Shown here piece after piece: positions 1 to 64,000 of a DNA stretch of 64,000 nt (the stretch's first letter is position 1; the number at the start of each line of letters is the position of its first letter). Origin of the DNA: Malaciobacter pacificus (GTDB taxonomy: Bacteria > Campylobacterota > Campylobacteria > Campylobacterales > Arcobacteraceae); contig NZ_CP035928.1 in the NCBI RefSeq assembly GCF_004214795.1, positions 1,488,001 to 1,552,000 of the forward strand, written 5' to 3'. Both the position numbers and the translations under genes were made by a program. Under the pieces are notes generated by a model that ran no database searches, was not told the origin of the DNA, and worked only from the letters and a program-made list of their open reading frames with translations.

Positions 1-572
1 ATTCTTTTTACTTGATGATATTTTCCTTCAACTATTTCTAGTCTTACTTTTGTATCATCTATAACTTCAAGAACAGCAGGAAGGCAAGGTTTATCTTCAC
101 CTTTTAATATAAGTGTTCCACTTGCAAAAATCTCTTTTTCATTTCCATTTAATTCTTGAGCTAAAACTGCTTCATAAACTTTTGGAATATTACTTCTTGG
201 GCTTGTTAATTTATGATTTAATGCCCCATCATCTGTTAGAATAATTGCACCTGTTGTATCTGCATCTAATCTACCTACAGTAGAAACTTTTGGATTTCTA
301 TATTGCCATCTTTGAGGTAAAAGGCCATAGATTAATGCTCCTGCATCATCATGTGAGCAAATTGTTCTAGGTGGTTTATTCATAAGTACTACTATTTTTA
401 AAGGGTCTAAATCTTCACCATTTAGTTTTAAATCAGCATGTTTTACTTTTAGTGCAGGATTTCTAATCTCTTCATCACCAATTGTTAAAGAATTTTTTCT
501 TAAAAATCTTCTACTATCTTTTCTTGTACAATAACCTAATTGTGACAAAAGTGCATCAACTCTTTTTAGCAT
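1..572 (-). CDS. RsuA-family pseudouridine synthase, 3' end outside window
   Basis: Reading the minus strand from an ATG at 572 gives an open frame of 190 codons that runs off the left edge. The N-terminus (MLKRVDALLSQLGYCTRKDS) is an S4-type RNA-binding fold. It is followed by the catalytic signature GRLDADTTG near residue 100, whose Asp is the nucleophile in the RsuA/RluB/RluE/RluF family. Such enzymes isomerise uridine to pseudouridine in 16S or 23S rRNA in the cytoplasm. RsuA proteins are about 230 residues, so most of the gene is present. It is divergent from aat with a 64-bp gap. Which of the RsuA-type paralogues it is cannot be decided from the visible part. Confidence 0.88.
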   Translation of the reverse strand, partial: MLKRVDALLSQLGYCTRKDSRRFLRKNSLTIGDEEIRNPALKVKHADLKLNGEDLDPLKIVVLMNKPPRTICSHDDAGALIYGLLPQRWQYRNPKVSTVGRLDADTTGAIILTDDGALNHKLTSPRSNIPKVYEAVLAQELNGNEKEIFASGTLILKGEDKPCLPAVLEVIDDTKVRLEIVEGKYHQVKR

Positions 573-636
573 ATATTCTCTTTAAATTTTTTGTGATACT
601 AACATTTTTTTAGTTAAATTTGGGTATTTTTCATTT

Positions 637-1308
637 ATGGAATTACTTGATGAAGAACACAAAATATATCTACTAGATTTAGATAACTATAACTTTCCAA
701 CACTTAGTATGATGGATGATGATTTAGTTGCCATTGGAGGGGATTTTCATCCTCAAAGACTTATAAATGCCTATGAAAATGGGATTTTCCCTTGGTTTAT
801 TGATGATTATAACCATATACATTGGTTTAGTCCAAATAAAAGAATGGTTTTAAAACCAAATGAAATGAAAGTATCTAAAAGTTTAAAAAAATCTATCAAA
901 AATAAAGGCTTTGAAATCAAATCAAATACTAGATTTTCAGATGTTATAAAACAGTGTGGACAAATAAAAAGAAAGCATGAAGATGAAACATGGATAGATG
1001 ATAACTTTATTATAGCTTATACAAATCTCCATCATTTGGGATATGCTCACAGTATTGAGTGTTATCTAGATGGAGAATTAGTTGGTGGATTATATGGTAT
1101 TTTAGTTCATGATAAAATATTTTGTGGTGAAAGTATGTTTGCAAAAGTAAGTGATGCTTCAAAAGTTGCCTTTTATTATCTTTGTAAATGGTGTGAAGAT
1201 AATAATATAGAACTTATTGATTGCCAAGTTTACAATGACCATCTAGCAAGTTTAGGAGCTTATGAAATAACAAGAAATAACTATTTTGACTATTTAATAA
1301 CAAACTAA
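637..1308 (+). CDS. aat: leucyl/phenylalanyl-tRNA--protein transferase
   Basis: This enzyme moves Leu or Phe from charged tRNA onto N-terminal Arg or Lys of proteins, creating N-degrons recognised by ClpS/ClpAP in the cytoplasm. The 223-residue length is normal for the family. Diagnostic motifs are GIFPWF (49-54), HWFSP (62-66), ETWI (117-120), AHSIE (137-141), GGLYG (150-154) and GESMF (164-168). The ATG at 637 is preceded by a weak GGG-containing ribosome site. The gene stands alone, divergent from the pseudouridine synthase and upstream of a chemoreceptor with which it shares no obvious function. Confidence 0.95.
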   Translation: MELLDEEHKIYLLDLDNYNFPTLSMMDDDLVAIGGDFHPQRLINAYENGIFPWFIDDYNHIHWFSPNKRMVLKPNEMKVSKSLKKSIKNKGFEIKSNTRFSDVIKQCGQIKRKHEDETWIDDNFIIAYTNLHHLGYAHSIECYLDGELVGGLYGILVHDKIFCGESMFAKVSDASKVAFYYLCKWCEDNNIELIDCQVYNDHLASLGAYEITRNNYFDYLITN

Positions 1309-1413
1309 CTATATAGTTTATTAAAAGTAATTTGTTATTACTTAATGCTATATCTGTGCTACTTTAAAATTATAAAATAACTAATATTTACAGTATTTAT
1401 TAGGAGAGTTAGA

Positions 1414-2919
1414 ATGTTTTTTTCAAGTAAGAAGAAAGATGAAGAGATTGTTTTATTAAAAAGAAAAATTGAAGAGTTAGAAGCAAAACAAAACAATGAA
1501 GATATTATAATTAATGAAATTAATGATGTATTAAAAAAATTTGAAAAAGGTTTTTATGGAATAACAGTTAAGTCAGATAGTCAAAATGAAAAAATTAATC
1601 AAATAAAGAATACATTAAATTCAGCTCTTATAAAAAATGCTGAATTAGCAGATAGAGGGATACAAGCTTTAATCCAGTATGGAAACTCAAATTTTAGTCA
1701 CCCAATTGACACAAATGAATTAAGCGGTAAAATGGGATCTATAGTTTTAGGTGTTAGAGCTTTGGGTGAAACAGTATCTGAGATTTTAGCTTTATTGGAT
1801 GTTACATCTGATGAATTACATAAAGAAGTTGAAGATTTAACAAATGCTTCAAATAATTTAGCAAGTGCTTCAAATCAACAAGCTGCAAATTTAGAAGAAA
1901 CAGCTGCTGCTTTAGAAGAAGTTACAAGTACTATTGTAAATAACACAGAAAACACTCAAAAGATGGCCCAGCTTTCGCAAGAAGTTAATTTGTCTGCTCA
2001 AAAAGGTGAAGAGTTAGCTAAAAATACAGTTGGTTCTATGAATAGTATTAATGATGAAGTTTCTTTGATTGAAGAAGCTACAACAATAATTGATCAAATA
2101 GCATTCCAAACTAATATTTTATCATTAAATGCTGCAGTTGAAGCAGCAACTGCTGGTGAAGCAGGTAAAGGTTTCGCAGTTGTTGCACAAGAAGTAAGGA
2201 ATTTAGCAACAAGAAGTGCTGATGCTGCTAAAGAGATAAATGATATTGTTCAAAAAGCTAAACAAAGAGCAAATGAAGGAAAAAATATTGCTCAAGATAT
2301 GATTAATGGTTATGCTCAGTTAAATAAAAATATTTCAAGCCAAATGAATATTATTGAGGAAGTTTCTAATGCTTCGAAAGAACAACGAAGTGCAATTGAG
2401 CAAATTAATGATGCCGTTACGCAATTGGATCAAGCAACACAACAAAATGCATCTGCAGCTAGTCAAATTAGTCAACAAAGTAAGCACATTAATGAATTAG
2501 CTATGAAACTTGTTCATATTGTTGAAAATACAAGTTATATAAATGGTTCTGAAAAGCAGATTTGCGATGTTGAAATGATGTTAACTTTAAACAGATTAAA
2601 GTTAGATCATATAAATTTTAAAGATACTAATTTTAAAGACTTAGATTCTAAGAAAACTTGGACTGTAAAAAATGAAAAAGAGTGTAATCTTGGTAAATGG
2701 ATTATTGAACAAGAGTCTAATGGTGAATCATTCACAAAAACAAGTAATTGGGAAAGATTAAAAGAAGCTCATTTAAAAGTTCATGGTGGTGTTCAATGTA
2801 TTATTAATGATAATGCAAGTGGTAATAGTGAAAATATGTTAAAAGAGACAATGAATATTGATAAATGTATTAATGAAGTCTTTTCATCACTTCAAATTAC
2901 AAAGCAAGAGAACTGTTAA
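1414..2919 (+). CDS. soluble methyl-accepting chemotaxis protein with C-terminal CZB zinc-binding domain
   Basis: The 501-residue protein starts with a Lys/Glu-rich coiled coil and has no signal peptide or membrane segment, so it is a cytoplasmic chemoreceptor. The highly conserved signalling hairpin ([23 protein letters not shown]) lies near residues 230-270. The last 115 residues match the chemoreceptor zinc-binding (CZB) domain: LDH, then CNLGKW (the Cys of CxxGxW), then a His pair in EAHLKVH. CZB receptors such as Helicobacter TlpD sense oxidants or zinc, and that role is inferred here. A TAGGAG ribosome site precedes the ATG. The gene is apparently monocistronic and ends against sanA. 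Confidence 0.92.
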
Positions 2920-2933
2920 AAGTCCCTACTTTT
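2918..2933. terminator. small hairpin between convergent genes
   Basis: A 6-bp stem AAAAGT/ACTTTT with loop CCCT overlaps the stop codons of the convergent chemoreceptor and SanA-like genes. It is flanked by A and T runs, so it could end transcription on both strands, but the stem is short. Confidence 0.35.
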
Positions 2934-3543
2934 TATAAATAACTTTAATTTTATCGCCTAATACTTTGGGTTTAGTATCTAAGATATTTAAATCCAAATA
3001 GGCTTTAATCATAGCAAGTTTTTCTCTATCTTCCATTTTTTCTAAAGATTTCGTACCTTTTAAACTTTTAGCCGCATACCCTATGGCCTTTTGTCCTTTT
3101 CCTTTAGCAATATATAAAGCTCTTTCTAAATGAAATTTTTGACTTACAATTATATAATCATCCAAATCAAAAATTTCCCTTGCCCTTACAATTGAGTCAA
3201 AAGTTCTGTGTCCATGAAAATCTTTTGTAATATATCTAGAAGGTACACCTTTTTTAATTAAATCTTTGTACATAGTTGTAACTTCATCATAATATTTACT
3301 TTTATCACCTGATACAACAATAGCTTTTATTTTATTTGATTTCCATAATTCAAAAGCTGCATCAATTCTATATTTATAAAAATAGTTTTGCTTTCCTTTT
3401 TTTATATATTTTGCAGTTCCTAATACTAAAGCAGCTTTTTTAGAAGGTATTTTATTTATATCTGAATAAATTTTATAGTTTTCATTGGCAAATAAACTAT
3501 TTGTTATGAAAAAGATAAGAAAGGTTTTGAAAATTTTAATCAT
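2926..3543 (-). CDS. SanA/YdcF-like DUF218 envelope protein
   Basis: This 205-residue protein has an N-terminal hydrophobic signal or anchor (residues 1-19, ending SLFANE). It is followed by the DUF218 pattern: ALVLGTAKY, then a region reading VVSGDKS, then GVPSRYI and GHRTFDSIVRAREIF, then VSQKFHLERALYIA. SanA-type proteins in this family affect envelope permeability to vancomycin and detergents; their biochemical activity is not settled. It is the last gene of the minus-strand tonB run, 26 bp after the tonB stop, and may be cotranscribed. A link to iron or TonB function is not implied by the sequence. Confidence 0.8.
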   Translation of the reverse strand: MIKIFKTFLIFFITNSLFANENYKIYSDINKIPSKKAALVLGTAKYIKKGKQNYFYKYRIDAAFELWKSNKIKAIVVSGDKSKYYDEVTTMYKDLIKKGVPSRYITKDFHGHRTFDSIVRAREIFDLDDYIIVSQKFHLERALYIAKGKGQKAIGYAAKSLKGTKSLEKMEDREKLAMIKAYLDLNILDTKPKVLGDKIKVIYKK

Positions 3544-3569
3544 GAACTGATTATAACAAATTGTATATT

Positions 3570-4271
3570 TTATATAAGTTTATATGCAATAGGTATTTTA
3601 ATTTCTATATCAGTAGTAGTTTTTGGGAAATTATTTGCTGCTCTTTTTATGGCTTCAATAGTAGACTTCCTTAAAAATTTATTTCCATCAATGATTTGTA
3701 TTTCTCCAAGTTTTCCATCTTTTAAAATTTTAAATTTAACTGTTACTAAACCTTGAATTTTTAATTTTCTTGCTCGCTTTGGATATTTTATATTTTCATT
3801 TATAAGGTTTCTTATTTGTGATAAATGTTTATTTAAAAACTCTTGCTTTGCATTAACTTTTGGTACAGTATTAATAGCTTTTTTTGATATTACTGGCTTA
3901 GGAGTAGTTATAGTTTCTTCTTTAACTACTTTTTTAACAGGCTTTTGAACCTCTTGTTTCCTAATCTCTTTTTTTATAGTTTTTTTTACTACTTTCTTAG
4001 CTTTTGGCTTAGGTTTTACTTTTGGTTTAATCTGTTTTTTTACTACTTCTTTTTTTATAATTTTTTCTTGAACTTTTTTTATTTCTTCTTTTTTTGGAAG
4101 TTCTTTTTTAATAATAGGTTTTATTTCAACATGATTAAGGGATATCTTTTTAACTGGTTCTTCAATCTTTTCTTTATTAAATTCACTGTTACTATAAACA
4201 TAAAATAGTGTTGTAGCAGCACTTAAGTATATAAATAAAGTTAAGAAAAAAGAGCCAAAATATCGTTTCAT
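3570..4271 (-). CDS. tonB: TonB energy-transducing protein
   Basis: TonB couples the inner-membrane proton gradient, harvested by ExbB/ExbD, to outer-membrane receptors. The 233 residues show the expected order: a short cytoplasmic tail, one membrane helix (about 9-27), a periplasm-spanning Lys/Pro/Glu-rich linker (about 40-130) with repeated KK, KP and VKK units, and a C-terminal TonB domain (about 150-233) with YPKRARKLKIQG and VTVKFKI. The start overlaps the exbD stop by four bases (ATGA), indicating translational coupling. The linker is Lys-heavy rather than Pro-Lys regular, which produces a misleading Phe-rich open frame on the other strand. Confidence 0.93.
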   Translation of the reverse strand: MKRYFGSFFLTLFIYLSAATTLFYVYSNSEFNKEKIEEPVKKISLNHVEIKPIIKKELPKKEEIKKVQEKIIKKEVVKKQIKPKVKPKPKAKKVVKKTIKKEIRKQEVQKPVKKVVKEETITTPKPVISKKAINTVPKVNAKQEFLNKHLSQIRNLINENIKYPKRARKLKIQGLVTVKFKILKDGKLGEIQIIDGNKFLRKSTIEAIKRAANNFPKTTTDIEIKIPIAYKLI

Positions 4272-4651
4272 TTTTTAGTCACAATAGAAATATTTGAGTA
4301 TTCGTTCTTTTTTAACATATCTAAGACACTAACAAAAAGCTCAAACTTTGCATTTTTGTCACTATTTATATGAATTGGAGTATCTTTTGGAAACTGTAAA
4401 ACATGATTTTCAATGTTATATAATCCTTGGATATTATTGTTACAAAGTAAATTGCCCTCTTCTTTTATAGTTATAATTACTTCTTTGTTTAGTTTTATAT
4501 TTTCAGCATTTTTACCTTCAGGTAAAGATACAGGAATAATACCTTTTGATATAAATGTAGTAGTCATTAAAACTATTGCTAAAAGAACTAATAATACATC
4601 AATAAAAGGAATTACGTTTATTGAATCATACTTCTTTAGCTTCATATTCAC
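4268..4651 (-). CDS. exbD: ExbD biopolymer transport protein
   Basis: ExbD is the proton-responsive partner of ExbB in the TonB motor. The 127-residue protein has a short N-terminal tail, one membrane helix (about 14-35) containing the essential Asp (D18 in NVIPFIDVLLVLL), and a small periplasmic domain ending VSVLDMLKKNEYSNISIVTKK-like, as in other ExbD/TolR proteins. It overlaps exbB upstream by 26 bp and tonB downstream by 4 bp, so the three are surely cotranscribed. TolR is the alternative; the neighbouring tonB and receptor favour ExbD. Confidence 0.92.
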   Translation of the reverse strand: MNMKLKKYDSINVIPFIDVLLVLLAIVLMTTTFISKGIIPVSLPEGKNAENIKLNKEVIITIKEEGNLLCNNNIQGLYNIENHVLQFPKDTPIHINSDKNAKFELFVSVLDMLKKNEYSNISIVTKK

Positions 4652-5051
4652 TCTCTTTTACTTCAGCATATCTTCCTAAAATATTGTAAAAAATTTGAGA
4701 CATAATTGCAACTACCAATCCAACTGCTGTTGCTTTAAGTGCAAGGGCAAGGGAACTCATAATTTTTGCAGCTTCAATATCTCCATTACTCATTGTCATA
4801 AAAGTTAGCATAATAGCAATAACAGTACCAAGTAAACCAATATATGGTGAGTTTGAAGCAATAGTACCTATGATTGTAAGATGTTTTGTAAGTGCAATAT
4901 CTAAGGCTTTTTTATTTTTATAAGAGTTTATATCCATTCTTTTGTAAAAAATGATTCTTTCAATAAAGAACCAAAATGATAAAAAACTCATAAATACTAA
5001 AAGTGCAATAACACCATAGTCAACTAAATGCTTTAAAACTTCAATATCCAT
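4626..5051 (-). CDS. exbB: ExbB proton-channel protein
   Basis: This is the inner-membrane channel component of the TonB energising complex. At 141 residues it is the short ExbB form common in Campylobacterota. Three membrane segments are visible: about 10-30, 60-85 (SPYIGLLGTVIAIML) and 98-120 (ALKATAVGLVVAIMSQ), with the conserved small-residue patterns lining the ExbB pore. It lies 54 bp downstream of the polyferredoxin gene and overlaps exbD. TolQ is unlikely given the gene order exbB-exbD-tonB next to a TonB-dependent receptor. Confidence 0.92.
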   Translation of the reverse strand: MDIEVLKHLVDYGVIALLVFMSFLSFWFFIERIIFYKRMDINSYKNKKALDIALTKHLTIIGTIASNSPYIGLLGTVIAIMLTFMTMSNGDIEAAKIMSSLALALKATAVGLVVAIMSQIFYNILGRYAEVKESEYEAKEV

Positions 5052-5105
5052 ACTAACACCCCTTTTAAAAGTTAAGTATTCTATAAAAAGAGTGTTAATT
5101 TTGAG

Positions 5106-6545
5106 TTAATTTATTTTATGAATGTTTTTGTGTTGCATTGAAGCATTATTATGTCCACTTTTTTGCACACCATATGTTTTAAAAACATAACCCACATAAA
5201 AATTAAGACTCATGTATGAAATTATTACAATACTTGCAAAAGGAAAAGCTAATAATCGTAAATTAATTTTCTCAGTTAATAGTTTTAATCTATAAAACAT
5301 TAAAACAAAAGCCCAGATATAAGCAATATGAGGGAATACTTTAAATATTAATAACCAACTCTCACCTCTTTTTGCTAATGGCTCCATAGGGTCTAAACCA
5401 ACATGAAAAGCTTCATTGAATCCATTAAAAATATTTGAAGCATAATGTACAAAGAAGAACTCAAGAATATGTGCTAATCCACCAATTATAAATAGAGGAA
5501 TTAATGCATAACTTAGAGTATAAAAAGTTTTTTCATAATCAATTTTTAAAATCTTTGAACTAACAAACATTCCTAAAATGTTCAATCCAATAACAGTGAA
5601 TATACTAAAAAAAAGGATTGTAAATCCATCAATACTAATAAAAGTTATATCTGTAATATTTTTTATATATGTAGATATTTTATTCCAAATAAATTCATCT
5701 GCAATTGCTGTCCTATTTAAAGCATGTTTTATTGTCATTGAAAATGCTAATATTGCTGTTAGAATCAATAAAGTCCACACTTCTACTTTTTGAATTTTAA
5801 ATTTACTAAATAAACTTGATGATGGTTTATTTATTGTAAAAGCTACATTTTCACAAGAAGTAGCACAATCCATACACAAAGTACAATCTTCCATAGAATT
5901 CTTTTTGTTAAAAGTAAATGGTTTTAAATCATAAGTACATGCTTTTGCACAATCAAATGTCTTACAAGTAGAGCATCCTTCTTTATATGTCTCTAATTTC
6001 ATAAAACTAATTTTTGAAAATACTTTTGTAACTGTACCTAAAGGACAAATATATTTACAATAGGCCATATCTTTATAAATAAAGAAAAAAACTATTGATA
6101 AAATAGTTAATATTAAAAAAAATAGTGACGTATTAAATGGGCTTCTATATATGCCTGGAAATAAAAAAATCAATAACCAATATCCACCAAGTATAATGCT
6201 AAGACCTATAAATGGATTAGCTAATTTTTTTGGTATCTTTTTATTTAATCCAATTTTTGTTATGTATTTACCAATAAATCCATGTGGACAAATACCACAA
6301 AACACCCTTCCTAAAGTTGATAATGATAAAACCATAAAAAAAGACCAAAAAAGACTCCAAAATAGTGCTGTAGTAAATGCATTTTCTTCTTTTACTGGAT
6401 AAATGAATCCTAAAAATATTGCATAAAAAAATGTAAATGTTATCAGTAATCTTAACATTTGTAAGAATATTTCATTTTTAAATAAAAATCTAAATAAAGA
6501 AAAAGAGAATAAATCTTTTCCTTTTTTATTAATTATGTTTTTCAT
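5106..6545 (-). CDS. multi-pass membrane polyferredoxin (NapH/NosR/MauN-like)
   Basis: This 479-residue integral membrane protein has about ten hydrophobic segments. The N-terminal half carries CGICPHG (Cys83, Cys86) and CKYICPLG (Cys163, Cys167), the paired Cys-Pro motifs of the NapH/NosR/CcoG families. Two 4Fe-4S ferredoxin motifs follow: Cys191/194/199/203 and Cys221/224/227/231. The C-terminal half adds four or five more membrane helices with several His (for example GGLAHILEF and FPHIAYI) that could hold haem or quinone. It sits 9 bp after the receptor and before exbB. I infer electron transfer across the membrane, perhaps reducing an imported metal; the substrate is unknown. Confidence 0.75.
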   Translation of the reverse strand: MKNIINKKGKDLFSFSLFRFLFKNEIFLQMLRLLITFTFFYAIFLGFIYPVKEENAFTTALFWSLFWSFFMVLSLSTLGRVFCGICPHGFIGKYITKIGLNKKIPKKLANPFIGLSIILGGYWLLIFLFPGIYRSPFNTSLFFLILTILSIVFFFIYKDMAYCKYICPLGTVTKVFSKISFMKLETYKEGCSTCKTFDCAKACTYDLKPFTFNKKNSMEDCTLCMDCATSCENVAFTINKPSSSLFSKFKIQKVEVWTLLILTAILAFSMTIKHALNRTAIADEFIWNKISTYIKNITDITFISIDGFTILFFSIFTVIGLNILGMFVSSKILKIDYEKTFYTLSYALIPLFIIGGLAHILEFFFVHYASNIFNGFNEAFHVGLDPMEPLAKRGESWLLIFKVFPHIAYIWAFVLMFYRLKLLTEKINLRLLAFPFASIVIISYMSLNFYVGYVFKTYGVQKSGHNNASMQHKNIHKIN

Positions 6546-6554
6546 CTTGCACCA

Positions 6555-8429
6555 CTAAAACGTATATTCAATACCAGTATAATAATATCTTTGACCAGGA
6601 TCATTTGGTGTTCCTCTTGAAGTCATATTATATGGTATTAGTTTATTAAAGATATTATCTATTCCAAAGAATAGATCAAGATTATTTGTAAAGTTATAGT
6701 TTAACTTGAAATCAGCTACCGTGTAATTACTGTTTACATTTATTCTATTTTCATCTGTCCCATAATATTTTTGGTATCTTTTAATATTGAAATATGTATC
6801 TAATTTATTATGAGAATACATTAAATTTAGTTTTATAGTATCTTTTGCACTTCCCGTTAATCTATCACCTGATGTTTTGTCTTTTGTATTTAAATGTTCC
6901 CATCCAAAACCAATATTTAATGATTTATTTAGATTATATTTAGATGACAATTCAATACCTTCTATACTTGCTCTATCAATATTTTCATAAGAAGTATAAT
7001 TTATTCTAGTAATTGGATTATAAGTTACAGTATATGAGTTTATAAGATTTTTTAATTTAGAATTATGATAAATTATCTCTAAATCAAAATTATTTTTAAC
7101 ATAACCAACTGCAAATTCATAAGTTTTTGATTCTTCAGGTTCTAAATTTTCATTTCCAGAAATATCATAAGTAATAGGTCCTGCAGATCTTGTGAAATGG
7201 CTATACATATTAGTAAAACTTGGAGCTTTAAATGACGTACCATAACTTGTTCTAAATTTAAAATCAGATAATTTATACATTAAAGAGACTTTTGGATTTA
7301 GTGTATCACCAAAATCACTAAAGTTATCATATCTAACACCAACATTTGAAACTAAATTTTCAGTAAAATTATACTCATTTTGAAAAAGTAAATTTATATT
7401 ATCTCTTTATGCTTTTTTTGTATACATTGAAACATCAATTTTGTCATTTTTATAGCCAGCACCAATAATATTAGTACTATTATCACTTGTATAATGTCTA
7501 AAATAATTATTAAGTTCTAATTGTTTATAATCAGTAGTTTCACTACCACTTCCTCTATTTACATCTGTGTCGCTATATCCATAAGCTAAATTAGAATCAA
7601 AAATAAACTCTTCACCAATATAATTGTATTGAGTAGTTAGTTGGTATCTATTCTCTTTTTCATAAGTTGTTACATTAGCGTAATTTTTACCATCATCATT
7701 TTGTTTTGAATATTCTAATCTTGTATTTAAAGTATTACTTTCATTCAATTTTATACTATTGCCATAACTTAAAAAAATTCTAGATTCATTTTTTAAATCA
7801 GTTGCAATTTCTGTTTTATTTTCTCTAAAGTCTTCTTTTTTTCTAATTTCAATACCATAGTTATGTGAAATATTATCTGTTTTTTTATTCCCATATATTT
7901 TTGCAATATAACTATTTCTTTCATGATTTTGTGCCATTCCTGTTATAAGTGAAGCTTTTAAACTATCTTTTACAGAATTTTTCTTAGTGATAATATTTAT
8001 AACCCCCGCTATACCATCAGCTCCATATAAAGCAGACATAGGACCTCTTACAATTTCAATTCTTTCAATGTCTGAAAGTTGTACTGAGGTTAAATCAAAA
8101 GAACCATATTTCCCAGTTCTTCTCATACCATCAATTAATAATAAAGTATGAGAACTATTAAACCCTCTTAAACTTATACTTGAAGTACTTCCTGCATTTT
8201 TTACATCAACTCCTAAAGCATTATCTAATAATTGGGGAACAGTTTGAGCATTTGTTTTTTTAATAAAAGTATCATCAAATACTTCTATACTTGCTTGGAC
8301 ATCATCAATATTAGTTTCTTGTCCTAAAGAAGTTGTTGTAACATTTATAGCTTCAAGCTCAACAGCTTGTAAACTATTTACAGCAAATAATAAAGATGCA
8401 ACGGTAAGTGATTTTTTTAGAATAGTCAT
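6555..8429 (-). pseudogene. TonB-dependent outer-membrane receptor interrupted by one in-frame TAA
   Basis: From the ATG at 8429 (ribosome site GGAGAGGA) the frame encodes a signal peptide (residues 1-22), a TonB-box-like stretch (LEAINVTTTSL), and a plug domain with LRGFNSSHTLLLIDG and IERIEIVRGPMSALYG. It stops at a TAA at 7407-7409 after 340 residues. The same frame continues without any shift through 42 more codons of good barrel sequence (DNINLLFQNEYNF, VGVRYDNF) and on to a normal barrel end, YYYTGIEYTF, at 6555. Repaired, the protein would be 624 residues, typical of CirA/BtuB-type receptors. The cargo (iron-siderophore, haem, copper, cobalamin) cannot be told. It may be a recent pseudogene, a phase-variable state or a base-call error. 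Confidence 0.85.
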
Positions 8430-8505
8430 TTCCTCTCCATGTGATAAATATATACACCATGTTTATATTAAAAAAAGGAAACTTCTTGTAAAATTTACAT
8501 GGTGT
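8430..8505 (-). promoter_or_regulatory. structured 5' leader of the TonB-dependent receptor gene
   Basis: On the minus-strand transcript a 9-nt segment ACACCATGT (8505-8497) can pair perfectly with ACATGGTGT (8462-8454). Its core CCATGT can instead pair with ACATGG (8442-8437), which abuts the GGAGAGGA ribosome site. Mutually exclusive pairings of this kind are what a translational switch needs. I could not match the sequence to a named riboswitch class; there is no cobalamin-type core. Confidence 0.35.
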
Positions 8506-8509
8506 TGAT

Positions 8510-8556
8510 TCGCCAGTTCTCTATTTTTTAGTCGCCAAACTTTTAGGATAGAGAAC
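8510..8556. promoter_or_regulatory. candidate response-regulator operator upstream of the receptor gene
   Basis: TCGCCA occurs at 8510-8515 and again at 8532-8537, same orientation and exactly 22 bp apart, unusual in such AT-rich DNA. Overlapping it, GTTCTCTAT (8516-8524) and ATAGAGAAC (8548-8556) form an inverted repeat with 32-bp centre spacing. OmpR/PhoB-type regulators bind direct repeats on one helical face, and such a regulator is encoded just upstream at 9453-10112. The assignment is inference. Confidence 0.4.
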
Positions 8557-8608
8557 TTATATTTTATGAATGAGTATTCTATTAGTATTTTGTTAATTAA
8601 CTGTTAAT

Positions 8609-9463
8609 TTATTTATGGATTATAGATTTTATATTAAGGTTAAATTGATTTCCATCTTCTAAAGTATCAATTGTAATTAGAATTTTATTTTTATCACAAT
8701 ACTCTTTTACCATAGAAAGTCCTAAACCAAAACCATCTTTAGAAGAGTCTTCTTGAAAATATTTATCAAAAACGATGAAAAGATTTTTTGTATCAATATT
8801 TATACCTTTATTAAAAATTGACAATGTATTATTTTTATAATTAATTATTATTAAAGGATCTTCTTTTTTATTATATTTAATTGCATTAGAAATAAGATTA
8901 TCTATAGTTTTTTCAAAACCATTTAAATCAGATTTTAAAAGTATGTGTGGAATACTAGTTTTAATAAGCGTATCTTTTTTAATATCATCGAATTTATTAA
9001 TCGAATTATTTACAACTTCATCTAAATAAAACTCTTGGTTTTCAATTTTATCTATCTCTTTTTTTATTGAATATTCCATACTTTCATATAATTTTAGTAA
9101 ATTTGAACTAGCCTGTTCGATTCTTTTTAATCTTTTTAAACTCTTTTCATCACTAAGGGCTTTTTGAAGCATTTGAGTATTCATTTTTATAGTTGATACT
9201 GGTATATTTAATTCATGTATTGTTTCTTTTAGACTTTGTTGAAGTTTTTCATCACTTTTGAATAAGGGTCTTAAAATAGAGTTTGTAAAACTTAGAAATA
9301 TTCCTAAACCTAAAATTACTAGTGGCATAATTACATAGATAAAATTTTCTTGATTTAATCCAAATCTTGCTATAAATACATAATTTATGTATAGAATAAT
9401 AATTAGTGTAAAGGTAAAAATAATAGAAATAGAGATTAAGAACTCTCTTTTTTTAGAATTCAA
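8609..9463 (-). CDS. membrane sensor histidine kinase
   Basis: This 284-residue kinase has two membrane helices (about 9-28 and 41-60) separated by only a dozen residues, so it has almost no periplasmic sensor domain and may sense within the membrane or via a partner. The dimerisation/phosphoacceptor helix has His83 in TIHELNIPVS. The ATPase domain has an N-box (NLISNAIKYN) and a G-box (GFGLGLSMV). It overlaps the response-regulator gene by 11 bp and is followed, 180 bp on, by the TonB-dependent receptor gene. This order suggests that the system controls that receptor. The signal is unknown. Confidence 0.9.
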   Translation of the reverse strand: MNSKKREFLISISIIFTFTLIIILYINYVFIARFGLNQENFIYVIMPLVILGLGIFLSFTNSILRPLFKSDEKLQQSLKETIHELNIPVSTIKMNTQMLQKALSDEKSLKRLKRIEQASSNLLKLYESMEYSIKKEIDKIENQEFYLDEVVNNSINKFDDIKKDTLIKTSIPHILLKSDLNGFEKTIDNLISNAIKYNKKEDPLIIINYKNNTLSIFNKGINIDTKNLFIVFDKYFQEDSSKDGFGLGLSMVKEYCDKNKILITIDTLEDGNQFNLNIKSIIHK

Positions 9464-10112
9464 CTTTATATCCTATTCCTTTTATATTCAAAAGACAATC
9501 TTTACCTAAGATTTTCTTTATATGATTAATATAAACTCTAATAGAACCTTCACTATACTCTTCTTGAGTAGCCCAAAGTTTTGAAATAATCATATCTTTA
9601 GTTACTATTTCTCCCCTATTTTCAATAAATAATTCAATTAGTTCTAATACCTTAACTGGCAAATTTAAATCAATACCATTATTTAAAACTCTTTTTGAAT
9701 TGGGTTCAAATGTTAGATTATTTGGGAGAGATATACAATCAAACTGTTTTTTATTTCTCTTTAGTAAAGCTTTTATTCTAAGTAATAATTCATCTAAATC
9801 AACAGGTTTTTTTAAATAATCATCACACCCTTTTAAAAATGCATCATGTAATGTATCTTTATCCTTATATGAAGTTAAAAAAATTGTTGGCGTCTCATCA
9901 CTAGAATCTCTAAGTTGTTTTAACAAGTCTAAACCATTTATTTTTGGTACATTTATATCAAAAATATATAAGTCATAATTGTTAGTGTAGTTTAAAGTTA
10001 AACACTCTTCACCATCATTTGCAACATCAACATTAAAACCTTCATCATCTAAAAAGTCTTCAATAGTTGAAGCAAAAAGTTCATCATCTTCTAAAAGTAA
10101 TATTTTATACAA
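9453..10112 (-). CDS. OmpR/PhoB-family response regulator
   Basis: The 219-residue regulator has a receiver domain (1-115) with the acidic pair in LLLEDDE, phospho-acceptor Asp52 (YIFDINVPKING), Thr80 and Lys102 (LKKPVDL). A C-terminal winged-helix DNA-binding domain (about 125-219) ends RVYINHIKKILG and GIGYKVEF, as in OmpR/PhoB. The start is a TTG at 10112; an upstream in-frame ATG is excluded by a stop. It precedes and overlaps the kinase gene. Its -10 box overlaps that of the divergent phosphate transporter, so binding there could affect both. Receptor control is inferred from gene order and the repeats at 8510-8537. Confidence 0.92.
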   Translation of the reverse strand: MYKILLLEDDELFASTIEDFLDDEGFNVDVANDGEECLTLNYTNNYDLYIFDINVPKINGLDLLKQLRDSSDETPTIFLTSYKDKDTLHDAFLKGCDDYLKKPVDLDELLLRIKALLKRNKKQFDCISLPNNLTFEPNSKRVLNNGIDLNLPVKVLELIELFIENRGEIVTKDMIISKLWATQEEYSEGSIRVYINHIKKILGKDCLLNIKGIGYKVEF

Positions 10113-10139
10113 GCTTTAATCCCATTTATTAGTTAATTT

Positions 10140-10147
10140 ATTATAAT
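10140..10147. promoter_or_regulatory. overlapping divergent -10 boxes
   Basis: The eight bases ATTATAAT read as TATAAT on the plus strand (10142-10147) and on the minus strand (10145-10140). They lie 36 bp before the Na/Pi transporter ATG and 27 bp before the response-regulator TTG. No -35 box is needed in Campylobacterota sigma-70 promoters. Transcription of the two units would be mutually exclusive. Confidence 0.5.
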
Positions 10148-10183
10148 ATTTAATAGTTAAAAAAATGTTAATTGGAATTCTTT

Positions 10184-11965
10184 ATGGCTAAAAAACTGTT
10201 TATTATACTTTTGCTTTTGATTTTAGGCTTTTTTGTAATCTCACAAGAGAATATAAAAATAATACTTTCAGGTATTGCAATATTTTTGATTGGTATGCAT
10301 TTTATGGAAGATGGCTTTAAACAATTTTCAGGTGGAACTTTAGAAGAAGTGCTTGAAAGATTTACAAGTAATAAATATAAATCATTATTAACTGGTTTTA
10401 TTTCAACATCCATTGTTCAAAGTTCATCTTTAATATCTGTAATTATCATATCATTTTTATCTGTTGGATTAATATCTTTAACTCAAGCTGTTGCTGTTGT
10501 TTTTGGGTCAAACTTAGGAAGTACAACAACTGCATGGATTGTCTCTTCATTTGGATTAAATATTAAAATTTCACTATATGCAATGCCTTTAATTATATTT
10601 GGTGTAATTTTTAGATTTTCAAAAAACAGTACATATTTAGGAATAGGAAATGTGTTTTTAGGGTTAGGTTTTATATTCCTTGGTATTTCGTATATGAAAG
10701 AAGGATTTGATACATTAAAAGATTCTATTGATTTAGCTGCTTATAGTGTTGATGGTTTTATTGGATTAATGTTATTTATAATTATTGGTATGATTATGAC
10801 TATTGTTATTCAATCAAGTAGTGCTGCTATGGCTATTGTTATTACAGCTCTTGCAGGCGGTAATATTTTATATCTTGATGCTTTAGCTTTAGCAATAGGA
10901 GCAAACATTGGTACTACTGTAACTGCTGTGATGGGAGCATTAACATCAAACCAAAATGGTAAGAGATTAGCTTTTGTACACTTTATATTTAATGGGATAA
11001 CAGGTCTTCTAGCCCTTGTTTTAATTTATCAATTAAAAGATTTAGTTGATATTATTTCTCTATTTATAGGTATTGATGATGAAAATTACAGTATGAAATT
11101 AGCACTATTTCATACTATCTTTAATCTTCTAGGAATAGTAGTTTTATTTCCATTTATAGCCTTAATTGTAAAACTATCTGAAAAAATTATAAATGATGAT
11201 AAAATGAGAAAAGAGTCAAGACCATTATATTTGGATATGGCAAATTTAAAACTACCTTATAATGCTATGATCTCTATACAAAAAGAGGTTATTAATCTTT
11301 ATGATAAAGCTCAAAAAGCATTGCTACATGCTCTTAGTATACATACAAAAGATTTAGTAAAAAGAGAAGATATTGATAAAATTTTAAAAAATAAACCTTC
11401 GAAAATAGATACAAATTTAGATGAAATTTATAAAAATAATTTAAAAGAGTTATATAGTGAAATTATAGAATACTCTTTATTATCTCAAGAAAATATGACA
11501 AAAGAACAGCATGAATATGTTGCACAATTAAAGATTGCATCTAATGTTATAGTAAAAATTTTAAAAGATACAAGAGATATACAAAAGAATATGGATTTAT
11601 ATTTAAATAGCAAAAATGAATTTGTAAAGAAAGAGTATTTAGATATAAAAGGAGTTATTGTTAATACAATTTTTTCAATTAATCAACTAAAAGATAGTAA
11701 TCATGATGAAGTAGAAATATCAACGATAATTCAAATGGATAAAGATAAACTACAGGATTTTGAGTTAATGTACAGCGAAAGAATTGATAATTTAATTAGA
11801 AGTGAGAAAATAACATCAAAAATGGCAACATCACTTATAAATGATTCTACAACTGTATTTAATATATGTAGAAACTTATATAGAATTGCAAATATACTAT
11901 TTATTAAAGATGAAAAATTAAGAATGCTAGGGGATATAGATAATGAAACTGAAAAAAATATTTGA
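10184..11965 (+). CDS. Na+/phosphate symporter with C-terminal PhoU-like domain
   Basis: The start is taken as the ATG at 10184, nine bases after GGAA, rather than the in-frame TTG at 10172. The protein (about 593 residues) has an N-terminal helix and then two inverted membrane repeats. Each repeat carries a QSSS signature (IVQSSSLISVIII and VIQSSSAAMAIVI) that forms the Na+ and phosphate sites in the NptA/PNaS family. After about residue 350 comes a soluble helical region resembling PhoU, thought to control uptake. It imports inorganic phosphate. It is divergent from the two-component genes and overlaps the next small gene by 23 bp. Confidence 0.9.
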   Translation: MAKKLFIILLLLILGFFVISQENIKIILSGIAIFLIGMHFMEDGFKQFSGGTLEEVLERFTSNKYKSLLTGFISTSIVQSSSLISVIIISFLSVGLISLTQAVAVVFGSNLGSTTTAWIVSSFGLNIKISLYAMPLIIFGVIFRFSKNSTYLGIGNVFLGLGFIFLGISYMKEGFDTLKDSIDLAAYSVDGFIGLMLFIIIGMIMTIVIQSSSAAMAIVITALAGGNILYLDALALAIGANIGTTVTAVMGALTSNQNGKRLAFVHFIFNGITGLLALVLIYQLKDLVDIISLFIGIDDENYSMKLALFHTIFNLLGIVVLFPFIALIVKLSEKIINDDKMRKESRPLYLDMANLKLPYNAMISIQKEVINLYDKAQKALLHALSIHTKDLVKREDIDKILKNKPSKIDTNLDEIYKNNLKELYSEIIEYSLLSQENMTKEQHEYVAQLKIASNVIVKILKDTRDIQKNMDLYLNSKNEFVKKEYLDIKGVIVNTIFSINQLKDSNHDEVEISTIIQMDKDKLQDFELMYSERIDNLIRSEKITSKMATSLINDSTTVFNICRNLYRIANILFIKDEKLRMLGDIDNETEKNI

Positions 11966-12140
11966 ATATATAAATGGACATTTAAATAAAATAGAATTAA
12001 AAAAAGATGATAAAAAAGAGATAGAAGAACTTATAAAAAAACTTAGGAAAAAGAAAAAAGAGTTTGAAGATAAATCAGATAAAAAAGAGAAAATAAAAGC
12101 TATTAAAAAGTTAATTAAAAAAGCTCAAGAGAGCTTGTAA
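11943..12140 (+). CDS. small Lys/Glu-rich protein
   Basis: This 65-residue protein is dominated by Lys, Glu and Asp and is predicted to be almost entirely helical (KKIEL, EELIKKLRKKKKEFED, KAIKKLIKKAQESL). It overlaps the end of the phosphate transporter gene by 23 bp, so it is probably translated from the same message, and a hairpin sits over its stop codon. I do not recognise it. A role as an accessory to the transporter's PhoU-like domain is speculation. The charge pattern fits a short coiled coil. The conserved position in the operon, if found in relatives, would be the best evidence that it is real. Confidence 0.55.
   Translation: MKLKKIFEYINGHLNKIELKKDDKKEIEELIKKLRKKKKEFEDKSDKKEKIKAIKKLIKKAQESL
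12121..12136 (+). terminator. terminator of the phosphate-transporter unit
   Basis: AAGCTC-AAGA-GAGCTT forms a 6-bp stem with a 4-base loop. It overlaps the last codons of the small Lys-rich gene and is followed by a T-rich stretch (AACTTTTATT). This is a plausible intrinsic terminator. Confidence 0.55.
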
Positions 12141-12150
12141 TTAACTTTTA

Positions 12151-12402
12151 TTAGTAGCCTTTTAGATATAAAATAGCTGCAATAACCATAAATCCAATTC
12201 CAGCAACTATTAGTTGTGCAGATTTTTCTTTTCTTAATATTGACTCATCTAATTCAAAAACTGCTACAGATTTTAAAGTCCCATTATCTATATACTTTAA
12301 AAACTTGTAGCCTTTTTTTTCATATTTTACTTTTACTTTTTCAAGCTCTTTTTTTCTTTGAGCTTCACTAAAACCACCAACAACAATCTGTTTTTGTGCC
12401 AT
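12151..12402 (-). CDS. small protein with C-terminal membrane anchor
   Basis: This 83-residue protein has a soluble N-terminal part (MAQKQIVVGGFSEAQRKKEL, then KKGYKFLKYIDNGTLKSVAVFEL) and a single C-terminal hydrophobic helix (LIVAGIGFMVIAAILYLKGY) without a signal peptide, so it is a tail-anchored or single-pass inner-membrane protein. I do not recognise a family. Its start touches the stop of trmL (both at 12402), so it is the last gene of a purU-trmL run. The co-transcription does not reveal a function. Confidence 0.6.
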   Translation of the reverse strand: MAQKQIVVGGFSEAQRKKELEKVKVKYEKKGYKFLKYIDNGTLKSVAVFELDESILRKEKSAQLIVAGIGFMVIAAILYLKGY

Positions 12403-12866
12403 TATTTAAACTCACTAAAGTTTTGTCTTAATGCTTCATAAGCAATAATTGATACTGAGTTTGCAATATTTAAACTTCTAGCATCATTTGTCATAGGAAT
12501 TGTTACACACCCTGCTTTATTTTTATCCATAATAGATTCAGGTAGTCCAGCATCTTCTCTTCCAAAATAGATATAATCATTTGGCAAAAACTTTGCATCA
12601 AAATATACTTTATCTGTTTTTGTAGTAGCAAAAAAATGTCTATTATTTAAAGGATTCTTTTCCCAGAATTCTTCAATATTTTCATATTCATAAACTTCTA
12701 AATCAAACCAATAATCAAGCCCTGCTCTTCTTACTTCTTTTTCAGTGATTTCACCAAAACCATAAGGTTTTATTAAATGAAGTTTACAATTCATTGCAAA
12801 TGCAAGTCTTCCAATTGTCCCAACATTTCCAGGTATTCTTGGTTCGTGTAGTACTATATTAAACAT
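12402..12866 (-). CDS. trmL: tRNA (cytidine/uridine(34)-2'-O)-methyltransferase
   Basis: TrmL methylates the 2'-OH of the wobble base of leucine tRNAs using SAM. The 154 residues are the usual length of this minimal SPOUT enzyme. The three SPOUT motifs are present: PRIPGNVGTIGR near the N-terminus, FGREDAGLP, and IPMTNDARSLNIANSVSI forming the trefoil knot that binds SAM. The ATG at 12866 overlaps the last base of the purU stop, indicating coupled translation. SPOUT relatives such as SpoU-type TrmH are longer, which supports TrmL. Confidence 0.92.
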   Translation of the reverse strand: MFNIVLHEPRIPGNVGTIGRLAFAMNCKLHLIKPYGFGEITEKEVRRAGLDYWFDLEVYEYENIEEFWEKNPLNNRHFFATTKTDKVYFDAKFLPNDYIYFGREDAGLPESIMDKNKAGCVTIPMTNDARSLNIANSVSIIAYEALRQNFSEFK

Positions 12867-13699
12867 TATAAAATTACCGTTTTATTTCCATGAACAAATA
12901 CTCTGTCATTTAGTAAATATTCAAAGGCATTTGAAAGTACAATTTTTTCTACATTTCTTCCCGCATTTCTCATGTCTTCCCACGAGTAACTATGGTCAAC
13001 TCTTACAACATCTTGATAAATAATTGGTCCTTCATCTAAGTCATCTGTTACATAATGAGCAGTTGCACCAATAATTTTAACACCTCTTTCATGTGCTTGT
13101 TTATATGGGTTTGCTCCGATAAATGCTGGTAAAAATGAGTGGTGGATGTTTAGTACTTTTTTAGGATATTCTTGTACAAATTTAGGAGTTAAAATTCTCA
13201 TATATTTTGCAAGAACAATTAGTTCTGGTTCATATTCATTGATTTTAGCAATCATTTTATCTTCATGTTCTTCTCTACTTAAACCTTCTGCACTAATACA
13301 AGTAAAAGGAATATCAAATTTCTCTACTAAATCACCTAAAACTTCGTGATTTGCAATAACTGCTTTAATATTAGCATTTAATTCACCTGCTACATATCTA
13401 ATAAGTAAATCACCTAAAACATGAGACTCTTTTGTAGCTAAAATAACAACGTCTTTTTTCTCTTTTTTATTTAGTTTTATTTGAGCACTTTGAGGTAAAA
13501 CTTCTTTTAACTCTTTTAATAAGATATTTGCTGATACTTTACCAGAAATAATACTTCTCATAAAGAATTTTTTAGTTTCAGGGTCAACATATTCAGCATT
13601 TTGTTCTATATTTAAGTTATTTGCAAAAAGAACTTTTGAAATGTTATAAACAAGTCCTTTTGCATCTTCAGTATCTATTAAAAGTATATACTCTTCCAT
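12866..13699 (-). CDS. purU: formyltetrahydrofolate deformylase
   Basis: PurU hydrolyses 10-formyl-THF to formate and THF, balancing the one-carbon pool and supplying formate for purine synthesis. The 277-residue protein has an N-terminal ACT domain (about 1-75, LLIDTEDAKGLVYNISKVL) and a formyltransferase-fold domain (about 85-277). The latter has the catalytic NIHHSFLP stretch, GATAHYVTDDLDEGPII and the final QDVVRVDHSYS region. These match PurU rather than PurN because of the ACT domain. It heads a run with trmL and a small membrane protein. Confidence 0.94.
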   Translation of the reverse strand: MEEYILLIDTEDAKGLVYNISKVLFANNLNIEQNAEYVDPETKKFFMRSIISGKVSANILLKELKEVLPQSAQIKLNKKEKKDVVILATKESHVLGDLLIRYVAGELNANIKAVIANHEVLGDLVEKFDIPFTCISAEGLSREEHEDKMIAKINEYEPELIVLAKYMRILTPKFVQEYPKKVLNIHHSFLPAFIGANPYKQAHERGVKIIGATAHYVTDDLDEGPIIYQDVVRVDHSYSWEDMRNAGRNVEKIVLSNAFEYLLNDRVFVHGNKTVIL

Positions 13700-13787
13700 T
13701 TTCGTCCTATATCATTCAAGCTTATTTTTAAAGTTTGAATAATACCATTTTATAGTTTAATAGATAATTTTACATTATTAATATTAT

Positions 13788-14456
13788 TTAAAACCATATT
13801 ATACCAGCAAATCTTCCACACTTTTTGTTTTGTCTATATGAAAAATAAGGCTCATTTGAACACATTGTACAAACTTCTGAGATTTCAATATTATAAATAC
13901 CTAAATTATTTAATAGCTTTTTATTAATACCTTGCAAATCTATTAATCTTCCATCACAAAACTCTTCTCCAAAACTATTTTTTACTATGTCAATTAACTC
14001 TTCACTTACTTCATAACAACACTTTTGAATACTAGGCCCCATAATAACTTTAATATTTTCAACTTTACAATCAAAAACCTCTATCATCTTTTTTGCTGTA
14101 ACTTCTGCAATTTTTAAAAAAGTTGAGTTTCTTCCAGCATGAACAGCTGCAATTACTTCATTTTTTTCATCAAAAAATAGTATAGGAATGCAATCTGCTA
14201 CCATTACCATCAAAGGTAAGCCCTTTTGGTTTGTAATTAATCCATCACAGTTATCAATTAATTTTGGAGATTCTTTTGTGACTACTTGTACATTATTTCC
14301 ATGAACTTGATTCATATAAACTAAATCTTCACTTTTATAATTTATTTTTCTAGCAAGTTTAGCTCTGTTGGTATCAACATTTTCTTTTTTATCATTTACA
14401 TGATAAGCTAAATTCCCATCTTCAATAGTACTAAAATAATATTTTATTTGATTCAT
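13788..14456 (-). CDS. pgeF: PgeF/YfiH multicopper-fold protein (purine nucleoside phosphorylase / peptidoglycan editing factor)
   Basis: This 222-residue DUF152 protein has the family's zinc-site motifs: VADCIPILFF (Cys), AAVHAGRNST (His), GPSIQKCCYEV (Cys) and the C-terminal GRFAGIIWF. Members hydrolyse or phosphorolyse adenosine and inosine. In E. coli the protein also removes mis-incorporated L-Ser from peptidoglycan precursors. Older annotations call it polyphenol oxidase or laccase. It is divergent from the methyltransferase gene with 57 bp between starts, and lies 88 bp upstream of purU on the same strand, a purine-related neighbourhood. Confidence 0.88.
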   Translation of the reverse strand: MNQIKYYFSTIEDGNLAYHVNDKKENVDTNRAKLARKINYKSEDLVYMNQVHGNNVQVVTKESPKLIDNCDGLITNQKGLPLMVMVADCIPILFFDEKNEVIAAVHAGRNSTFLKIAEVTAKKMIEVFDCKVENIKVIMGPSIQKCCYEVSEELIDIVKNSFGEEFCDGRLIDLQGINKKLLNNLGIYNIEISEVCTMCSNEPYFSYRQNKKCGRFAGIIWF

Positions 14457-14480
14457 AATTTCATCTTTATAGCTTTTTGA

Positions 14481-14486
14481 TATAAT
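14481..14486 (+). promoter_or_regulatory. -10 box for the methyltransferase-aroE unit
   Basis: TATAAT in the extended context TTGATATAATTT lies 27 bp before the TTG start at 14514. A GATATAATTT-like -10 is typical of this lineage's housekeeping promoters. Confidence 0.5.
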
Positions 14487-14513
14487 TTACCAAAAAATTC
14501 TTAAGGATTTGAT

Positions 14514-15122
14514 TTGAATAGATTTGATGAAGCTTCTAAAACATGGGATAAAAAACAAACAAGTATTGATAGCTCAAATGCCTGTGTTGAAAATTTGAAT
14601 AAACATATTAAGTTAAAAGATGATGCCAATATCTTAGATTATGGTTGTGGCACAGGATTTATATCTTTTGCACTTAGTAATGAAACAAATAATATATTAG
14701 GTATGGACTATTCAGATGGCATGGTTGAAAGGTTTAATGAAAAAGCAAAAGAATTAAACTTTGACAATATAAAAGCTATGAAACATAATATGAATGAAGA
14801 TGAAATAGAAGAAAATAAATATGATTTATTTATCTCTTCAATGACAATGCACCATATAAAAGATACAAATATGTTCGCAAAAAAAGCTTATGATTGTTTA
14901 GTTGATGGAGGAATTGTTTGTATAAATGATTTAGAAAAAGAAGATGGTACATTTCATGCTAAACATAATAATGATGGTGTTGAACATTTTGGTTATGAAG
15001 AGAATAGTGTAAAAAAAATATTTGAAGATGTAGGGTTTCAAATCATTTCATTTGAAACTACATATATCCACAAAAGAAATGAAAAAGAGTACCCTCTTTT
15101 TAACTTAATAGCAAAAAAATAA
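14514..15122 (+). CDS. class I SAM-dependent methyltransferase
   Basis: This 202-residue protein starts at a TTG with a good AAGGA site seven bases upstream. It has the SAM-binding motif I ILDYGCGTGFISF (about 38-50), acidic motif II GMDYSDGM and the motif IV-like region YDLFISSMTMHHI. These place it in the Methyltransf_11/25 group acting on small molecules or lipids. The substrate is not evident; ubiquinone/menaquinone-type and thiol methyltransferases are among the relatives. It is 10 bp upstream of aroE in the same direction and probably cotranscribed with it. Confidence 0.85.
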   Translation: MNRFDEASKTWDKKQTSIDSSNACVENLNKHIKLKDDANILDYGCGTGFISFALSNETNNILGMDYSDGMVERFNEKAKELNFDNIKAMKHNMNEDEIEENKYDLFISSMTMHHIKDTNMFAKKAYDCLVDGGIVCINDLEKEDGTFHAKHNNDGVEHFGYEENSVKKIFEDVGFQIISFETTYIHKRNEKEYPLFNLIAKK

Positions 15123-15132
15123 AAGGAAATAA

Positions 15133-15930
15133 ATGAGTAAAAAATTTGTATTATTTGGGAACCCAGTAGCACATTCTAAGTCACCACAAATGCAAAATGC
15201 AGGACTAAATCATATTAAGTTTGATGGAAATTATGATAAATATCAACTTGAAGATGGAAGTACTATAAAAGAAGTATTTTTACAAAAAGGCTTTGAAGGA
15301 GCTAATATAACAGTACCTCATAAAGAGTTTGCATATCAAAATGCTGATGAAATCAGAGGTTTAGCAAATAAAATTCAAGCAGTAAATACATATATAAATG
15401 AAAATGGAAAAGTAATTGCTTATAATACTGATGCGCCAGGATTTTTAAAAGCTATTGAGTCTTTTGGTGATGTTAAAAATGTATTATTATTAGGTGCAGG
15501 AGGTACAGCAAAAGCAATTTCTCTAGCATTACAAGAAAAAGGTATAGAAGTTACAGTTTTAAATAGAAGTGAAGGAAAACTAGAGTTTTTCAAAAATGAA
15601 GGTATTAAATGCTCTTCTTGGGATAGTTTTGAATTAAAAAATTTTGATTTAGTTGTAAATTCAACAAGTGCTGGACTAAAAGATGAATATTTACCCGCTC
15701 CTATAGAAATATTAGAACCTGTATTAAAAAATGCCTCTTTTGCTTTTGATTGTGTATATGGAAAAGTAACTCCATTTTTAGCACTTGCTAAAGATAAAGG
15801 ATGTGAGATAAAAGATGGCGAGGACATGCTACTTTATCAAGGTGTTTTAGCGTTTGAATTATTTACTAATACAAAAGCTAATGATGAGCTTATTGAAGCT
15901 ATGAGAAAAGGATTAAAAGGTGAAATTTAA
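15133..15930 (+). CDS. aroE: shikimate dehydrogenase (NADP+)
   Basis: AroE reduces 3-dehydroshikimate to shikimate in aromatic amino acid synthesis. The 265 residues carry the full pattern: GNPVAHSKSPQMQN (substrate loop), NITVPHKE (catalytic Lys), AYNTDAPGF (Asp), the NADP-binding LLGAGGTAKAI, an NRSEGK phosphate-binding loop, NSTSAGL and the C-terminal LLYQGVLAFELFT. An AAAGGAAA site precedes the ATG. It follows the methyltransferase by 10 bp and overlaps a short secreted-protein gene by 11 bp at its 3' end. Confidence 0.96.
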   Translation: MSKKFVLFGNPVAHSKSPQMQNAGLNHIKFDGNYDKYQLEDGSTIKEVFLQKGFEGANITVPHKEFAYQNADEIRGLANKIQAVNTYINENGKVIAYNTDAPGFLKAIESFGDVKNVLLLGAGGTAKAISLALQEKGIEVTVLNRSEGKLEFFKNEGIKCSSWDSFELKNFDLVVNSTSAGLKDEYLPAPIEILEPVLKNASFAFDCVYGKVTPFLALAKDKGCEIKDGEDMLLYQGVLAFELFTNTKANDELIEAMRKGLKGEI

Positions 15931-16132
15931 TAAATTATTTACTTCTTTTCTTGTTTTAACTTCTACAAACTTATTGGCTAATGATATTGTTCCAAAAGAA
16001 TTGATTGGAAAATACTCTTTAGATACAACTTACTGTAATCAAGTTGATACAGGGAATGTAACAATAACTAAAAATTCATTTGAATTTTACGAAGATAGTT
16101 GTAAAGTTTTCATACATTTGTCACTAAATTGA
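15920..16132 (+). CDS. small secreted protein, probably truncated by a frameshift
   Basis: A GTG at 15920, eight bases after AAGGA and inside the aroE end, opens a 70-residue protein with a signal peptide (residues 1-20, ending NLLAND). Its mature part has two Cys and the segment ELIGKYSLDTTYCNQVDTG. After FYEDSCKVF the frame ends quickly (IHLSLN, stop). In the +1 frame, without any start, coding-like sequence follows directly (IEALATVKENGKEQKFGFLN) and runs to a TAG at 16236-16238. I infer a longer ancestral protein of about 105 residues broken by an indel near 16095-16130. No function is recognised. Confidence 0.5.
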   Translation: MKFNKLFTSFLVLTSTNLLANDIVPKELIGKYSLDTTYCNQVDTGNVTITKNSFEFYEDSCKVFIHLSLN

Positions 16133-16213
16133 AGCTTTAGCGACTGTTAAAGAAAATGGTAAAGAACAAAAGTTTGGATTCCTAAATCTTATAAAACCGA
16201 TTTCAAATTTATT

Positions 16214-16235
16214 AGAAGGGGTAATTAACCCTTCT
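16214..16235. terminator. hairpin between convergent small genes
   Basis: AGAAGGG (16214-16220) pairs with CCCTTCT (16229-16235) around an 8-base loop. It lies between the aroE-side unit and the stop codon of the convergent minus-strand gene. A long T tract is lacking on both strands, so termination efficiency is uncertain. Confidence 0.5.
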
Positions 16236-16549
16236 TAGTAATTATACTCTTTTATTTTATTTACATTACAAGCGTACTTATCACTATCAATAGATTTTAA
16301 CTCTTTACATTTTTCTAAATTAACATTCATAATGTAAGTAATATCTTTTTTTATTGTATTACATGTTTTTTTATCAAAATTAACAACAAGTTCAATACTC
16401 CCCTCTTCTCCAGTCCAAATTGTAGATATACAACCTTTGTCAGTTTTTACTATATCACTATCTTCATAGATACTAAAAATAACATCCCTAGCAAATGATG
16501 ATACAGTTAATAAACTTGTAGTTAATGTTATAAAAACAAATTTTTTCAT
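16235..16549 (-). CDS. small exported cysteine-containing protein
   Basis: This 104-residue protein begins with a clear Sec signal peptide (MKKFVFITLTTSLLTVSSFA, cleavage after residue 20). The mature part is about 84 residues with four Cys (CISTIW, CNTIKK, KCKEL, ACNVNK), which could form two disulfides in the periplasm. I do not recognise a family. It faces the frameshifted aroE-distal gene and is preceded by an AAGGAAAAT ribosome site. Similar small Cys-rich exported proteins are frequent and poorly conserved in Arcobacteraceae. Confidence 0.6.
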   Translation of the reverse strand: MKKFVFITLTTSLLTVSSFARDVIFSIYEDSDIVKTDKGCISTIWTGEEGSIELVVNFDKKTCNTIKKDITYIMNVNLEKCKELKSIDSDKYACNVNKIKEYNY

Positions 16550-16702
16550 TATTTTCCTTTTAGTAATAACACTTAATATGTTACTTAGACTTATTTTATA
16601 TCAAAATTAATGAATTACATATTAAAAATATATTTTTATTTATTGCTATATTAAAGTTATATTTTTATTTTATAATTGTAATTAAACAATTAAAGGATTT
16701 TG

Positions 16703-17125
16703 ATGAAAAAAAGTATTTTTTTTATACTTTGTCTAACTTCACTACTAAGTGCATCACAAATAAAAGTTTTAGAATATGCTGAATATATAGCGCATGGTGC
16801 TCACGCAAGTGCTAAAAACTTAGATGAGATTTTTAGAGTAACAAAAAATGATAAAAGTACCTTATATAGATATTCAACTGCTAGATACTCTGGACAAGTA
16901 GAAATACTTTGTACAGGTGAGACTTTTCCTTTTCAAATTAGAACAATTGATGGAAAATTTGAAGATGTAAACTCTATTTGGTCTCCAATGCCTTATTTTA
17001 CAGCATATTTTCAAATTTCAGATAGAATGTTTGAGCCAGGTATTAGAATGGTAACAATTTTGAAGAATAATAAAGAATATATTTGCTTAGAAGACAAAAA
17101 AACTTGTGTAAAAAAACAAAATTAG
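16703..17125 (+). CDS. exported protein of unknown function
   Basis: The ATG at 16703 follows AAAGGATTTTG; a TTG one codon earlier is less likely. The 140 residues start with a signal peptide (MKKSIFFILCLTSLLSASQ). The rest is a compact domain with a Tyr/Phe-rich core (EYAEYIAHGAHASA, YSTARYSGQVEILC, WSPMPYFTAYF) and three Cys in the mature protein, two of them near the C-terminus (ICLEDKKTC). No family is recognised. It stands alone between two AT-rich gaps, the downstream one holding a composite hairpin. Confidence 0.6.
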   Translation: MKKSIFFILCLTSLLSASQIKVLEYAEYIAHGAHASAKNLDEIFRVTKNDKSTLYRYSTARYSGQVEILCTGETFPFQIRTIDGKFEDVNSIWSPMPYFTAYFQISDRMFEPGIRMVTILKNNKEYICLEDKKTCVKKQN

Positions 17126-17200
17126 TAATATATAACTATATCTTATAATTTCTATATAAATAAAAGTAATATTTAAGATATATTCATATATAATTGTGTA

Positions 17201-17257
17201 TGTAGATTCACTAGCTCTCTCCATTTTACAAATTAAGAATTTGTAAATGAATCTACA
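17201..17257. repeat. composite 57-nt inverted repeat in a 265-bp intergenic gap
   Basis: An outer 10-bp stem TGTAGATTCA (17201-17210) / TGAATCTACA (17248-17257) directly abuts an inner 10-bp stem TTTACAAATT (17225-17234) / AATTTGTAAA (17238-17247) with loop AAG. A 14-base bulge (17211-17224) lies on the 5' side only. It is 75 bp after the preceding stop. It may be a terminator or an uncharacterised repeat element. The rest of the gap 17126-17390 is AT-rich with no gene I can support. Confidence 0.5.
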
Positions 17258-17289
17258 TTTTATCCACAATATAGTTCATTATCTACATT
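17251..17289 (+). other. direct repeats with DnaA-box-like nonamers
   Basis: ATCTACATT occurs at 17251 and 17281, exactly 30 bp apart. Between and within these, TTATCCACA (17260-17268) matches the DnaA-box consensus and TTATCTACA (17279-17287) differs by one base, in the same orientation. No dnaA or other replication gene is nearby, so this could be a chance match or a DnaA titration site. Confidence 0.25.
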
Positions 17290-17390
17290 GAATAACAAAA
17301 ATTGATTCTTTCATCTTTTTTATAGCAACACTTTAGTAATATAAGTCAAAAATTTGAACAATAATTAAAAAAGTATGAAAAGGAATAAGA

Positions 17391-18041
17391 TTGAAAAAGA
17401 AAAATCATATTAAAAAGATATCTAATTATGCTATGGTTGGTGGATTAGGAGCTATTTTAGTAACTGGATTAGTGGGTTGTGGTGACTCAAGCAACAATAA
17501 TCAACAACAAGGGCAAAGTGATGCTTTTAGCCAAGCTAGTCAAAAACAAGGCGCATTTGTTGTTGTTGAAGAATCTGCAAGTGGTCAATATAAAATTGCA
17601 GATGAATTCCCTGCTTCTAAAACTACTATCGTATTAAGAAAGCCAGATGGAACAGAGAGAATTTTAACACAAGAAGAAATTGATAAACTAGTAAAAGAAG
17701 AAGAAGCAAAAATTGACAATGGAACTTCTGCATTAACAAATCCTGAAATGTCAAATGGAGGAATGGGACTTGGTGGAGTATTGCTATCTTCAATTGCAGG
17801 TGCTATGATTGGATCTTGGTTAGGTAATAAATTATTCAACAATCAAAACTATCAAAATCAAAGAAAAGCACAGTATAAATCTCCTCAAACTTATAGTAGA
17901 TCACAAAGTTCATTTAATAACACTAATAAAAGTAGCACTACAAAATCATCATCTTCAAAAAGTAGTGGATTCTTTGGAAATAAATCAAGTTCAAGTTCAT
18001 CTAAAAGTTCATTTGGTTCTTCTAGATCTTTTGGAGGGTGA
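17391..18041 (+). CDS. UPF0323 family lipoprotein
   Basis: The start is a TTG with AAGGAATAAGA just before it. The 216 residues begin with a basic stretch and a lipobox (TGLVGC, Cys30 lipidated). A conserved core follows ([40 protein letters not shown]), then a Gly-rich hydrophobic patch ([20 protein letters not shown]) and a Ser/Lys-rich tail ending [10 protein letters not shown]. This architecture is that of the UPF0323 lipoproteins of Campylobacter and Helicobacter, of unknown molecular function. It is followed 5 bp later by the glutathionylspermidine synthase-like gene, a pairing I recall as conserved in the phylum. Confidence 0.85.
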
Positions 18042-18046
18042 TATAA

Positions 18047-19225
18047 ATGAAATTAGAAAAATTAAACCCTCTAACACCTGAATACTTAGAATCTATTGGA
18101 TTTGTATGGCATACAGATAATGATAATACATCTTATGTAGCAGATGAAATAGTAGAAATTACTGAAGATGAAGCTAATGCATATTATGAGGCTTGTAATG
18201 AGTTATATGATATGTTTTGTGAAGCTGGTGAGTATGTAATTGAAAATGACTTATTCCATGAAATAAATATACCATTTAATTTAGTTGATTTAATAAAAGA
18301 GTCATGGGAAAATGATGTTCATTGGCATTTATATTCAAGATTTGATTTAGCAGGTGGTATTGATGGTAAACCTATTAAACTAATTGAGTTTAACGCAGAT
18401 ACTCCAACTGCATTGTTTGAAACAGCAGTTATTCAATGGGCTATGTTAAAAGCAAATGGATTAGATGAAGCAAGTCAATTTAATAATATGTTTGAAGCTT
18501 TAAAGGATAACTTTAAAAGAATTATTACCCTTGATAGTCATATTGAAAAGTTTGAAGAGTATTATAAAGACTTGGGGTGGAAGATATTATTTTCTTCTAT
18601 TAGTGGTTCAAGTGAAGATGAAAACACAACTAAACTTTTACAACATATTGCTAGTGAAGCTGGATTTAACACTGATTTTGAATTTATGGATAGAGTTCAA
18701 TTTAATGATGAAGGGATTTTTAAAGAGGATGAATTATTTGAATTTTGGTTTAAATTAGTTCCTTGGGAAGATATAGGTATTGAAGAGAGTGAATTAGCTT
18801 TAATCTTAACTGATATTATTAAAGAAAAAAAAGCAATTATATTTAATCCTGCATATACTTTAATGTTCCAATCAAAAGGTTTTATGAAAATTCTTTGGGA
18901 TTTATATCCAAATCATCCATTATTATTAGAGACTTCATTTGAACCATTAGAGAATAAAAAACAAGTTGAGAAAAGATGTTTTGGTAGAGAAGGTGCTAAT
19001 ACAAAAATCATTAATGAAGATGGAAGTATTGATGTTGAAACAGCAGGTGAATATGAAGGTCACAAAGCTATTTATCAAGAGTATGTAGAACTACCAACTG
19101 ATAGTGAAGGTAACTCATATCAAGCAGGAGTATTTTTTGCTTACGAAGCTTGTGGATTAGGATTTAGAAGGGGTGAGAAGATTTTAAATAACATGTCTAA
19201 ATTTGTAGGACATATTATAAAATAA
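18047..19225 (+). CDS. glutathionylspermidine synthase-like ATP-grasp protein
   Basis: The 392-residue protein matches the C-terminal synthetase half of glutathionylspermidine synthase. It has HLYSRFDLAGGIDG and IKLIEFNADTPTALFE near residues 105-130, NPAYTLMFQSKGFMKILWD around 265, and a final FFAYEACGLGFRRG. Family members ligate an amine to a peptide carboxylate using ATP. The amidase half of GspS is absent, and whether this organism makes glutathionylspermidine is unknown. It may modify another peptide. It is translationally linked to the UPF0323 lipoprotein and ends at a strong hairpin. Confidence 0.85.
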   Translation: MKLEKLNPLTPEYLESIGFVWHTDNDNTSYVADEIVEITEDEANAYYEACNELYDMFCEAGEYVIENDLFHEINIPFNLVDLIKESWENDVHWHLYSRFDLAGGIDGKPIKLIEFNADTPTALFETAVIQWAMLKANGLDEASQFNNMFEALKDNFKRIITLDSHIEKFEEYYKDLGWKILFSSISGSSEDENTTKLLQHIASEAGFNTDFEFMDRVQFNDEGIFKEDELFEFWFKLVPWEDIGIEESELALILTDIIKEKKAIIFNPAYTLMFQSKGFMKILWDLYPNHPLLLETSFEPLENKKQVEKRCFGREGANTKIINEDGSIDVETAGEYEGHKAIYQEYVELPTDSEGNSYQAGVFFAYEACGLGFRRGEKILNNMSKFVGHIIK

Positions 19226-19247
19226 ATAAGAGTTTATACTCTTATTT
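19224..19247. terminator. bidirectional terminator
   Basis: AAATAAGAG (19224-19232) and CTCTTATTT (19239-19247) form a perfect 9-bp stem with a 6-base loop between convergent genes, with A and T runs on either side. Confidence 0.7.
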
Positions 19248-19439
19248 AACCCTTTGACCTCTTCCAAAAATCAAATATAAAATTGCACCAAGAACAGGTA
19301 AACATAGTAATACAATAATCCAGATAATTTTATTATAACCTGTAAATTCATGTCTTAAAATATCAATAATCACATAAATAAAAAGTATGAATCCAAATAA
19401 ACCAAAAATTAAAACAAATAAACCACCAATTAACTCCAT
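19242..19439 (-). CDS. small PLDc_N (cardiolipin synthase N-terminal-like) membrane protein
   Basis: This 65-residue protein consists of two membrane helices (about 4-27 and 37-57) joined by a short polar loop with HEFTGYNKIIWIIV, and ends LIFGRGQRVK. This is the PLDc_N domain found at the N-terminus of phospholipase D/cardiolipin synthases, here free-standing as in many bacteria. It is likely an inner-membrane protein with no catalytic residues of its own. Its ATG overlaps the lpxK stop region (both at 19439), so it is the last gene of the nadE-DegT-lpxK run. Confidence 0.75.
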   Translation of the reverse strand: MELIGGLFVLIFGLFGFILFIYVIIDILRHEFTGYNKIIWIIVLLCLPVLGAILYLIFGRGQRVK

Positions 19440-20389
19440 TAGTTCTCCTTAAAATCTTTTAAGTACTCTTCTAATAAAGAAAAATCTACATTATTGAATT
19501 TAATATTCAAATCCATTAAATATATATTTTCAATATTAAATCTATCTAACTTAACCATATCTTTTGCTGTTGTTACAAAACTATAATCTTTATACTTTTT
19601 CGTAACTTCTATTATCTCTTCTTTTGTAAAATTATGGTGATCAGGAAAACTCTCCATAATAGTATTTTTTGGCAAAAATTCTAATAATCTTTTTGGCTTA
19701 GAAATAGCTGTTAGTAAAACAATTTTTTCAGGTAGTTTTTCAATAATTTTATTATCTTTTTTAAAAGTAATTATTCTTTTAAAATCCCTATCTTCTTTTA
19801 ATTCAATATCAGCTTGAGCATAAAAACCTTTTGGTTCTCTATATCCTCCACTTGGTAAACATAAGATATTTTCAGGCTCTTTTTTTGGTCTTAAAAGAAT
19901 ATTAAATTTTGCAATATGATATTTTGAAAATCCATCATCTAAAAATACTATTTTACAACCTAACTCTTTAGCTTTTAAAATAGCTTTTACTCTATCTTCA
20001 CTAACAATTATTGTGCTATTTGGCAAAGCTTGTGCTAATAACATCGCTTCATCACCACTAGTAGTTACATCTTCCAATATTTTTCCATTTTGTGATACGA
20101 CATATAATCCTTTGGATTGCCTTCCATAACCTCTTAAAATTACACAAGAGTTTTCATATTTTGAAGCAAGTGCAATAGTTACAGGAGTTTTACCACTACC
20201 ACCAACTATTATATTTCCAACAGAAATTACTGGTATTCCAAAATGAATTTGTTTTGCCATAGCTCTTTTGGTTAGAATTATTAGCATATAAATAAAAGTA
20301 AGTGGAACTAGAAAAAATGATATTAATTTTTGAAAAGCATTTGGAAAGAAGAGATAATCTTCTATCCATAAGTGAAATTTTGAGTTCAC
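19439..20389 (-). CDS. lpxK: tetraacyldisaccharide 4'-kinase
   Basis: LpxK phosphorylates the 4' position of the lipid A precursor disaccharide at the inner membrane. The 316-residue protein starts at a GTG, has an N-terminal hydrophobic helix (about 22-42), and the Walker A loop SVGNIIVGGSGKTP (about 55-70). The family's FLDDGFSKYHI (the DDGF motif) and SFPDHHNFTKEEI motifs are present. Upstream by 6 bp is a DegT-type aminotransferase gene and further up nadE, an order related to the Campylobacter nadE-lpxK region. Confidence 0.94.
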   Translation of the reverse strand: MNSKFHLWIEDYLFFPNAFQKLISFFLVPLTFIYMLIILTKRAMAKQIHFGIPVISVGNIIVGGSGKTPVTIALASKYENSCVILRGYGRQSKGLYVVSQNGKILEDVTTSGDEAMLLAQALPNSTIIVSEDRVKAILKAKELGCKIVFLDDGFSKYHIAKFNILLRPKKEPENILCLPSGGYREPKGFYAQADIELKEDRDFKRIITFKKDNKIIEKLPEKIVLLTAISKPKRLLEFLPKNTIMESFPDHHNFTKEEIIEVTKKYKDYSFVTTAKDMVKLDRFNIENIYLMDLNIKFNNVDFSLLEEYLKDFKEN

Positions 20390-20395
20390 TTTAGT

Positions 20396-21535
20396 TTATA
20401 TCCATTCAGAAGAGACTTCAATAATTTGATCACACACATAGTTTACTTCCTCATCAGTTAAACTAGCATAGATAGGAAGTGATAATATTTGCTGATAATT
20501 ATTTAAAGCATTTGGAAATGCTGTAATTTTTATGGAATATTTTGTTTTATAATATGATAAAAGATGTAATGGAATATAATTAAGCCCTGTTGCAACGCCT
20601 CTTTCTTTTAATGCTCTTGCAAAAGCATCTCTATTTCTTGATACTTTGATTATAAATTGTGTAAATACATTCTCTTCAATATGAGGAGGAATTTCAATAT
20701 GTTTTACATCTTTTAATCTTTTTGTATAAATAGCAGCAACTTCTTTTCTTCTTTTTACAAATTTATCAGTTTTATTTAATTGAGCAAGTGCATATGCTGC
20801 ATCAAGCTCCGATAAATCATATTTATGACCTATATCAACTACATCATATACGTAATCTAAGTTTCCATAACTATCATATGTAGTTGTAAGTGCGTGAGTT
20901 CTAAGCAGTTTTGCTCTTGCAGCAATTTCATCATTATTTGTTACAATAATTCCTGATCTTGAAATTGCATATTTAGAATTTGATGGGTTTGTTGAAAAAA
21001 TAGTCATATCTGCTCTTAGATTTCCAACCATTTTGCCTTTGTATTTAGCTCCTAAACTTGATCTACAATCTTCAATCAAGATTATTCCATATTTTTCAAC
21101 AATATCATATAATCTGTCTAAATCAGGTGTTTGTCCCCCTACAAAAGTGATAATTGCACCTCTAAGTTTTTTTGAACTATTCTCTTTTAGAACTTGTTCG
21201 AATTTATCTAAATCGATATTCATGTCATCCAAGTTAATATCAACAAAAATAGGTTCTGCATCAAAATGTCTTACACACTCAGGTAAGTTAACAAAAGAGT
21301 TAACAGACATTAAGATTTTATCTCCTCTTTTTAATTTTATAGCACTTAGTGCTAAATGAATAGCAGCAGTTGAAGTAGCAGTAGCAACTGCATGGTTTGC
21401 ACCTATGAACTTTTGCATGCTCTCTTCAAATTCAATTACTTTAGATAAATCATCTTTTGAATCAAGTACCATTCTTAATTGGCTTAATTCTTCATTATCA
21501 ACTGAGGCTCTAAATATTGGTATATTTTTTGTCAT
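20396..21535 (-). CDS. DegT/DnrJ/EryC1/StrS-family aminotransferase
   Basis: This 379-residue PLP enzyme probably aminates a nucleotide-linked keto-sugar for surface polysaccharide or lipid A decoration. Key residues are the STAAIHLALSA cofactor loop (about 55-65), Asp156 (LIEDC) contacting the pyridine nitrogen, and Lys188 (PSNSKYA) as Schiff base. The motif after Asp156 reads CRSSLGAKYKG instead of the usual AAHAxGAxYKG, and NPSNSK replaces the usual SFxxxK loop, so it is a divergent member. It lies between nadE (3 bp) and lpxK (6 bp). The sugar substrate is unknown. Confidence 0.85.
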   Translation of the reverse strand: MTKNIPIFRASVDNEELSQLRMVLDSKDDLSKVIEFEESMQKFIGANHAVATATSTAAIHLALSAIKLKRGDKILMSVNSFVNLPECVRHFDAEPIFVDINLDDMNIDLDKFEQVLKENSSKKLRGAIITFVGGQTPDLDRLYDIVEKYGIILIEDCRSSLGAKYKGKMVGNLRADMTIFSTNPSNSKYAISRSGIIVTNNDEIAARAKLLRTHALTTTYDSYGNLDYVYDVVDIGHKYDLSELDAAYALAQLNKTDKFVKRRKEVAAIYTKRLKDVKHIEIPPHIEENVFTQFIIKVSRNRDAFARALKERGVATGLNYIPLHLLSYYKTKYSIKITAFPNALNNYQQILSLPIYASLTDEEVNYVCDQIIEVSSEWI

Positions 21536-21538
21536 ATG

Positions 21539-22300
21539 TTAATTCCATTTAATATTTGCAATTGTAGGTAATTTACCTTTAAATGCATTTGCTTTAATTC
21601 TGTAAGTTAATAAATCTATTAGTTCTTCTTCAAATCCTAAAGCTAACAATTCATCTTTAGATTTACCGTTATCAACCATCTGTTTTAATACATCATCCAT
21701 ATGTTTATAAGAATATCCAAGTTCTTCTTCATCACTTTGACCTTCCCATAAGTCAGCACTTGGTGGTTTAGATAAAATCGATTCAGGAACACCTAACGTT
21801 CTTGCGAAATCAAACTCATCACTTTTGTACATTTCACCAATTGGATTTATGGCACAAGCAATATCTCCAAAAATAGTTCCATACCCAAGTAGTAATTCAC
21901 TCTTATTTGAAGTTCCAACTACAATAGATTTTTCTCTAGATGATACATCATAAAGTACAGACATTCTCATTCTTGCACTAAAGTTACCAATTCTAAGTTT
22001 ATCTTCATCCATATTCTCAATATAGGCACTAACCATTGGTTCAATTGGAATAATTTCATATTTTATATCAAATTTTTCACATACCTCAATTGCATGTTCT
22101 GTTGAACTTAAAGATGAGAATTGTGATGGCATTAAAACACAGTTTAAATTGTCTCCAAATGCCTCTTTACATAATACTGCCACAACTGCAGAATCAAGCC
22201 CACCTGAAAGACCAACAGTAACTTTTTCATGACCAGTTTTTTTAACTTCTTCTTTTAAAAATATAATTAGTTGATTCTTTATATCTTCCCAATTTATCAC
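21539..22300 (-). CDS. nadE: NAD+ synthetase
   Basis: NadE amidates nicotinic acid adenine dinucleotide to NAD+. The 253 residues correspond to the synthetase domain alone, so the enzyme uses ammonia or an external glutaminase. The PP-loop VGLSGGLDSAV (about 27-37), GTSNKSELLLGYGT (about 130-143) and PSADLWEGQSDE (about 178-190) are family signatures. Translation starts at a GTG (22300). It heads the run nadE-DegT aminotransferase-lpxK-PLDc_N. Confidence 0.95.
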   Translation of the reverse strand: MINWEDIKNQLIIFLKEEVKKTGHEKVTVGLSGGLDSAVVAVLCKEAFGDNLNCVLMPSQFSSLSSTEHAIEVCEKFDIKYEIIPIEPMVSAYIENMDEDKLRIGNFSARMRMSVLYDVSSREKSIVVGTSNKSELLLGYGTIFGDIACAINPIGEMYKSDEFDFARTLGVPESILSKPPSADLWEGQSDEEELGYSYKHMDDVLKQMVDNGKSKDELLALGFEEELIDLLTYRIKANAFKGKLPTIANIKWN

Positions 22301-22322
22301 GTTTTATCCTTTTGTGTAGTTA

Positions 22323-22535
22323 TTATATCTCATCTTTTTTTGTTTTTTCATAAATTTCATCTAAGAAATTAGAATTAGTTTCAATAATATTGTTTCTTTT
22401 AAGTTTTAATTTATTTTTAATATCAATTAGTTCATCAATATCGAAGTACTCTAAATAATTTGGATTTATTTCAATCGTTTCTTCAGGATTTATTTTTATT
22501 AACTCTTTTATTTCTTCTATTAATTGTTTTTTCAT
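22323..22535 (-). CDS. conserved-looking small acidic helical protein
   Basis: This 70-residue Glu/Lys/Asn-rich protein has no signal peptide or Cys and reads as two or three helices (QLIEEIKELIKINPEE, YFDIDELIDIKNKLKLKR, NSNFLDEIYEKTKKDEI). Its ATG shares one base with the stop of the upstream [2Fe-2S] protein gene (TAATG), so it is translationally coupled to it. I do not recognise it. Sitting between two BFD-like proteins and nadE, it may be an accessory of either, but nothing in the sequence decides. Confidence 0.55.
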   Translation of the reverse strand: MKKQLIEEIKELIKINPEETIEINPNYLEYFDIDELIDIKNKLKLKRNNIIETNSNFLDEIYEKTKKDEI

Positions 22536-22768
22536 TAATTCTCTTTGTTAAACTTGTCTAAAATTTCAGTTAAATACAATTCCATTTTTTCAACACCAAT
22601 ATCATCTTGGGCACACCTACAAGACTTACAACAAGTCCCAGCATCTGTAATTTTCCCTAAATCCTCTAATGTTTTTGCATTTTTTTCTTTTATTGCATAA
22701 ATTATCTCACCAAGTGTAACATGTTTACAAGTACAAACTTCGTAAGAGTGTGGAAAATTTCTAGCCAT
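22535..22768 (-). CDS. BFD-like [2Fe-2S]-binding protein
   Basis: This 77-residue protein is essentially one BFD-like [2Fe-2S] domain: VCTCKHVTLGEIIYAI (Cys-x-Cys) and, about 30 residues on, GTCCKSCRC (Cys-x-x-Cys). Bacterioferritin-associated ferredoxin and the Cys-rich domains of nitrite reductase and NifU use this four-Cys pattern to hold a [2Fe-2S] cluster. Here it has two extra Cys next to the second pair. It overlaps a paralogous gene upstream by 8 bp. Likely a small electron carrier or cluster donor in the cytoplasm; the partner is unknown. Confidence 0.8.
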   Translation of the reverse strand: MARNFPHSYEVCTCKHVTLGEIIYAIKEKNAKTLEDLGKITDAGTCCKSCRCAQDDIGVEKMELYLTEILDKFNKEN

Positions 22769-22997
22769 TTAATTCCTTTTTATATTCATTTAAAATATCT
22801 TTACAATAAATCTTCTTTTTCATTTTACCAAAATCACCTTCTGGAAAAATACAATGTCTACACTCAGTTCCTGCAGTTGTAAGCTCTTGTATTGCACTTA
22901 AAGTCATTGCATTTTTTTCTAGAATACTATTTTTTATATCTTTTATAGTTACTTTTTTACAATTGCAAACTTCATAATTATCTTCAAATTCTAACAA
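22761..22997 (-). CDS. BFD-like [2Fe-2S]-binding protein (paralogue)
   Basis: This 78-residue protein is a tandem paralogue of the next gene, with the same layout: YEVCNCKKVTIKDIKN (Cys-x-Cys) and TAGTECRHC (Cys-x-x-Cys). After the second pair it diverges, with IFPEGDFG replacing the Cys-rich stretch of its neighbour and a lone Cys further on (YCKDIL). The pair most likely arose by duplication. The gene starts 3 bp after the DjlA-like gene stop. Both proteins should bind [2Fe-2S] clusters. Confidence 0.78.
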   Translation of the reverse strand: MLEFEDNYEVCNCKKVTIKDIKNSILEKNAMTLSAIQELTTAGTECRHCIFPEGDFGKMKKKIYCKDILNEYKKELNG

Positions 22998-23000
22998 TTT

Positions 23001-23756
23001 TTATAAACCTTTCTCTTTTTTTATTAATTCATAAGCTTCATTAATCTCTTGAAGTTTCTTAGTTGCTTCATCAATAATACTTTGACTAGCTCCCTGCCCT
23101 GAAATAATATCTGGATGATGTTTTTTTACTAAACTTCTATATTTTTTCTTTAAAGTTGCTGCATCATCATTTGGGCTTGCTTCTAATACTTCATAAGCTT
23201 TTTCTAAATTTAAAGCTTTATTTGATGCTTGTTGAGCATAAAATGCTATAAAATTATTAACAATGTTATCAAAATCAGTTTGCTTAATTTTTAGTGCATT
23301 TGAAATATCTTCACAAATCATTTTTTCAGCATCTGAAAACTCTTTATCAATAAATGCTAAATTTAATAGATATTCTAAAATTTTTACTCTTTTTGCATAA
23401 TCAAATTTTGTTAAAGAGTGAAGTTTATTACATACATCAATAGTATTATCAAAACTTTTTTTCTCATTTATATAAAGCTCTTTTAATCTATCTCTAATCT
23501 CTTCACTATTTTCAAAATGGCTTGAGATATCATTAAAAGTATGTTTTAAAAGTTCTGCTTCAAGTTCACAAACTTGACCATCAGCTTTTGCAACTTTTGC
23601 CATTAAAGCAACTAACAAACCTGCTTCATGATTCATTAAATCACCATCAAACTTCTCTTTAACTTTTAAATTAATATTTTTAAATCTTTCTGTTTTGTAA
23701 TTTCTTGCAATAAAAAATAGTATAACTCCTATTACAAGTAGAACTATTAATTTCAT
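23001..23756 (-). CDS. DjlA-like membrane-anchored J-domain protein with TerB-like domain
   Basis: The 251-residue protein has an N-terminal membrane helix (about 2-18). A TerB-like helical domain follows (about 45-165, with AKADGQVCELEAELLKHTF and AFIDKEFSDAEKMI, the acidic metal-site helices). A C-terminal J domain (about 185-251) carries the HPD triad in YRSLVKKHHPDII, which stimulates DnaK. This is the DjlA architecture: a DnaK co-chaperone presented on the cytoplasmic face of the inner membrane. It heads the co-directional run with the two [2Fe-2S] proteins and is divergent from tatB. Confidence 0.88.
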   Translation of the reverse strand: MKLIVLLVIGVILFFIARNYKTERFKNINLKVKEKFDGDLMNHEAGLLVALMAKVAKADGQVCELEAELLKHTFNDISSHFENSEEIRDRLKELYINEKKSFDNTIDVCNKLHSLTKFDYAKRVKILEYLLNLAFIDKEFSDAEKMICEDISNALKIKQTDFDNIVNNFIAFYAQQASNKALNLEKAYEVLEASPNDDAATLKKKYRSLVKKHHPDIISGQGASQSIIDEATKKLQEINEAYELIKKEKGL

Positions 23757-23846
23757 CTTTTCCCTTATTGATTAGATTATAATTTTGTTAGATTTTAACA
23801 AAATTTAGGTAAAATCTTATCTTTTAAATAGATATTGGAGATGTAT

Positions 23847-24332
23847 ATGTTTGGAATGGGCTTTATGGAAATCCTACTAATCGCAGTGATTGCAATTATT
23901 GCTTTAGGACCTGATAAACTACCAACAGCAATGGTTGAAGTTGCTAAATTTATCAAAAAATTTAAATCAGGACTTGATGATGCTAAGAATACTTTAGATA
24001 GTGAATTAAATGTTAGTGAAATGAAAGACCAAGCAAATAAATTCAAAGCTCAAATTGAAGATATGAAAACATCTGTTTCAAGTGAAACAAAAGTTGATTT
24101 AGGTTTAAATGATATTATAAATGATGAACCAAGGCAAGATCATGTAACTAGTGTAAATGCTACTTATGCAGAAAATGATCAGGTTGAAAAACTAAAAGAA
24201 GAGAAGAAAAAAGCTGAAAAAGTTTCATTTAAAAAGAATAAAAAAGCTAAAGAAACTGTAGAAATAACAAATAATGAAAGTGATAAATTTAAAGTTAAAT
24301 TTGATGAAGAAAAAAAAGAGGATAATGCTTAA
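23847..24332 (+). CDS. tatB: Sec-independent translocase subunit TatB
   Basis: TatB forms with TatC the receptor for folded twin-arginine substrates. I place the start at the ATG 23847 (MFGMGF), six bases after GGAG; earlier in-frame starts at 23841 and 23835 overlap that ribosome site. The protein (about 161 residues) has the membrane helix MEILLIAVIAIIALGPDKLP with the Gly-Pro hinge, an amphipathic helix (MVEVAKFIKKFKSGLDDAKN), and a long charged Lys/Glu tail. Its stop overlaps the tatC ATG (TAATG). The length and tail favour TatB over TatA. Confidence 0.92.
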   Translation: MFGMGFMEILLIAVIAIIALGPDKLPTAMVEVAKFIKKFKSGLDDAKNTLDSELNVSEMKDQANKFKAQIEDMKTSVSSETKVDLGLNDIINDEPRQDHVTSVNATYAENDQVEKLKEEKKKAEKVSFKKNKKAKETVEITNNESDKFKVKFDEEKKEDNA

Positions 24333-25066
24333 TGTTTGAAGATTTAAAACCCCATATTGCAGACCTTAGAAAAAGGCTTATGGTTTCAGCAGGATGCTTA
24401 ATAGTTATGTTCTTTGCATGTTTTTTCTTTTATGAACCAATTTTAGGCTGGATGATGGTACCTGTTGAGGCAGTACTTCCTCCAAACTCTCAAATGGTTG
24501 CAGTTGAGATTCAAGAGACATTCTTCACTGCACTTAAAGTTGCATTTTTTTCTGGATTTATTGTTTCATTACCAGTGATCTTTTGGCAAATGTGGCTGTT
24601 TTTAGCACCTGGATTATATGAACATGAGAAGAAATTAGTAGTTCCATTTGTATTTTTTGCAACACTAATGTTTTTAGTTGGTGCATCTTTTGCTTACTAT
24701 ATAGTTGTACCATTTGGTTTTGAATTCTTAGTTAATTTTGGTTCGGCTGTAGTTACAGTATTACCAAGTATTGGTAAGTATGTAGGTTTTTTTACTAAAC
24801 TATTATTTGGTTTTGGAATTGCATTTGAGTTACCAGTTATTACATTTTTCCTAGCAAAAATTGGTTTAGTTGATGACCAAATGTTAAAAAACTTCTTTAA
24901 ATATGCAGTTGTAATTATATTTATTGTAGCATCACTTTTAACACCACCTGATGTATTAACACAGTTTTTAATGGCAGGCCCATTAATCTTACTTTACATT
25001 GTTTCAATTTATATTGCAAAAGTATTTAATCCTGCGCCAAAATATGATGAAGATGAGGAGGAGTAA
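24332..25066 (+). CDS. tatC: Sec-independent translocase subunit TatC
   Basis: The 244-residue, six-helix membrane protein recognises twin-arginine signal peptides. Family motifs present are the N-terminal HIADLRKRL (about 7-15), FLAPGLYEHEKK (about 91-102) including the essential Glu, and FGFGIAFELPV near residue 164. A periplasmic Pro-rich loop follows the first helix. It is coupled to tatB by a one-base overlap and followed by queA after 5 bp. No tatA is visible in this window. Confidence 0.96.
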   Translation: MFEDLKPHIADLRKRLMVSAGCLIVMFFACFFFYEPILGWMMVPVEAVLPPNSQMVAVEIQETFFTALKVAFFSGFIVSLPVIFWQMWLFLAPGLYEHEKKLVVPFVFFATLMFLVGASFAYYIVVPFGFEFLVNFGSAVVTVLPSIGKYVGFFTKLLFGFGIAFELPVITFFLAKIGLVDDQMLKNFFKYAVVIIFIVASLLTPPDVLTQFLMAGPLILLYIVSIYIAKVFNPAPKYDEDEEE

Positions 25067-25071
25067 TAAAT

Positions 25072-26097
25072 TTGCTTGACCCATTAAAAACTTCAAGTTA
25101 TGATTACGAACTACCTAAAGAACTTATAGCAACAAAACCAGTTAGCCCCGCAGATTCTGCGAGGCTTTTGGTTTATGATAGAAAAACTGATACTATAACT
25201 CATACTACTTTTAAAAATCTATTAGAAGTACTTCCAAAAAATATATCAATTTTTTTAAATGATACAAAAGTTATAAAAGCAAGAATCTTTGGTCAAAAAC
25301 AAAGTGGTGGTAAAATAGAACTACTTTTAAATAAGCCTCTATTTATGGACAGATATCTTGTTATGACTAGAGGAAGAGTTAGAAGTATTGGAACTGAGAT
25401 TTTCTTTGATGAAGGATTAGTTGCAAAAGTAGTTGAAATAAATGAAGATGGTAGTAGAGTTGTAGAATTTTATAAAGATGGTAAAAAACTGGACTTTTTA
25501 TCACTTGTTGAAATCTTAAATAAAATTGGACACTTACCCTTACCTCCATACATGAATAGAGAAGATAATAAACAAGATGAAAAAGATTATCAAACTTTAT
25601 TTGCTAAAAATTATGGAGCAGTAGCAGCACCTACTGCATCATTACACTTTACGGATGAACTTTTTGAAAAAATAAATCAAAACTTTCCAGTAAACTATCT
25701 AACACTTCACGTAGGTGCTGGAACATTTAAACCTGTTGATGCAGAAGATATATTAGAACACCCAATGCATAGTGAATATTTTGAAATAGGAATTAATGTT
25801 AAAAAAGAGCTAGACAATGCAAAAAAAGTATTAGCTGTTGGGACAACAGTAACAAGAACAGTTGAATACTATGCAAGGACAAATAAAATACAAGGTGAAT
25901 GTGACCTGTTTTTAAATCCAGCTAATACTCCAATTAAAGTTGACCATCTATTAACAAACTTTCACTTACCAAAATCAACACTAATTATGTTAATTGCATC
26001 ATTTGTTGGATTAGAAAAAACACTAGAAATATACCATGAAGCTGTAAAAGAGAAATACAGATTTTTCTCCTATGGTGATGGAATGCTAATTATTTAA
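25072..26097 (+). CDS. queA: S-adenosylmethionine:tRNA ribosyltransferase-isomerase
   Basis: QueA transfers and isomerises the ribosyl group of SAM onto 7-aminomethyl-7-deazaguanine in tRNA, forming epoxyqueuosine. The 341-residue length is normal. Signatures are SYDYELPKELIA (8-19), ADSARLLVYDRK, NYGAVAAPTASLHFT (about 183-197), HVGAGTFKPV, and NFHLPKSTLIMLIASFVG near the end. The start is a TTG, supported by a strong GAGGAGGAG site inside the tatC end. It belongs to the tatB-tatC-queA-exonuclease run. Confidence 0.96.
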   Translation: MLDPLKTSSYDYELPKELIATKPVSPADSARLLVYDRKTDTITHTTFKNLLEVLPKNISIFLNDTKVIKARIFGQKQSGGKIELLLNKPLFMDRYLVMTRGRVRSIGTEIFFDEGLVAKVVEINEDGSRVVEFYKDGKKLDFLSLVEILNKIGHLPLPPYMNREDNKQDEKDYQTLFAKNYGAVAAPTASLHFTDELFEKINQNFPVNYLTLHVGAGTFKPVDAEDILEHPMHSEYFEIGINVKKELDNAKKVLAVGTTVTRTVEYYARTNKIQGECDLFLNPANTPIKVDHLLTNFHLPKSTLIMLIASFVGLEKTLEIYHEAVKEKYRFFSYGDGMLII

Positions 26098-26106
26098 AGG
26101 AAGAAG

Positions 26107-26847
26107 ATGGCTTATTACGTACTGTTTGATACTGAAACTACAGGAAATCAAGAAGAAGATAGAGTTATACAATTTGGTGGTATGATTGTAGATCAAAAAG
26201 GAAAAGTAGAAGCTTATGATGAGTTTTGTTCAAGTGATGTTGAAATCAAGCTTGAAGCTATGGAAGTTCATAATATTACTCCTGATTTAATTGTTGGTAA
26301 ACCAACTGCCACTGAAACTACTTTTTATAAAAGATTAGAAGAATTAAATACTCCTGATAACTTCTTAATTGCACATAATATCAAGTTTGATATGGGAATG
26401 ATTCAAAAAGAAGGATTTGTAAATCAATATCAAATTATAGATACATTAAGATGTGCTAAACATTTATTTCCTGAGCTTCCTTATCATAGATTACAATACA
26501 TCAGATATGCACTAGAGCTATACAAAGTTGAACAAGCAGAAGCAGCTAAACATAATATCACGATAAAAGCTCACGATGCTATTGGTGATGTTTTAGTTAT
26601 GAAGCTATTTTTAACAAAACTTGTTGGAAAATGTAGAGAAATTTATCCTGATTATAATCCAATTGAAAAACTTGTTGACTTAACAAAAACACCAGTTATG
26701 ATTAAAACATTTAGATTTGGTAAATATAGAAATAGAGATATTGCTGAAGTGGCACAAGAAGACCCAGGATACCTAAACTGGATGAGAAGTTCTATGACTG
26801 ATTTAGATGAGGATTTAAAATATACATTAGATAAAATTTTAGGATAA
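26107..26847 (+). CDS. DEDDh-type 3'-5' exonuclease (DnaQ-like) with C-terminal DUF3820-like domain
   Basis: The 246-residue protein has an exonuclease domain (1-175) with the DEDDh set: Asp8 and Glu10 (FDTETTG), Asp95 (AHNIKFDM), His156 and Asp161 (AHDAIGDVL). A C-terminal extension (about 203-246) reads FRFGKYRNRDIAEVAQEDPG and then YLNWM. This matches the short domain seen after DnaQ-like nucleases in many bacteria (DUF3820-like). It probably acts in DNA or RNA trimming and repair rather than as the replicative epsilon subunit, whose polymerase partner is not encoded here. It ends the tatB-queA run at a strong terminator. Confidence 0.82.
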   Translation: MAYYVLFDTETTGNQEEDRVIQFGGMIVDQKGKVEAYDEFCSSDVEIKLEAMEVHNITPDLIVGKPTATETTFYKRLEELNTPDNFLIAHNIKFDMGMIQKEGFVNQYQIIDTLRCAKHLFPELPYHRLQYIRYALELYKVEQAEAAKHNITIKAHDAIGDVLVMKLFLTKLVGKCREIYPDYNPIEKLVDLTKTPVMIKTFRFGKYRNRDIAEVAQEDPGYLNWMRSSMTDLDEDLKYTLDKILG

Positions 26848-26874
26848 AAAGAAGATTTAAATTAATCTTCTTTT
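26847..26874. terminator. strong bidirectional terminator
   Basis: AAAAGAAGATT (26847-26857) and AATCTTCTTTT (26864-26874) make a perfect 11-bp stem with a 6-base loop. A T-rich tract follows on the plus strand and an A-rich one precedes it. It separates the convergent exonuclease and acetyltransferase genes and overlaps both 3' ends. Confidence 0.8.
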
Positions 26875-27476
26875 CTTTTTTCCAATTGATCTAATGCTTC
26901 ACTTATATTGTCAAATGAAATATCCTTTAGTTTGGATATTGACATATCCCACCACTTAACTTTTTTTAGTCGTTCAATAGTTTCTTCATCAAATCTATAT
27001 TTAAGAACTTTTGCTGGCACTCCACCTACAATTGCATAAGGGGGAACATCTTTAACAACAACAGATCCACCAGCAATAATAGCCCCATCACCAATAGTAA
27101 GTCCTCTTTTAACAATAGCTAAAGAACCAACCCACACATCATTTCCAAATATTGTTTCACTAGGTCTTACAATCTTTTTTTGCTCAAAATCATCTACATA
27201 ATCTGGAAAATGTAATTTTAAATTATATTGAATAGCAGAAGAACTAAGCCAAGTAGTTGGATGATCAAACGCCCCTAATTCACAATTTTTACCAATAGAA
27301 CAAAATTTACCCATTTTTGTTCCAGGAAATAATGTTGTTCCAGAATTGATAAAAGTATAACTCCCTACTTCACAAGAATGCTTAACAACAGCATTACCGA
27401 CTAATCTAACAGGTGCATTTAAAATCGTTTTCTTACCTATTTTTGCATCTTTAGATATATAATTAATATCTTTCAA
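26862..27476 (-). CDS. hexapeptide-repeat (XAT/CatB-like) O-acyltransferase
   Basis: This 204-residue left-handed beta-helix protein shows hexapeptide repeats from about residue 9 to 165 (for example AKIGKKTILNAP, AIVKRGLTIGDGAIIAGGSVV). It carries a catalytic-type His in LGAFDHPTTW and the C-terminal VPPYAIVGGVPAKVLKYRF segment of CatB-like acetyltransferases. The start is a TTG after AAGGAGC. It is 9 bp downstream of the TagF-like gene, so it probably acetylates a sugar or polyol in the same surface polymer. The acceptor is inferred, not shown. Confidence 0.82.
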   Translation of the reverse strand: MKDINYISKDAKIGKKTILNAPVRLVGNAVVKHSCEVGSYTFINSGTTLFPGTKMGKFCSIGKNCELGAFDHPTTWLSSSAIQYNLKLHFPDYVDDFEQKKIVRPSETIFGNDVWVGSLAIVKRGLTIGDGAIIAGGSVVVKDVPPYAIVGGVPAKVLKYRFDEETIERLKKVKWWDMSISKLKDISFDNISEALDQLEKRKED

Positions 27477-27485
27477 ACTCGCTCC

Positions 27486-28577
27486 TTATTTTAAAATATC
27501 TTTTATTTTTTTACTTCTTTTCTTGATATATTTAGTTATGTTATTAATAAATTTTTTTGTACTTCCTCCTTTTTTATAATTACCTAAGTAATTCTTTTTA
27601 ATCTCATTTCTTTTTTCTTTATTTGTATCACTACTTAATTCAGTTTTCAATATTTCATTTAAATTTAAAAAATTTTTTTCATTAATAGTTACAAATGCTT
27701 GTGAAAGCATATTTATAGATTGATCTGCTAAGACTTCTATATATGCAGCTGGCTTATCTGTATACAAATAATCAATCATTACTGAAGTGTTATCAAAAAA
27801 AGTAAAATCTACAATTGTAAAAACATCATTGATATTTTGTTCAGGCATATAATGAGCCTTTTTAGACTGATTGATAATATTCACTATTTCTTCATGGGCT
27901 AATTTTGCATCTTCATTTCTTGTTCCAAGTGCAGAATGAGGCTTATAGATTAATATATTTTTTTCATTTTCTAAAATCTTTTTTACCAGCTGTACACCAT
28001 ATTTAGGAACTGAAGTGTAATTCATGCTAGGATGAGTTGCCTCCCATGTTGGTGCATAAAGAATAACCTTTTGATTCTTTTTTTTATTAAATTGTAACTT
28101 ACTAACAAAATCAAGTTGAGGCCTACCTATTTGTATAAACTTCTTTTTATCAAAATTCAATAGATATTCTTTATATCTATCAACTCCTCTTTGTCCTACT
28201 GTAAATACATAATCATAAGCTTGAGATTGATTAGAACGCATAGATTCTTTTTCACTTTCTCCATGATTTAAATGTATATGATAACCTCTACTATATCTTA
28301 TAGATTGGAAATTTTTTAATGAATTATTTACATATAAAACTATTGGGAATTCATTATTTTGATAAAACTCAATTAAATCTGTAAATGTTTCTATATATAT
28401 ACATTCTAATTTTTGTTCATTTATATATTTTATATAAACTTCATAATCTGTGATTACATACAAAACTTTATGTTTTTTACTTAACTCTTCAAAAGGTTTT
28501 TCCCATTGTTGTATTTGATAAAAAGAATTAACACCTCCAGAAAAAAACACTACTACTTCACAATTTTTATAATTCAA
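27486..28577 (-). CDS. CDP-glycerol glycerophosphotransferase-like protein (TagB/TagF family)
   Basis: The 363-residue protein resembles the catalytic part of teichoic-acid glycerophosphotransferases. The first His is in HIHLNHGESEKE (where TagF has HGxPxK), then YAPTWEATHP, then KPHSALG with the second His, then DNTSVMIDYLYTDKPAA in the place of the TDYSSxxFD loop. It ends in a very basic helix (KRSKKIKDILK), suggesting peripheral membrane attachment. The start is a TTG. It lies 11 bp downstream of a TagD-like cytidylyltransferase that could supply CDP-glycerol. I infer addition of glycerol-phosphate to a capsule or LPS. Confidence 0.75.
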   Translation of the reverse strand: MNYKNCEVVVFFSGGVNSFYQIQQWEKPFEELSKKHKVLYVITDYEVYIKYINEQKLECIYIETFTDLIEFYQNNEFPIVLYVNNSLKNFQSIRYSRGYHIHLNHGESEKESMRSNQSQAYDYVFTVGQRGVDRYKEYLLNFDKKKFIQIGRPQLDFVSKLQFNKKKNQKVILYAPTWEATHPSMNYTSVPKYGVQLVKKILENEKNILIYKPHSALGTRNEDAKLAHEEIVNIINQSKKAHYMPEQNINDVFTIVDFTFFDNTSVMIDYLYTDKPAAYIEVLADQSINMLSQAFVTINEKNFLNLNEILKTELSSDTNKEKRNEIKKNYLGNYKKGGSTKKFINNITKYIKKRSKKIKDILK

Positions 28578-28588
28578 CTTTTCTCACT

Positions 28589-28981
28589 TTATAATAATTT
28601 AATTTTTTGTATCAACTCAGTTGTTGATATATCAGGTGTTCTAGGTAAATATAGAACTTTACAAATATCACTAAACTCATCAAACTTTCCAGTCCAATCA
28701 CATCCCATAATTAAACAATCTGCTTGATAAAATAAAAGATAATCTCTTTTTAATTCTAATGATTCTTCCAAAAATACATCTGTAACAAAATTTAAAGACT
28801 TAACAATTCTCATTCTCTCTTCTTGAGAATATAAAGGTTTTCTACCCTTTTTCCTAAAATTTAAATCATCTGAAGAGACTCCAACGATCAACTCATCTGC
28901 ATATTTTGCAGCTCTTTCTAAAATTTTTAAATGTCCATAATGAAAAATATCAAAAGTACCAAAAGTTAGAATTCTTTTCAT
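28589..28981 (-). CDS. glycerol-3-phosphate cytidylyltransferase-like protein (TagD family)
   Basis: This 130-residue nucleotidyltransferase has the HxGH motif as HYGH in TFGTFDIFHYGHLKILERA-like context (about residues 8-24), the RKPLYSQEERMRIV helix, and the C-terminal ISTTELI motif (about 120-126). Length and motifs fit TagD, which makes CDP-glycerol from CTP and glycerol-3-phosphate. RfaE-type heptose adenylyltransferases are an alternative with the same fold. The following TagF-like gene supports a CDP-glycerol or similar CDP-polyol product. Confidence 0.8.
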   Translation of the reverse strand: MKRILTFGTFDIFHYGHLKILERAAKYADELIVGVSSDDLNFRKKGRKPLYSQEERMRIVKSLNFVTDVFLEESLELKRDYLLFYQADCLIMGCDWTGKFDEFSDICKVLYLPRTPDISTTELIQKIKLL

Positions 28982-29025
28982 ATTAAATCTCTCTTATCTA
29001 TAAAATATAGTCATTATATATCTTA

Positions 29026-29050
29026 AAAAATTAATTAATAATTAATTTTT
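29026..29050 (-). terminator. AT-only hairpin between comEC and the TagD-like gene
   Basis: AAAAATTAATT (29026-29036) and AATTAATTTTT (29040-29050) form an 11-bp stem with a 3-base loop. It lies downstream of comEC and upstream of the surface-polymer genes. The A/T-only stem is weak but long, and may reduce read-through. Confidence 0.4.
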
Positions 29051-29099
29051 CAACTTAATTTAACAAACAAATGGATAATTATTATCAGTTTTACTATTA

Positions 29100-30332
29100 T
29101 TATAATAAAAACAAATAAATATTATAAACACTTATTAAAATATTTAAAGCATAAAATATTTTTTTGCTAAATATTGAAAATATTGATAAAAAAATAAATA
29201 GTAATAAAAAATTCAAATTTGTATACTTTTGATAAACATCAAATTCATAATTTATAAAATCTAATAAATAAGTGTCAAGTAAATTACCAAAACCCATAAT
29301 ATGTAAAATTATTTCAATTGGATATAACAATGTGAAAGCGATAGTTAAAATAGGAGATAACAATTGTTCTAAAGTTGTATTTTCATAAAAAAAATGAACA
29401 ATTGGATTAAAAACTAAAAATATCCAAATATTAAAAAATATAAAACTAACATATTTATTAATATGTTTAAAGTATTGTAAATATAAAAATATATAAAAAA
29501 CTGCTCCTATTGAAAACCAAAATCCAATAGAAAACAGAAAATTGGGGAAAAATGATATTGCAATTAAAAAAGTCATACCTAATGTTTTAAAAGAAAAAAG
29601 CTTTATATTTGAACGTAATATTACAAATCCTATCATAAGCATAATAAATGCTCTAACAAGTGAAGGAACAAAACCTGTAAAAATTAAATATAAAAAAATC
29701 AATATAAATGTAATAATTAAAATATCAGACTTTCTATTTCTATAAGGAAAATACTTTTTTTGAAGAATAAAATATGGATAATATACTATCCAATATACAA
29801 TAAAACTCAAAACTACGATATGAAAACCAGATAATGCAATCAAATGACTTATTGAATAATTTGTAAATACTTCCCTTAATTCAGAGTTTACAGGTATTGC
29901 TAAAAAAAGAGCATTAAAAAGTTGAGATATTAAATCATTTTCGTGTAAAGAGGATATATATTTTGATATATCTTGTCTTTTAGTTTTGATATTTAATTTT
30001 TCCACATTTATTGTTTTTGTATAAAAACCTTTGAGAAAATCATAAAAAGTTAACTCTTTTGTTATAAAAACAATTGAAATATGATCAAGTTTATCTAAAA
30101 CTAAATCTTTTGGTACAGATGTAAAAAAGTTATAATTTGATGCACTTAATTTTAATATATTAAAATCTTTCTTTTTATAAATATTTAGTACTTGTACCTT
30201 ATCTTTATATACTTCTTCATACTTTATATCTAAATACTTTGAATAATATATTGATAGATTTAAAATAAAAAAGATAGTAATAAACAGAATATTTACTATG
30301 TAAATATTGTCTTTTTTAGTAAAAATAAACAT
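29100..30332 (-). CDS. ComEC/Rec2-family DNA-uptake channel
   Basis: This 410-residue polytopic protein has an N-terminal membrane helix (about 10-30) and a soluble OB-like stretch. The competence core follows (from about 150), with ISHLIALSGFHIVVLS, GFVPSLVRAFIMLMIGF and a run of eight or so helices. It is shorter than Bacillus ComEC (about 770 residues) because the C-terminal metallo-beta-lactamase-like domain is missing. In my recollection this is normal for Campylobacterota. It would transport single-stranded DNA across the inner membrane. It is divergent from the PhoD-like gene. Confidence 0.85.
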   Translation of the reverse strand: MFIFTKKDNIYIVNILFITIFFILNLSIYYSKYLDIKYEEVYKDKVQVLNIYKKKDFNILKLSASNYNFFTSVPKDLVLDKLDHISIVFITKELTFYDFLKGFYTKTINVEKLNIKTKRQDISKYISSLHENDLISQLFNALFLAIPVNSELREVFTNYSISHLIALSGFHIVVLSFIVYWIVYYPYFILQKKYFPYRNRKSDILIITFILIFLYLIFTGFVPSLVRAFIMLMIGFVILRSNIKLFSFKTLGMTFLIAISFFPNFLFSIGFWFSIGAVFYIFLYLQYFKHINKYVSFIFFNIWIFLVFNPIVHFFYENTTLEQLLSPILTIAFTLLYPIEIILHIMGFGNLLDTYLLDFINYEFDVYQKYTNLNFLLLFIFLSIFSIFSKKIFYALNILISVYNIYLFLL

Positions 30333-30365
30333 AAAAATTATTATACATAAACTTAGATTATATGT

Positions 30366-30371
30366 TATAAT
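30366..30371 (+). promoter_or_regulatory. -10 box for the PhoD-like gene
   Basis: TATAAT in the context ATGTTATAATTATTTTTT lies 29 bp before the ATG at 30401, in the 68-bp gap divergent from comEC. An AAAAGGAG ribosome site follows at the expected place. Confidence 0.45.
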
Positions 30372-30400
30372 TATTTTTTAGCAACACAAAAGGAGTTCCT

Positions 30401-31234
30401 ATGAGTGAAAGATTAGTCCTAGGTCCTTTATTATCAGTAGAAAGTGATAATAAATATGTGGTGTGTTTTTTAAGTAAAACAGAATCAATTTTTTCTGTCC
30501 AATTTAATAATACTAAAGTTGAAGCAAAAAAAATTGCAACTTTAAAATATGGTTTTTTTTATAGAGTTAGCTATGCTATTAACCAAACAAATAAATCAAA
30601 TTTTGTTAACTATAAGATAATTGATATAAAATATGGACGAATAATAAGAGATTCTAACTATAGAGATTCTTGGAAATTTTATATACCATCAATGAAAGAA
30701 GAGATAAACTATACTTCAACAACCTTTGAAAACTTATCTAAAGTAAATAAAATTCATAAAACTAATCCCTACTCTTTAATTCTAATTAATGGAGCACATA
30801 TTAATACTAATAAATTATGGACAAATATTATTGAATTATTAATATGGTCAAAACTAAATAATTATTCTAAAATAAAAGTCACAACTTCTAAAAAAATTCA
30901 TGAGAAATTAAATGATTATTATGAAAAAAGATATATTGAAAAGTGGAATGATAAAGAGATGTCTTTAGCTTTAGCATCAATCCCAAGTATAATGATGTGG
31001 GAAGACAGAGATGTTTTTCATGGTTGCAATACTTGCTCAAAAGATTTGATAAATTGCGATATATACAAATCAATTTTTAAAGTAGCTAGAAAATATTTTG
31101 AAATATTTCAACTAAAAACTATAAAAAACGAGACTCTTCTTACTAAAGATAGAAGCCATTTCTCTATTTGTTTAAAATTTAGAAATCACCATATATTAGC
31201 ATTAGATAAATTCTCTTTATCTAAAATAGTATAA
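30401..31234 (+). CDS. divergent, probably catalytically dead PhoD-like metallophosphatase
   Basis: The 277-residue protein aligns by eye with the N-terminal half of cytoplasmic alkaline phosphatase D-like (PhoD-like) proteins. It has an N-terminal beta domain (GPLLSVESDNKYVVCFLSK), FYIPS, then SLILINGAHINTNKLW where family members have a GGDQxYAD metal motif. It then has ASIPSIMMWEDRDVFHG where they have WDDHDxFDG, and finally FSICLKFRNHHILALDKFS. The metal-ligand Asp and His residues are thus replaced, and the chain ends where homologues continue for several hundred residues. It is followed by a strong terminator. Family assignment is from memory of the pattern. Confidence 0.55.
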   Translation: MSERLVLGPLLSVESDNKYVVCFLSKTESIFSVQFNNTKVEAKKIATLKYGFFYRVSYAINQTNKSNFVNYKIIDIKYGRIIRDSNYRDSWKFYIPSMKEEINYTSTTFENLSKVNKIHKTNPYSLILINGAHINTNKLWTNIIELLIWSKLNNYSKIKVTTSKKIHEKLNDYYEKRYIEKWNDKEMSLALASIPSIMMWEDRDVFHGCNTCSKDLINCDIYKSIFKVARKYFEIFQLKTIKNETLLTKDRSHFSICLKFRNHHILALDKFSLSKIV

Positions 31235-31238
31235 AATA

Positions 31239-31265
31239 GAAGAAAAAGCCTAAGCTTTTTTCTTC
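31239..31265. terminator. bidirectional terminator between the PhoD-like gene and ovoA
   Basis: GAAGAAAAAGC (31239-31249) pairs with GCTTTTTTCTTC (31254-31265), with one extra T and loop CTAA, giving a strong stem with T- and A-rich flanks between convergent genes. Confidence 0.75.
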
Positions 31266-33352
31266 CAAATTGTCATTTGTGAAATTGTATGTTGATATTT
31301 TCTATTAGTTTCTTTGATTACAAAAGGTACATCAATAGTATCTAGTAATTCAAAATCAGATAATTCAGTTTTTAGTGTATCTAAAGTATATACTTCTTTA
31401 TTATCTTTAATATATCCACCAAGCCAGTTTTGTTTTGGAGTATATTCTTCAAGCCAAGTATAAGGACTTAGTAAAACTAAAAGTCCATTATCATTTATTC
31501 TACTTGGAATATCATCTAGGAATTTTTTTGGATAATATAACCTATCTATTAGGTTTGAGCAGAATATTAAGTCATACCCTGTATAAATATCTTTTAAATT
31601 ACAAGCATCACCTTGCATAAATGATACTTTATTTTTAATATCTTCCAATCCAAGTTCTTCTAAAGAAACTGACTTTTCATCAAATAACTCGCCCTCTTTT
31701 TTAACTTTATAAATTAAAGAATCATATTTTTTTAATTTAACTCCAACATTAATAAAGTTTGCACTAAAATCAATTCCCATAACTTCATCAAAAGTTTTAG
31801 CTAGTTCAAATGTTGACCTACCTACTGAACATCCTAAATCTAAAGCTTTTTTATTATCAATATCTTTTAAATATGGTTTTAAACTCTCAACTGAGTTTAC
31901 ACAGAAGTTTTTAACTCCAAAGTTTTCTGCTCCATAATGGAACTCACAATATTGAGAAATAAGTTCATCTGTTTCGTATACATTGTCGTTTAATTTTGTT
32001 CTATATTCATTGTCTGATTTCACGTATCTAAATCCTGCATGTTGGAAGAAATGCTTTCTAAATGCATATCTTGCTTCTCTTAAGATCTCATTTCCTAGTG
32101 AAATAAAAGATCCACCTTTTATAAGTGCATGTCTATCATCAAAAGTTGGTGTTGTAAAATCGTCATATATAGGATGTGTTTCAAATCCATCAAATGGATA
32201 AGTTGGAGTAATAGACCATTGCCATACATTTCCAACTACATCATAAAACTCATCAAACTTATATTTATCAACAGGACTTTGATTGAACTGTTTTAATCCT
32301 ATGTTAGCTTCCCCATTTTCAACTTTTACTTGAGCATTTACATAATCATTTAATCTATAATATTCATCTTCACTTGGAAGTCTAACTTCAAAGCCTAACT
32401 TTTGTGATTTATATTTACAAAATGCCTCTGCTTCATAAACATTAATATCTACTGGATAGTTAAGAGGTAATGGCACTATTCTATTAATTTCTCTTAAAAA
32501 ATATTTTCCATCCTCTTTTATCCAAAAAGTTGGATGCTTAGCTTGAGTGAAATCTAACCACTCTTTTCCTTCTTTTGAGAATAATTCAGGTTTATTATAT
32601 CCACCCTCTTTCACAAACTCTAAAAACTCACCATTTGAAACTAAGTATTTAGAAGCTTTAAAATCTTTGATTGTTGCTTTGTGGAAAGAGAATTCATTAT
32701 CCCAACCATAGTAAATTGGATTTGCTCTATCTTTTTCAATGACAACATCTCCACCTTTGACAACACAAAGTTCATTTTGTGGATATTCTTCACTTTGTTC
32801 TTCTCCATATTCAAATATTTCATCAGTTGATAAATATTTAATATCTAGTTCTCGCAGTAGTACTGAAGAAGTCTCTATATGAATATTCTCATGTTCAATT
32901 CCCATCATAATAATCCACATAGGAGATTCCCAATTTATAGGCATCGTAAACTCAATCGTATCTATTAAATTTAATACTATTTCTTTTACTTGTGCTCTAT
33001 ACTCTTTAATCTCTTCGAAAGTTGGCCATTTGTAGTGTTTTGATTCTAAATCATCCCAACTCATTTCATCAACACCAATAGCAAATATTGATTCAAAATC
33101 TTTATTAACTCTATCTTTTAGTATATTTGCTAGTATTAATTTATTTACAAAAAATGTTGCAGTATGTCCATAGTAAAAAACTAAGGGATGTCTTAGTCTA
33201 TTTGGTTGTTTATATATAAAATCCTTCTCTTTTAGTAAGTCAAAAAGTTTTTCATCTAATTCATAAGTTTGTAAAAAATATTCTTTAATCTCTTCTCTTT
33301 TTTCTTCAATAGTACCAACACTTAAATTTATAGTCTGAGATCTATAATTCAT
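31250..33352 (-). CDS. ovoA: ovothiol biosynthesis protein: 5-histidylcysteine sulfoxide synthase / mercaptohistidine methyltransferase
   Basis: OvoA joins cysteine to carbon 5 of histidine with O2 and Fe(II), and its C-terminal domain N-methylates the product, leading to the antioxidant ovothiol A. The 700-residue length fits the bifunctional form. The N-terminal DinB-like domain has the iron ligands His63 (YYGHTATF), His154 and His158 in HENIHIE (HX3HXE). The central FGE-sulfatase-type domain shows GNVWQWS, KGGSF and QHAGFRYV. The methyltransferase domain starts near 490 with ALDLGCSVGRS. Its ATG overlaps the stop of the TPR gene (ATGA), so it is translated as part of a four-gene operon. 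Confidence 0.93.
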   Translation of the reverse strand: MNYRSQTINLSVGTIEEKREEIKEYFLQTYELDEKLFDLLKEKDFIYKQPNRLRHPLVFYYGHTATFFVNKLILANILKDRVNKDFESIFAIGVDEMSWDDLESKHYKWPTFEEIKEYRAQVKEIVLNLIDTIEFTMPINWESPMWIIMMGIEHENIHIETSSVLLRELDIKYLSTDEIFEYGEEQSEEYPQNELCVVKGGDVVIEKDRANPIYYGWDNEFSFHKATIKDFKASKYLVSNGEFLEFVKEGGYNKPELFSKEGKEWLDFTQAKHPTFWIKEDGKYFLREINRIVPLPLNYPVDINVYEAEAFCKYKSQKLGFEVRLPSEDEYYRLNDYVNAQVKVENGEANIGLKQFNQSPVDKYKFDEFYDVVGNVWQWSITPTYPFDGFETHPIYDDFTTPTFDDRHALIKGGSFISLGNEILREARYAFRKHFFQHAGFRYVKSDNEYRTKLNDNVYETDELISQYCEFHYGAENFGVKNFCVNSVESLKPYLKDIDNKKALDLGCSVGRSTFELAKTFDEVMGIDFSANFINVGVKLKKYDSLIYKVKKEGELFDEKSVSLEELGLEDIKNKVSFMQGDACNLKDIYTGYDLIFCSNLIDRLYYPKKFLDDIPSRINDNGLLVLLSPYTWLEEYTPKQNWLGGYIKDNKEVYTLDTLKTELSDFELLDTIDVPFVIKETNRKYQHTISQMTIWKKKA

Positions 33353-35574
33353 TCTATTCCTTTTATTTTTTCGTCTAAAAAATCTAAACTTGTTATTTTA
33401 TTTGTTTTTATAAACTGTTTGTATGTATTTAATAGCTGATTCAATTCATTGGCATCAACTAAATTAATATGTTGACGTAATCTTTCGACTACAGATATAT
33501 TATCTTTTTTTAATAAATCAGCACTTATATAGTTTTCTATTAAAAGCATTCCTAATCTTTTTATAGAAGCTGTTGAATCTAAAATATCTATTGCTTCTTG
33601 ACTTAGCTTATAAATTTCATTTGCAAGTAAAATATCTAAGTTTTTATCACAAGATAGTTTACACAATACATTTAAATTGTAATTATGAATTACAACAGGC
33701 ATCTCATCTCTATCCCCTACACTCTTTTTGAGATTCATACCTATTTTCCCCAATTTAATTGATTTGGTAATAAAATTGCTTTCTAAGCTTTCAAGATACT
33801 TAAACCTATATGCAATAGCCATATTTACAAATGTTGCTCCATATTCAAATGAACCAAGAGTAGGTATAGATAAACACTTTTCATAAAATTTTATAGCTTC
33901 ATCATAGTTTTCATTCCACTCTTCAAAATTAGCTTTTATATTATAATAATGCCACAACCAAATCGCTTTATTATCTCGTTTATGAGAAAAAAGCAAATTT
34001 TCTAACTTTTCTAATAATAGATTACTTTCCTCTTTAAGTTCAAGATTCCTTTGACTTACAATAATCCATAGTTTTCTTTGTAAAAACCTAATATCATTTT
34101 CAAGTGGCAACTCATTACTTTTTTCTATTGTTTTAGGTAATGAGTTTAATGCTAATTCAAAATTTCCCATTCTCTCATGTAAAGAAGAGATATTTATTCC
34201 ATATGTAATTGGATTTAATTCAAATAAATATTTATTTATCAATATCGCTTGATTAAAGTATCCATTTCTTTCAAATAAATTTGACAATATATTTAAACTA
34301 TCAACACTGATATTTCTATAAAATGTTTTTTGTTGTTTTTCAAAACTACTGATATCTTCACAATCAAACATTTCACCTGCAATATCAAACCAATATTTTT
34401 GAATTAACTCATAATCTTGCTTATTTGAAATTGTAATAATTAGCTTCTCAATTATTCGAATTAGCCTTTTTTCATCAAGAACTAAATCCTTAACATAATA
34501 ATATAAAATAAGTAGAGAAATTGGATTCTCAAATTTTTCCACACACTCTTCTATATGATTTCTTAAATAAAAAGCTAATTCATTCTGCTCTTCTGCAAGA
34601 TTAATATATTTCATATTTTTAGAAAATAGAACTTGATTAGAACTTTTTTGAATAAGTAGATTAAAATCATCAAAACTTCTGTTAATAAAGTTTTGAAAAC
34701 CAAAAACTAGCTGTGTAGAATCCTGAGCATTTTTAATAAAATTTTTACCAGAAAATTCAAATAGTTCTAAAGATATGATATTCTCGATATCTTTTCTATT
34801 AATTATTTTCGTTGAACACAATTGCATCATTGATAATACACTTTTCTCTTGAGTTGACATAAGAACTTCATAGTTTACATATGGTTTATGGTCCTTTTCA
34901 TTTACAATATTAAGAGTTAAAAGTTCATATTTATCCAAAAACTTTTTTACACTTTTTACTTGATCATTTCTAACATAAAAAGATATATTTTGAAACTTAT
35001 TAACTATTACATTAGTAAAAACTTTCCATATCCAATGATTGTTATTTTCTAAATCAAAATTATAAAGATTTATTTTTTGCTTTCTATCTAAACTAGATAT
35101 AGCTGCTTTTAATCTTTTTATTTTTCTAATATCTTTATTGAACCATGAATAAATTAACTCTTTAAATTCACTATCCTCTCCATCTAATAAAGAAGGCATC
35201 AAAAATAAACCAAAAATAAAAACAATTACAAAAAAAGTTGATACCCAATCAGAAAATCTCCATTCAAATGGCATTTCAAATATGATTTTTTTTAATAAAT
35301 CTTCATAAATAGAAACAGATAACAAAGCAAATAAAATTACAATTATTGAAACAAAAGATATAAATATTTTTAAAACACTCTTTTTAATATTAAATAAAGA
35401 TTTTGACTTACCTATAAAGTCATTAAAATCATTTTCAAATTTATCAAAAGTATCATTTTCACAATAGGTTATATTAATTTCATTATCAGCTTTTTCAATA
35501 CAACTATCAATTTTATTTTTTCTATTTGATTTATTAAATGAAGCAGTATATATTGTACAATTGCTCTGTTTCAC
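33349..35574 (-). CDS. membrane-anchored TPR-like protein of unknown function
   Basis: This 741-residue protein has two membrane helices (about 65-88 and 108-130) after a short Cys-containing N-terminal segment. The rest is a long helical, probably cytoplasmic, region. TPR-like units are visible from about 425 to 600: NILSNLFERNGYFNQAI, LHERMGNFELALNSL, and YNIKANFEEWNENYDEAIKFYEKCL. The start is a GTG sharing one base with the upstream stop (TAGTG), and its stop overlaps the ovoA ATG. I do not recognise a family. By position it belongs with thiol metabolism, perhaps as a scaffold or regulator, but this is inference. Confidence 0.7.
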   Translation of the reverse strand: MKQSNCTIYTASFNKSNRKNKIDSCIEKADNEINITYCENDTFDKFENDFNDFIGKSKSLFNIKKSVLKIFISFVSIIVILFALLSVSIYEDLLKKIIFEMPFEWRFSDWVSTFFVIVFIFGLFLMPSLLDGEDSEFKELIYSWFNKDIRKIKRLKAAISSLDRKQKINLYNFDLENNNHWIWKVFTNVIVNKFQNISFYVRNDQVKSVKKFLDKYELLTLNIVNEKDHKPYVNYEVLMSTQEKSVLSMMQLCSTKIINRKDIENIISLELFEFSGKNFIKNAQDSTQLVFGFQNFINRSFDDFNLLIQKSSNQVLFSKNMKYINLAEEQNELAFYLRNHIEECVEKFENPISLLILYYYVKDLVLDEKRLIRIIEKLIITISNKQDYELIQKYWFDIAGEMFDCEDISSFEKQQKTFYRNISVDSLNILSNLFERNGYFNQAILINKYLFELNPITYGINISSLHERMGNFELALNSLPKTIEKSNELPLENDIRFLQRKLWIIVSQRNLELKEESNLLLEKLENLLFSHKRDNKAIWLWHYYNIKANFEEWNENYDEAIKFYEKCLSIPTLGSFEYGATFVNMAIAYRFKYLESLESNFITKSIKLGKIGMNLKKSVGDRDEMPVVIHNYNLNVLCKLSCDKNLDILLANEIYKLSQEAIDILDSTASIKRLGMLLIENYISADLLKKDNISVVERLRQHINLVDANELNQLLNTYKQFIKTNKITSLDFLDEKIKGIE

Positions 35575-36143
35575 TACTTTTCAACACCCTCTTTGGCAAA
35601 TTTATTTTGAATGGGGTCACTAAAATTGTAAGTTCCTTCTTTTAATAAAAAAGGGTAATTACTAAAAGTTTCCTCTTCAAACTCTTTTTTATAATTTGCT
35701 GAGTAATTATTTAAGGCAGTTCTAACTAAGTCAATATATTTAGCAGGTATATAACAATTATGACATCCGACTTTTGCAATTTTTTCTTCATTTGTAGTCA
35801 TAAAAGCAATTAAATCTTCATCAATATTAGAGTTATTTAAAATATTTTCTTTTTTGATTGTTATACAAGAGTAGTTTTTTTCTCTAAGTTTTAAAAGTTC
35901 TAACTCTTTATCTGTAATTTTTATTACAACTCCTAAAGCTATTTTATCTTTATCTTCTTGAAGATTTAAAAAAATGCCATTAGCATTTTTCATATCTTCA
36001 AAATCAATATTTTCTATTGAATTCCAAACTTTTTTATAACCTTTTATTTTTATAGGTATCAAATCATTTTGGCTCAATTTTCGCTCAAATGATTTTTGTG
36101 CACTACTTAAATTTATTAAAGATCCAAAGCCAAATAAATACAT
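35574..36143 (-). CDS. gamma-glutamylcyclotransferase-like (AIG2-fold) protein
   Basis: This 189-residue protein has the N-terminal substrate loop LFGFGSLINLSSAQKSF (the YGSL motif of gamma-glutamylcyclotransferases). The conserved acidic residue follows in ELELLKLREKNYSCI, where the catalytic Glu of the fold lies. Family members release 5-oxoproline from gamma-glutamyl peptides; some act on glutathione. The C-terminal part contains AFMTTNEEKIAKVGCHNCYIPAKYID with a CxxC-like pair not typical of the family. It shares one base with the rraA-like stop and one with the TPR start. In an ovothiol operon it may supply cysteine from a gamma-glutamyl donor, which is inference. Confidence 0.75.
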   Translation of the reverse strand: MYLFGFGSLINLSSAQKSFERKLSQNDLIPIKIKGYKKVWNSIENIDFEDMKNANGIFLNLQEDKDKIALGVVIKITDKELELLKLREKNYSCITIKKENILNNSNIDEDLIAFMTTNEEKIAKVGCHNCYIPAKYIDLVRTALNNYSANYKKEFEEETFSNYPFLLKEGTYNFSDPIQNKFAKEGVEK

Positions 36144-36622
36144 TACACTATTTTCTCTTTTGCTACAACAATTCCATCTGTATCAACATAAATATAATTG
36201 CCATTTTCAATATCAACACCATCAATATTAATTGTAACTCCAATTTCACCATCTTGCTGTGGAGAGTATTTTCTAGGACAAGTACCTTTAGCTAATAAAC
36301 CTGTATCAAAATCTTTAGTAATTAAAGTATCTCTAACGTATCCATTAACTATAATTCCCTCAAATTTACTATCTGTTGCAAATTTCATTAAATTATCACC
36401 AACTACAGCAAAATATCTCTCACCAACATCAACAACAACAATTTTTCCTGTACCATCGTTGTTTTTTAAATATTGGGCTAAATCTTTATTATTTTTATCT
36501 AATTTTACTGTAACAACCTCACCTTGAAATTTTCTTGTTCCACCATATGATTTAAAATTTGGTCCTAAAACTTCTAATTGTTCACAATAATTATCACATA
36601 AATCTGCAGTAAAAAATCCCAT
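36143..36622 (-). CDS. RraA-like protein (RNase E inhibitor / 4-hydroxy-4-methyl-2-oxoglutarate aldolase fold)
   Basis: The 159 residues match the RraA family from start (TADLCDNYCEQLEVLGPNF) to end (YIYVDTDGIVVAKEKIV). The aldolase-type site is intact: GIIVNGYVRD with the conserved Arg and Asp, and ATDSKFEGI. Some family members bind RNase E and others are class II aldolase/oxaloacetate decarboxylases. Lacking evidence for an E. coli-type RNase E in this lineage, the enzymatic role seems as likely as the regulatory one. It is the first gene of the operon that ends in ovoA and is divergent from a lipoprotein gene. Confidence 0.85.
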   Translation of the reverse strand: MGFFTADLCDNYCEQLEVLGPNFKSYGGTRKFQGEVVTVKLDKNNKDLAQYLKNNDGTGKIVVVDVGERYFAVVGDNLMKFATDSKFEGIIVNGYVRDTLITKDFDTGLLAKGTCPRKYSPQQDGEIGVTINIDGVDIENGNYIYVDTDGIVVAKEKIV

Positions 36623-36716
36623 TATTTATCCTTAAATTGAAAATATTATTTTAAATTATATTATCTCATTTTAGATTTAAAATCTACTTATTTTCACTTT
36701 CATTATACAATTTTGA

Positions 36717-36722
36717 TATAAT
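36717..36722 (+). promoter_or_regulatory. -10 box for the lipoprotein gene
   Basis: TATAAT in the context TTTTGATATAATCTTT, 27 bp upstream of the ATG at 36750, is followed by an AAAGGA ribosome site. This is a good match to the lineage's sigma-70 -10 element. Confidence 0.5.
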
Positions 36723-36749
36723 CTTTATCAATATAAAAGGATTATTAAA

Positions 36750-37742
36750 ATGAAATTATTACTACTTTTTTCTGCGCTTATTTTAATACTACTTACAGGT
36801 TGCTCTCAAAAAAAACTAACAGTAAGTGCTTTACATCCAGGAAAAGTTGAGAAGAAATATCACTCAATAGGGATTTTTAATTTTATTAACGATGATATTA
36901 ATCAAAAAATATCACTAGAAGAAGCCCTTGTAAATAAAGTAATAAATGGGAAAAGAGTCTTTAATTTAAAGTATGATAATGACGTTGATGTAATTTTAAA
37001 TGGAGAAGTATTAGAATCATCACTTTTTCTAAGACCTTATTATAATGAAAAAATTGATTATAACAGATGTATAAAATTTAGTGAAGAAATAAGAGAAAAA
37101 GATAAAAAAACAAAAGATAAAAAAGTAAAAAGAGTGTGTGAAAGATATAAAATCATTAGGGTTCCTTGTGAAGAGAGGGATTACAAGGTATCTACAAAAG
37201 TTGATTTAATTGATGCAAAAAATAGAAATTTACTTTTCACTAAAATTTATACAAATACTTATAGTGAAAATTTTTGTTTTAATAATCACCATAGAAACTA
37301 TATACCACACCAAATACCAAGAAATAAATATGAAATCAACTCAAATCTAGCATCGGAATTATCAAATGAAATAATAAAGGATATATCACCTCATTATGTA
37401 TATTTTAATATCCCAATTATGAGTGAATTAGATGACAATAAAATTAAATATTTAGATACACAAATAGATGACTTTGATTTAATTATCGATTTATTAATTA
37501 GTGGAAATATTGAAAAAGCAAAAGAAAAACTTGAGAGTTTTGATGCAAGAAGTGTAGAAGCTATTTATAACTTGGCTTTAATATATGAATATAAAAATCA
37601 ATTAGAATATGCACATAAGTTATATAAGCAAGCCTATAAAATGACAGATAATATTGAATATTTAAGACTTATAAATAGTGCATTAAATAGAACAAAAATT
37701 AATCTAGAAGAAAAAATAAAAGCAAAATCACAACTACCATAA
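36750..37742 (+). CDS. lipoprotein with C-terminal TPR-like repeats
   Basis: The 330-residue protein has a type II signal peptide ending in LLTGC (Cys18 lipidated). A mixed domain follows (about 40-215) with HSIGIFNFINDDIN and VDVILNGEVLESS, resembling lipoproteins that detect or bind via a DUF4384- or CsgG-like fold; I cannot name it. It contains several Cys (NRCIKF, RVCERY, VPCEER, NFCFNN). The C-terminal region (about 245-320) reads as a TPR-like pair, AIYNLALIYEYKNQLEYAHKLYKQ. It is divergent from the rraA-ovoA operon and followed by an AT-rich gap before the Fe-S protein. Confidence 0.65.
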   Translation: MKLLLLFSALILILLTGCSQKKLTVSALHPGKVEKKYHSIGIFNFINDDINQKISLEEALVNKVINGKRVFNLKYDNDVDVILNGEVLESSLFLRPYYNEKIDYNRCIKFSEEIREKDKKTKDKKVKRVCERYKIIRVPCEERDYKVSTKVDLIDAKNRNLLFTKIYTNTYSENFCFNNHHRNYIPHQIPRNKYEINSNLASELSNEIIKDISPHYVYFNIPIMSELDDNKIKYLDTQIDDFDLIIDLLISGNIEKAKEKLESFDARSVEAIYNLALIYEYKNQLEYAHKLYKQAYKMTDNIEYLRLINSALNRTKINLEEKIKAKSQLP

Positions 37743-37837
37743 AGTATATACTCTTACCAAATTTTAACGATTTTTTTAGTATATTAAATTTTTATTATAA
37801 ATATTAAAATTTTTAAACTTTAAAAGGTTAATACAAA

Positions 37838-39136
37838 GTGTCAATTAATAAATTTAACTATACTGCAATCAGTGATGATTGTGTAAAATGTGGTAAATGT
37901 AAACCCGTGTGTACAATATTTAATATAAATCAAGATGAAGCAACTTCTCCTAGAGGTTTTATTGATTTATTAGGTGCTTATGAAAGAGATGAGTTAGAAC
38001 TAGATCAAAATGCAAAAGATATTTTTGAATCATGTTTTTTATGTACAAACTGTGTTGAAGTATGTCCAAATGACTTGCCAACTGATATGATTATTGAGCA
38101 AGTAAGAAGTGATATTGCAAAAAAATATGGAATTGCTTGGTATAAAAGAATGTTCTTTTGGTTATTAAGACATAGAAAAACTATGGATTTATTATCTAAA
38201 ATGGGATGGATGTTCCAAACATGTGCTTTAAAAATAGATAAAAGTAAGCAATCTGCAGAACCTAGATTTAGCTTACCAATTGTTAAAAAAGATAGAGCTT
38301 TACCATTTGCTGATATGAGAAGTTTTTTAAATAAATACCCTCAGTTAATAAAAGCAAAAAACAAAGTTGAAACAATTGATAAGAAAAACAAAGTTGCAAT
38401 TTTTATTGGTTGTATGAGTAACTATACATATACAAATACAGGAGATTCTTTAGTAAAGATTCTTAAAAAACTTGAACTAGATATTTTTATTCCTAAAAAA
38501 CAATTATGTTGTGGAGCACCAGCTTATTTTACTGGTGATTTTGATACAGTAGATTATTTAGCAAAAAAAAATATTGAATATTTTGAATCTTGGATTGATG
38601 ATGTAGATGCAGTAATTATTCCTGAAGCTACATGTTCTGCAATGATTAATCAAGATTGGGAACACTATTTCCATGATCAACCTGAGTGGAAAGCTAGAGC
38701 AGTTAAATTATCAAAGAAGATTTTTTTAGCAACTAAATGGCTAGAAAATAATACAGAGTTAAAAAATATGCTTGCAAGTTCTGGAAAACAAATGGAACAA
38801 GTTGTTACTTACCATGATCCATGTCATGCTAAAAAAATGCAAGGTGTTTGGCAAGAACCAAGAAACTTATTAAAACAAAACTATGTAATGACTGAAATGA
38901 GTGATTCTAATAGATGTTGTGGTTTTGGTGGTGTTACTATGCAAACAGAAAAATATCACTTCGCAAAAGCAGCAGGTGCACCAAAAGCAGCTATGATTAA
39001 AGAAACAAAAGCACAAATTGTAAGTGCTGAATGTTCTGCATGTAGAATGCAAATTACAAACTCTTTATATCAAGCTAATGTTGATGTAGTATTTAAAAAT
39101 CCAATTGAATTAATTGCTGAGGCATTAGAAGATTAA
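37838..39136 (+). CDS. GlcF/LutA-type iron-sulfur oxidoreductase subunit (two 4Fe-4S clusters plus CCG domains)
   Basis: The 432-residue protein starts at a GTG. It has two ferredoxin motifs, Cys15/18/21/25 and Cys66/69/72/76, then two CCG (heterodisulfide-reductase-type) domains with QLCCGAPAYFTG (about 220) and YHDPCHAKKMQGVW through RCCGFGG (about 325-365). This is the architecture of GlcF, GlpC and LutA, electron-transferring subunits for FAD-linked 2-hydroxyacid or glycerol-3-phosphate dehydrogenases. No flavin subunit gene is adjacent, so the partner is encoded elsewhere. The next gene, lgt, follows after 1 bp. Confidence 0.85.
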   Translation: MSINKFNYTAISDDCVKCGKCKPVCTIFNINQDEATSPRGFIDLLGAYERDELELDQNAKDIFESCFLCTNCVEVCPNDLPTDMIIEQVRSDIAKKYGIAWYKRMFFWLLRHRKTMDLLSKMGWMFQTCALKIDKSKQSAEPRFSLPIVKKDRALPFADMRSFLNKYPQLIKAKNKVETIDKKNKVAIFIGCMSNYTYTNTGDSLVKILKKLELDIFIPKKQLCCGAPAYFTGDFDTVDYLAKKNIEYFESWIDDVDAVIIPEATCSAMINQDWEHYFHDQPEWKARAVKLSKKIFLATKWLENNTELKNMLASSGKQMEQVVTYHDPCHAKKMQGVWQEPRNLLKQNYVMTEMSDSNRCCGFGGVTMQTEKYHFAKAAGAPKAAMIKETKAQIVSAECSACRMQITNSLYQANVDVVFKNPIELIAEALED

Positions 39137-39137
39137 T

Positions 39138-39950
39138 ATGCAGTATTGGCAAAATATATACTCAAATTTTGATCCTGTTGCTTTTAATTTAGGTCCCGTA
39201 TCAGTTCACTGGTATGGGATTATGTATGCTTTAGCTTTAATTTCTGCAATATTTATCGCGAAATGGTTTATCAAACATGATAAGCTACCTATATCTAATG
39301 ATTTATTTGATTCATATATTTGGTGGGCAGAAATTGGTGTAATTTTAGGTGCAAGAATTGGTTATATAATATTTTATGACCCTAATAGTCTTTATTATTT
39401 AACTCATCCTTGGCAAATATTTAACCCCTACGTTAATGGTGAATATGTAGGAATCTCAGGTATGAGTTACCATGGTGCTTTATTTGGATTTATTATTGCA
39501 TCATTACTATTTTGCAAAAAAAACAAGGTTTCTTTTTGGTTTTTAGCTGATATTTCTGTATTAGGTATATCAGCAGCTTATGTATTTGGAAGATTAGGGA
39601 ATTTTTTCAATCAAGAGCTAATTGGTCGAACAACTGATGTTTCATGGGGTATTTATATAGATGGTGTATTAAGGCATCCTTCTCAAATATATGAAGCAAT
39701 ATTGGAAGGTTTAGTTGTTTTTGCTATATTAGTTTACTTTAGAAACAAAAAAAGTTTTGATGGGCAACTAGCATTAATGTACGGTGCTTTATATTCAATT
39801 GCCAGAATTATTGCAGAATTCTTCAGACAACCTGATGTACAATTGGGTTTTTTATGGGGAGAGTGGCTTACAATGGGAATATTACAATCGGGAATAGTAC
39901 TTACTATTTGTATGGTTGTTTATTTAAATTTAAAAAAAATAAATAGTTAA
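39138..39950 (+). CDS. lgt: prolipoprotein diacylglyceryl transferase
   Basis: Lgt transfers diacylglycerol from phosphatidylglycerol to the lipobox Cys of prolipoproteins at the inner membrane. The 270-residue, seven-helix protein shows the family signatures: SVHWYGIMYA near the N-terminus, GISGMSYHGAL (conserved His), and the Lgt signature GRLGNFFNQELIGR (about 153-166). HPSQIYEA and ARIIAEFFRQPD follow later. It begins 1 bp after the Fe-S protein stop and ends at a hairpin shared with a convergent gene. Confidence 0.96.
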   Translation: MQYWQNIYSNFDPVAFNLGPVSVHWYGIMYALALISAIFIAKWFIKHDKLPISNDLFDSYIWWAEIGVILGARIGYIIFYDPNSLYYLTHPWQIFNPYVNGEYVGISGMSYHGALFGFIIASLLFCKKNKVSFWFLADISVLGISAAYVFGRLGNFFNQELIGRTTDVSWGIYIDGVLRHPSQIYEAILEGLVVFAILVYFRNKKSFDGQLALMYGALYSIARIIAEFFRQPDVQLGFLWGEWLTMGILQSGIVLTICMVVYLNLKKINS

Positions 39951-39964
39951 AAGTTTAACTATTT
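39941..39964. terminator. bidirectional terminator after lgt
   Basis: AAATAGTTAA (39941-39950) pairs with TTAACTATTT (39955-39964) across loop AAGT. The A-run upstream and T-run downstream suit termination on both strands. Confidence 0.7.
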
Positions 39965-40228
39965 ATTTTGTAATTCATTACCATATCCAGACTCTTCTGC
40001 TAATTCATTAATTTTATTTTTTAGTAAATCTAATCTCCAACCATGCCTACTTGCAAAATTCTCTATTTCAGCTTCTCTTTGTTCAGGTGTACAAAAAACA
40101 TAAATTCTTTTCAAGAATGGCTTAGGTACTTGAATAGCAATTAATTGAAAATAGTTTTCTTTACAACTTCTAGAACAAAAAGCTTTACTCATAGCAATCT
40201 TTTTTTTGCAGAACGGACAATGGGACAT
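39959..40228 (-). CDS. small zinc-ribbon-like protein
   Basis: This 89-residue protein opens with CPFCKKKIAMSKAFCSRSC, a four-Cys zinc ribbon (Cys4, Cys7, Cys18, Cys22). It continues with a helical part (IQVPKPFLKRIYVFCTPEQ, AEIENFASRHGWRLDLLKNKI). It resembles small cytoplasmic zinc-ribbon proteins with no assigned function. It is 5 bp downstream of another small gene on the same strand, so the two are probably cotranscribed. Confidence 0.65.
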   Translation of the reverse strand: MSHCPFCKKKIAMSKAFCSRSCKENYFQLIAIQVPKPFLKRIYVFCTPEQREAEIENFASRHGWRLDLLKNKINELAEESGYGNELQNK

Positions 40229-40233
40229 TATTT

Positions 40234-40422
40234 TTAACCTTTTATAATTAGTTTATAGAACTTAGCATTTGTGACATCTTGAAGAAATTTGGGATCTATC
40301 TCATGAAGAGCAATAATATCAATCAACTTATTATTCATAAGCCAACCACGGCCAGTATCAACTATCTTGTTTTCCTCAAACATCTGGACTAATTCCTCTT
40401 TGGAAACGATCAGTTCTTCCAT
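40234..40422 (-). CDS. small protein of unknown function
   Basis: This 62-residue, soluble, acidic protein has no Cys or signal peptide (MEELIVSKEELVQMFEENKI, then DTGRGWLMNNKLIDIIALHE). It starts at an ATG and is followed closely by the zinc-ribbon gene. It lies 41 bp downstream of the response-regulator gene on the same strand and may be read from the same promoter. No family is recognised. Confidence 0.55.
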   Translation of the reverse strand: MEELIVSKEELVQMFEENKIVDTGRGWLMNNKLIDIIALHEIDPKFLQDVTNAKFYKLIIKG

Positions 40423-40463
40423 ATTATAACTTTTTTATTAAGATTTTGCAAATACTGGTATTT

Positions 40464-41165
40464 CTAAGATTTAGAAATACCTACAGTGTAACCTTTATTT
40501 GAGTGATTTCTTATAATTTCATAGTAAGTTTTTTGTCTGATTTTATTAACAATATTTCTCATTGTATAAATTGACATATCCTTACCTTTCCAAACCACAT
40601 CTTTAATTGTATCATAATCTACAATTTCATTTCTCTTAGCAATTAATAATTTTAAGAAAGATTTTTCTAATCTTGTAAAATCAATTAAAGCTCCACCAGG
40701 TCTAAAAAACTGATCTCTATATTCATCAAAATAAATACCTTGATCAAATTCAATTTTATCACCCCTTTTAGTTTGATTTAAACACATTATTACTGATAGC
40801 TTAATGTCTTTTGGTCTTAAAGGTTTTGATAAAAATGTATAGGCACCATAATTCACTGCTGTTACAATATCTTCATTATCTTCTGAATCTGAAATTATAA
40901 CTTTAGGTAAAGTTGGAGCAACTTGGCTTAATTCTGAACAAAGCTCAGAAAAACTTATTCCTTCAATATTTGTATCTACAATAACCATATCATAAGTATT
41001 AGAACAAGCTAATTCTAATGCATCTTCTTTATTTGTTGCTAATTTTAATTCTTTAAAATAGTCATCAAATTCAGTATCAATAGTTTCACTGATTTTTTTA
41101 TCACTACTTATGAAAAGTAACTTTGCATTATATAGTTTTCTTATATTTCTTACAGTTTTTAACAT
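40464..41165 (-). CDS. orphan OmpR-type response regulator with atypical receiver
   Basis: The 233-residue protein has a receiver domain (about 14-130) with candidate phospho-acceptor Asp64 (MVIVDTNIEG) and FLSKPLRP containing the conserved Lys. The acidic pair that binds Mg2+ is reduced: the motif reads FISSDKK rather than EDD-like. A winged-helix DNA-binding domain (about 150-233) ends TYYEIIRNHSNKGYTVG. No histidine kinase gene is adjacent. Such atypical orphan regulators are common in Campylobacterota and can act without phosphorylation. Direct repeats just upstream suggest autoregulation. Confidence 0.85.
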   Translation of the reverse strand: MLKTVRNIRKLYNAKLLFISSDKKISETIDTEFDDYFKELKLATNKEDALELACSNTYDMVIVDTNIEGISFSELCSELSQVAPTLPKVIISDSEDNEDIVTAVNYGAYTFLSKPLRPKDIKLSVIMCLNQTKRGDKIEFDQGIYFDEYRDQFFRPGGALIDFTRLEKSFLKLLIAKRNEIVDYDTIKDVVWKGKDMSIYTMRNIVNKIRQKTYYEIIRNHSNKGYTVGISKS

Positions 41166-41189
41166 AATTTTTCTCTTTTTTTATTGATT

Positions 41190-41236
41190 TTTGACATAAT
41201 AATAACAAATATTTTTTTATTTGTCAAAATAATAAC
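41190..41236 (-). promoter_or_regulatory. candidate autoregulatory operator (direct repeats)
   Basis: TTTGACATAATAATAAC (41190-41206) and TTTGTCAAAATAATAAC (41220-41236) agree at 15 of 17 bases. They start exactly 30 bp apart, three helical turns, just upstream of the response-regulator ATG at 41165. OmpR-type regulators bind direct repeats spaced in this way. Binding by this regulator is inference. Confidence 0.5.
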
Positions 41237-41279
41237 GAAATATAATGTGTTATTAAGTCAAATTTAAGACTTTAAATAC

Positions 41280-43964
41280 CTATTTTAATTCTTGCCAAGA
41301 GTCACCAATTGATTTACTAACTTTTAAAGGAACTTTCAAATTATACACATTTTCCATTATCTGTGTCAATTCTTTCGTTATTTCATCCACTTTATTTTCT
41401 TGAATTTCAAAGATTAACTCATCATGTATTTGTAACAAGATTTTCACAGAACTATTATTTTTATATTTTTTATAAATCTCTAACATAGATAATTTAATTA
41501 AATCTGCAGCACTTCCTTGAAATAAAGTATTAACTGATTCTCTTAAATATGCAGCTTTTTGCATTCCATTTGCACTGTCAAAATCAAAAATTCTTTTTCT
41601 TTTTAATAATGTTTTTATGTATCCATGTTGTAAGGCATAATCTTCTATAGAGGCTAAATAATCTTTTACACTCACAAATGCCTCAAAATATGATTCAATA
41701 TATTTTTTAGCCTCTTTAGCTGGAATTCCTAAAGTATCTCCTAATTTTTTACTTCCCATACCATACAATAATCCAAAGTTAATTGATTTTGCAATTGATC
41801 TTTTCAAAGCAGCCTCTTCTTCTCCAAAAATCTTAACTGCTGTTTGATGATGAATATCTAAATCTGCATTAAAAGCTTCAACTAAAGCAGGATCTTCACT
41901 AAAATGAGCAAGAAGTCTTAATTCAATTTGAGAATAATCAATTCCGACTAATTTGTATCCCTTTTTTGGAATAAATGCTGACCTAATTTGTGCCCCTGCT
42001 TCACTCTTAACTGGAATATTTTGTAAATTAGGATTCTTAGAACTTAATCTTCCTGTTGCCGTCCCTGTATGTAAAAATGAAGTATAAACTCTATTTTCAT
42101 CATTTTTTAAACCTAATTCTAAAAGTGGTTCAATATAAGTTGATTGAAGCTTAAATGCTTCTCTATATTTTAAAAGTAAAGGAACAACAGGGTGAGCATC
42201 TATTAAGCCTTGTAAAACAACTTCATTTGTACTATAACCTGTTTTTGTTTTTTTCTTAGTCGGTAAACCTAATGTTTCAAAAAGAATGACCCCTAACTGT
42301 TTAGGTGAATTTATATTAAATTCAACGCCTGCTGTTTCATAAATATCTGAAGTAAGTTTTTGAATATGTTCATTGTTGTTTTTCTTTAACTCTTCAAGCT
42401 TATTAACATCTACTTTTATTCCATTTCTTTCCATCTCTAAAAGTACAGAAATAAAATCAAATTCGTAATCAAATGCAATTTTTAATAAATCTTCATTATT
42501 AGTTTCTTTAAATACTTCTAATTGTTTATTATAAAGTTTTAGAGTCATTAAAGCATCTTCTGCAGCATATTCACAAGCTTTAGCTATGTCAACATTTGAG
42601 AAATCTTCACCTTTCTTTACTATATCTTTAAAAGATATCATTTTATGGTCAAAGTATTTATCTACTTGATAATCTAAACCTACTTTTTCACTTGTGTTTA
42701 AAAGCCATGCTAATATCATAGTATCAGCATATAAATTTAATTCTATATCTAAGTTTTGTTTTACTATTTCAAAATCATATTTAAAGTTTTGTAAAACAAG
42801 TTTATGTCTATTTAACTGGATAATATTTTGTTTTGCACTATCTAAAGATATTTGATTTGGTACACCTAAATAATTATGAGCAATTGGGACATAATAAGCT
42901 TTATTTTCTTCATAAGCAAAAGAGAAACCAACAATTTTTGCATTCTTAACATCCACATCAGTAGTTTCAGTATCAAATGCAACAATTGCATCTCTTGGAA
43001 TAGAATTTATTACAAGTGAAAGTTTACTGTCATCTGTTATTAACTCATATTGAAAATCCTCTTTTGGTTCTTGCTTTTGAGGAATTGAAGTTTTATAGCC
43101 CATTCCATCTTTATTAACTCTATCTAATATCCTATTCATGTCATATTCAATTAAAATGTCTGCAATTTTTAATATTGGATTATCATTGGGTAAAATGAAT
43201 TCATCTAAATTATCAATACAATGACAATCAGTTGACAAGGTAACAAGTTGTTTTGAAATAAAAGCCATCTCTTTACCTTCAGTCAGTAAAGTTTGCCATC
43301 TTTTTTTCTCAATATTTTCTAAATTTGCATAGATATTTTCTAATGTTCCATACTCTTTAATAAGTGCTTCTGCTGTTTTTGCCCCTACTCCTTTAACACC
43401 AGGAACATTATCAGCACTATCTCCAAGTAGTGCTTGATAATCTGTAAACTGATTAGGATGAACACCATATTTATCGAAACATTTTTCTTCATTAATTACA
43501 GTTTTTTTAATTGGATCGAACATATAAACTTTATCATCATCAATTAATTGATATAAATCTTTATCATGGGATACAATTCTAACTTCTAAGCCTTTTTGTT
43601 TTGCATCATGAGCAATTGAAGCTACAATATCATCAGCTTCAAAGCCAGTTTTAATAGCAGTTTTAAACCCCATTTTCTCTATCCATGAAATAGCAATAGG
43701 AAGTTGTTTTAATAAATCTTCTGGAACATCTGGTCTATGAGATTTATATTGGTCATAAATCTCATTTCTAAAAGTATCCCCTTTTGCATCTAGTGCAAAA
43801 ACTATATAATCTGTTTGAAAATCTTTTCCAATATTAGAAACAAAATTCATAAAACCTGTTAATAGTCCTGTAGGGAATCCACTTTTTGATTTAAGTGGTG
43901 GTAGTGCAAAATAGCTTCTAAATAAAAATCCAAATGTATCTATAACTGTAATCGTTTTCTTCAT
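41280..43964 (-). CDS. polA: DNA polymerase I
   Basis: The 894-residue enzyme has all three domains. The 5'-3' exonuclease/FEN domain (1-290) has DADDIVASI-type acidic motifs (GFEADDIVASI, LLGDSADNVPGVKGVG). The 3'-5' proofreading domain (about 310-490) appears intact, with AFDTETTD, QNFKYDFEIV and YAAEDALMTLKLY. The polymerase domain has GRLSSKNPNLQNIPV, DYSQIELRLLAHFSEDP and LLQIHDELIFE. It performs gap filling and RNA-primer removal. It is transcribed toward the response-regulator gene and is divergent from kdsB. Confidence 0.97.
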   Translation of the reverse strand: MKKTITVIDTFGFLFRSYFALPPLKSKSGFPTGLLTGFMNFVSNIGKDFQTDYIVFALDAKGDTFRNEIYDQYKSHRPDVPEDLLKQLPIAISWIEKMGFKTAIKTGFEADDIVASIAHDAKQKGLEVRIVSHDKDLYQLIDDDKVYMFDPIKKTVINEEKCFDKYGVHPNQFTDYQALLGDSADNVPGVKGVGAKTAEALIKEYGTLENIYANLENIEKKRWQTLLTEGKEMAFISKQLVTLSTDCHCIDNLDEFILPNDNPILKIADILIEYDMNRILDRVNKDGMGYKTSIPQKQEPKEDFQYELITDDSKLSLVINSIPRDAIVAFDTETTDVDVKNAKIVGFSFAYEENKAYYVPIAHNYLGVPNQISLDSAKQNIIQLNRHKLVLQNFKYDFEIVKQNLDIELNLYADTMILAWLLNTSEKVGLDYQVDKYFDHKMISFKDIVKKGEDFSNVDIAKACEYAAEDALMTLKLYNKQLEVFKETNNEDLLKIAFDYEFDFISVLLEMERNGIKVDVNKLEELKKNNNEHIQKLTSDIYETAGVEFNINSPKQLGVILFETLGLPTKKKTKTGYSTNEVVLQGLIDAHPVVPLLLKYREAFKLQSTYIEPLLELGLKNDENRVYTSFLHTGTATGRLSSKNPNLQNIPVKSEAGAQIRSAFIPKKGYKLVGIDYSQIELRLLAHFSEDPALVEAFNADLDIHHQTAVKIFGEEEAALKRSIAKSINFGLLYGMGSKKLGDTLGIPAKEAKKYIESYFEAFVSVKDYLASIEDYALQHGYIKTLLKRKRIFDFDSANGMQKAAYLRESVNTLFQGSAADLIKLSMLEIYKKYKNNSSVKILLQIHDELIFEIQENKVDEITKELTQIMENVYNLKVPLKVSKSIGDSWQELK

Positions 43965-43998
43965 ATAATCATCTCTTTCATAGTCTTATTAAAGTATT

Positions 43999-44009
43999 TA
44001 TAATATAAT
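43999..44009 (+). promoter_or_regulatory. overlapping -10 boxes for kdsB
   Basis: Two TATAAT hexamers overlap by one base (43999-44004 and 44004-44009), about 40 bp before the kdsB ATG in the gap divergent from polA. An AAAGGTT ribosome site follows. Confidence 0.4.
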
Positions 44010-44048
44010 ATTATCTCTAAAAATAAGGTTTTATATAAAGGTTAATAA

Positions 44049-44780
44049 ATGATTATAATCCCAGCAAGATTAAATTCTAGTAGGTTTGCAAATAAAATAT
44101 TAGTGGATATTTTAGGTTTACCAATGGTAATTAAAACAGCAAAACAAGTTAGTTCATTAGATAAAGTAGTTATTGCAACTGATTCACAAGAGGTTATTGA
44201 TTTAGCCTCAGAACATGGTTTTGATGCTGTTATGACTTCAAGTGATCATCAAAGTGGTACAGATAGAATAAATGAAGCAGTTAATAAATTAAATTTGAGT
44301 GATGATGAGATTATTGTAAATGTTCAAGCAGATGAGCCTTTTATAGAACCAGAAGTTATTGAAGCTGTAATTAATAGAGTTAAAACAGTCGTTGAAAAAG
44401 ATGAAGATATTATGATTACTTCTTGTTATAAAGAAATTTCATCTGAATTAGCAGATGATTCTAATCATGTAAAAGTTGTATTAGATGAAAATTCAAATGC
44501 AATATATTTTTCAAGGGCAAAAGTTCCATATCATAGAGATCATTATGAGAATGCTGTTTATCATGGACATTTAGGAATTTATGGATTCACAAAAAAATCA
44601 TTAAATGAATTTTGTTCATTAAAACCTTCTAGATTAGAAAACTTAGAAAAGTTAGAACAACTAAGAGCTTTAGATAATAATTATAATATTACGATGGTAA
44701 AAGTTGAATCTAAATCTTTTGGTATTGATACACAAGAAGATTTAAATAATGCATTAAGAATTTTTCAAAATAACTCTTAA
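44049..44780 (+). CDS. kdsB: 3-deoxy-manno-octulosonate cytidylyltransferase
   Basis: KdsB activates Kdo as CMP-Kdo for lipid A-core synthesis. The 243-residue protein has the N-terminal nucleotide-binding motif IIPARLNSSRFANKIL (2-17), ATDSQEV, SSDHQSGTDRINEA (about 61-74) and NVQADEPFI (about 89-97), all diagnostic. YHRDHYENAVYHGHLGIYGF follows near residue 160. It is divergent from polA. The 87-bp gap to the next gene holds a weak hairpin-like AAAGG/CTTT stretch. Confidence 0.96.
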   Translation: MIIIPARLNSSRFANKILVDILGLPMVIKTAKQVSSLDKVVIATDSQEVIDLASEHGFDAVMTSSDHQSGTDRINEAVNKLNLSDDEIIVNVQADEPFIEPEVIEAVINRVKTVVEKDEDIMITSCYKEISSELADDSNHVKVVLDENSNAIYFSRAKVPYHRDHYENAVYHGHLGIYGFTKKSLNEFCSLKPSRLENLEKLEQLRALDNNYNITMVKVESKSFGIDTQEDLNNALRIFQNNS

Positions 44781-44867
44781 ATAAGCTTTATTCTGTAAAT
44801 AGTTTAGTAAAGTAACATTAAAGGTTTTTTATGGAAAACTTTAAATAATTTTTTAATAGGTCAAAAA

Positions 44868-46823
44868 ATGCACTTTGATATACAGGTTAGTAAATCTGCA
44901 CAAAATATACTTAATAACTATTTACAAGAATTAGAAGTTACACTTTTAAATGTTAATTTTAAATATGATTCTGATGTAAATAATAAAGAGGCTCATCACT
45001 TACTAATTATTGATATTGAAGATAATAACCTACACAAAATGGTAGATTTATATATTAAGTCTAATAGATATGTACTTTTTTTAAGTGATAAGTCTAATGT
45101 AAAAGATTATATTTCAAATATAACAAAGTTTGATATTATAAAAAAACCAATAGATTTTGAAGATTTAGTTTTAAAAGTAAAAAACTACACTAACTTTTTA
45201 AATAATGATTTACTACTAAAGCAAGAACAAGAACTTTCTAATTCAATTATAAACAGTATCTCAAATCCTATTTTTATTACAGATGGTAAAAAAGTTTTAT
45301 TTGCTAATGACTATTTTTACAGACTAGTAGGTAAATACTCTTTAAAAGATATTAATAACAAATATGAAGATATAGGAGATTTATTTGAAACTGAAGAGGG
45401 CTTTTTAAACAACATTAAAAAAGATTGGTTAGCACAAATTAGTCATAAAAATTGTAGAGTATCAATTTTTGATAATGAATCATTAAATAAAAAATATTAC
45501 ACTTTACAAAAAATATATTTAACCCATAATCAAACTAATATCATAATTCTCAATGATATTAGTCATGAAATAACTCATAAAAAAGAGCTTTATAATTTAC
45601 TTTACACAGATAACCTTACAAAATTACCAAACAGAGCAAAATTAATAGATGAACTACAACATAAAAGTGTTAAGCTTCAAGCAGTTGCTATTTTAGATAT
45701 AAATTCATTTAAAGAAATTAATGATTTTTTTGGACTTAGAATTGGTGATTATATTTTAAATGAAATATCAAAGCTTATAAATAGTTTTATAGATAAATCA
45801 TGTATGAGGCTTTATAAATTTCCATCGGATACTTATTGTATTACATATACTAAAGATAATCAAAAATTATTTACTAAAGTAATAAAAGAGATACATGAAA
45901 TAATTTATAAAAAAGTATTTCTTATTGATCAGCATGAAATTGATACGAGAATTACTTCAGGTATTTCATTTTCCCACAAAAACAATAAACTAATCACTGC
46001 AGATATTGCTTTACAGTCTGCTAAAAAAGATAATAAAGATTTTGTAATTTTTTATGAAGAGCTTGATAAATTTCAAGAGTATGAAAATAATATGCTTTGG
46101 ACAAAAAAATTAAAAAATGCTTTTTTAGAAGATAAAATTGTTGTTTATTACCAACCTATAGTTAATAATAAAACTTTAAAAATAGAAAAATATGAATGTT
46201 TAGTTAGAATGATAGATGAAAACAATGATGTAATTTCGCCTTTTTTCTTTTTAGATATTTCAAAAAAATCAAAACAATATACTAAAATCACTAAAATAGT
46301 TATAGAAAAAGCTTTTAAAAAATTTAGTAATTTAAATTTTGAATTTACAGTAAATATTTCTTATGAAGATATTGCTGATCCTGACTTTTTAAGATTTATT
46401 AAAAATGCTTTAAAAACTTATTCAGTAAAAGATAAAGTTGTATTTGAAATTTTAGAGGATGAAAATATAAAGAATTATGAACTTTTAATTAATTTTATAA
46501 ATGAGATTAAGAAGTTAGGTTGTAAAGTTGCTATCGATGATTTTGGTTCAGGGTATTCAAATTTTGAACATTTACTAAAAATGAAAGTTGATTATTTAAA
46601 AATAGATGCCTCTTTAATAAAAAATATTGCTATAGATGAAAACTCGTATAAAATCACAAAAACAATTATAGAGTTTGCTAAAAATCTCAATTTACAAACA
46701 GTTGCTGAGTATGTTGAAAATAAAGATATATATAAAATAGTGAAAAATTTAGGTGCAGATTATTCTCAAGGATATTATTTCTCTCAGCCCCTAAAATCTC
46801 CTGAACTATTAAATTTTAAATAA
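44868..46823 (+). CDS. receiver-like/PAS/degenerate GGDEF/EAL protein, probable c-di-GMP phosphodiesterase
   Basis: The 651-residue soluble protein has an N-terminal receiver-like segment (about 1-115, LLIIDIED, IIKKPIDFED). A PAS-like domain follows (about 125-240), then a GGDEF domain (about 245-400) whose signature is lost: YKFPSDTY stands where RxGGDEF should be. The C-terminal EAL domain (about 415-651) has YECLVRM (ECL for EAL), DDFGSGYSNFEHL, VDYLKID, TVAEYVE and QGYYFSQPL. It therefore looks able to hydrolyse c-di-GMP but not to make it. It is alone, convergent with lptB. Confidence 0.85.
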   Translation: MHFDIQVSKSAQNILNNYLQELEVTLLNVNFKYDSDVNNKEAHHLLIIDIEDNNLHKMVDLYIKSNRYVLFLSDKSNVKDYISNITKFDIIKKPIDFEDLVLKVKNYTNFLNNDLLLKQEQELSNSIINSISNPIFITDGKKVLFANDYFYRLVGKYSLKDINNKYEDIGDLFETEEGFLNNIKKDWLAQISHKNCRVSIFDNESLNKKYYTLQKIYLTHNQTNIIILNDISHEITHKKELYNLLYTDNLTKLPNRAKLIDELQHKSVKLQAVAILDINSFKEINDFFGLRIGDYILNEISKLINSFIDKSCMRLYKFPSDTYCITYTKDNQKLFTKVIKEIHEIIYKKVFLIDQHEIDTRITSGISFSHKNNKLITADIALQSAKKDNKDFVIFYEELDKFQEYENNMLWTKKLKNAFLEDKIVVYYQPIVNNKTLKIEKYECLVRMIDENNDVISPFFFLDISKKSKQYTKITKIVIEKAFKKFSNLNFEFTVNISYEDIADPDFLRFIKNALKTYSVKDKVVFEILEDENIKNYELLINFINEIKKLGCKVAIDDFGSGYSNFEHLLKMKVDYLKIDASLIKNIAIDENSYKITKTIIEFAKNLNLQTVAEYVENKDIYKIVKNLGADYSQGYYFSQPLKSPELLNFK

Positions 46824-46845
46824 ACTTAAGAGAAAATAGTTTATT
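46819..46845. terminator. weak hairpin between convergent genes
   Basis: AATAAACT (46819-46826) pairs with AGTTTATT (46838-46845) around an 11-base loop, between the EAL-protein stop and the lptB stop. An A/T-rich short stem. Confidence 0.4.
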
Positions 46846-47566
46846 AAAAACTAAAATCTTCTCCTAAATAATGTTCTCTAACTTGATCATTATTTTTTAT
46901 CTCTTCACTAGTTCCACTTGCAAGTAAAGCCCCTGCTTTCATAACATATGCTCTATCACAAATTTCTAGAGTTTCTCTTACATTATGGTCTGTTATTAAA
47001 ACACCAATATCTATTTTAGTTAATTGATGAATAATCTCTTGAATATCTTTAACAGCGATTGGATCAACTCCTGCAAAAGGTTCATCAAGAAGTAGAAACT
47101 TTGGTTGAGAAACTAAAGCCCTTGCTATTTCTGTTCTTCTTCTCTCACCTCCTGATAAAGAAACACCCTTTCTTTGTCTAATAGGTTCAATATTAAAAAG
47201 TTCAAGTAACTCTTCAACTCTTTTATGTTGTTCATCTTTATCATTTGTAACTATTTGTGCTGCTAACATTAAGTTATCTTCAACAGATAAGTCTTTAAAG
47301 ATAGAAGATTCTTGAGGTAAATATCCAATCCCTTTTAAAGCTCTTTTATGTAAAGGTAAGTTTGTAATATCTTTATCATCGAAATATATTTCACCACTAC
47401 TTGGTCTAACTAATCCACATACAGTATAAAAAGTTGTTGTTTTACCTGCACCATTAGGTCCTAATAAACCTACAATTTCTCCTGAATTAACTTCAAGAGA
47501 AATACCATGAAGTATTTGAGTCTTTTTTATATTTTTAGTAATATCAACTATTCTTAAATTATGCAT
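46844..47566 (-). CDS. lptB: LPS export ABC transporter ATP-binding protein
   Basis: LptB powers extraction of LPS from the inner membrane with LptFG. The 240 residues (ATG at 47566, preferred over a TTG one codon earlier) have Walker [13 protein letters not shown], signature [15 protein letters not shown], Walker [14 protein letters not shown] and [12 protein letters not shown]. The spacing and the [11 protein letters not shown] stretch are specific to LptB rather than to amino-acid transporters. It overlaps tsaE by 8 bp and is the last gene of S4-trpD-tsaE-lptB. Confidence 0.95.
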
Positions 47567-47975
47567 CAATCTTATATAGCCTTTTATTTTCTAATTTTTC
47601 TATTTCTACAACTAAAACTTTATATCCATAATCATCTAATATATCTTTTAGTTCATCATCTCCCCACTCTACAAAGTGTATTCCCTCTTTTTCAAACTCT
47701 TCTAGCATTCCTAAAGAGATAAATTCACTTAAAGTTTTGTTATATACATCATAGTGATAAATTTTATCAGAATATACAGCTTGAAGAGAAAAAGTTGGAG
47801 AAGTAACTAAATCTTCAAGTTCTAAATACTTAACAAAGTTCTTTACTAAAGTAGTTTTTCCACTTGCTAAATCACCTCTTAAAATTACAACTGTATCTTC
47901 ATCATTTATTTTTTCATCTAAATATTTAACAACTGTATCAATTTCAGATATATCTAATTCAAATTTTTTACTCAA
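47559..47975 (-). CDS. tsaE: tRNA threonylcarbamoyladenosine biosynthesis ATPase TsaE
   Basis: TsaE is the ATPase that resets the TsaB-TsaD complex forming t6A37 in ANN-decoding tRNAs. The 138-residue protein carries the P-loop [16 protein letters not shown] (about 32-47), [10 protein letters not shown] (the Ser-Pro-Thr-Phe motif) and YHYDVYN, then FVEWGD near residue 100. All are typical. It lies 8 bp after trpD and overlaps lptB. No tsaB or tsaD is visible in the window. Confidence 0.93.
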
Positions 47976-47983
47976 AATAAATC

Positions 47984-48967
47984 CTACTTTAGTTGATTAG
48001 ATACTTTAATTAATTCATCAAGTTTTTCTTTTGCTTTTCCACTTAAAATTGCATCTTTTGCTATATCGATACCATCTTTCATATCTCTAGCTTTTTCATC
48101 AACTATTAATGCAGCTGCAGTATTTAATAATACAATATCAAGTTTAGCACCCACTAATTTTTTAGATAAAATATCAGAAGTTAATCTTGCATTAAAAGCT
48201 GCATTTGCTCCTACAATATCATCTTTAGATGCCATTTGCATTCCGTAATGTTCTGGGTTAATCTCAAAATCTTCAATTTTTCCATTAAACATTGAAGTAG
48301 CATATGTCACATCAGAAATCGAAATTTCATCCATACCATCATTTGATGAAACCACAATTGATCTTTTTGAATCCAAAAGGTCTAAAGCTGTTGCAATTTT
48401 GTTTATATATGTTTTATCAAATACACCTATTAACTGTTTTGTAACACCTGCTGGATTAGATAATGGTCCTAAGATATTAAATATTGTTCTATGAGGAATA
48501 CTTTTTCTTATAGGCATAATATATTTCATGCACGGATGATGATTTTGTGCAAACATAAATGTAAAGCCTGTATCTTCTAGCATTTTTGCACTATTTTCTA
48601 ATGATAAATTTAAATTAATTCCAAGTGCTTCAAGCATATCAGCACTTCCTGATTTACTTGTGATACTTCTATTTCCATGTTTTGCTACATAAGAACCACA
48701 AGCAGCAAGTAAAATTGAAACTGTTGTTGAGATATTAAAAGAGTTTGATTTATCTCCACCTGTTCCACAATTATCAATCAATTTATCTTGCAAACTATTA
48801 TGAATAGGAAGAGGAATTAAATGATCTCTCATTGCACTTGCAGCACCTGCAATTTCAGCTGCATCTTCACCTCTTTCGTAAAGTTCAACTAAGTACTCTT
48901 TAACTTCATCTTCTGGTAATCTATTTTCAAAAATATCATCAAATTTTAGTTTTGTAGTATTAAACAT
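47984..48967 (-). CDS. trpD: anthranilate phosphoribosyltransferase
   Basis: TrpD couples anthranilate to PRPP in tryptophan synthesis. The 327-residue protein has DNCGTGGDKSNSFNIST (about 68-84, PRPP loop), KHGNRSITSKSGSADMLEALG (anthranilate site; residue count kept short here as KHGNRSITSKSGSADMLE), and FMFAQNHHPCMKYI, RTIFNILGPLSNP. Its start overlaps the S4-protein stop by 8 bp. The other trp genes are absent here, so trpD is a lone member of the pathway in this operon. Confidence 0.95.
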   Translation of the reverse strand: MFNTTKLKFDDIFENRLPEDEVKEYLVELYERGEDAAEIAGAASAMRDHLIPLPIHNSLQDKLIDNCGTGGDKSNSFNISTTVSILLAACGSYVAKHGNRSITSKSGSADMLEALGINLNLSLENSAKMLEDTGFTFMFAQNHHPCMKYIMPIRKSIPHRTIFNILGPLSNPAGVTKQLIGVFDKTYINKIATALDLLDSKRSIVVSSNDGMDEISISDVTYATSMFNGKIEDFEINPEHYGMQMASKDDIVGANAAFNARLTSDILSKKLVGAKLDIVLLNTAAALIVDEKARDMKDGIDIAKDAILSGKAKEKLDELIKVSNQLK

Positions 48968-49214
48968 TTTCTATCCTTTTTACATACTCTTCCATTTTTG
49001 ATTTTGGTGTAGATTTTGTTGTTGGAATTTGTAAAACTTGAAATTTATCACTTCTTTCTAAATATCTAATTTCTATAATATCACCAACTTTTACTTCTTT
49101 TGATTTTTTTACACTTTGGTCATTTATAAAAACAACTTTATGCTCTAGCATGTCTTCAGCAACTGCTCTTCTTTTAGTTATATTTACTGCATTTAAAAAT
49201 TTATCTATTCTCAT
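48960..49214 (-). CDS. S4-domain RNA-binding protein (Hsp15-like)
   Basis: I place the start at the ATG 49214, giving 84 residues that begin MRIDKFLNAVNITKRRAVAE. This is an S4 RNA-binding domain at the usual position, followed by KVGDIIEIRYLERSDKFQVL and a basic C-terminal helix (KSKMEEYVKRIENV). Frames further upstream add a hydrophobic stretch with no homology sense and would enter the argG promoter. Hsp15 binds stalled 50S-tRNA complexes, and a similar role is inferred. It heads the run with trpD and is divergent from argG. Confidence 0.85.
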   Translation of the reverse strand: MRIDKFLNAVNITKRRAVAEDMLEHKVVFINDQSVKKSKEVKVGDIIEIRYLERSDKFQVLQIPTTKSTPKSKMEEYVKRIENV

Positions 49215-49281
49215 AAAGTAGATTATAGCTAAGATTAGATAAAATATGCCCTTAAAAATAATAACAATCATAGGATAGTTT

Positions 49282-50520
49282 ATGAGTAAAAAAGATATCA
49301 ACAAAGTTGTATTAGCTTATAGTGGTGGGCTTGATACATCTATTATTTTAAAATGGCTTCAAGATGAATACAATGCTGAAGTTATTACATTTACTGCTGA
49401 TTTAGGTCAAGGTGAAGAAGTAGAACCAGCAAGAGCAAAAGCTATTGCTTGTGGAATTAAACCTGAAAATGTATTTATATTAGATATTAAAGAAGAATTC
49501 GTAAAAGATTACGTTTTCCCAATGTTTAGAGCAAACGCAATTTATGAGGGTGAGTATTTACTAGGTACTTCAATTGCAAGACCTTTAATTGCTAAAAAAT
49601 TAGTTGAAATTGCAAATGAAAAAGGTGCAGAAGCTGTATCTCATGGAGCAACTGGAAAAGGAAATGACCAAGTTAGATTTGAAATTGGTGCATTAGCATT
49701 AAAACCAGATGTTAAAGTTATCGCTCCTTGGAGAGAATGGGACTTAAACTCAAGAGAAAAATTATTAGCATATGCTAAAGAGCATGGTATTGAAATTTCT
49801 CAAAAACATATTGATAAAGATGGTAACCCAGCAGTATCTCCATACTCTATGGATGCGAACTTACTTCACATCTCTTATGAAGGTTTACATTTAGAGAATC
49901 CAAATAATGAGCCAGAAGAGTCTATGTGGTTATGGACAAACTCACCTGAAAATGCACCTGATGAGGCTGAATATATCACTATAGGATATAAAAATGGTGA
50001 CCCAATTTCAATTAATGGAGAAGAACAATCTCCTGCAATATTATTAGAAAACTTAAATAAACTTGGGAATAAGCACGGTATTGGAAGAATTGATATCGTT
50101 GAAAATAGATATGTTGGTATGAAGGCACGTGGTTGTTATGAAACTCCAGGCGGAACTATCATGTTAAAAGCTCACAGAGCAATTGAGTCTATTTGTTTAG
50201 ATAGAGAAGAGGCTCACTTAAAAGATGAGTTAATGCCTAGATATGCTAAGTTAATTTACCAAGGATACTGGTTCTCACCTGAAAGAGAAATGCTTCAAGC
50301 TGCAATTGATAAAACTCAAGAAAATGTAGAAGGTACAGTTAGATTAAAACTTTACAAAGGAAATGTTTCTGTTGTAGGTAGAGAATCTGAAAAATCATTA
50401 TATGATGATGCTTACTCAACATTTGAAGAAGATGAAGTATATAACCAAAAAGATGCAGAAGGGTTCATTAGACTTAATGCATTAAGATTTATCATCGCTG
50501 GTAAGAAAAACTCAAAATAA
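49282..50520 (+). CDS. argG: argininosuccinate synthase
   Basis: ArgG condenses citrulline and aspartate with ATP in arginine synthesis. The 412-residue protein starts [22 protein letters not shown] with the PP-loop SGGLDTS (about 15-21). It continues with [29 protein letters not shown] and [13 protein letters not shown], then [20 protein letters not shown], all characteristic. Base composition and codon choice look like a highly expressed gene. The promoter must lie in the 67-bp gap from the divergent S4-protein gene. It ends at a clear terminator. Confidence 0.97.
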
Positions 50521-50527
50521 TTAAAAT

Positions 50528-50551
50528 TAGGGTGAATTTACTTTCACCCTA
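50528..50551 (+). terminator. argG terminator
   Basis: TAGGGTGAA (50528-50536) pairs with TTCACCCTA (50543-50551) around a 6-base loop, starting 8 bp after the argG stop. It separates argG from the peptidase/ligase operon. Confidence 0.7.
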
Positions 50552-50649
50552 TTCTCACATTTAACACTTCAAAAAAACTTTTAATTTTTGTATCCAAATT
50601 GTAATTCTTAAGTATTATGATTGTTTCACTAAAACTTGTGGAACAAAAT

Positions 50650-51738
50650 ATGAATTATCTAAATGATTTAGAACAACTGATTAAAATCAACTCATATACA
50701 AAAAATAAACAAGGTGTAGATGAAGTTTCAAAACTTATGTCTACTTGGCTTGAAGAATTAAACTTCTCAACTATTATCTATGAAAGAGAAAACATAGGTA
50801 ATCATATTTTATTTAAATCTACAAAAACTACAGGTACAAAAATACTACTTTTAGGACACAATGACACTGTTTTCCCACCTAATACTTATGAAGGTTTTTC
50901 AAAAGATGATAGATGGATTTATGGACCTGGTGTTTGTGATATGAAAGGTGGAAATATTGTTGCACTAGAATCACTTAGAAATTTATTTAATCAAAATGGA
51001 AAAATCGAAAATATTGACTTCTTATTAGTTAGTGATGAAGAGACAGGAAGTGATGATTCTAAATTACTTACAAGTGAACTTGCAAAAGATTATGATTTGT
51101 GTTTTGTTTTTGAAGCAGCTGGAGCAAATCTTGAAGTTGTTACAGCAAGAAAAGGTGTAGGAACTTTTAAAATAAATATTACTGGAATTGCTGCTCATGC
51201 TGGAAATCACTATGATAAAGGTAGTGATGCAAACTTAGAAGCTAGTTATAAACTGCAAGAACTAATAAAACTTACAAACCTTAAATTAGGAACTACTGTA
51301 AATGTAGGAAAAATTAATGGTGGTATTGGAGCAAATACTATTTCTCCTACTTGCGAATTACTTTTAGAGATTAGATATACAACAACAGATGAGAAAAATA
51401 GAGTTTTAGAAGCTTTAAAAACTATTACTAATACAGCTTATGTCAAGGGAACAACTTCTATTTTAAGTGGTGATATTCAAAGAGATGTTATGGAAGAAAA
51501 TAAAAAACAACTTGAACTTATAAAAGAGATTGAAAAAATTGCAGAGACAAAAATATTTACTGAAAAAAGAGGTGGTGTTAGTGATGCAAATATAGTATCA
51601 AGTTGTGGGGTAACTACACTTGATGGTTTTGGTCCATTTGGTGATGGAGACCATACTATTAAAGAAAGAGCATTAATAACCAGCTTTGAACAAAGAATTC
51701 AACTAATGACAAAAATATTAAATCACTATCAAATCTAA
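50650..51738 (+). CDS. M20-family metallopeptidase (CPG2/ArgE-like)
   Basis: I favour the ATG at 50650 (362 residues), which follows GGAAC by a good distance; an in-frame ATG at 50617 lacks a ribosome site and overlaps a possible -10. The di-zinc site is complete: His70 and Asp72 (LGHNDTVFPP), Asp97 (GVCDMKGG), catalytic Glu130-Glu131 (SDEETGS), and the final His in GDGDHTIKE. The lid/dimerisation domain lies about residues 170-280 (GIAAHAGNHYDKG). Relatives include glutamate carboxypeptidase G2, which removes C-terminal Glu. It is the first gene of a four-gene run with two ATP-grasp ligases and an M14 carboxypeptidase. Confidence 0.85.
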   Translation: MNYLNDLEQLIKINSYTKNKQGVDEVSKLMSTWLEELNFSTIIYERENIGNHILFKSTKTTGTKILLLGHNDTVFPPNTYEGFSKDDRWIYGPGVCDMKGGNIVALESLRNLFNQNGKIENIDFLLVSDEETGSDDSKLLTSELAKDYDLCFVFEAAGANLEVVTARKGVGTFKINITGIAAHAGNHYDKGSDANLEASYKLQELIKLTNLKLGTTVNVGKINGGIGANTISPTCELLLEIRYTTTDEKNRVLEALKTITNTAYVKGTTSILSGDIQRDVMEENKKQLELIKEIEKIAETKIFTEKRGGVSDANIVSSCGVTTLDGFGPFGDGDHTIKERALITSFEQRIQLMTKILNHYQI

Positions 51739-51754
51739 AAAGGAAGTAAACTAA

Positions 51755-52684
51755 ATGACAAAAAGAAAAATTGGTATGTGGCTATATCAAAATGGTGGTG
51801 GAGATAAAATCCAAAAAAAAATTATTAAACAGTTAAAAGATAGAGATATTGAAACTATTGCTAATCTTAATCTTAGAGATGCAATTGCAAAAAATGACCA
51901 TATAATTTATGATATTGATAATAGTAATATTAAATTAGATAAATTAGATTTATTCTTTTCTTACAATGCAGGTGAACAAACACCCTATCAAACTTTTTTA
52001 TATAAAGCTTTAAACAAAGTTATACCCATGATTAACTCTTATGAAGCTTTTGAATTAACAGAAGATAAATTCCAAACATCATTTTTTTTAAGACAGCATG
52101 GTATTAATACTGCTGATTATAAACTTTGTCATAGAGATGATGTTCACAGACTTAGTGATGTAATGAAAAAATGGAAAAAAATGGTTTATAAACCAACAGA
52201 TGGTTGGGGAGGAATTGGTTTAACAAAAATAGAAAATGAAGAAGCTTTAGATATGTTAATTCCATTTTTGAATCAAGTAAATTTAAAATATTTTTATGTA
52301 GAAAAATTTATAGATTACGATAACACAGATTATAGAATTGACATAGTTGATGGTAAATTTGTTGGATGCTATGGTAGAAAAGCAGCAAAGGGACATTGGA
52401 AAACAAATGTCACAAGTGGTGGAAGTGTATTTTTAAGAGAACCAAATGACGAAATTATTGAACTTGCAAAAAAAGTTACAAAATTAACAGGTTTAGACAT
52501 AGCTGGTGTAGATATTATTTATGATAGAAAAAAAGAAGAGTATGTTGTATTAGAAATAAATGGTATTCCAGCTTTTGCAACACCAGAACAAGAAAAAATG
52601 GGATTAGATTTCAATAATAAAAAAATAGAACTAATTGTTGATTTAATAGATAAAAAAACAAAAAATAAAGGGCTGTACAAATGA
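51755..52684 (+). CDS. RimK-like ATP-grasp ligase
   Basis: The 309-residue protein has a RimK/GshB-type ATP-grasp fold: an N-terminal domain, then VYKPTDGWGGIGL (ATP-binding Lys and Gly-rich loop, about 144-156). It then has DYRIDIVDGKFVGCYGR, WKTNVTSGGS, and the Mg2+ site VVLEINGIPAF (Glu and Asn, about 267-275). Such enzymes form an amide by activating a carboxylate as acyl-phosphate; RimK adds Glu to ribosomal protein S6 and others make peptides. AAAGGAAG precedes the ATG, 16 bp after the M20 gene. Its stop overlaps the next start (ATGA). Substrate unknown. Confidence 0.85.
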   Translation: MTKRKIGMWLYQNGGGDKIQKKIIKQLKDRDIETIANLNLRDAIAKNDHIIYDIDNSNIKLDKLDLFFSYNAGEQTPYQTFLYKALNKVIPMINSYEAFELTEDKFQTSFFLRQHGINTADYKLCHRDDVHRLSDVMKKWKKMVYKPTDGWGGIGLTKIENEEALDMLIPFLNQVNLKYFYVEKFIDYDNTDYRIDIVDGKFVGCYGRKAAKGHWKTNVTSGGSVFLREPNDEIIELAKKVTKLTGLDIAGVDIIYDRKKEEYVVLEINGIPAFATPEQEKMGLDFNNKKIELIVDLIDKKTKNKGLYK

Positions 52685-54183
52685 AAAAATTACCAAAAAT
52701 AGGACTACTATACTTAGATTATGTTTTAAGATTCTTTGATAAATCTAACTTCAAAGGTTGGAGTGATAAAATTGAAACTGTTACTTATCATTGGAAAAAT
52801 GATAAGGATAGATTTATTAAAGAAGTAAAAAAGAAGAAAATAGAAGTTCTTATTGGTAATATTCCAGCAACCGCTTATGATACTTTTGTAGAAATAGCAA
52901 AAGAATTACCAAATGTTAGATTTGTACCATCAATTGAATCTCAATTTGCAAATAAGTCAAAAGAAAATGTAACACTATTTTGTGAAAAATATAATTTATC
53001 AATACCAAAAACTAAAATTTTTTATGATAAGAAAAAGGGTATGAATTACCTAAAAAATAAAGCTTCATATCCACAGATTATTAAAAGAAGCTACGGTGCT
53101 TCTAATTATGGTGGTTACTATGTTCACAAAGTGGACAACTATAAAGAAGCAAAAACTCTTTTAGAAAATAAAAAATATAATCCTATTTATACTCAAAATG
53201 CAATTGATTTAAAGGATTCAGGTGATATTAGAGTAATGTTAATAGGACATAAACCAGTTTGTGCTTTTTGGAGATATTCAGGTAAAGACCAATGGATAAC
53301 AAATACAAGCCAAGGTGGTAGTATGAGTTATAAAAATGTTCCAATGAATGCACTTGAATTAGCAGTACAAGCAAGTAAAGCTGCGAAAGCTGAATATTAT
53401 GCTTGTGATATTGCTATTAGTGAAAAAACATCAAAAGCTTATATATTAGAGTGTGCAACAGCATTTGCAGCATTTCCTTATATTAGAGATTGGATTTGTC
53501 AATATATCATGTGGGACTTATCAAATGGAAAGTTTAAAAAACCACATGTTCCTTTATTCTCATGGGAAGAATTAGGAAAAATAGATTCTAGTTTATTAAG
53601 AACTATGAGGCATATTGGTTTTAGTAAATATAAACCAAGTTGTGATGGAGAGTATTTAATCAATGATAAGACAGATACTTATGAAATGGAACTAACTCAA
53701 CAAAGTTTACAAAGTGATGTTCCCAAAACAGTTTCTTTTGAAGATTTACCAATTAACATAAATAAACAATCAAAAAAAAGTACCAAAATTGAGTTAAAAA
53801 AGATTGATTTAAATTTTGCAACATTAACAGATTTAATGAGTCTATACGGGATGGAAGATGATTTAGCTTTTGAGATTGAAGAGTATTTAAAACACAATAT
53901 AATAACAGATATAACAGATTTATTAGAAATTGAATCTATTGATGAGAATATGATTAAAACTTGGGATAGCTACATAGATGATATGAGAGTTGATATCAAT
54001 AAAGTTAATATTGATACACTAAAAAAAATAAAAGGAATTGGTAGCAAGTTAGCAAAAATAATAATAGATTATAAAAAAGAAGTTGAAGAGATAAAATCAA
54101 TTGATGAACTAAAAAAACTTGAGGGTATTGGCAAAAATAAATTTGCTCAATTAAAATCAAGATTAGTTGTTATAGGAGAATAG
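52681..54183 (+). CDS. ATP-grasp ligase fused to ComEA-like helix-hairpin-helix repeats
   Basis: The 500-residue protein has an ATP-grasp domain (about 60-290). It contains IIKRSYGASNYGGYYVH, DIRVMLIGHKPVCAFWR and TNTSQGGSM, and the metal site YILECATAFAAF, where Cys-Ala replaces the Ile/Val-Asn of typical enzymes. After a linker, residues about 368-500 form two ComEA-like HhH units: a degenerate one (DLNFATLTDLMSLYGM) and a canonical one (DINKVNIDTLKKIKGIGSKL, LKKLEGIGKNKFAQLKSRL). HhH repeats usually bind DNA backbones. Fusion of a ligase to them is unusual. It overlaps the RimK-like gene by four bases and is followed 2 bp later by the M14 gene. Confidence 0.8.
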   Translation: MKKLPKIGLLYLDYVLRFFDKSNFKGWSDKIETVTYHWKNDKDRFIKEVKKKKIEVLIGNIPATAYDTFVEIAKELPNVRFVPSIESQFANKSKENVTLFCEKYNLSIPKTKIFYDKKKGMNYLKNKASYPQIIKRSYGASNYGGYYVHKVDNYKEAKTLLENKKYNPIYTQNAIDLKDSGDIRVMLIGHKPVCAFWRYSGKDQWITNTSQGGSMSYKNVPMNALELAVQASKAAKAEYYACDIAISEKTSKAYILECATAFAAFPYIRDWICQYIMWDLSNGKFKKPHVPLFSWEELGKIDSSLLRTMRHIGFSKYKPSCDGEYLINDKTDTYEMELTQQSLQSDVPKTVSFEDLPININKQSKKSTKIELKKIDLNFATLTDLMSLYGMEDDLAFEIEEYLKHNIITDITDLLEIESIDENMIKTWDSYIDDMRVDINKVNIDTLKKIKGIGSKLAKIIIDYKKEVEEIKSIDELKKLEGIGKNKFAQLKSRLVVIGE

Positions 54184-54185
54184 CT

Positions 54186-56771
54186 TTGAAACAACTATAT
54201 AGATCTTATGAAGATTCAACTTTAATTTTCAAAGAACTACAAAAAAGCTATCCTAAAAACTTTAAGTTAGAATCAATAGGTCAAACATGGGAAAAAAGAG
54301 ATATTAATTTGATTACTATTTCTAAAGATATAAAAACTGCAAATACAAGACCGGCTTTATTTTTTACAGGGACTATCCATGCAAGAGAATGGATAGGACA
54401 TGAATTAGCAATTGAGTTTGCTAAATATGTACTAGAAAATTTAGAAATAGATACCACACTACAAAAATATTTAGATGTAAGTACTATATATATGGTTCCT
54501 TGTGCTAATCCAGATGGATATGAATTTTCAAGAACACATTTTAGTTTTTGGAGGAAAAATAGAAGACAAAATGCAGATGGAACTTATGGTGTAGATTTAA
54601 ATAGAAACTTTCCTATTGGCTTTATAAAGTCTACTTCAACAACCTCAAATGTTTATGGGGGACCTGAACCTTTTAGTGAACCAGAAACAAAAGCACTTAG
54701 AGATTTTGTTTTAAATCATCCAAATATAACTATAGCCTTAGATTATCATTCACAAGGAAATGTATTTTTCCCAGCCCATGATTTTAGACATGAAGATACT
54801 ATAGATACAACAGATATGAATATTTTATGTGCAAATATGGCAGAAGAGATAAAAAAAATATCAGGCAGAGAATATGGAATTCATCAAGGAAAGCCTCCTG
54901 CTAAATTAATTTCTGGTAGTGGTAGAGAGTTTTACTATTCCCAAGGCATTATATCTACTGTTGTCGAAGTAGGAACTAGAAATATAAGTGATTATCTAGA
55001 AGATATGAATGAAAACTTTAGAGAACATATCCCTGCATTAATTCATGCTTTAAAAGAAACAGATAATTATTCGAAAGAAAATAGTGTTAAAAGAGTAGAA
55101 TCTTTTGATATCACTAGTGTGGGTTCGAACCATGTAGATTTAAAATGGGAATATGATTTACAAGATAATATATATTTTGAAATTTATAGAAGTGATAAAA
55201 ATAAGAGTTATTGTAATAGCTCAAATTTAATTGCAAAAATAAAATCTTTAGAATTTAGTGATATTAATTTAGATTCAAATAAAGATTACTTTTATAATAT
55301 TAGAGCTGTAAATAAACAAACAAATGAAAAATCTCCTTTCTTTCCTCAAATAAAAGTTAGAACATTAGTTGAATATGATGAATATAGTAGAACTTATTAT
55401 GCCAACTCAAAAGGAACTGGATATGTAGCAGAAAACATAACAAATAATGCAAATCACTTTGGAGTAAATTCATTATTTGTTGGAGTGGATGAAAATAAAG
55501 GGATATCTTATGCAATAGTATCAATAAATCTAAATTCATTACCCTCAAATGCAATTATAAAATCTGCTTCATTAAATCTTTACCCAATTAATAGAGTTTC
55601 TACAACTATTGAAAAGTATGGTGAATGGAATGTTGGAATAGTAAATCAAGATACAATGGGTGACATTACAAGTTATGAAGATGTTGAAAATATGCAAATT
55701 GTAAAATATATAGGAAGACCTACTGAATCACACCAATTAACACAAGGAATATGGCGAAATTGGACATTATCTGGAATTGAATGTAAAAGTTTAAAAGATA
55801 ATATTAGAAATAATATAATTGTATTTAGAATAGAAGGTCCTAAAGAGTTAAAAGTTGGTAGAAATAGACAAATGATGCAATGGGATATAGGTTATGGAAA
55901 ATTTGGTTTTGGTTTAAATTATAGACCAAGGTTAGAATTAACATATACAATAGAACCAACAATTACAACTTTGTATCCAAAAGAGATAAATACAATTAGT
56001 AAAAATGAACATAAAGAGAATATTGCTATTTCAGGTTTTGATAAAAATGGTTCTAAAATTTATTCATCTTTTGAATTTAACTTATCTTCTTTACCCCCAT
56101 ATAATGACACAATGATAACAAAAGCATATTTTGAACTTAACTCTACAAAAATTTATATAAAAGATGATATTCGATTTCATTTAGAGTTTATAGATTCAAA
56201 TATAGATAAAGATTATAATAAAATTGCAAATAGAGAGATTTTGCAAAATATTGGATATGATGTTAGTGCAATTGAGTTAAAAAATAATCAAACTCAATAC
56301 TTTTTATTTGATTCATTTTCAGAAAGAATGTTAAATGAAAAACTAAATGAAAAAGCTGATATATCATTTATTCTGAACCCTACATCTTCAAAAAAAGGAA
56401 TAAAAGACAAAAAAGTATCTTGGGAGATAAAAAACCAGACTTTAAGTCCAAAACTAATCATTGAACACATTCCAAAAAGAAGGTTTCCATTAAAAAGTGT
56501 TACAAATCTTAAAACAATTGTTGAAAATGGAAAAATAAAACTTACATGGAAAAATCCATCTAATAACTCTCTAGTTGGAGTAAAAGTAATTAAAAATCCT
56601 CATAGAAAACCTATAAATCATCAAGATGGAACAAAAATATATGCAGGGAAAGATGACTATACATTTGATGACTTTGGGGCAAAAGATATAAATAAATATT
56701 ATGCTGTATTTACATATGATAATGTTCCAAACTATTCTGAAGCTACTATAGTTGAATATAAAGCTAAATAA
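54186..56771 (+). CDS. M14 zinc carboxypeptidase with FN3-like and two DNRLRE-like beta domains, no signal peptide
   Basis: The 861-residue protein starts at a TTG six bases after GGAGA. The M14 domain (1-295) is complete: zinc ligands His65/Glu68 (GTIHAREWIG) and His188 (DYHSQG), substrate Arg140 (DLNRNFP) and catalytic Glu261 (VVEVGT). An FN3-like domain (about 303-392) follows, then a DNRLRE-like beta domain (about 398-592, with WNVGIVNQDTMGD and YRPRLELTY). A second related domain (about 594-770) and a final FN3-like domain (about 775-861, KLTWKNPSNNSL) complete it. These accessory domains are usually extracellular, yet there is no signal peptide and none upstream in frame. It presumably removes C-terminal residues, perhaps those added by the ligases. 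Confidence 0.85.
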   Translation: MKQLYRSYEDSTLIFKELQKSYPKNFKLESIGQTWEKRDINLITISKDIKTANTRPALFFTGTIHAREWIGHELAIEFAKYVLENLEIDTTLQKYLDVSTIYMVPCANPDGYEFSRTHFSFWRKNRRQNADGTYGVDLNRNFPIGFIKSTSTTSNVYGGPEPFSEPETKALRDFVLNHPNITIALDYHSQGNVFFPAHDFRHEDTIDTTDMNILCANMAEEIKKISGREYGIHQGKPPAKLISGSGREFYYSQGIISTVVEVGTRNISDYLEDMNENFREHIPALIHALKETDNYSKENSVKRVESFDITSVGSNHVDLKWEYDLQDNIYFEIYRSDKNKSYCNSSNLIAKIKSLEFSDINLDSNKDYFYNIRAVNKQTNEKSPFFPQIKVRTLVEYDEYSRTYYANSKGTGYVAENITNNANHFGVNSLFVGVDENKGISYAIVSINLNSLPSNAIIKSASLNLYPINRVSTTIEKYGEWNVGIVNQDTMGDITSYEDVENMQIVKYIGRPTESHQLTQGIWRNWTLSGIECKSLKDNIRNNIIVFRIEGPKELKVGRNRQMMQWDIGYGKFGFGLNYRPRLELTYTIEPTITTLYPKEINTISKNEHKENIAISGFDKNGSKIYSSFEFNLSSLPPYNDTMITKAYFELNSTKIYIKDDIRFHLEFIDSNIDKDYNKIANREILQNIGYDVSAIELKNNQTQYFLFDSFSERMLNEKLNEKADISFILNPTSSKKGIKDKKVSWEIKNQTLSPKLIIEHIPKRRFPLKSVTNLKTIVENGKIKLTWKNPSNNSLVGVKVIKNPHRKPINHQDGTKIYAGKDDYTFDDFGAKDINKYYAVFTYDNVPNYSEATIVEYKAK

Positions 56772-56784
56772 TTAGCTTTATATT
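56755..56784 (+). terminator. strong terminator of the peptidase/ligase operon
   Basis: AATATAAAGCTAA (56755-56767) pairs perfectly with TTAGCTTTATATT (56772-56784) across loop ATAA. The 13-bp stem overlaps the M14 stop codon and is followed by a T-run at 56795-56801. It marks the operon end. Confidence 0.75.
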
Positions 56785-56812
56785 TAACCTTGCATTTTTT
56801 TACTTCACAAGT

Positions 56813-56818
56813 TATAAT
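56813..56818 (+). promoter_or_regulatory. -10 box for the carbonic anhydrase gene
   Basis: TATAAT in the context AGTTATAATATT, 27 bp before the ATG at 56846, is followed by an AAGGA ribosome site. It begins a new transcript after the operon terminator. Confidence 0.5.
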
Positions 56819-56845
56819 ATTTTAAAATCAAACTAAGGATAAATA

Positions 56846-57346
56846 ATGATTTTAAAATTCAAAGAATTTTACCCACAAATCCATCCTACAGCTTGGATTG
56901 CACCAAGTGCTGATGTAGTTGGTAATGTAACTATTGGAGAAAACTCTTCAGTTTGGTATGGTTGTGTAATTAGAAGTGATGTTAATAAAGTAATTATTGG
57001 TAAAAACACAAATGTTCAAGATTTATCATGTATTCATACAGATGTTGATTCTCAAACAATTTTAGGTGATAATGTAACTATTGGACATAAAGTTATGCTT
57101 CATGGATGTATTGTTGAAGACAATTGTCTAATTGGTATGAGTGCAACTGTTTTAGATAATGCTGTTATTGGAGAAGGAAGTATAGTTGGTGCTAATTCAC
57201 TTGTAACTGCTGGAAAAGTATTTCCACCTCAAAGTTTAATTATGGGAAGCCCTGCAAAAGTTGTTAAAACTCTAACTGATGAAGATAGAGAAAAATTAAT
57301 CAAACATGCAGGGCATTATGTAGATTATAAAAACGAATATAGTTAA
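56846..57346 (+). CDS. gamma-class carbonic anhydrase family protein
   Basis: This 166-residue left-handed beta-helix protein has the three zinc His of gamma carbonic anhydrases: His64 (SCIHTDVD), His81 (TIGHK) and His86 (MLHGC). The RSDVNKVIIGKNTNVQDL segment carries the conserved Arg, Asp and Gln around the active site. A helix at the C-terminus (DEDREKLIKHAGHYVDYKN) closes the trimer. Members hydrate CO2 or serve other metabolic acyl transfers; activity is not certain. It has its own promoter and ends at a bidirectional terminator. Confidence 0.88.
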   Translation: MILKFKEFYPQIHPTAWIAPSADVVGNVTIGENSSVWYGCVIRSDVNKVIIGKNTNVQDLSCIHTDVDSQTILGDNVTIGHKVMLHGCIVEDNCLIGMSATVLDNAVIGEGSIVGANSLVTAGKVFPPQSLIMGSPAKVVKTLTDEDREKLIKHAGHYVDYKNEYS

Positions 57347-57348
57347 TG

Positions 57349-57373
57349 AATAATAGGTTTAAAACCTATTATT
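57349..57373. terminator. bidirectional terminator
   Basis: AATAATAGGTT (57349-57359) pairs with AACCTATTATT (57363-57373) across loop TAA. An 11-bp stem between the convergent carbonic anhydrase and dUTPase genes. Confidence 0.75.
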
Positions 57374-58292
57374 TACAACTATTGTAAGCATCTTCTAATT
57401 TTGAATATAAATCATCAAAACTAACATCATCCATTTTTTCTAAGATATCTACCATCACAACATTATCTTCTTTACCATTCCACTGTTTTATATAAGTTCC
57501 CTCTTTATATCCATGGTCTTGTCTAAATTGATTTAAACAATTTTTACCAATATATAATTTTTGTAACCACATAAATGACAATCCAGAAATTTTACAACAT
57601 CTAAAGAATTGATCAATAAATCTTTCAACCCCACTAAATGATGGCATATTTCCTGTATCAATTGCTAAAGCTATATAAGATAATTTTTCAGCCTCAGTCA
57701 TCATGAATTTCACATCTACTTCAGTTACTGCTTCATAAATACAATGTGTATTTACTAAAGATACTGCTTTTGGTACATTTGTTTCTTGTAAAATATAAGA
57801 CATTAAGAAGTGCCAAATATCAACTAATTCAACATGAATATTATTCATATCTGGCTCAGAATTGATATTTTTCCAGTGTTTCCATGGAGTTGATTCAATT
57901 AATTCTGCAACTTCCATATGAATACATCTAAGCCAATTTATCTCTTTTCCAAACTTATTAATACCAAGCTCCCAGTTTTTACCATTAGTAGAGTCATTAA
58001 GCTTTTTTTGCAATAAGAACATCTCTTCTAATTTATGGGGAAAAGATGAAGCTTCATCTAAAAGCGTTGCTAAAGGTAAACACTCTTCAACTACATTATC
58101 TAAAGAAGAGGTACTAGGTAACTCTTTTTCTCCTTTTAACAAATGTAAAACTAGTGAAACAATATAAGGTACTTGATTTTTATCTTCCCAGTCTAAAACT
58201 TCATCAGATGTTACACCAGCATATTTTATAAAATCTTCCATAGTATTAAATCCTAAAGATTTAATACTCTCTTTAAACTCTTTATATAACAA
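57369..58292 (-). CDS. all-alpha (dimeric) dUTP diphosphatase with N-terminal HTH-like domain
   Basis: The catalytic part (about 75-307) is a dimeric dUTPase of the Campylobacter/Leishmania type. Its Mg2+ motifs are EEMFLLQKKLNDSTNGKNW, EINWLRCIHMEVAELIEST (ExxE-like) and HVELVDIWHFLMS (ExxD). FMWLQKLYIGKNCLNQFRQD near residue 245 is typical. It keeps uracil out of DNA by hydrolysing dUTP. The first 70 residues (FKESIKSLGFNTMEDFIKYA, SDEVLDWEDKNQVPYIVSLV) resemble the small lambda-repressor-like HTH found in many proteins of this phylum. The fusion makes the protein about 75 residues longer than the usual enzyme. It ends the recR-distal run. Confidence 0.8.
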   Translation of the reverse strand: MLYKEFKESIKSLGFNTMEDFIKYAGVTSDEVLDWEDKNQVPYIVSLVLHLLKGEKELPSTSSLDNVVEECLPLATLLDEASSFPHKLEEMFLLQKKLNDSTNGKNWELGINKFGKEINWLRCIHMEVAELIESTPWKHWKNINSEPDMNNIHVELVDIWHFLMSYILQETNVPKAVSLVNTHCIYEAVTEVDVKFMMTEAEKLSYIALAIDTGNMPSFSGVERFIDQFFRCCKISGLSFMWLQKLYIGKNCLNQFRQDHGYKEGTYIKQWNGKEDNVVMVDILEKMDDVSFDDLYSKLEDAYNSCK

Positions 58293-58302
58293 AATTAAAC
58301 TC

Positions 58303-59790
58303 CTAATTTAATGGTAATTTTACTGTAAATTTTGAACCTTTTACAGTATTTTCAACATAGATTTCTCCATTTGAATGCTTTTGTATAATTTGCTTACTCA
58401 TATATAACCCCAATCCTGTTCCATTTTTATCATTTTTTGTTGAAAAGTATGGTTCAAAAATTTTATTTAGAATCTCTTCTTTTATTCCACCAGCATTATC
58501 TTCTAACTCAATTACTAGCTGGTCTTTTATTTCATAAGTTTTAATATCAATTACTCTTTCTTTTATATTCTTATCAATCATAGCATCAATAGAGTTTTTA
58601 CAAAGGTTAATTAATACTTGTACAATTTCATTTAAGTATATTTCTAAAGAACTTTTAGAACTATTTACATAATTAACTCTTACTAAATTAACTCTAAATA
58701 AATAATCCAAGAAATCTATTGATTTTTTAACTACATTTTCAATATAAATACTCTCTTTTCTTTTATTAGGTTTAAAATAATCTCTAAAGTCATCAATTGT
58801 TTTAGACATATAATCTAACTGACCTACAACTTGCGATATAACCTCATTTAATAATTCATCACTAATTTCGCCATCAATCTCTTTAAGTAAAGAAAGCTTT
58901 TGAACTAATATTGAAACAGCTTGTAATGGCTGTCTCCATTGATGTGCAATCATAGATATCATTTCACCCATAGCAGCTGATTTAGATTGTTCTATTAATA
59001 TACTTTGTTGCTTTTCAAACTCTATTTGTGCTGTTATATCTTGATAAACTGCATCAAAGCCAATTATTTCTCCTAAATTATCAAAATTGGGATGAATAGT
59101 TGCCTGTACCCAATAATAATTTCCATTTTTTTTACGATATTTTAACTTACCTTGCCATTTTTCATCAATTTTAATAGTTTTAAGTATTTTTTCCAATATA
59201 TTTTTATTTTCATCATTATGTAAAATATTAATATAGTTTTTGCCAATCAATTCATAATTATTGTATCCAGAAATACTACAAAAAGCAGATGAGACTGAAG
59301 TTATAAAACCTTCTTTATCACACCTATTCATTAAAACATATTTATCTACAATATCAACTGATTTATTTAGAGCTTTTTCTATATCTTTAATTGATTTTGA
59401 ATAAACATTTAATATTTGAGAAAATATTTGTTCAAAATAATCATTTATATCTTTTATTATTTCAAGTGAGTGATAATCATGTTTGTAACAATACTCTATT
59501 ATAGAATTTTTAAAAGCAGAATAAACAATAAAAAGTTCATAAGATTTCAATTCATGTTTTTTTAGATACTTGATAAAATCAATTACTAATGTAGATACAC
59601 CTGCTTGATTTTTATGTACTACACAATTAAAATAGTAATCCCATACAGCAATTGCATATCGCTTAATAATTATATCTTCATTTAATTTATGTATATCAAT
59701 TAATTTTTTAAAGTTATCATCTTCTAGCCATAATTTTATAATTTTGATTTTTTCATCATTAATTTTTAGTATTATATTTTGTAAACTCAT
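58303..59790 (-). CDS. soluble PAS-domain sensor histidine kinase
   Basis: The 495-residue kinase lacks membrane helices. An all-helical N-terminal domain (about 1-150) resembles sensory globin/RsbR-like folds. A PAS domain follows (about 155-260, ITSVSSAFCSISGYNNYELI, WQGKLKYRKKNGNYYWVQA). The histidine kinase core has the phosphoacceptor His in MISMIAHQWRQPLQ, an N-box LINLCKNSIDAM, DNAGGI and the G-box GTGLGLYMSK. IAHQWRQPL is the motif of a kinase subgroup abundant in Arcobacter. There is no adjacent response regulator. It lies 8 bp after a 57-residue gene and 10 bp before the dUTPase gene, so they are probably cotranscribed. Confidence 0.88.
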   Translation of the reverse strand: MSLQNIILKINDEKIKIIKLWLEDDNFKKLIDIHKLNEDIIIKRYAIAVWDYYFNCVVHKNQAGVSTLVIDFIKYLKKHELKSYELFIVYSAFKNSIIEYCYKHDYHSLEIIKDINDYFEQIFSQILNVYSKSIKDIEKALNKSVDIVDKYVLMNRCDKEGFITSVSSAFCSISGYNNYELIGKNYINILHNDENKNILEKILKTIKIDEKWQGKLKYRKKNGNYYWVQATIHPNFDNLGEIIGFDAVYQDITAQIEFEKQQSILIEQSKSAAMGEMISMIAHQWRQPLQAVSILVQKLSLLKEIDGEISDELLNEVISQVVGQLDYMSKTIDDFRDYFKPNKRKESIYIENVVKKSIDFLDYLFRVNLVRVNYVNSSKSSLEIYLNEIVQVLINLCKNSIDAMIDKNIKERVIDIKTYEIKDQLVIELEDNAGGIKEEILNKIFEPYFSTKNDKNGTGLGLYMSKQIIQKHSNGEIYVENTVKGSKFTVKLPLN

Positions 59791-59798
59791 TTAAAATA

Positions 59799-59972
59799 TT
59801 ACTTTTGGTTTTTCAAAGTATAAAAATTACATGGATGACCACTACTATTTTTTACAACCATTGAAGGAATAGTTCGAGATTTAAACCCATAAGCTTTACA
59901 ACCATGAGGTTTACTAGGTTCCCACGTAACAAAATAGTATAGACATTTTTGACAAATGATTCGATTATTCAT
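59799..59972 (-). CDS. 57-residue conserved-type Cys protein between recR and the histidine kinase
   Basis: Translating the minus strand from the ATG at 59972 to the TAA at 59799 gives a 57-residue protein. It begins MNNRIICQKCLYYFVTWEPS, continues with HGCKAYGFKSRTIPSMVV and ends in SGHPCNFYTLKNQK. The CxxC, later HGC and HPC put four Cys in a compact zinc-binding arrangement. The pattern (CxxC, FVTW, PHGCKAYGFKS, SxGHPC) is one I recall as recurring in small proteobacterial proteins, sometimes mislabelled uracil-DNA glycosylase. It lies 23 bp after recR and 8 bp before the kinase, filling a gap that would otherwise be empty. Function unknown. Confidence 0.8.
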   Translation of the reverse strand: MNNRIICQKCLYYFVTWEPSKPHGCKAYGFKSRTIPSMVVKNSSGHPCNFYTLKNQK

Positions 59973-59995
59973 GACAGAATTTTATCCTACTAACT

Positions 59996-60568
59996 TTAAA
60001 TATTTACTTTACTTTGAATTGCTTTTGATAATGACAATATATCAACATTTTCTAGACTAACCCCAGTAGGAACACCTTGTGCTATTTTTGTAAAATTGAT
60101 ATCAAACTCTTTTAGTTTATCTTCGATATACAAAATAAACGCATCATTAGCAATAGAAGGGGTAATAGCAAATAGTATATTTTCAACTTTATTATCTTTT
60201 ACAAGATTAATTAGCATACTTAAACTATTTTCATCTAGTTCTTCCATAACAAAATATTTTCCATCAAATTGTTTTGAATCTTCTATGATAAAAATATCTT
60301 TTGCACTTTGAACAATACATAATGTAGTTTCATCTCTACTATCATCTAAACAAAACTCACAAATTTCATGTTCACTCATAGAACCACACTTTGAACACTT
60401 AGTAATATTTTTTAAAGCATTTTCTATACTGTGAGCTATTTTTATTCCACAATAGTTATCATTCATAACAATATGATAAGCAAGTCTAAGAGCTGATTTC
60501 TTACCAATAGTAGGTAAAGATTCAAAAGCTTCAACTAATTCGTAAAATTTTTCAAGTCCTTTATTCAT
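59996..60568 (-). CDS. recR: recombination mediator RecR
   Basis: RecR works with RecO (and RecF) to load RecA at gaps. The 190-residue protein has the N-terminal HhH region (FESLPTIGKKSALRLAYHI), the four-Cys zinc finger CSKCGSMSEHEICEFC (about 55-70) and a Toprim domain (CIVQSAKDIFIIEDSKQFDG onward). It ends with QGVPTGVSLENVD near residue 165. The length is close to the usual 195-200. It is divergent from dnaJ, an arrangement I recall as common in the phylum, and heads a run with three further genes. Confidence 0.95.
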   Translation of the reverse strand: MNKGLEKFYELVEAFESLPTIGKKSALRLAYHIVMNDNYCGIKIAHSIENALKNITKCSKCGSMSEHEICEFCLDDSRDETTLCIVQSAKDIFIIEDSKQFDGKYFVMEELDENSLSMLINLVKDNKVENILFAITPSIANDAFILYIEDKLKEFDINFTKIAQGVPTGVSLENVDILSLSKAIQSKVNI

Positions 60569-60650
60569 ACGCGGATTATAGCAAACCTTTATATACTTTT
60601 AGATAAAATCGCGAATTATTCATACAAACATTTTTTTAAGGAGTTCTAAT

Positions 60651-61772
60651 TTGACTGAAATAGACTATTATGAATTATTAGAAGTTAGTAAAGATGCAGA
60701 TAAAAGCACGATAAAAAAAGCCTACAGAAAAATGGCTATGAAATACCATCCAGATAAAAATCCTGATGATTCAGAAGCTGAAGAAAGATTCAAAGCTGTA
60801 AATGAAGCATATCAAGTATTAAGTGATGAAGAAAAAAAATCAATTTATGATAGATACGGTAAAGCAGGACTTGAAGGTCATGGTCAAGGAGGAGGATTCT
60901 CTGGTGGTTTTGATGATTTAAGTTCAGTATTTGAAGAGATGTTTGGGGGAGCTTTCGGTGGAGGAGGTTCTAGAAGAAGACAAAGAAAATCATATAACTA
61001 TAATTTAGACACAGCTGTGGATGTTGTTTTAGAATTTAATGAAGCAATATTTGGGTGTAAAAAAGAGATTGACTTTACTTATAAAACTGCTTGTAAACCT
61101 TGTAAAGGTACAGGAGCAAAAGATGGTAAAATGTCTACTTGTAAAACTTGTAATGGACAAGGTCAAGTGCATTCAAGACAAGGGTTTATGACATTTGCAC
61201 AAACTTGTCCAACTTGTGGTGGTACTGGTCAAGCACCAAGTGCTTCATGTGACGCATGTGGTGGAACTGGGTATGATGAAGTAAAAGACTCCTTTAAAGT
61301 TGATATTCCTGAAGGTGTTAATGATGGGATGAGAATTAGAGTTTCAGGAAAAGGAAATATTTCACCTGAAGGTTCTAGAGGAGATTTATATTTACAAATA
61401 AGAGTTAAAGAGGATTCTCAATTTGTAAGACACGATGATGATATTTACGTAGAAGCTCCAATATTCTTTACTCAAGTAGCACTTGGAGCAAAAATAAAAG
61501 TTCCAGGTCTAAGAGGTGAACTTGAACTTGAAATTCCTAAAAATGCAAAAGATAAACAACAGTTTACTTTTAGGGGTGAAGGTGTAAAATCAGTTCAAGG
61601 ATATGGTAAAGGTGATTTTATAGTACAAATCAAAATCGAATACCCTAAATCATTAAATGATGAACAAAAAGAGCTACTAGAAAAACTTCAAGAGAGTTTT
61701 GGTGTTGAAAGTAAACAACATGAAACTAACTTTGAATCAATGTTTGATAAAGTTAAAAAGTGGTTCTCTTAA
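60651..61772 (+). CDS. dnaJ: chaperone DnaJ
   Basis: DnaJ stimulates DnaK and binds unfolded proteins. The 373-residue protein begins at a TTG after AAGGAG. The J domain (1-70) includes the HPD triad in [12 protein letters not shown] Gly/Phe-rich linker follows, then four zinc-binding CxxCxGxG repeats ([32 protein letters not shown], about 145-215), and the C-terminal client-binding domain with [19 protein letters not shown] and QFTFRGEGV. This is a full-length type I DnaJ. Confidence 0.97.
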
Positions 61773-61787
61773 TCTTAAGGAAATAAG

Positions 61788-62381
61788 ATGATAAAAATAG
61801 AATATGCTGGATTAAAACCTATGATAAGCCAACATGGGATTTCTTTTAAAGATGGGAAAGAAGATAAATATAAGTATTTAAAGTACGCAATTGATATTCT
61901 TGTTTCAATTGATCATCCACATATTTCAAAACAAAAATATTCTCATGTCTTAAATGATAAAAGATTATCTCCAAATGAGATAGTAGATATTTTAAAAAAA
62001 CATCATCCTAATCTAGAAGAGACTTTAGATAAAGAAGTTTCTTCTTATTTGAAACATTTAGATAATGAAGAAAATGATGTATTAAATAGTACTTTAGAAG
62101 ATATTGATAAAGAAGTATTTATTAATAATCTAAAAATCATGAGAGATTATAAAACTCAAAGAGCAAAAAATAAAATATTTTATTTTCATTGTATTCAAAC
62201 AATTGCTAAAATTATTATAGAAAATAAAATAAAAAAAATAGAGACACCTTTTAATGAAAGGTTTTGGCATATTTTACAAACACTAGAAGGTGAGCTATCA
62301 AAAGATAAAATATCTTCAACTTTAGAATTAGATAACTCTAATGACACTACAAAAGCTGTTTTAAATGTAGCTATATATTAA
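61788..62381 (+). CDS. conserved-looking protein of unknown function
   Basis: This 197-residue soluble protein begins MIKIEYAGLKPMISQHGISF and is largely helical: KYKYLKYAIDILVSIDHPHI, EIVDILKKHHPNLEE, NKIFYFHCIQTIAKIIIE. It has one Cys and several His but no motif I can name. It follows dnaJ by 15 bp with an AAGGAAAT ribosome site, so it is probably cotranscribed. A role linked to DnaJ or protein quality control is possible but unsupported. It overlaps the 3' end of the convergent ferritin-like gene by four bases. Confidence 0.65.
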   Translation: MIKIEYAGLKPMISQHGISFKDGKEDKYKYLKYAIDILVSIDHPHISKQKYSHVLNDKRLSPNEIVDILKKHHPNLEETLDKEVSSYLKHLDNEENDVLNSTLEDIDKEVFINNLKIMRDYKTQRAKNKIFYFHCIQTIAKIIIENKIKKIETPFNERFWHILQTLEGELSKDKISSTLELDNSNDTTKAVLNVAIY

Positions 62382-63196
62382 CTACAGTCAGCTTTTTTAG
62401 ATAATATTTTTAATTCATCACAAGAAAAACCTGCTTTTTTTCTATCCTCAAAATTTAAGTCCATCTTTCTTTTTGTAGAACCAGGAAATACATCTTCAAT
62501 AATTTCTAAATATGTACTATCATGTGGTAAGTTTTCTAAATCACATGCATATTTAAACCATCTATCACCCTTTGATACATGATCAACTTCTTCAATTAAA
62601 ATTGTGTTTAAAGCATCTAATATTTTATCATTAAATTCATCTTTATTTGAATTTAACTTCTCCATAATTTTTGGATTTTGATCCAAGCCATTTGCTTCTA
62701 AATATCTTGGAACTGCTGCCATTCTTCTTAAAAACTCAGGTGTTTTTTCCATAGCTTCAAAAAGATTTTTGTGAACATCAAAATCTCCATACTTTCCACC
62801 AAGTTCATTTAGTAGTTTCTCCAACATTAAAAAGTGTCTTACTTCATCATTTGCTACTTCTAACCAATCTTCGTAATAATCTTTTGGTAAGTCTTTATAT
62901 CTTAATGCTGCATCTAAAGCTAAATCAATTGCAGAATATTCAATATGTAAAATAGTATGTAATAAATACTTTTTACCTTCAATTGAATTGAAATTTTTGA
63001 TTTTTGGTAAAGTTGTAGGTTTTACAATATTTAAAAAAGTTTCATATGATGGGTTTTGCATTTTATATGGAGTGTAGTCATTATTGAAAAAAAAGTTATT
63101 TTCTTTAAAGTTTTTATAAAAAACTTTAAATTTTGCTATTTTATCTTTGGGTTCATTTGATAATATAACCTCTTCTAAATTTGAAAAATAATCCAT
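62378..63196 (-). CDS. DUF455 ferritin-like protein
   Basis: The 272-residue protein is a DUF455 member with a ferritin-like four-helix bundle. The probable di-iron ligands lie in LHTILHIEYSAIDLALDA, EVANDEVRHFLMLEKLL (ExxH) and LIEEVDHVSKGDRW (ExxH). RRMAAVPRYLEANGLDQNP is a family signature. Such proteins resemble MiaE-type diiron hydroxylases, but the substrate is unknown. It has no signal peptide. It is convergent with the unknown dnaJ-distal gene and divergent from the MBL hydrolase. Confidence 0.85.
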   Translation of the reverse strand: MDYFSNLEEVILSNEPKDKIAKFKVFYKNFKENNFFFNNDYTPYKMQNPSYETFLNIVKPTTLPKIKNFNSIEGKKYLLHTILHIEYSAIDLALDAALRYKDLPKDYYEDWLEVANDEVRHFLMLEKLLNELGGKYGDFDVHKNLFEAMEKTPEFLRRMAAVPRYLEANGLDQNPKIMEKLNSNKDEFNDKILDALNTILIEEVDHVSKGDRWFKYACDLENLPHDSTYLEIIEDVFPGSTKRKMDLNFEDRKKAGFSCDELKILSKKADCS

Positions 63197-63214
63197 TCAT
63201 AACCTTACTATTGA

Positions 63215-63220
63215 TATAAT
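63215..63220 (+). promoter_or_regulatory. -10 box for the MBL hydrolase gene
   Basis: TATAAT in the context TATTGATATAATAGTT, 30 bp upstream of the ATG at 63251 and in the 54-bp divergent gap. Confidence 0.5.
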
Positions 63221-63250
63221 AGTTATTATTTTAGCAAAAAGTAGGTTAAT

Positions 63251-63850
63251 ATGGATATAAAAGTACAAGCAATGGGTGATTATCAAACTAATTGTTATAT
63301 CGTTACAATTGATGATAAAAATATAATTATAGATCCAGGAGTAGATGCGTTAAGATGGATTAAGAACAATGTAAAAAATCCAATAGCTGTTTTAAATACT
63401 CATGGTCACTTTGATCACGTATGGTCAAATCAAATTGTAAAAGAGACTTATAACATAAAACTTTATACTCCAATTGATGATGAATTTATGCTTGAAAAAG
63501 ATCCTTATGGTATGGGAATGCCCCCTTCAACTCCTGATGTATTAATTCAACCAGACCAAGAAATTGAAATAGAAGGGATTAAAATAAAATTCCATCACTT
63601 CCCAGGTCATACCCCTGGATGTTCAGCCATTCAAATTGGTTCTCATTTGTTCACAGGTGATTTTATTTTTAAAGGAACTATAGGAAGATTTGACTTTCCT
63701 AATTCAAATGCTACGTTAATGAGACGTAGTTTAGATAAAATACTTAAATGGACTGAAGATTTCCACATTTACCCAGGTCATGGGGATAAAACGACTTTAA
63801 AAAGCGAAATTTCTACATTAAAACAGTGGCAATCATATATACAAGGATAA
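63251..63850 (+). CDS. MBL-fold metallohydrolase (glyoxalase II-like)
   Basis: This 199-residue metallo-beta-lactamase-fold enzyme has the binuclear metal site: TNCYIV and DPGVDA, then THGHFDHVW (HxHxDH, about 55-60), FPGHTPGCSAI, FTGDFIFKGTIGRFDFP and YPGHGDKT. The layout matches short glyoxalase II-like hydrolases (YcbL-type), which cleave thioesters such as S-lactoylglutathione. Given an unusual thiol metabolism in this genome the thiol carrier may not be glutathione. It is divergent from the DUF455 gene and followed 2 bp later by the last, partial gene. Confidence 0.88.
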   Translation: MDIKVQAMGDYQTNCYIVTIDDKNIIIDPGVDALRWIKNNVKNPIAVLNTHGHFDHVWSNQIVKETYNIKLYTPIDDEFMLEKDPYGMGMPPSTPDVLIQPDQEIEIEGIKIKFHHFPGHTPGCSAIQIGSHLFTGDFIFKGTIGRFDFPNSNATLMRRSLDKILKWTEDFHIYPGHGDKTTLKSEISTLKQWQSYIQG

Positions 63851-63852
63851 GA

Positions 63853-64000
63853 ATGACTTTAAATTGTGAAAAAATAATTAATGAAAATGAAAAATTAAAA
63901 TTATCAGACTTAGAAAAATCTTGTATAAATACTTTTGAATATCTAAATCTTCATCATAATGTCAATTTTCTAAAAATTAAAGCAGTAAGTAAAGAAAATG
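63853..64000 (+). CDS. N-terminal fragment of an unidentified protein, continues beyond window
   Basis: An ATG at 63853, preceded by AAGGATAAG and 2 bp after the MBL stop, opens a frame of 49 codons that reaches the window edge. The visible residues (MTLNCEKIINENEKLKLSDL, then SCINTFEYLNLHHNVNFLKI) show no recognisable domain and no signal peptide. It is most likely cotranscribed with the MBL hydrolase. Nothing more can be said from this fragment. Confidence 0.5.
   Translation, partial: MTLNCEKIINENEKLKLSDLEKSCINTFEYLNLHHNVNFLKIKAVSKEN

Follow-up and report, generated by a model that had tools for sequence, protein, structure and literature searches.

The window (the whole 64,000-nucleotide stretch of DNA that was analyzed, bases 1488001-1552000 of a single-contig genome of 2.66 Mb) encodes four consecutive genes on the forward strand at positions 50650-56771. 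These are an M20 peptidase (50650-51738, 362 aa), two ATP-grasp proteins of the RimK/LysX fold, AG1 (51755-52684, 309 aa) and AG2 (52681-54183, 500 aa), and an M14 zinc carboxypeptidase that has a TTG start and continues into accessory domains (54186-56771). The Pfam assignments (Peptidase_M20 and M20_dimer for M20, RimK for AG1, RimK and HHH_3 for AG2, and Peptidase_M14 for M14) agree with the families named in the first-pass annotation, i.e., M20, RimK-like, an ATP-grasp/helix-hairpin-helix fusion, and M14. The tight packing described there was matched exactly, with a 16-bp gap between M20 and AG1, a 4-nt ATGA overlap between AG1 and AG2, and a 2-bp gap between AG2 and M14. For the M20 open reading frame, an ATG further upstream (50617) is also possible, but the start was placed at the Met at 50650 because relatives begin there. 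As had been proposed, none of the four proteins has a signal peptide, since all of them open straight into the catalytic fold, and relatives share the start position of M14.

The locus had also been described as bounded by terminators. A hairpin with a 17-bp stem at the M14 end (56751-56788, forward strand) folds far better than shuffled sequences (z -5.7) and contains the 13-bp perfect stem reported earlier, and another hairpin lies 3′ of argG (50528-50551, z -3.4). However, the U tract of the former is displaced several bases past the stem, the latter has no adjacent U tract on the forward strand, and a terminator consensus scan found 2 terminator-like sites versus 2.2 in shuffles, which is no excess. 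The role of these hairpins as terminators is plausible rather than proven.

The nearest solved relative of the M20 peptidase is carboxypeptidase G2 (CPG2, M20A; 1cg2, E 6e-38), with which the Zn ligands and the catalytic Glu are aligned. A CPG2-like M20 enzyme would fit the removal of glutamate. Unlike CPG2, the module protein lacks a signal peptide, is linked to ligases, and scores below the NCBIfam glutamate carboxypeptidase cut-off (NF004788, 187 versus 349 bits). AG1 has the ATP-grasp fold with an E-x-N metal motif, of which E267 and N269 are invariant in the aligned sequences. The best curated match of AG1 is MptN, the tetrahydromethanopterin glutamate ligase (143 bits, cut-off 350), and its score against the RimK family TIGR00768 (127 bits) is under the cut-off of 143.4, so that no curated cut-off is reached. 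The resemblance to MptN/CofF (methanopterin and F420 glutamate ligases) lies in this sequence similarity, but AG1 is far under the family cut-offs and such cofactor genes are not linked to the module.

The AG2 model has good confidence across most of the ATP-grasp core. Its nearest structural matches are RimK and ArgX/LysX, with Z about 20-21 and rmsd 3.1-3.6 over 253-269 residues, and AG2 scores 74 bits against TIGR00768, also under 143.4. By sequence and fold, the closest kin of AG1 and AG2 are RimK, LysX/ArgX, and MptN, and ligases of the glutamate type are their nearest counterparts. Every aligned AG2 sequence has the motif ECATAF, in which the Glu is retained and the Asn of E-x-N is replaced by Ala (E257-C-A259 in the window). 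The activity of AG2 is in doubt because this Asn is always absent; the protein may retain activity or serve as a non-catalytic partner. The earlier description of largely intact catalytic residues therefore holds for M20, AG1, and, apart from one tyrosine, M14, but only partly for AG2.

AG2 ends in a helix-hairpin-helix (HhH) region (53791-54177, forward strand), which in the window is ComEA-like HHH_3 with a GIGxK hairpin at residues 452-456. The Pfam type of this tail is HHH_3 in most of the window's family and HHH_5 in others, whereas Photobacterium and one Nitratiruptor-like sequence give a weak Pfam match or none. A GhGxK-like hairpin occurs in 91 of 100 AG2 sequences. Of the nine exceptions, eight carry an LGxx-type variant and one is missing the final part. 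In one genome (G017), AG1 occurs twice, and after the second copy comes a stand-alone HHH_3 protein of 145 aa that is 44% identical to the AG2 tail. HhH domains commonly bind the DNA backbone, and some bind proteins. The conservation of the tail, across two Pfam types, suggests that AG2 may contact nucleic acid.

Carboxypeptidases A4, B, O, and T match the catalytic domain of M14 (residues 1-297; Z about 33-34). HARE, R123, N139-R140, H188, and E261 are invariant, and M14 has the features of the A/B subfamily, namely the Zn ligands and equivalents of Arg127, Asn144, Arg145, and Glu270, whereas the equivalent of Tyr248 in carboxypeptidase A (CPA) is not conserved. The first-pass annotation had likened M14 to the cytosolic carboxypeptidases (CCP, M14D), in which the zinc motif is His-Pro-Gly-Glu (HPGE) (PMC3940198). 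This assignment was rejected in favor of the A/B/O type, as all sequences have HARE rather than HPGE. In the profile alignment, Arg247 falls on CPA residue 255 (GSGREF versus GSSIDW), and it is invariant in an alignment of 43 sequences and in Photobacterium. Position 255 sets M14 specificity, and Arg255 confers a preference for acidic C-termini on carboxypeptidase O and on Xenopus Cpo.1 (PMC9925722). Given the invariant Arg at this position, M14 is predicted to remove C-terminal Glu or Asp. Like carboxypeptidase O, the module M14 is CPA-type, has no pro-domain, and carries Arg at position 255; it differs in being bacterial, in having no signal peptide, and in its long C-terminal remainder of 560 residues, which comprises an fn3-like domain, two jelly-roll (DNRLRE) domains, and a second fn3-like domain.

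At a threshold of E ≤ 1e-60, profile searches across 298 Campylobacterota genomes of high completeness found AG2 in 31, M14 in 32, AG1 in 31, and M20 in 32 genomes. All four genes are present in 30 genomes, none in 264, and a subset in 4 (AG2 and M14 in G007, M20 and AG1 in G044, only M14 in G293, and only M20 in G108), although these counts are not independent events because the surveyed genomes share kinship. The argument for a module rests on the patchiness of its distribution and on its changing flanks. The positive genomes belong to seven families and are scattered patchily inside families and genera. Among 60 relatives and 80 named GTDB loci (Nitratiruptor, Sulfurovum, and other Campylobacterota), 74 loci are complete, and the four genes are clustered in 72 of these, with M20 co-directional in 18 and divergent or otherwise oriented in 54. 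No constant fifth gene, whether a transporter, precursor peptide, regulator, or tailoring enzyme, was found across about 110 loci, where the neighbors change; argG upstream and a gamma-carbonic-anhydrase gene downstream are recurring flanks in the window's family only. AG2 has been relocated away from the rest of the module in two genomes (G051 and G172), and in another (G011) a break separates AG2 from M14. AG2 is encoded at 330 places in one genome collection, and the carriers of the four-gene set are many free-living Campylobacterota plus one marine Photobacterium. The first-pass annotation had proposed to check whether the four genes co-occur and stay adjacent; they do so, with 30 complete sets against 4 partial ones, clustering in 72/74 loci, and the same set in another phylum. 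The four genes form a functional unit that has been conserved and, on occasion, transferred.

The copy outside Campylobacterota was recovered by a tblastn search against plasmids. A 2.1-Mb replicon of Photobacterium sp. DA100 carries AG2, AG1, and M14 adjacent to one another, with identities of 65% (ATP-grasp part of AG2), 53% (AG1), and 46% (M14). The M20 gene is divergent and adjoins AG1, which is the Sulfurovum/Nitratiruptor-type arrangement, and the module has overlapping starts and unrelated flanks. In midpoint-rooted trees, the Photobacterium M20, AG1, and M14 nest within Campylobacterota (support about 0.83-1.0 at differing nodes), with the exact sister group of M14 unsupported, and AG2 lies near the root. 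The simple reading is a transfer as one unit from a source outside the sampled sequences.

Anti-phage defense was rejected as a role for the module, as the PADLOC defense models gave no match at E up to 1. Likewise, a phage-borne origin was rejected because no relative of the module was found in viral contigs and phage records. A full-text literature search found no paper on the four-gene set; outside its scope was the 2009 amidoligase survey by Iyer et al., which may list similar neighborhoods.

We tentatively interpret the locus, with somewhat less than even confidence, as a self-contained module of the cytosol in which amino acids, likeliest Glu or Asp, are added to and removed from a macromolecular substrate that is perhaps DNA-associated. 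Acidic amino-acid ligation and removal is the chemistry best supported by the sequences. In the direction of reaction that we infer, AG1, and AG2 too if it is active, would work in the manner of RimK, spending ATP to couple an acidic amino acid through an amide bond to a carboxylate on the substrate, and M14 would trim C-terminal acidic residues off again. The CPG2-like M20 would take off the residue nearest the acceptor or hydrolyze small products, and the HhH tail of AG2 would recruit the ligases to DNA or a DNA-bound protein. This interpretation is supported by the near-exact co-occurrence and the clustering of the four genes, two of ligase type and two of carboxypeptidase type, beside which no further gene is constant, and by their presence in Photobacterium as well. 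It is also consistent with Arg247 of M14 at the 255 position, with the closeness of M20 to CPG2 and of AG1 and AG2 to RimK, LysX/ArgX, and MptN, and with the retention of the HhH tail and the stand-alone HhH protein that follows the second AG1 in G017. Because the HhH domain sits on a ligase, we lean slightly towards a macromolecular, DNA-associated target, although HhH domains are also able to bind proteins. Further points against acidic tagging are that AG2 lacks the metal-binding Asn and is possibly a non-catalytic partner, that M14 has no equivalent of CPA Tyr248, that M20 enzymes act mostly on small-molecule substrates, and that secreted proteins are the more common setting for jelly-roll and fn3 domains.

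The arrangement of the genes hints at how the labor could be divided. The distance correlation is tightest between AG2 and M14 (r 0.92) and reaches only 0.67 between M20 and AG1. Together with the gene order M20-AG1-AG2-M14 and the two half-modules (M20 and AG1 in G044, AG2 and M14 in G007), this hints, as a lead only, that each ligase may be paired with its own carboxypeptidase. A strict pairing rule is argued against by a genome (G024) in which M20, AG1, and M14 are kept and no AG2 was seen. The more specific proposal of a writer and eraser of acidic tails on a DNA-associated protein, in which AG2 would be held on DNA via its HhH tail and the pairs would be AG1-M20 and AG2-M14, is unlikely in that full form.

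The classical RimK target, the C-terminus of ribosomal protein S6, also speaks against acidic tagging, as it reads ...EEAAKKAN in the window genome and offers no Glu acceptor. Throughout the window's family, the S6 C-termini are ...AAKKAN or similar and have no Glu tail, in module-positive and module-negative genomes alike, and they give no support to S6 as a substrate via a Glu-ended tail; acidic S6 tails exist in some other module-positive families. A carrier protein of the LysW type could serve as the acceptor instead, with the ATP-grasp ligases loading an amino acid on the carrier and M20 freeing the product. In structure, AG2 comes nearest to LysX/ArgX and RimK, the fold of AG1 is likewise shared with the LysX/ArgX-LysW pathway, and M20 hydrolases serve that pathway. 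Nevertheless, no LysW-family protein was found in any of 13 module-positive genomes by a search that recovered the controls from Thermus, Deinobacterium, Haloferax, and Sulfolobus, and the module has no linked kinase, reductase, or aminotransferase genes. The LysW-recognizing motif GSWGR (PMC10433800) was not seen in AG1 or AG2. The LysW pathway was rejected on the absence of the carrier from these 13 genomes, leaving such a role highly improbable, and LysW and S6 are both unlikely substrates.

The ligases and peptidases could also act on a small molecule, with AG1 and AG2 building a short acidic peptide or glutamylating a cofactor or other small molecule that M20 and M14 process or recycle. 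We give this an appreciable chance, though one below even and slightly lower than that of macromolecular tagging. Other ATP-grasp peptide pathways have dedicated peptidases, CPG2, to which M20 is closest, is a folate-cleaving enzyme, and the best curated match of AG1 is MptN even at 143 bits against a cut-off of 350. A small movable set with no constant target gene would suit such a pathway, but a transporter, tailoring enzyme, regulator, or precursor peptide does not constantly adjoin it, and the HhH domain on a ligase and the 560 extra residues of the carboxypeptidase are hard to account for. A graspetide (RiPP) route was rejected, as a precursor gene is absent and searches gave no match to families of this kind. 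The product could instead be a storage or osmolyte polymer, in which case the ligases would make poly-alpha-glutamate or a related chain, M14 would shorten it from the C-terminus, and M20 would split the last oligopeptides. RimK-fold enzymes can make poly-alpha-glutamate (title of entry 5zct), both M20 and M14 suit acidic chains, and the module is partner-free and patchily distributed; however, the module showed no linkage to genes for stress or storage and an HhH domain would be unexpected, and we regard a polymer as quite improbable. Taken together, the original suggestion of a system that writes and erases tags or makes a peptide metabolite stays sensible in view of the linkage, the M14 Arg, the CPG2-like M20, and the glutamate-type ligases, even though M14 is not of the CCP type and AG2 is perhaps inactive.

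Pairs of ligases and carboxypeptidases that reversibly attach amino acids as tags have been studied in depth on eukaryotic tubulin, whereas to our knowledge few such systems are known in bacteria, RimK acting on S6 being the main example. Like the TTLL and CCP enzymes that act on tubulin glutamate, the module has an ATP-grasp writer and an M14 eraser of predicted acidic specificity, but its M14 is CPA/CPO-like with HARE, it has no tubulin partner, and it contains an extra M20. The RimK/RimA/RimB system of Pseudomonas (S6 glutamate tail) similarly groups a RimK-fold ligase with a tail-regulating protease. In the module, there are two ligase-fold proteins and an HhH domain, two metallo-carboxypeptidases replace the retropepsin-like protease, and S6 has no Glu tail in the host. 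The four-gene module has the appearance of a reversible system, so far undescribed, for tagging or for making peptides, and across two phyla it combines a predicted acidic-specific trimming enzyme with a nucleic-acid-binding-type domain on a ligase. It would represent either a novel means of protein modification in bacteria or a novel pathway for acidic peptides.

The ATP-grasp ligase AG1 has additional relatives outside its place in the four-gene module (M20, AG1, AG2, and M14). Additional AG1-like copies are encoded at L061:6173-7123 and L090:7552-8478, one immediately preceding the module and the other distant from it, adjoining a cold-shock-like gene. In genome G017, a second AG1 copy is followed by a stand-alone helix-hairpin-helix protein (145 aa) resembling the AG2 tail, and this pair (L063:12702-14068) sits directly past the main module.

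Genome G004, which lacks the module, harbors four M20-family genes within an 8 kb stretch (G004:C22:26172-34507), with 26-29% identity to the M20 peptidase of the window. The window also encodes a dUTPase_2-family protein (57369-58292, minus strand) with approximately 85 additional N-terminal residues, the Pfam match starting at residue 87.

Three loci from a single genus, whose members have small genomes, each carry a differently disrupted module, reduced to AG2 and M14 in L078 (G007), lacking AG2 in L081 (G024), and consisting of M14 and a mere AG1 fragment at a contig edge in L083 (G036), as if the module were undergoing loss in this genus.
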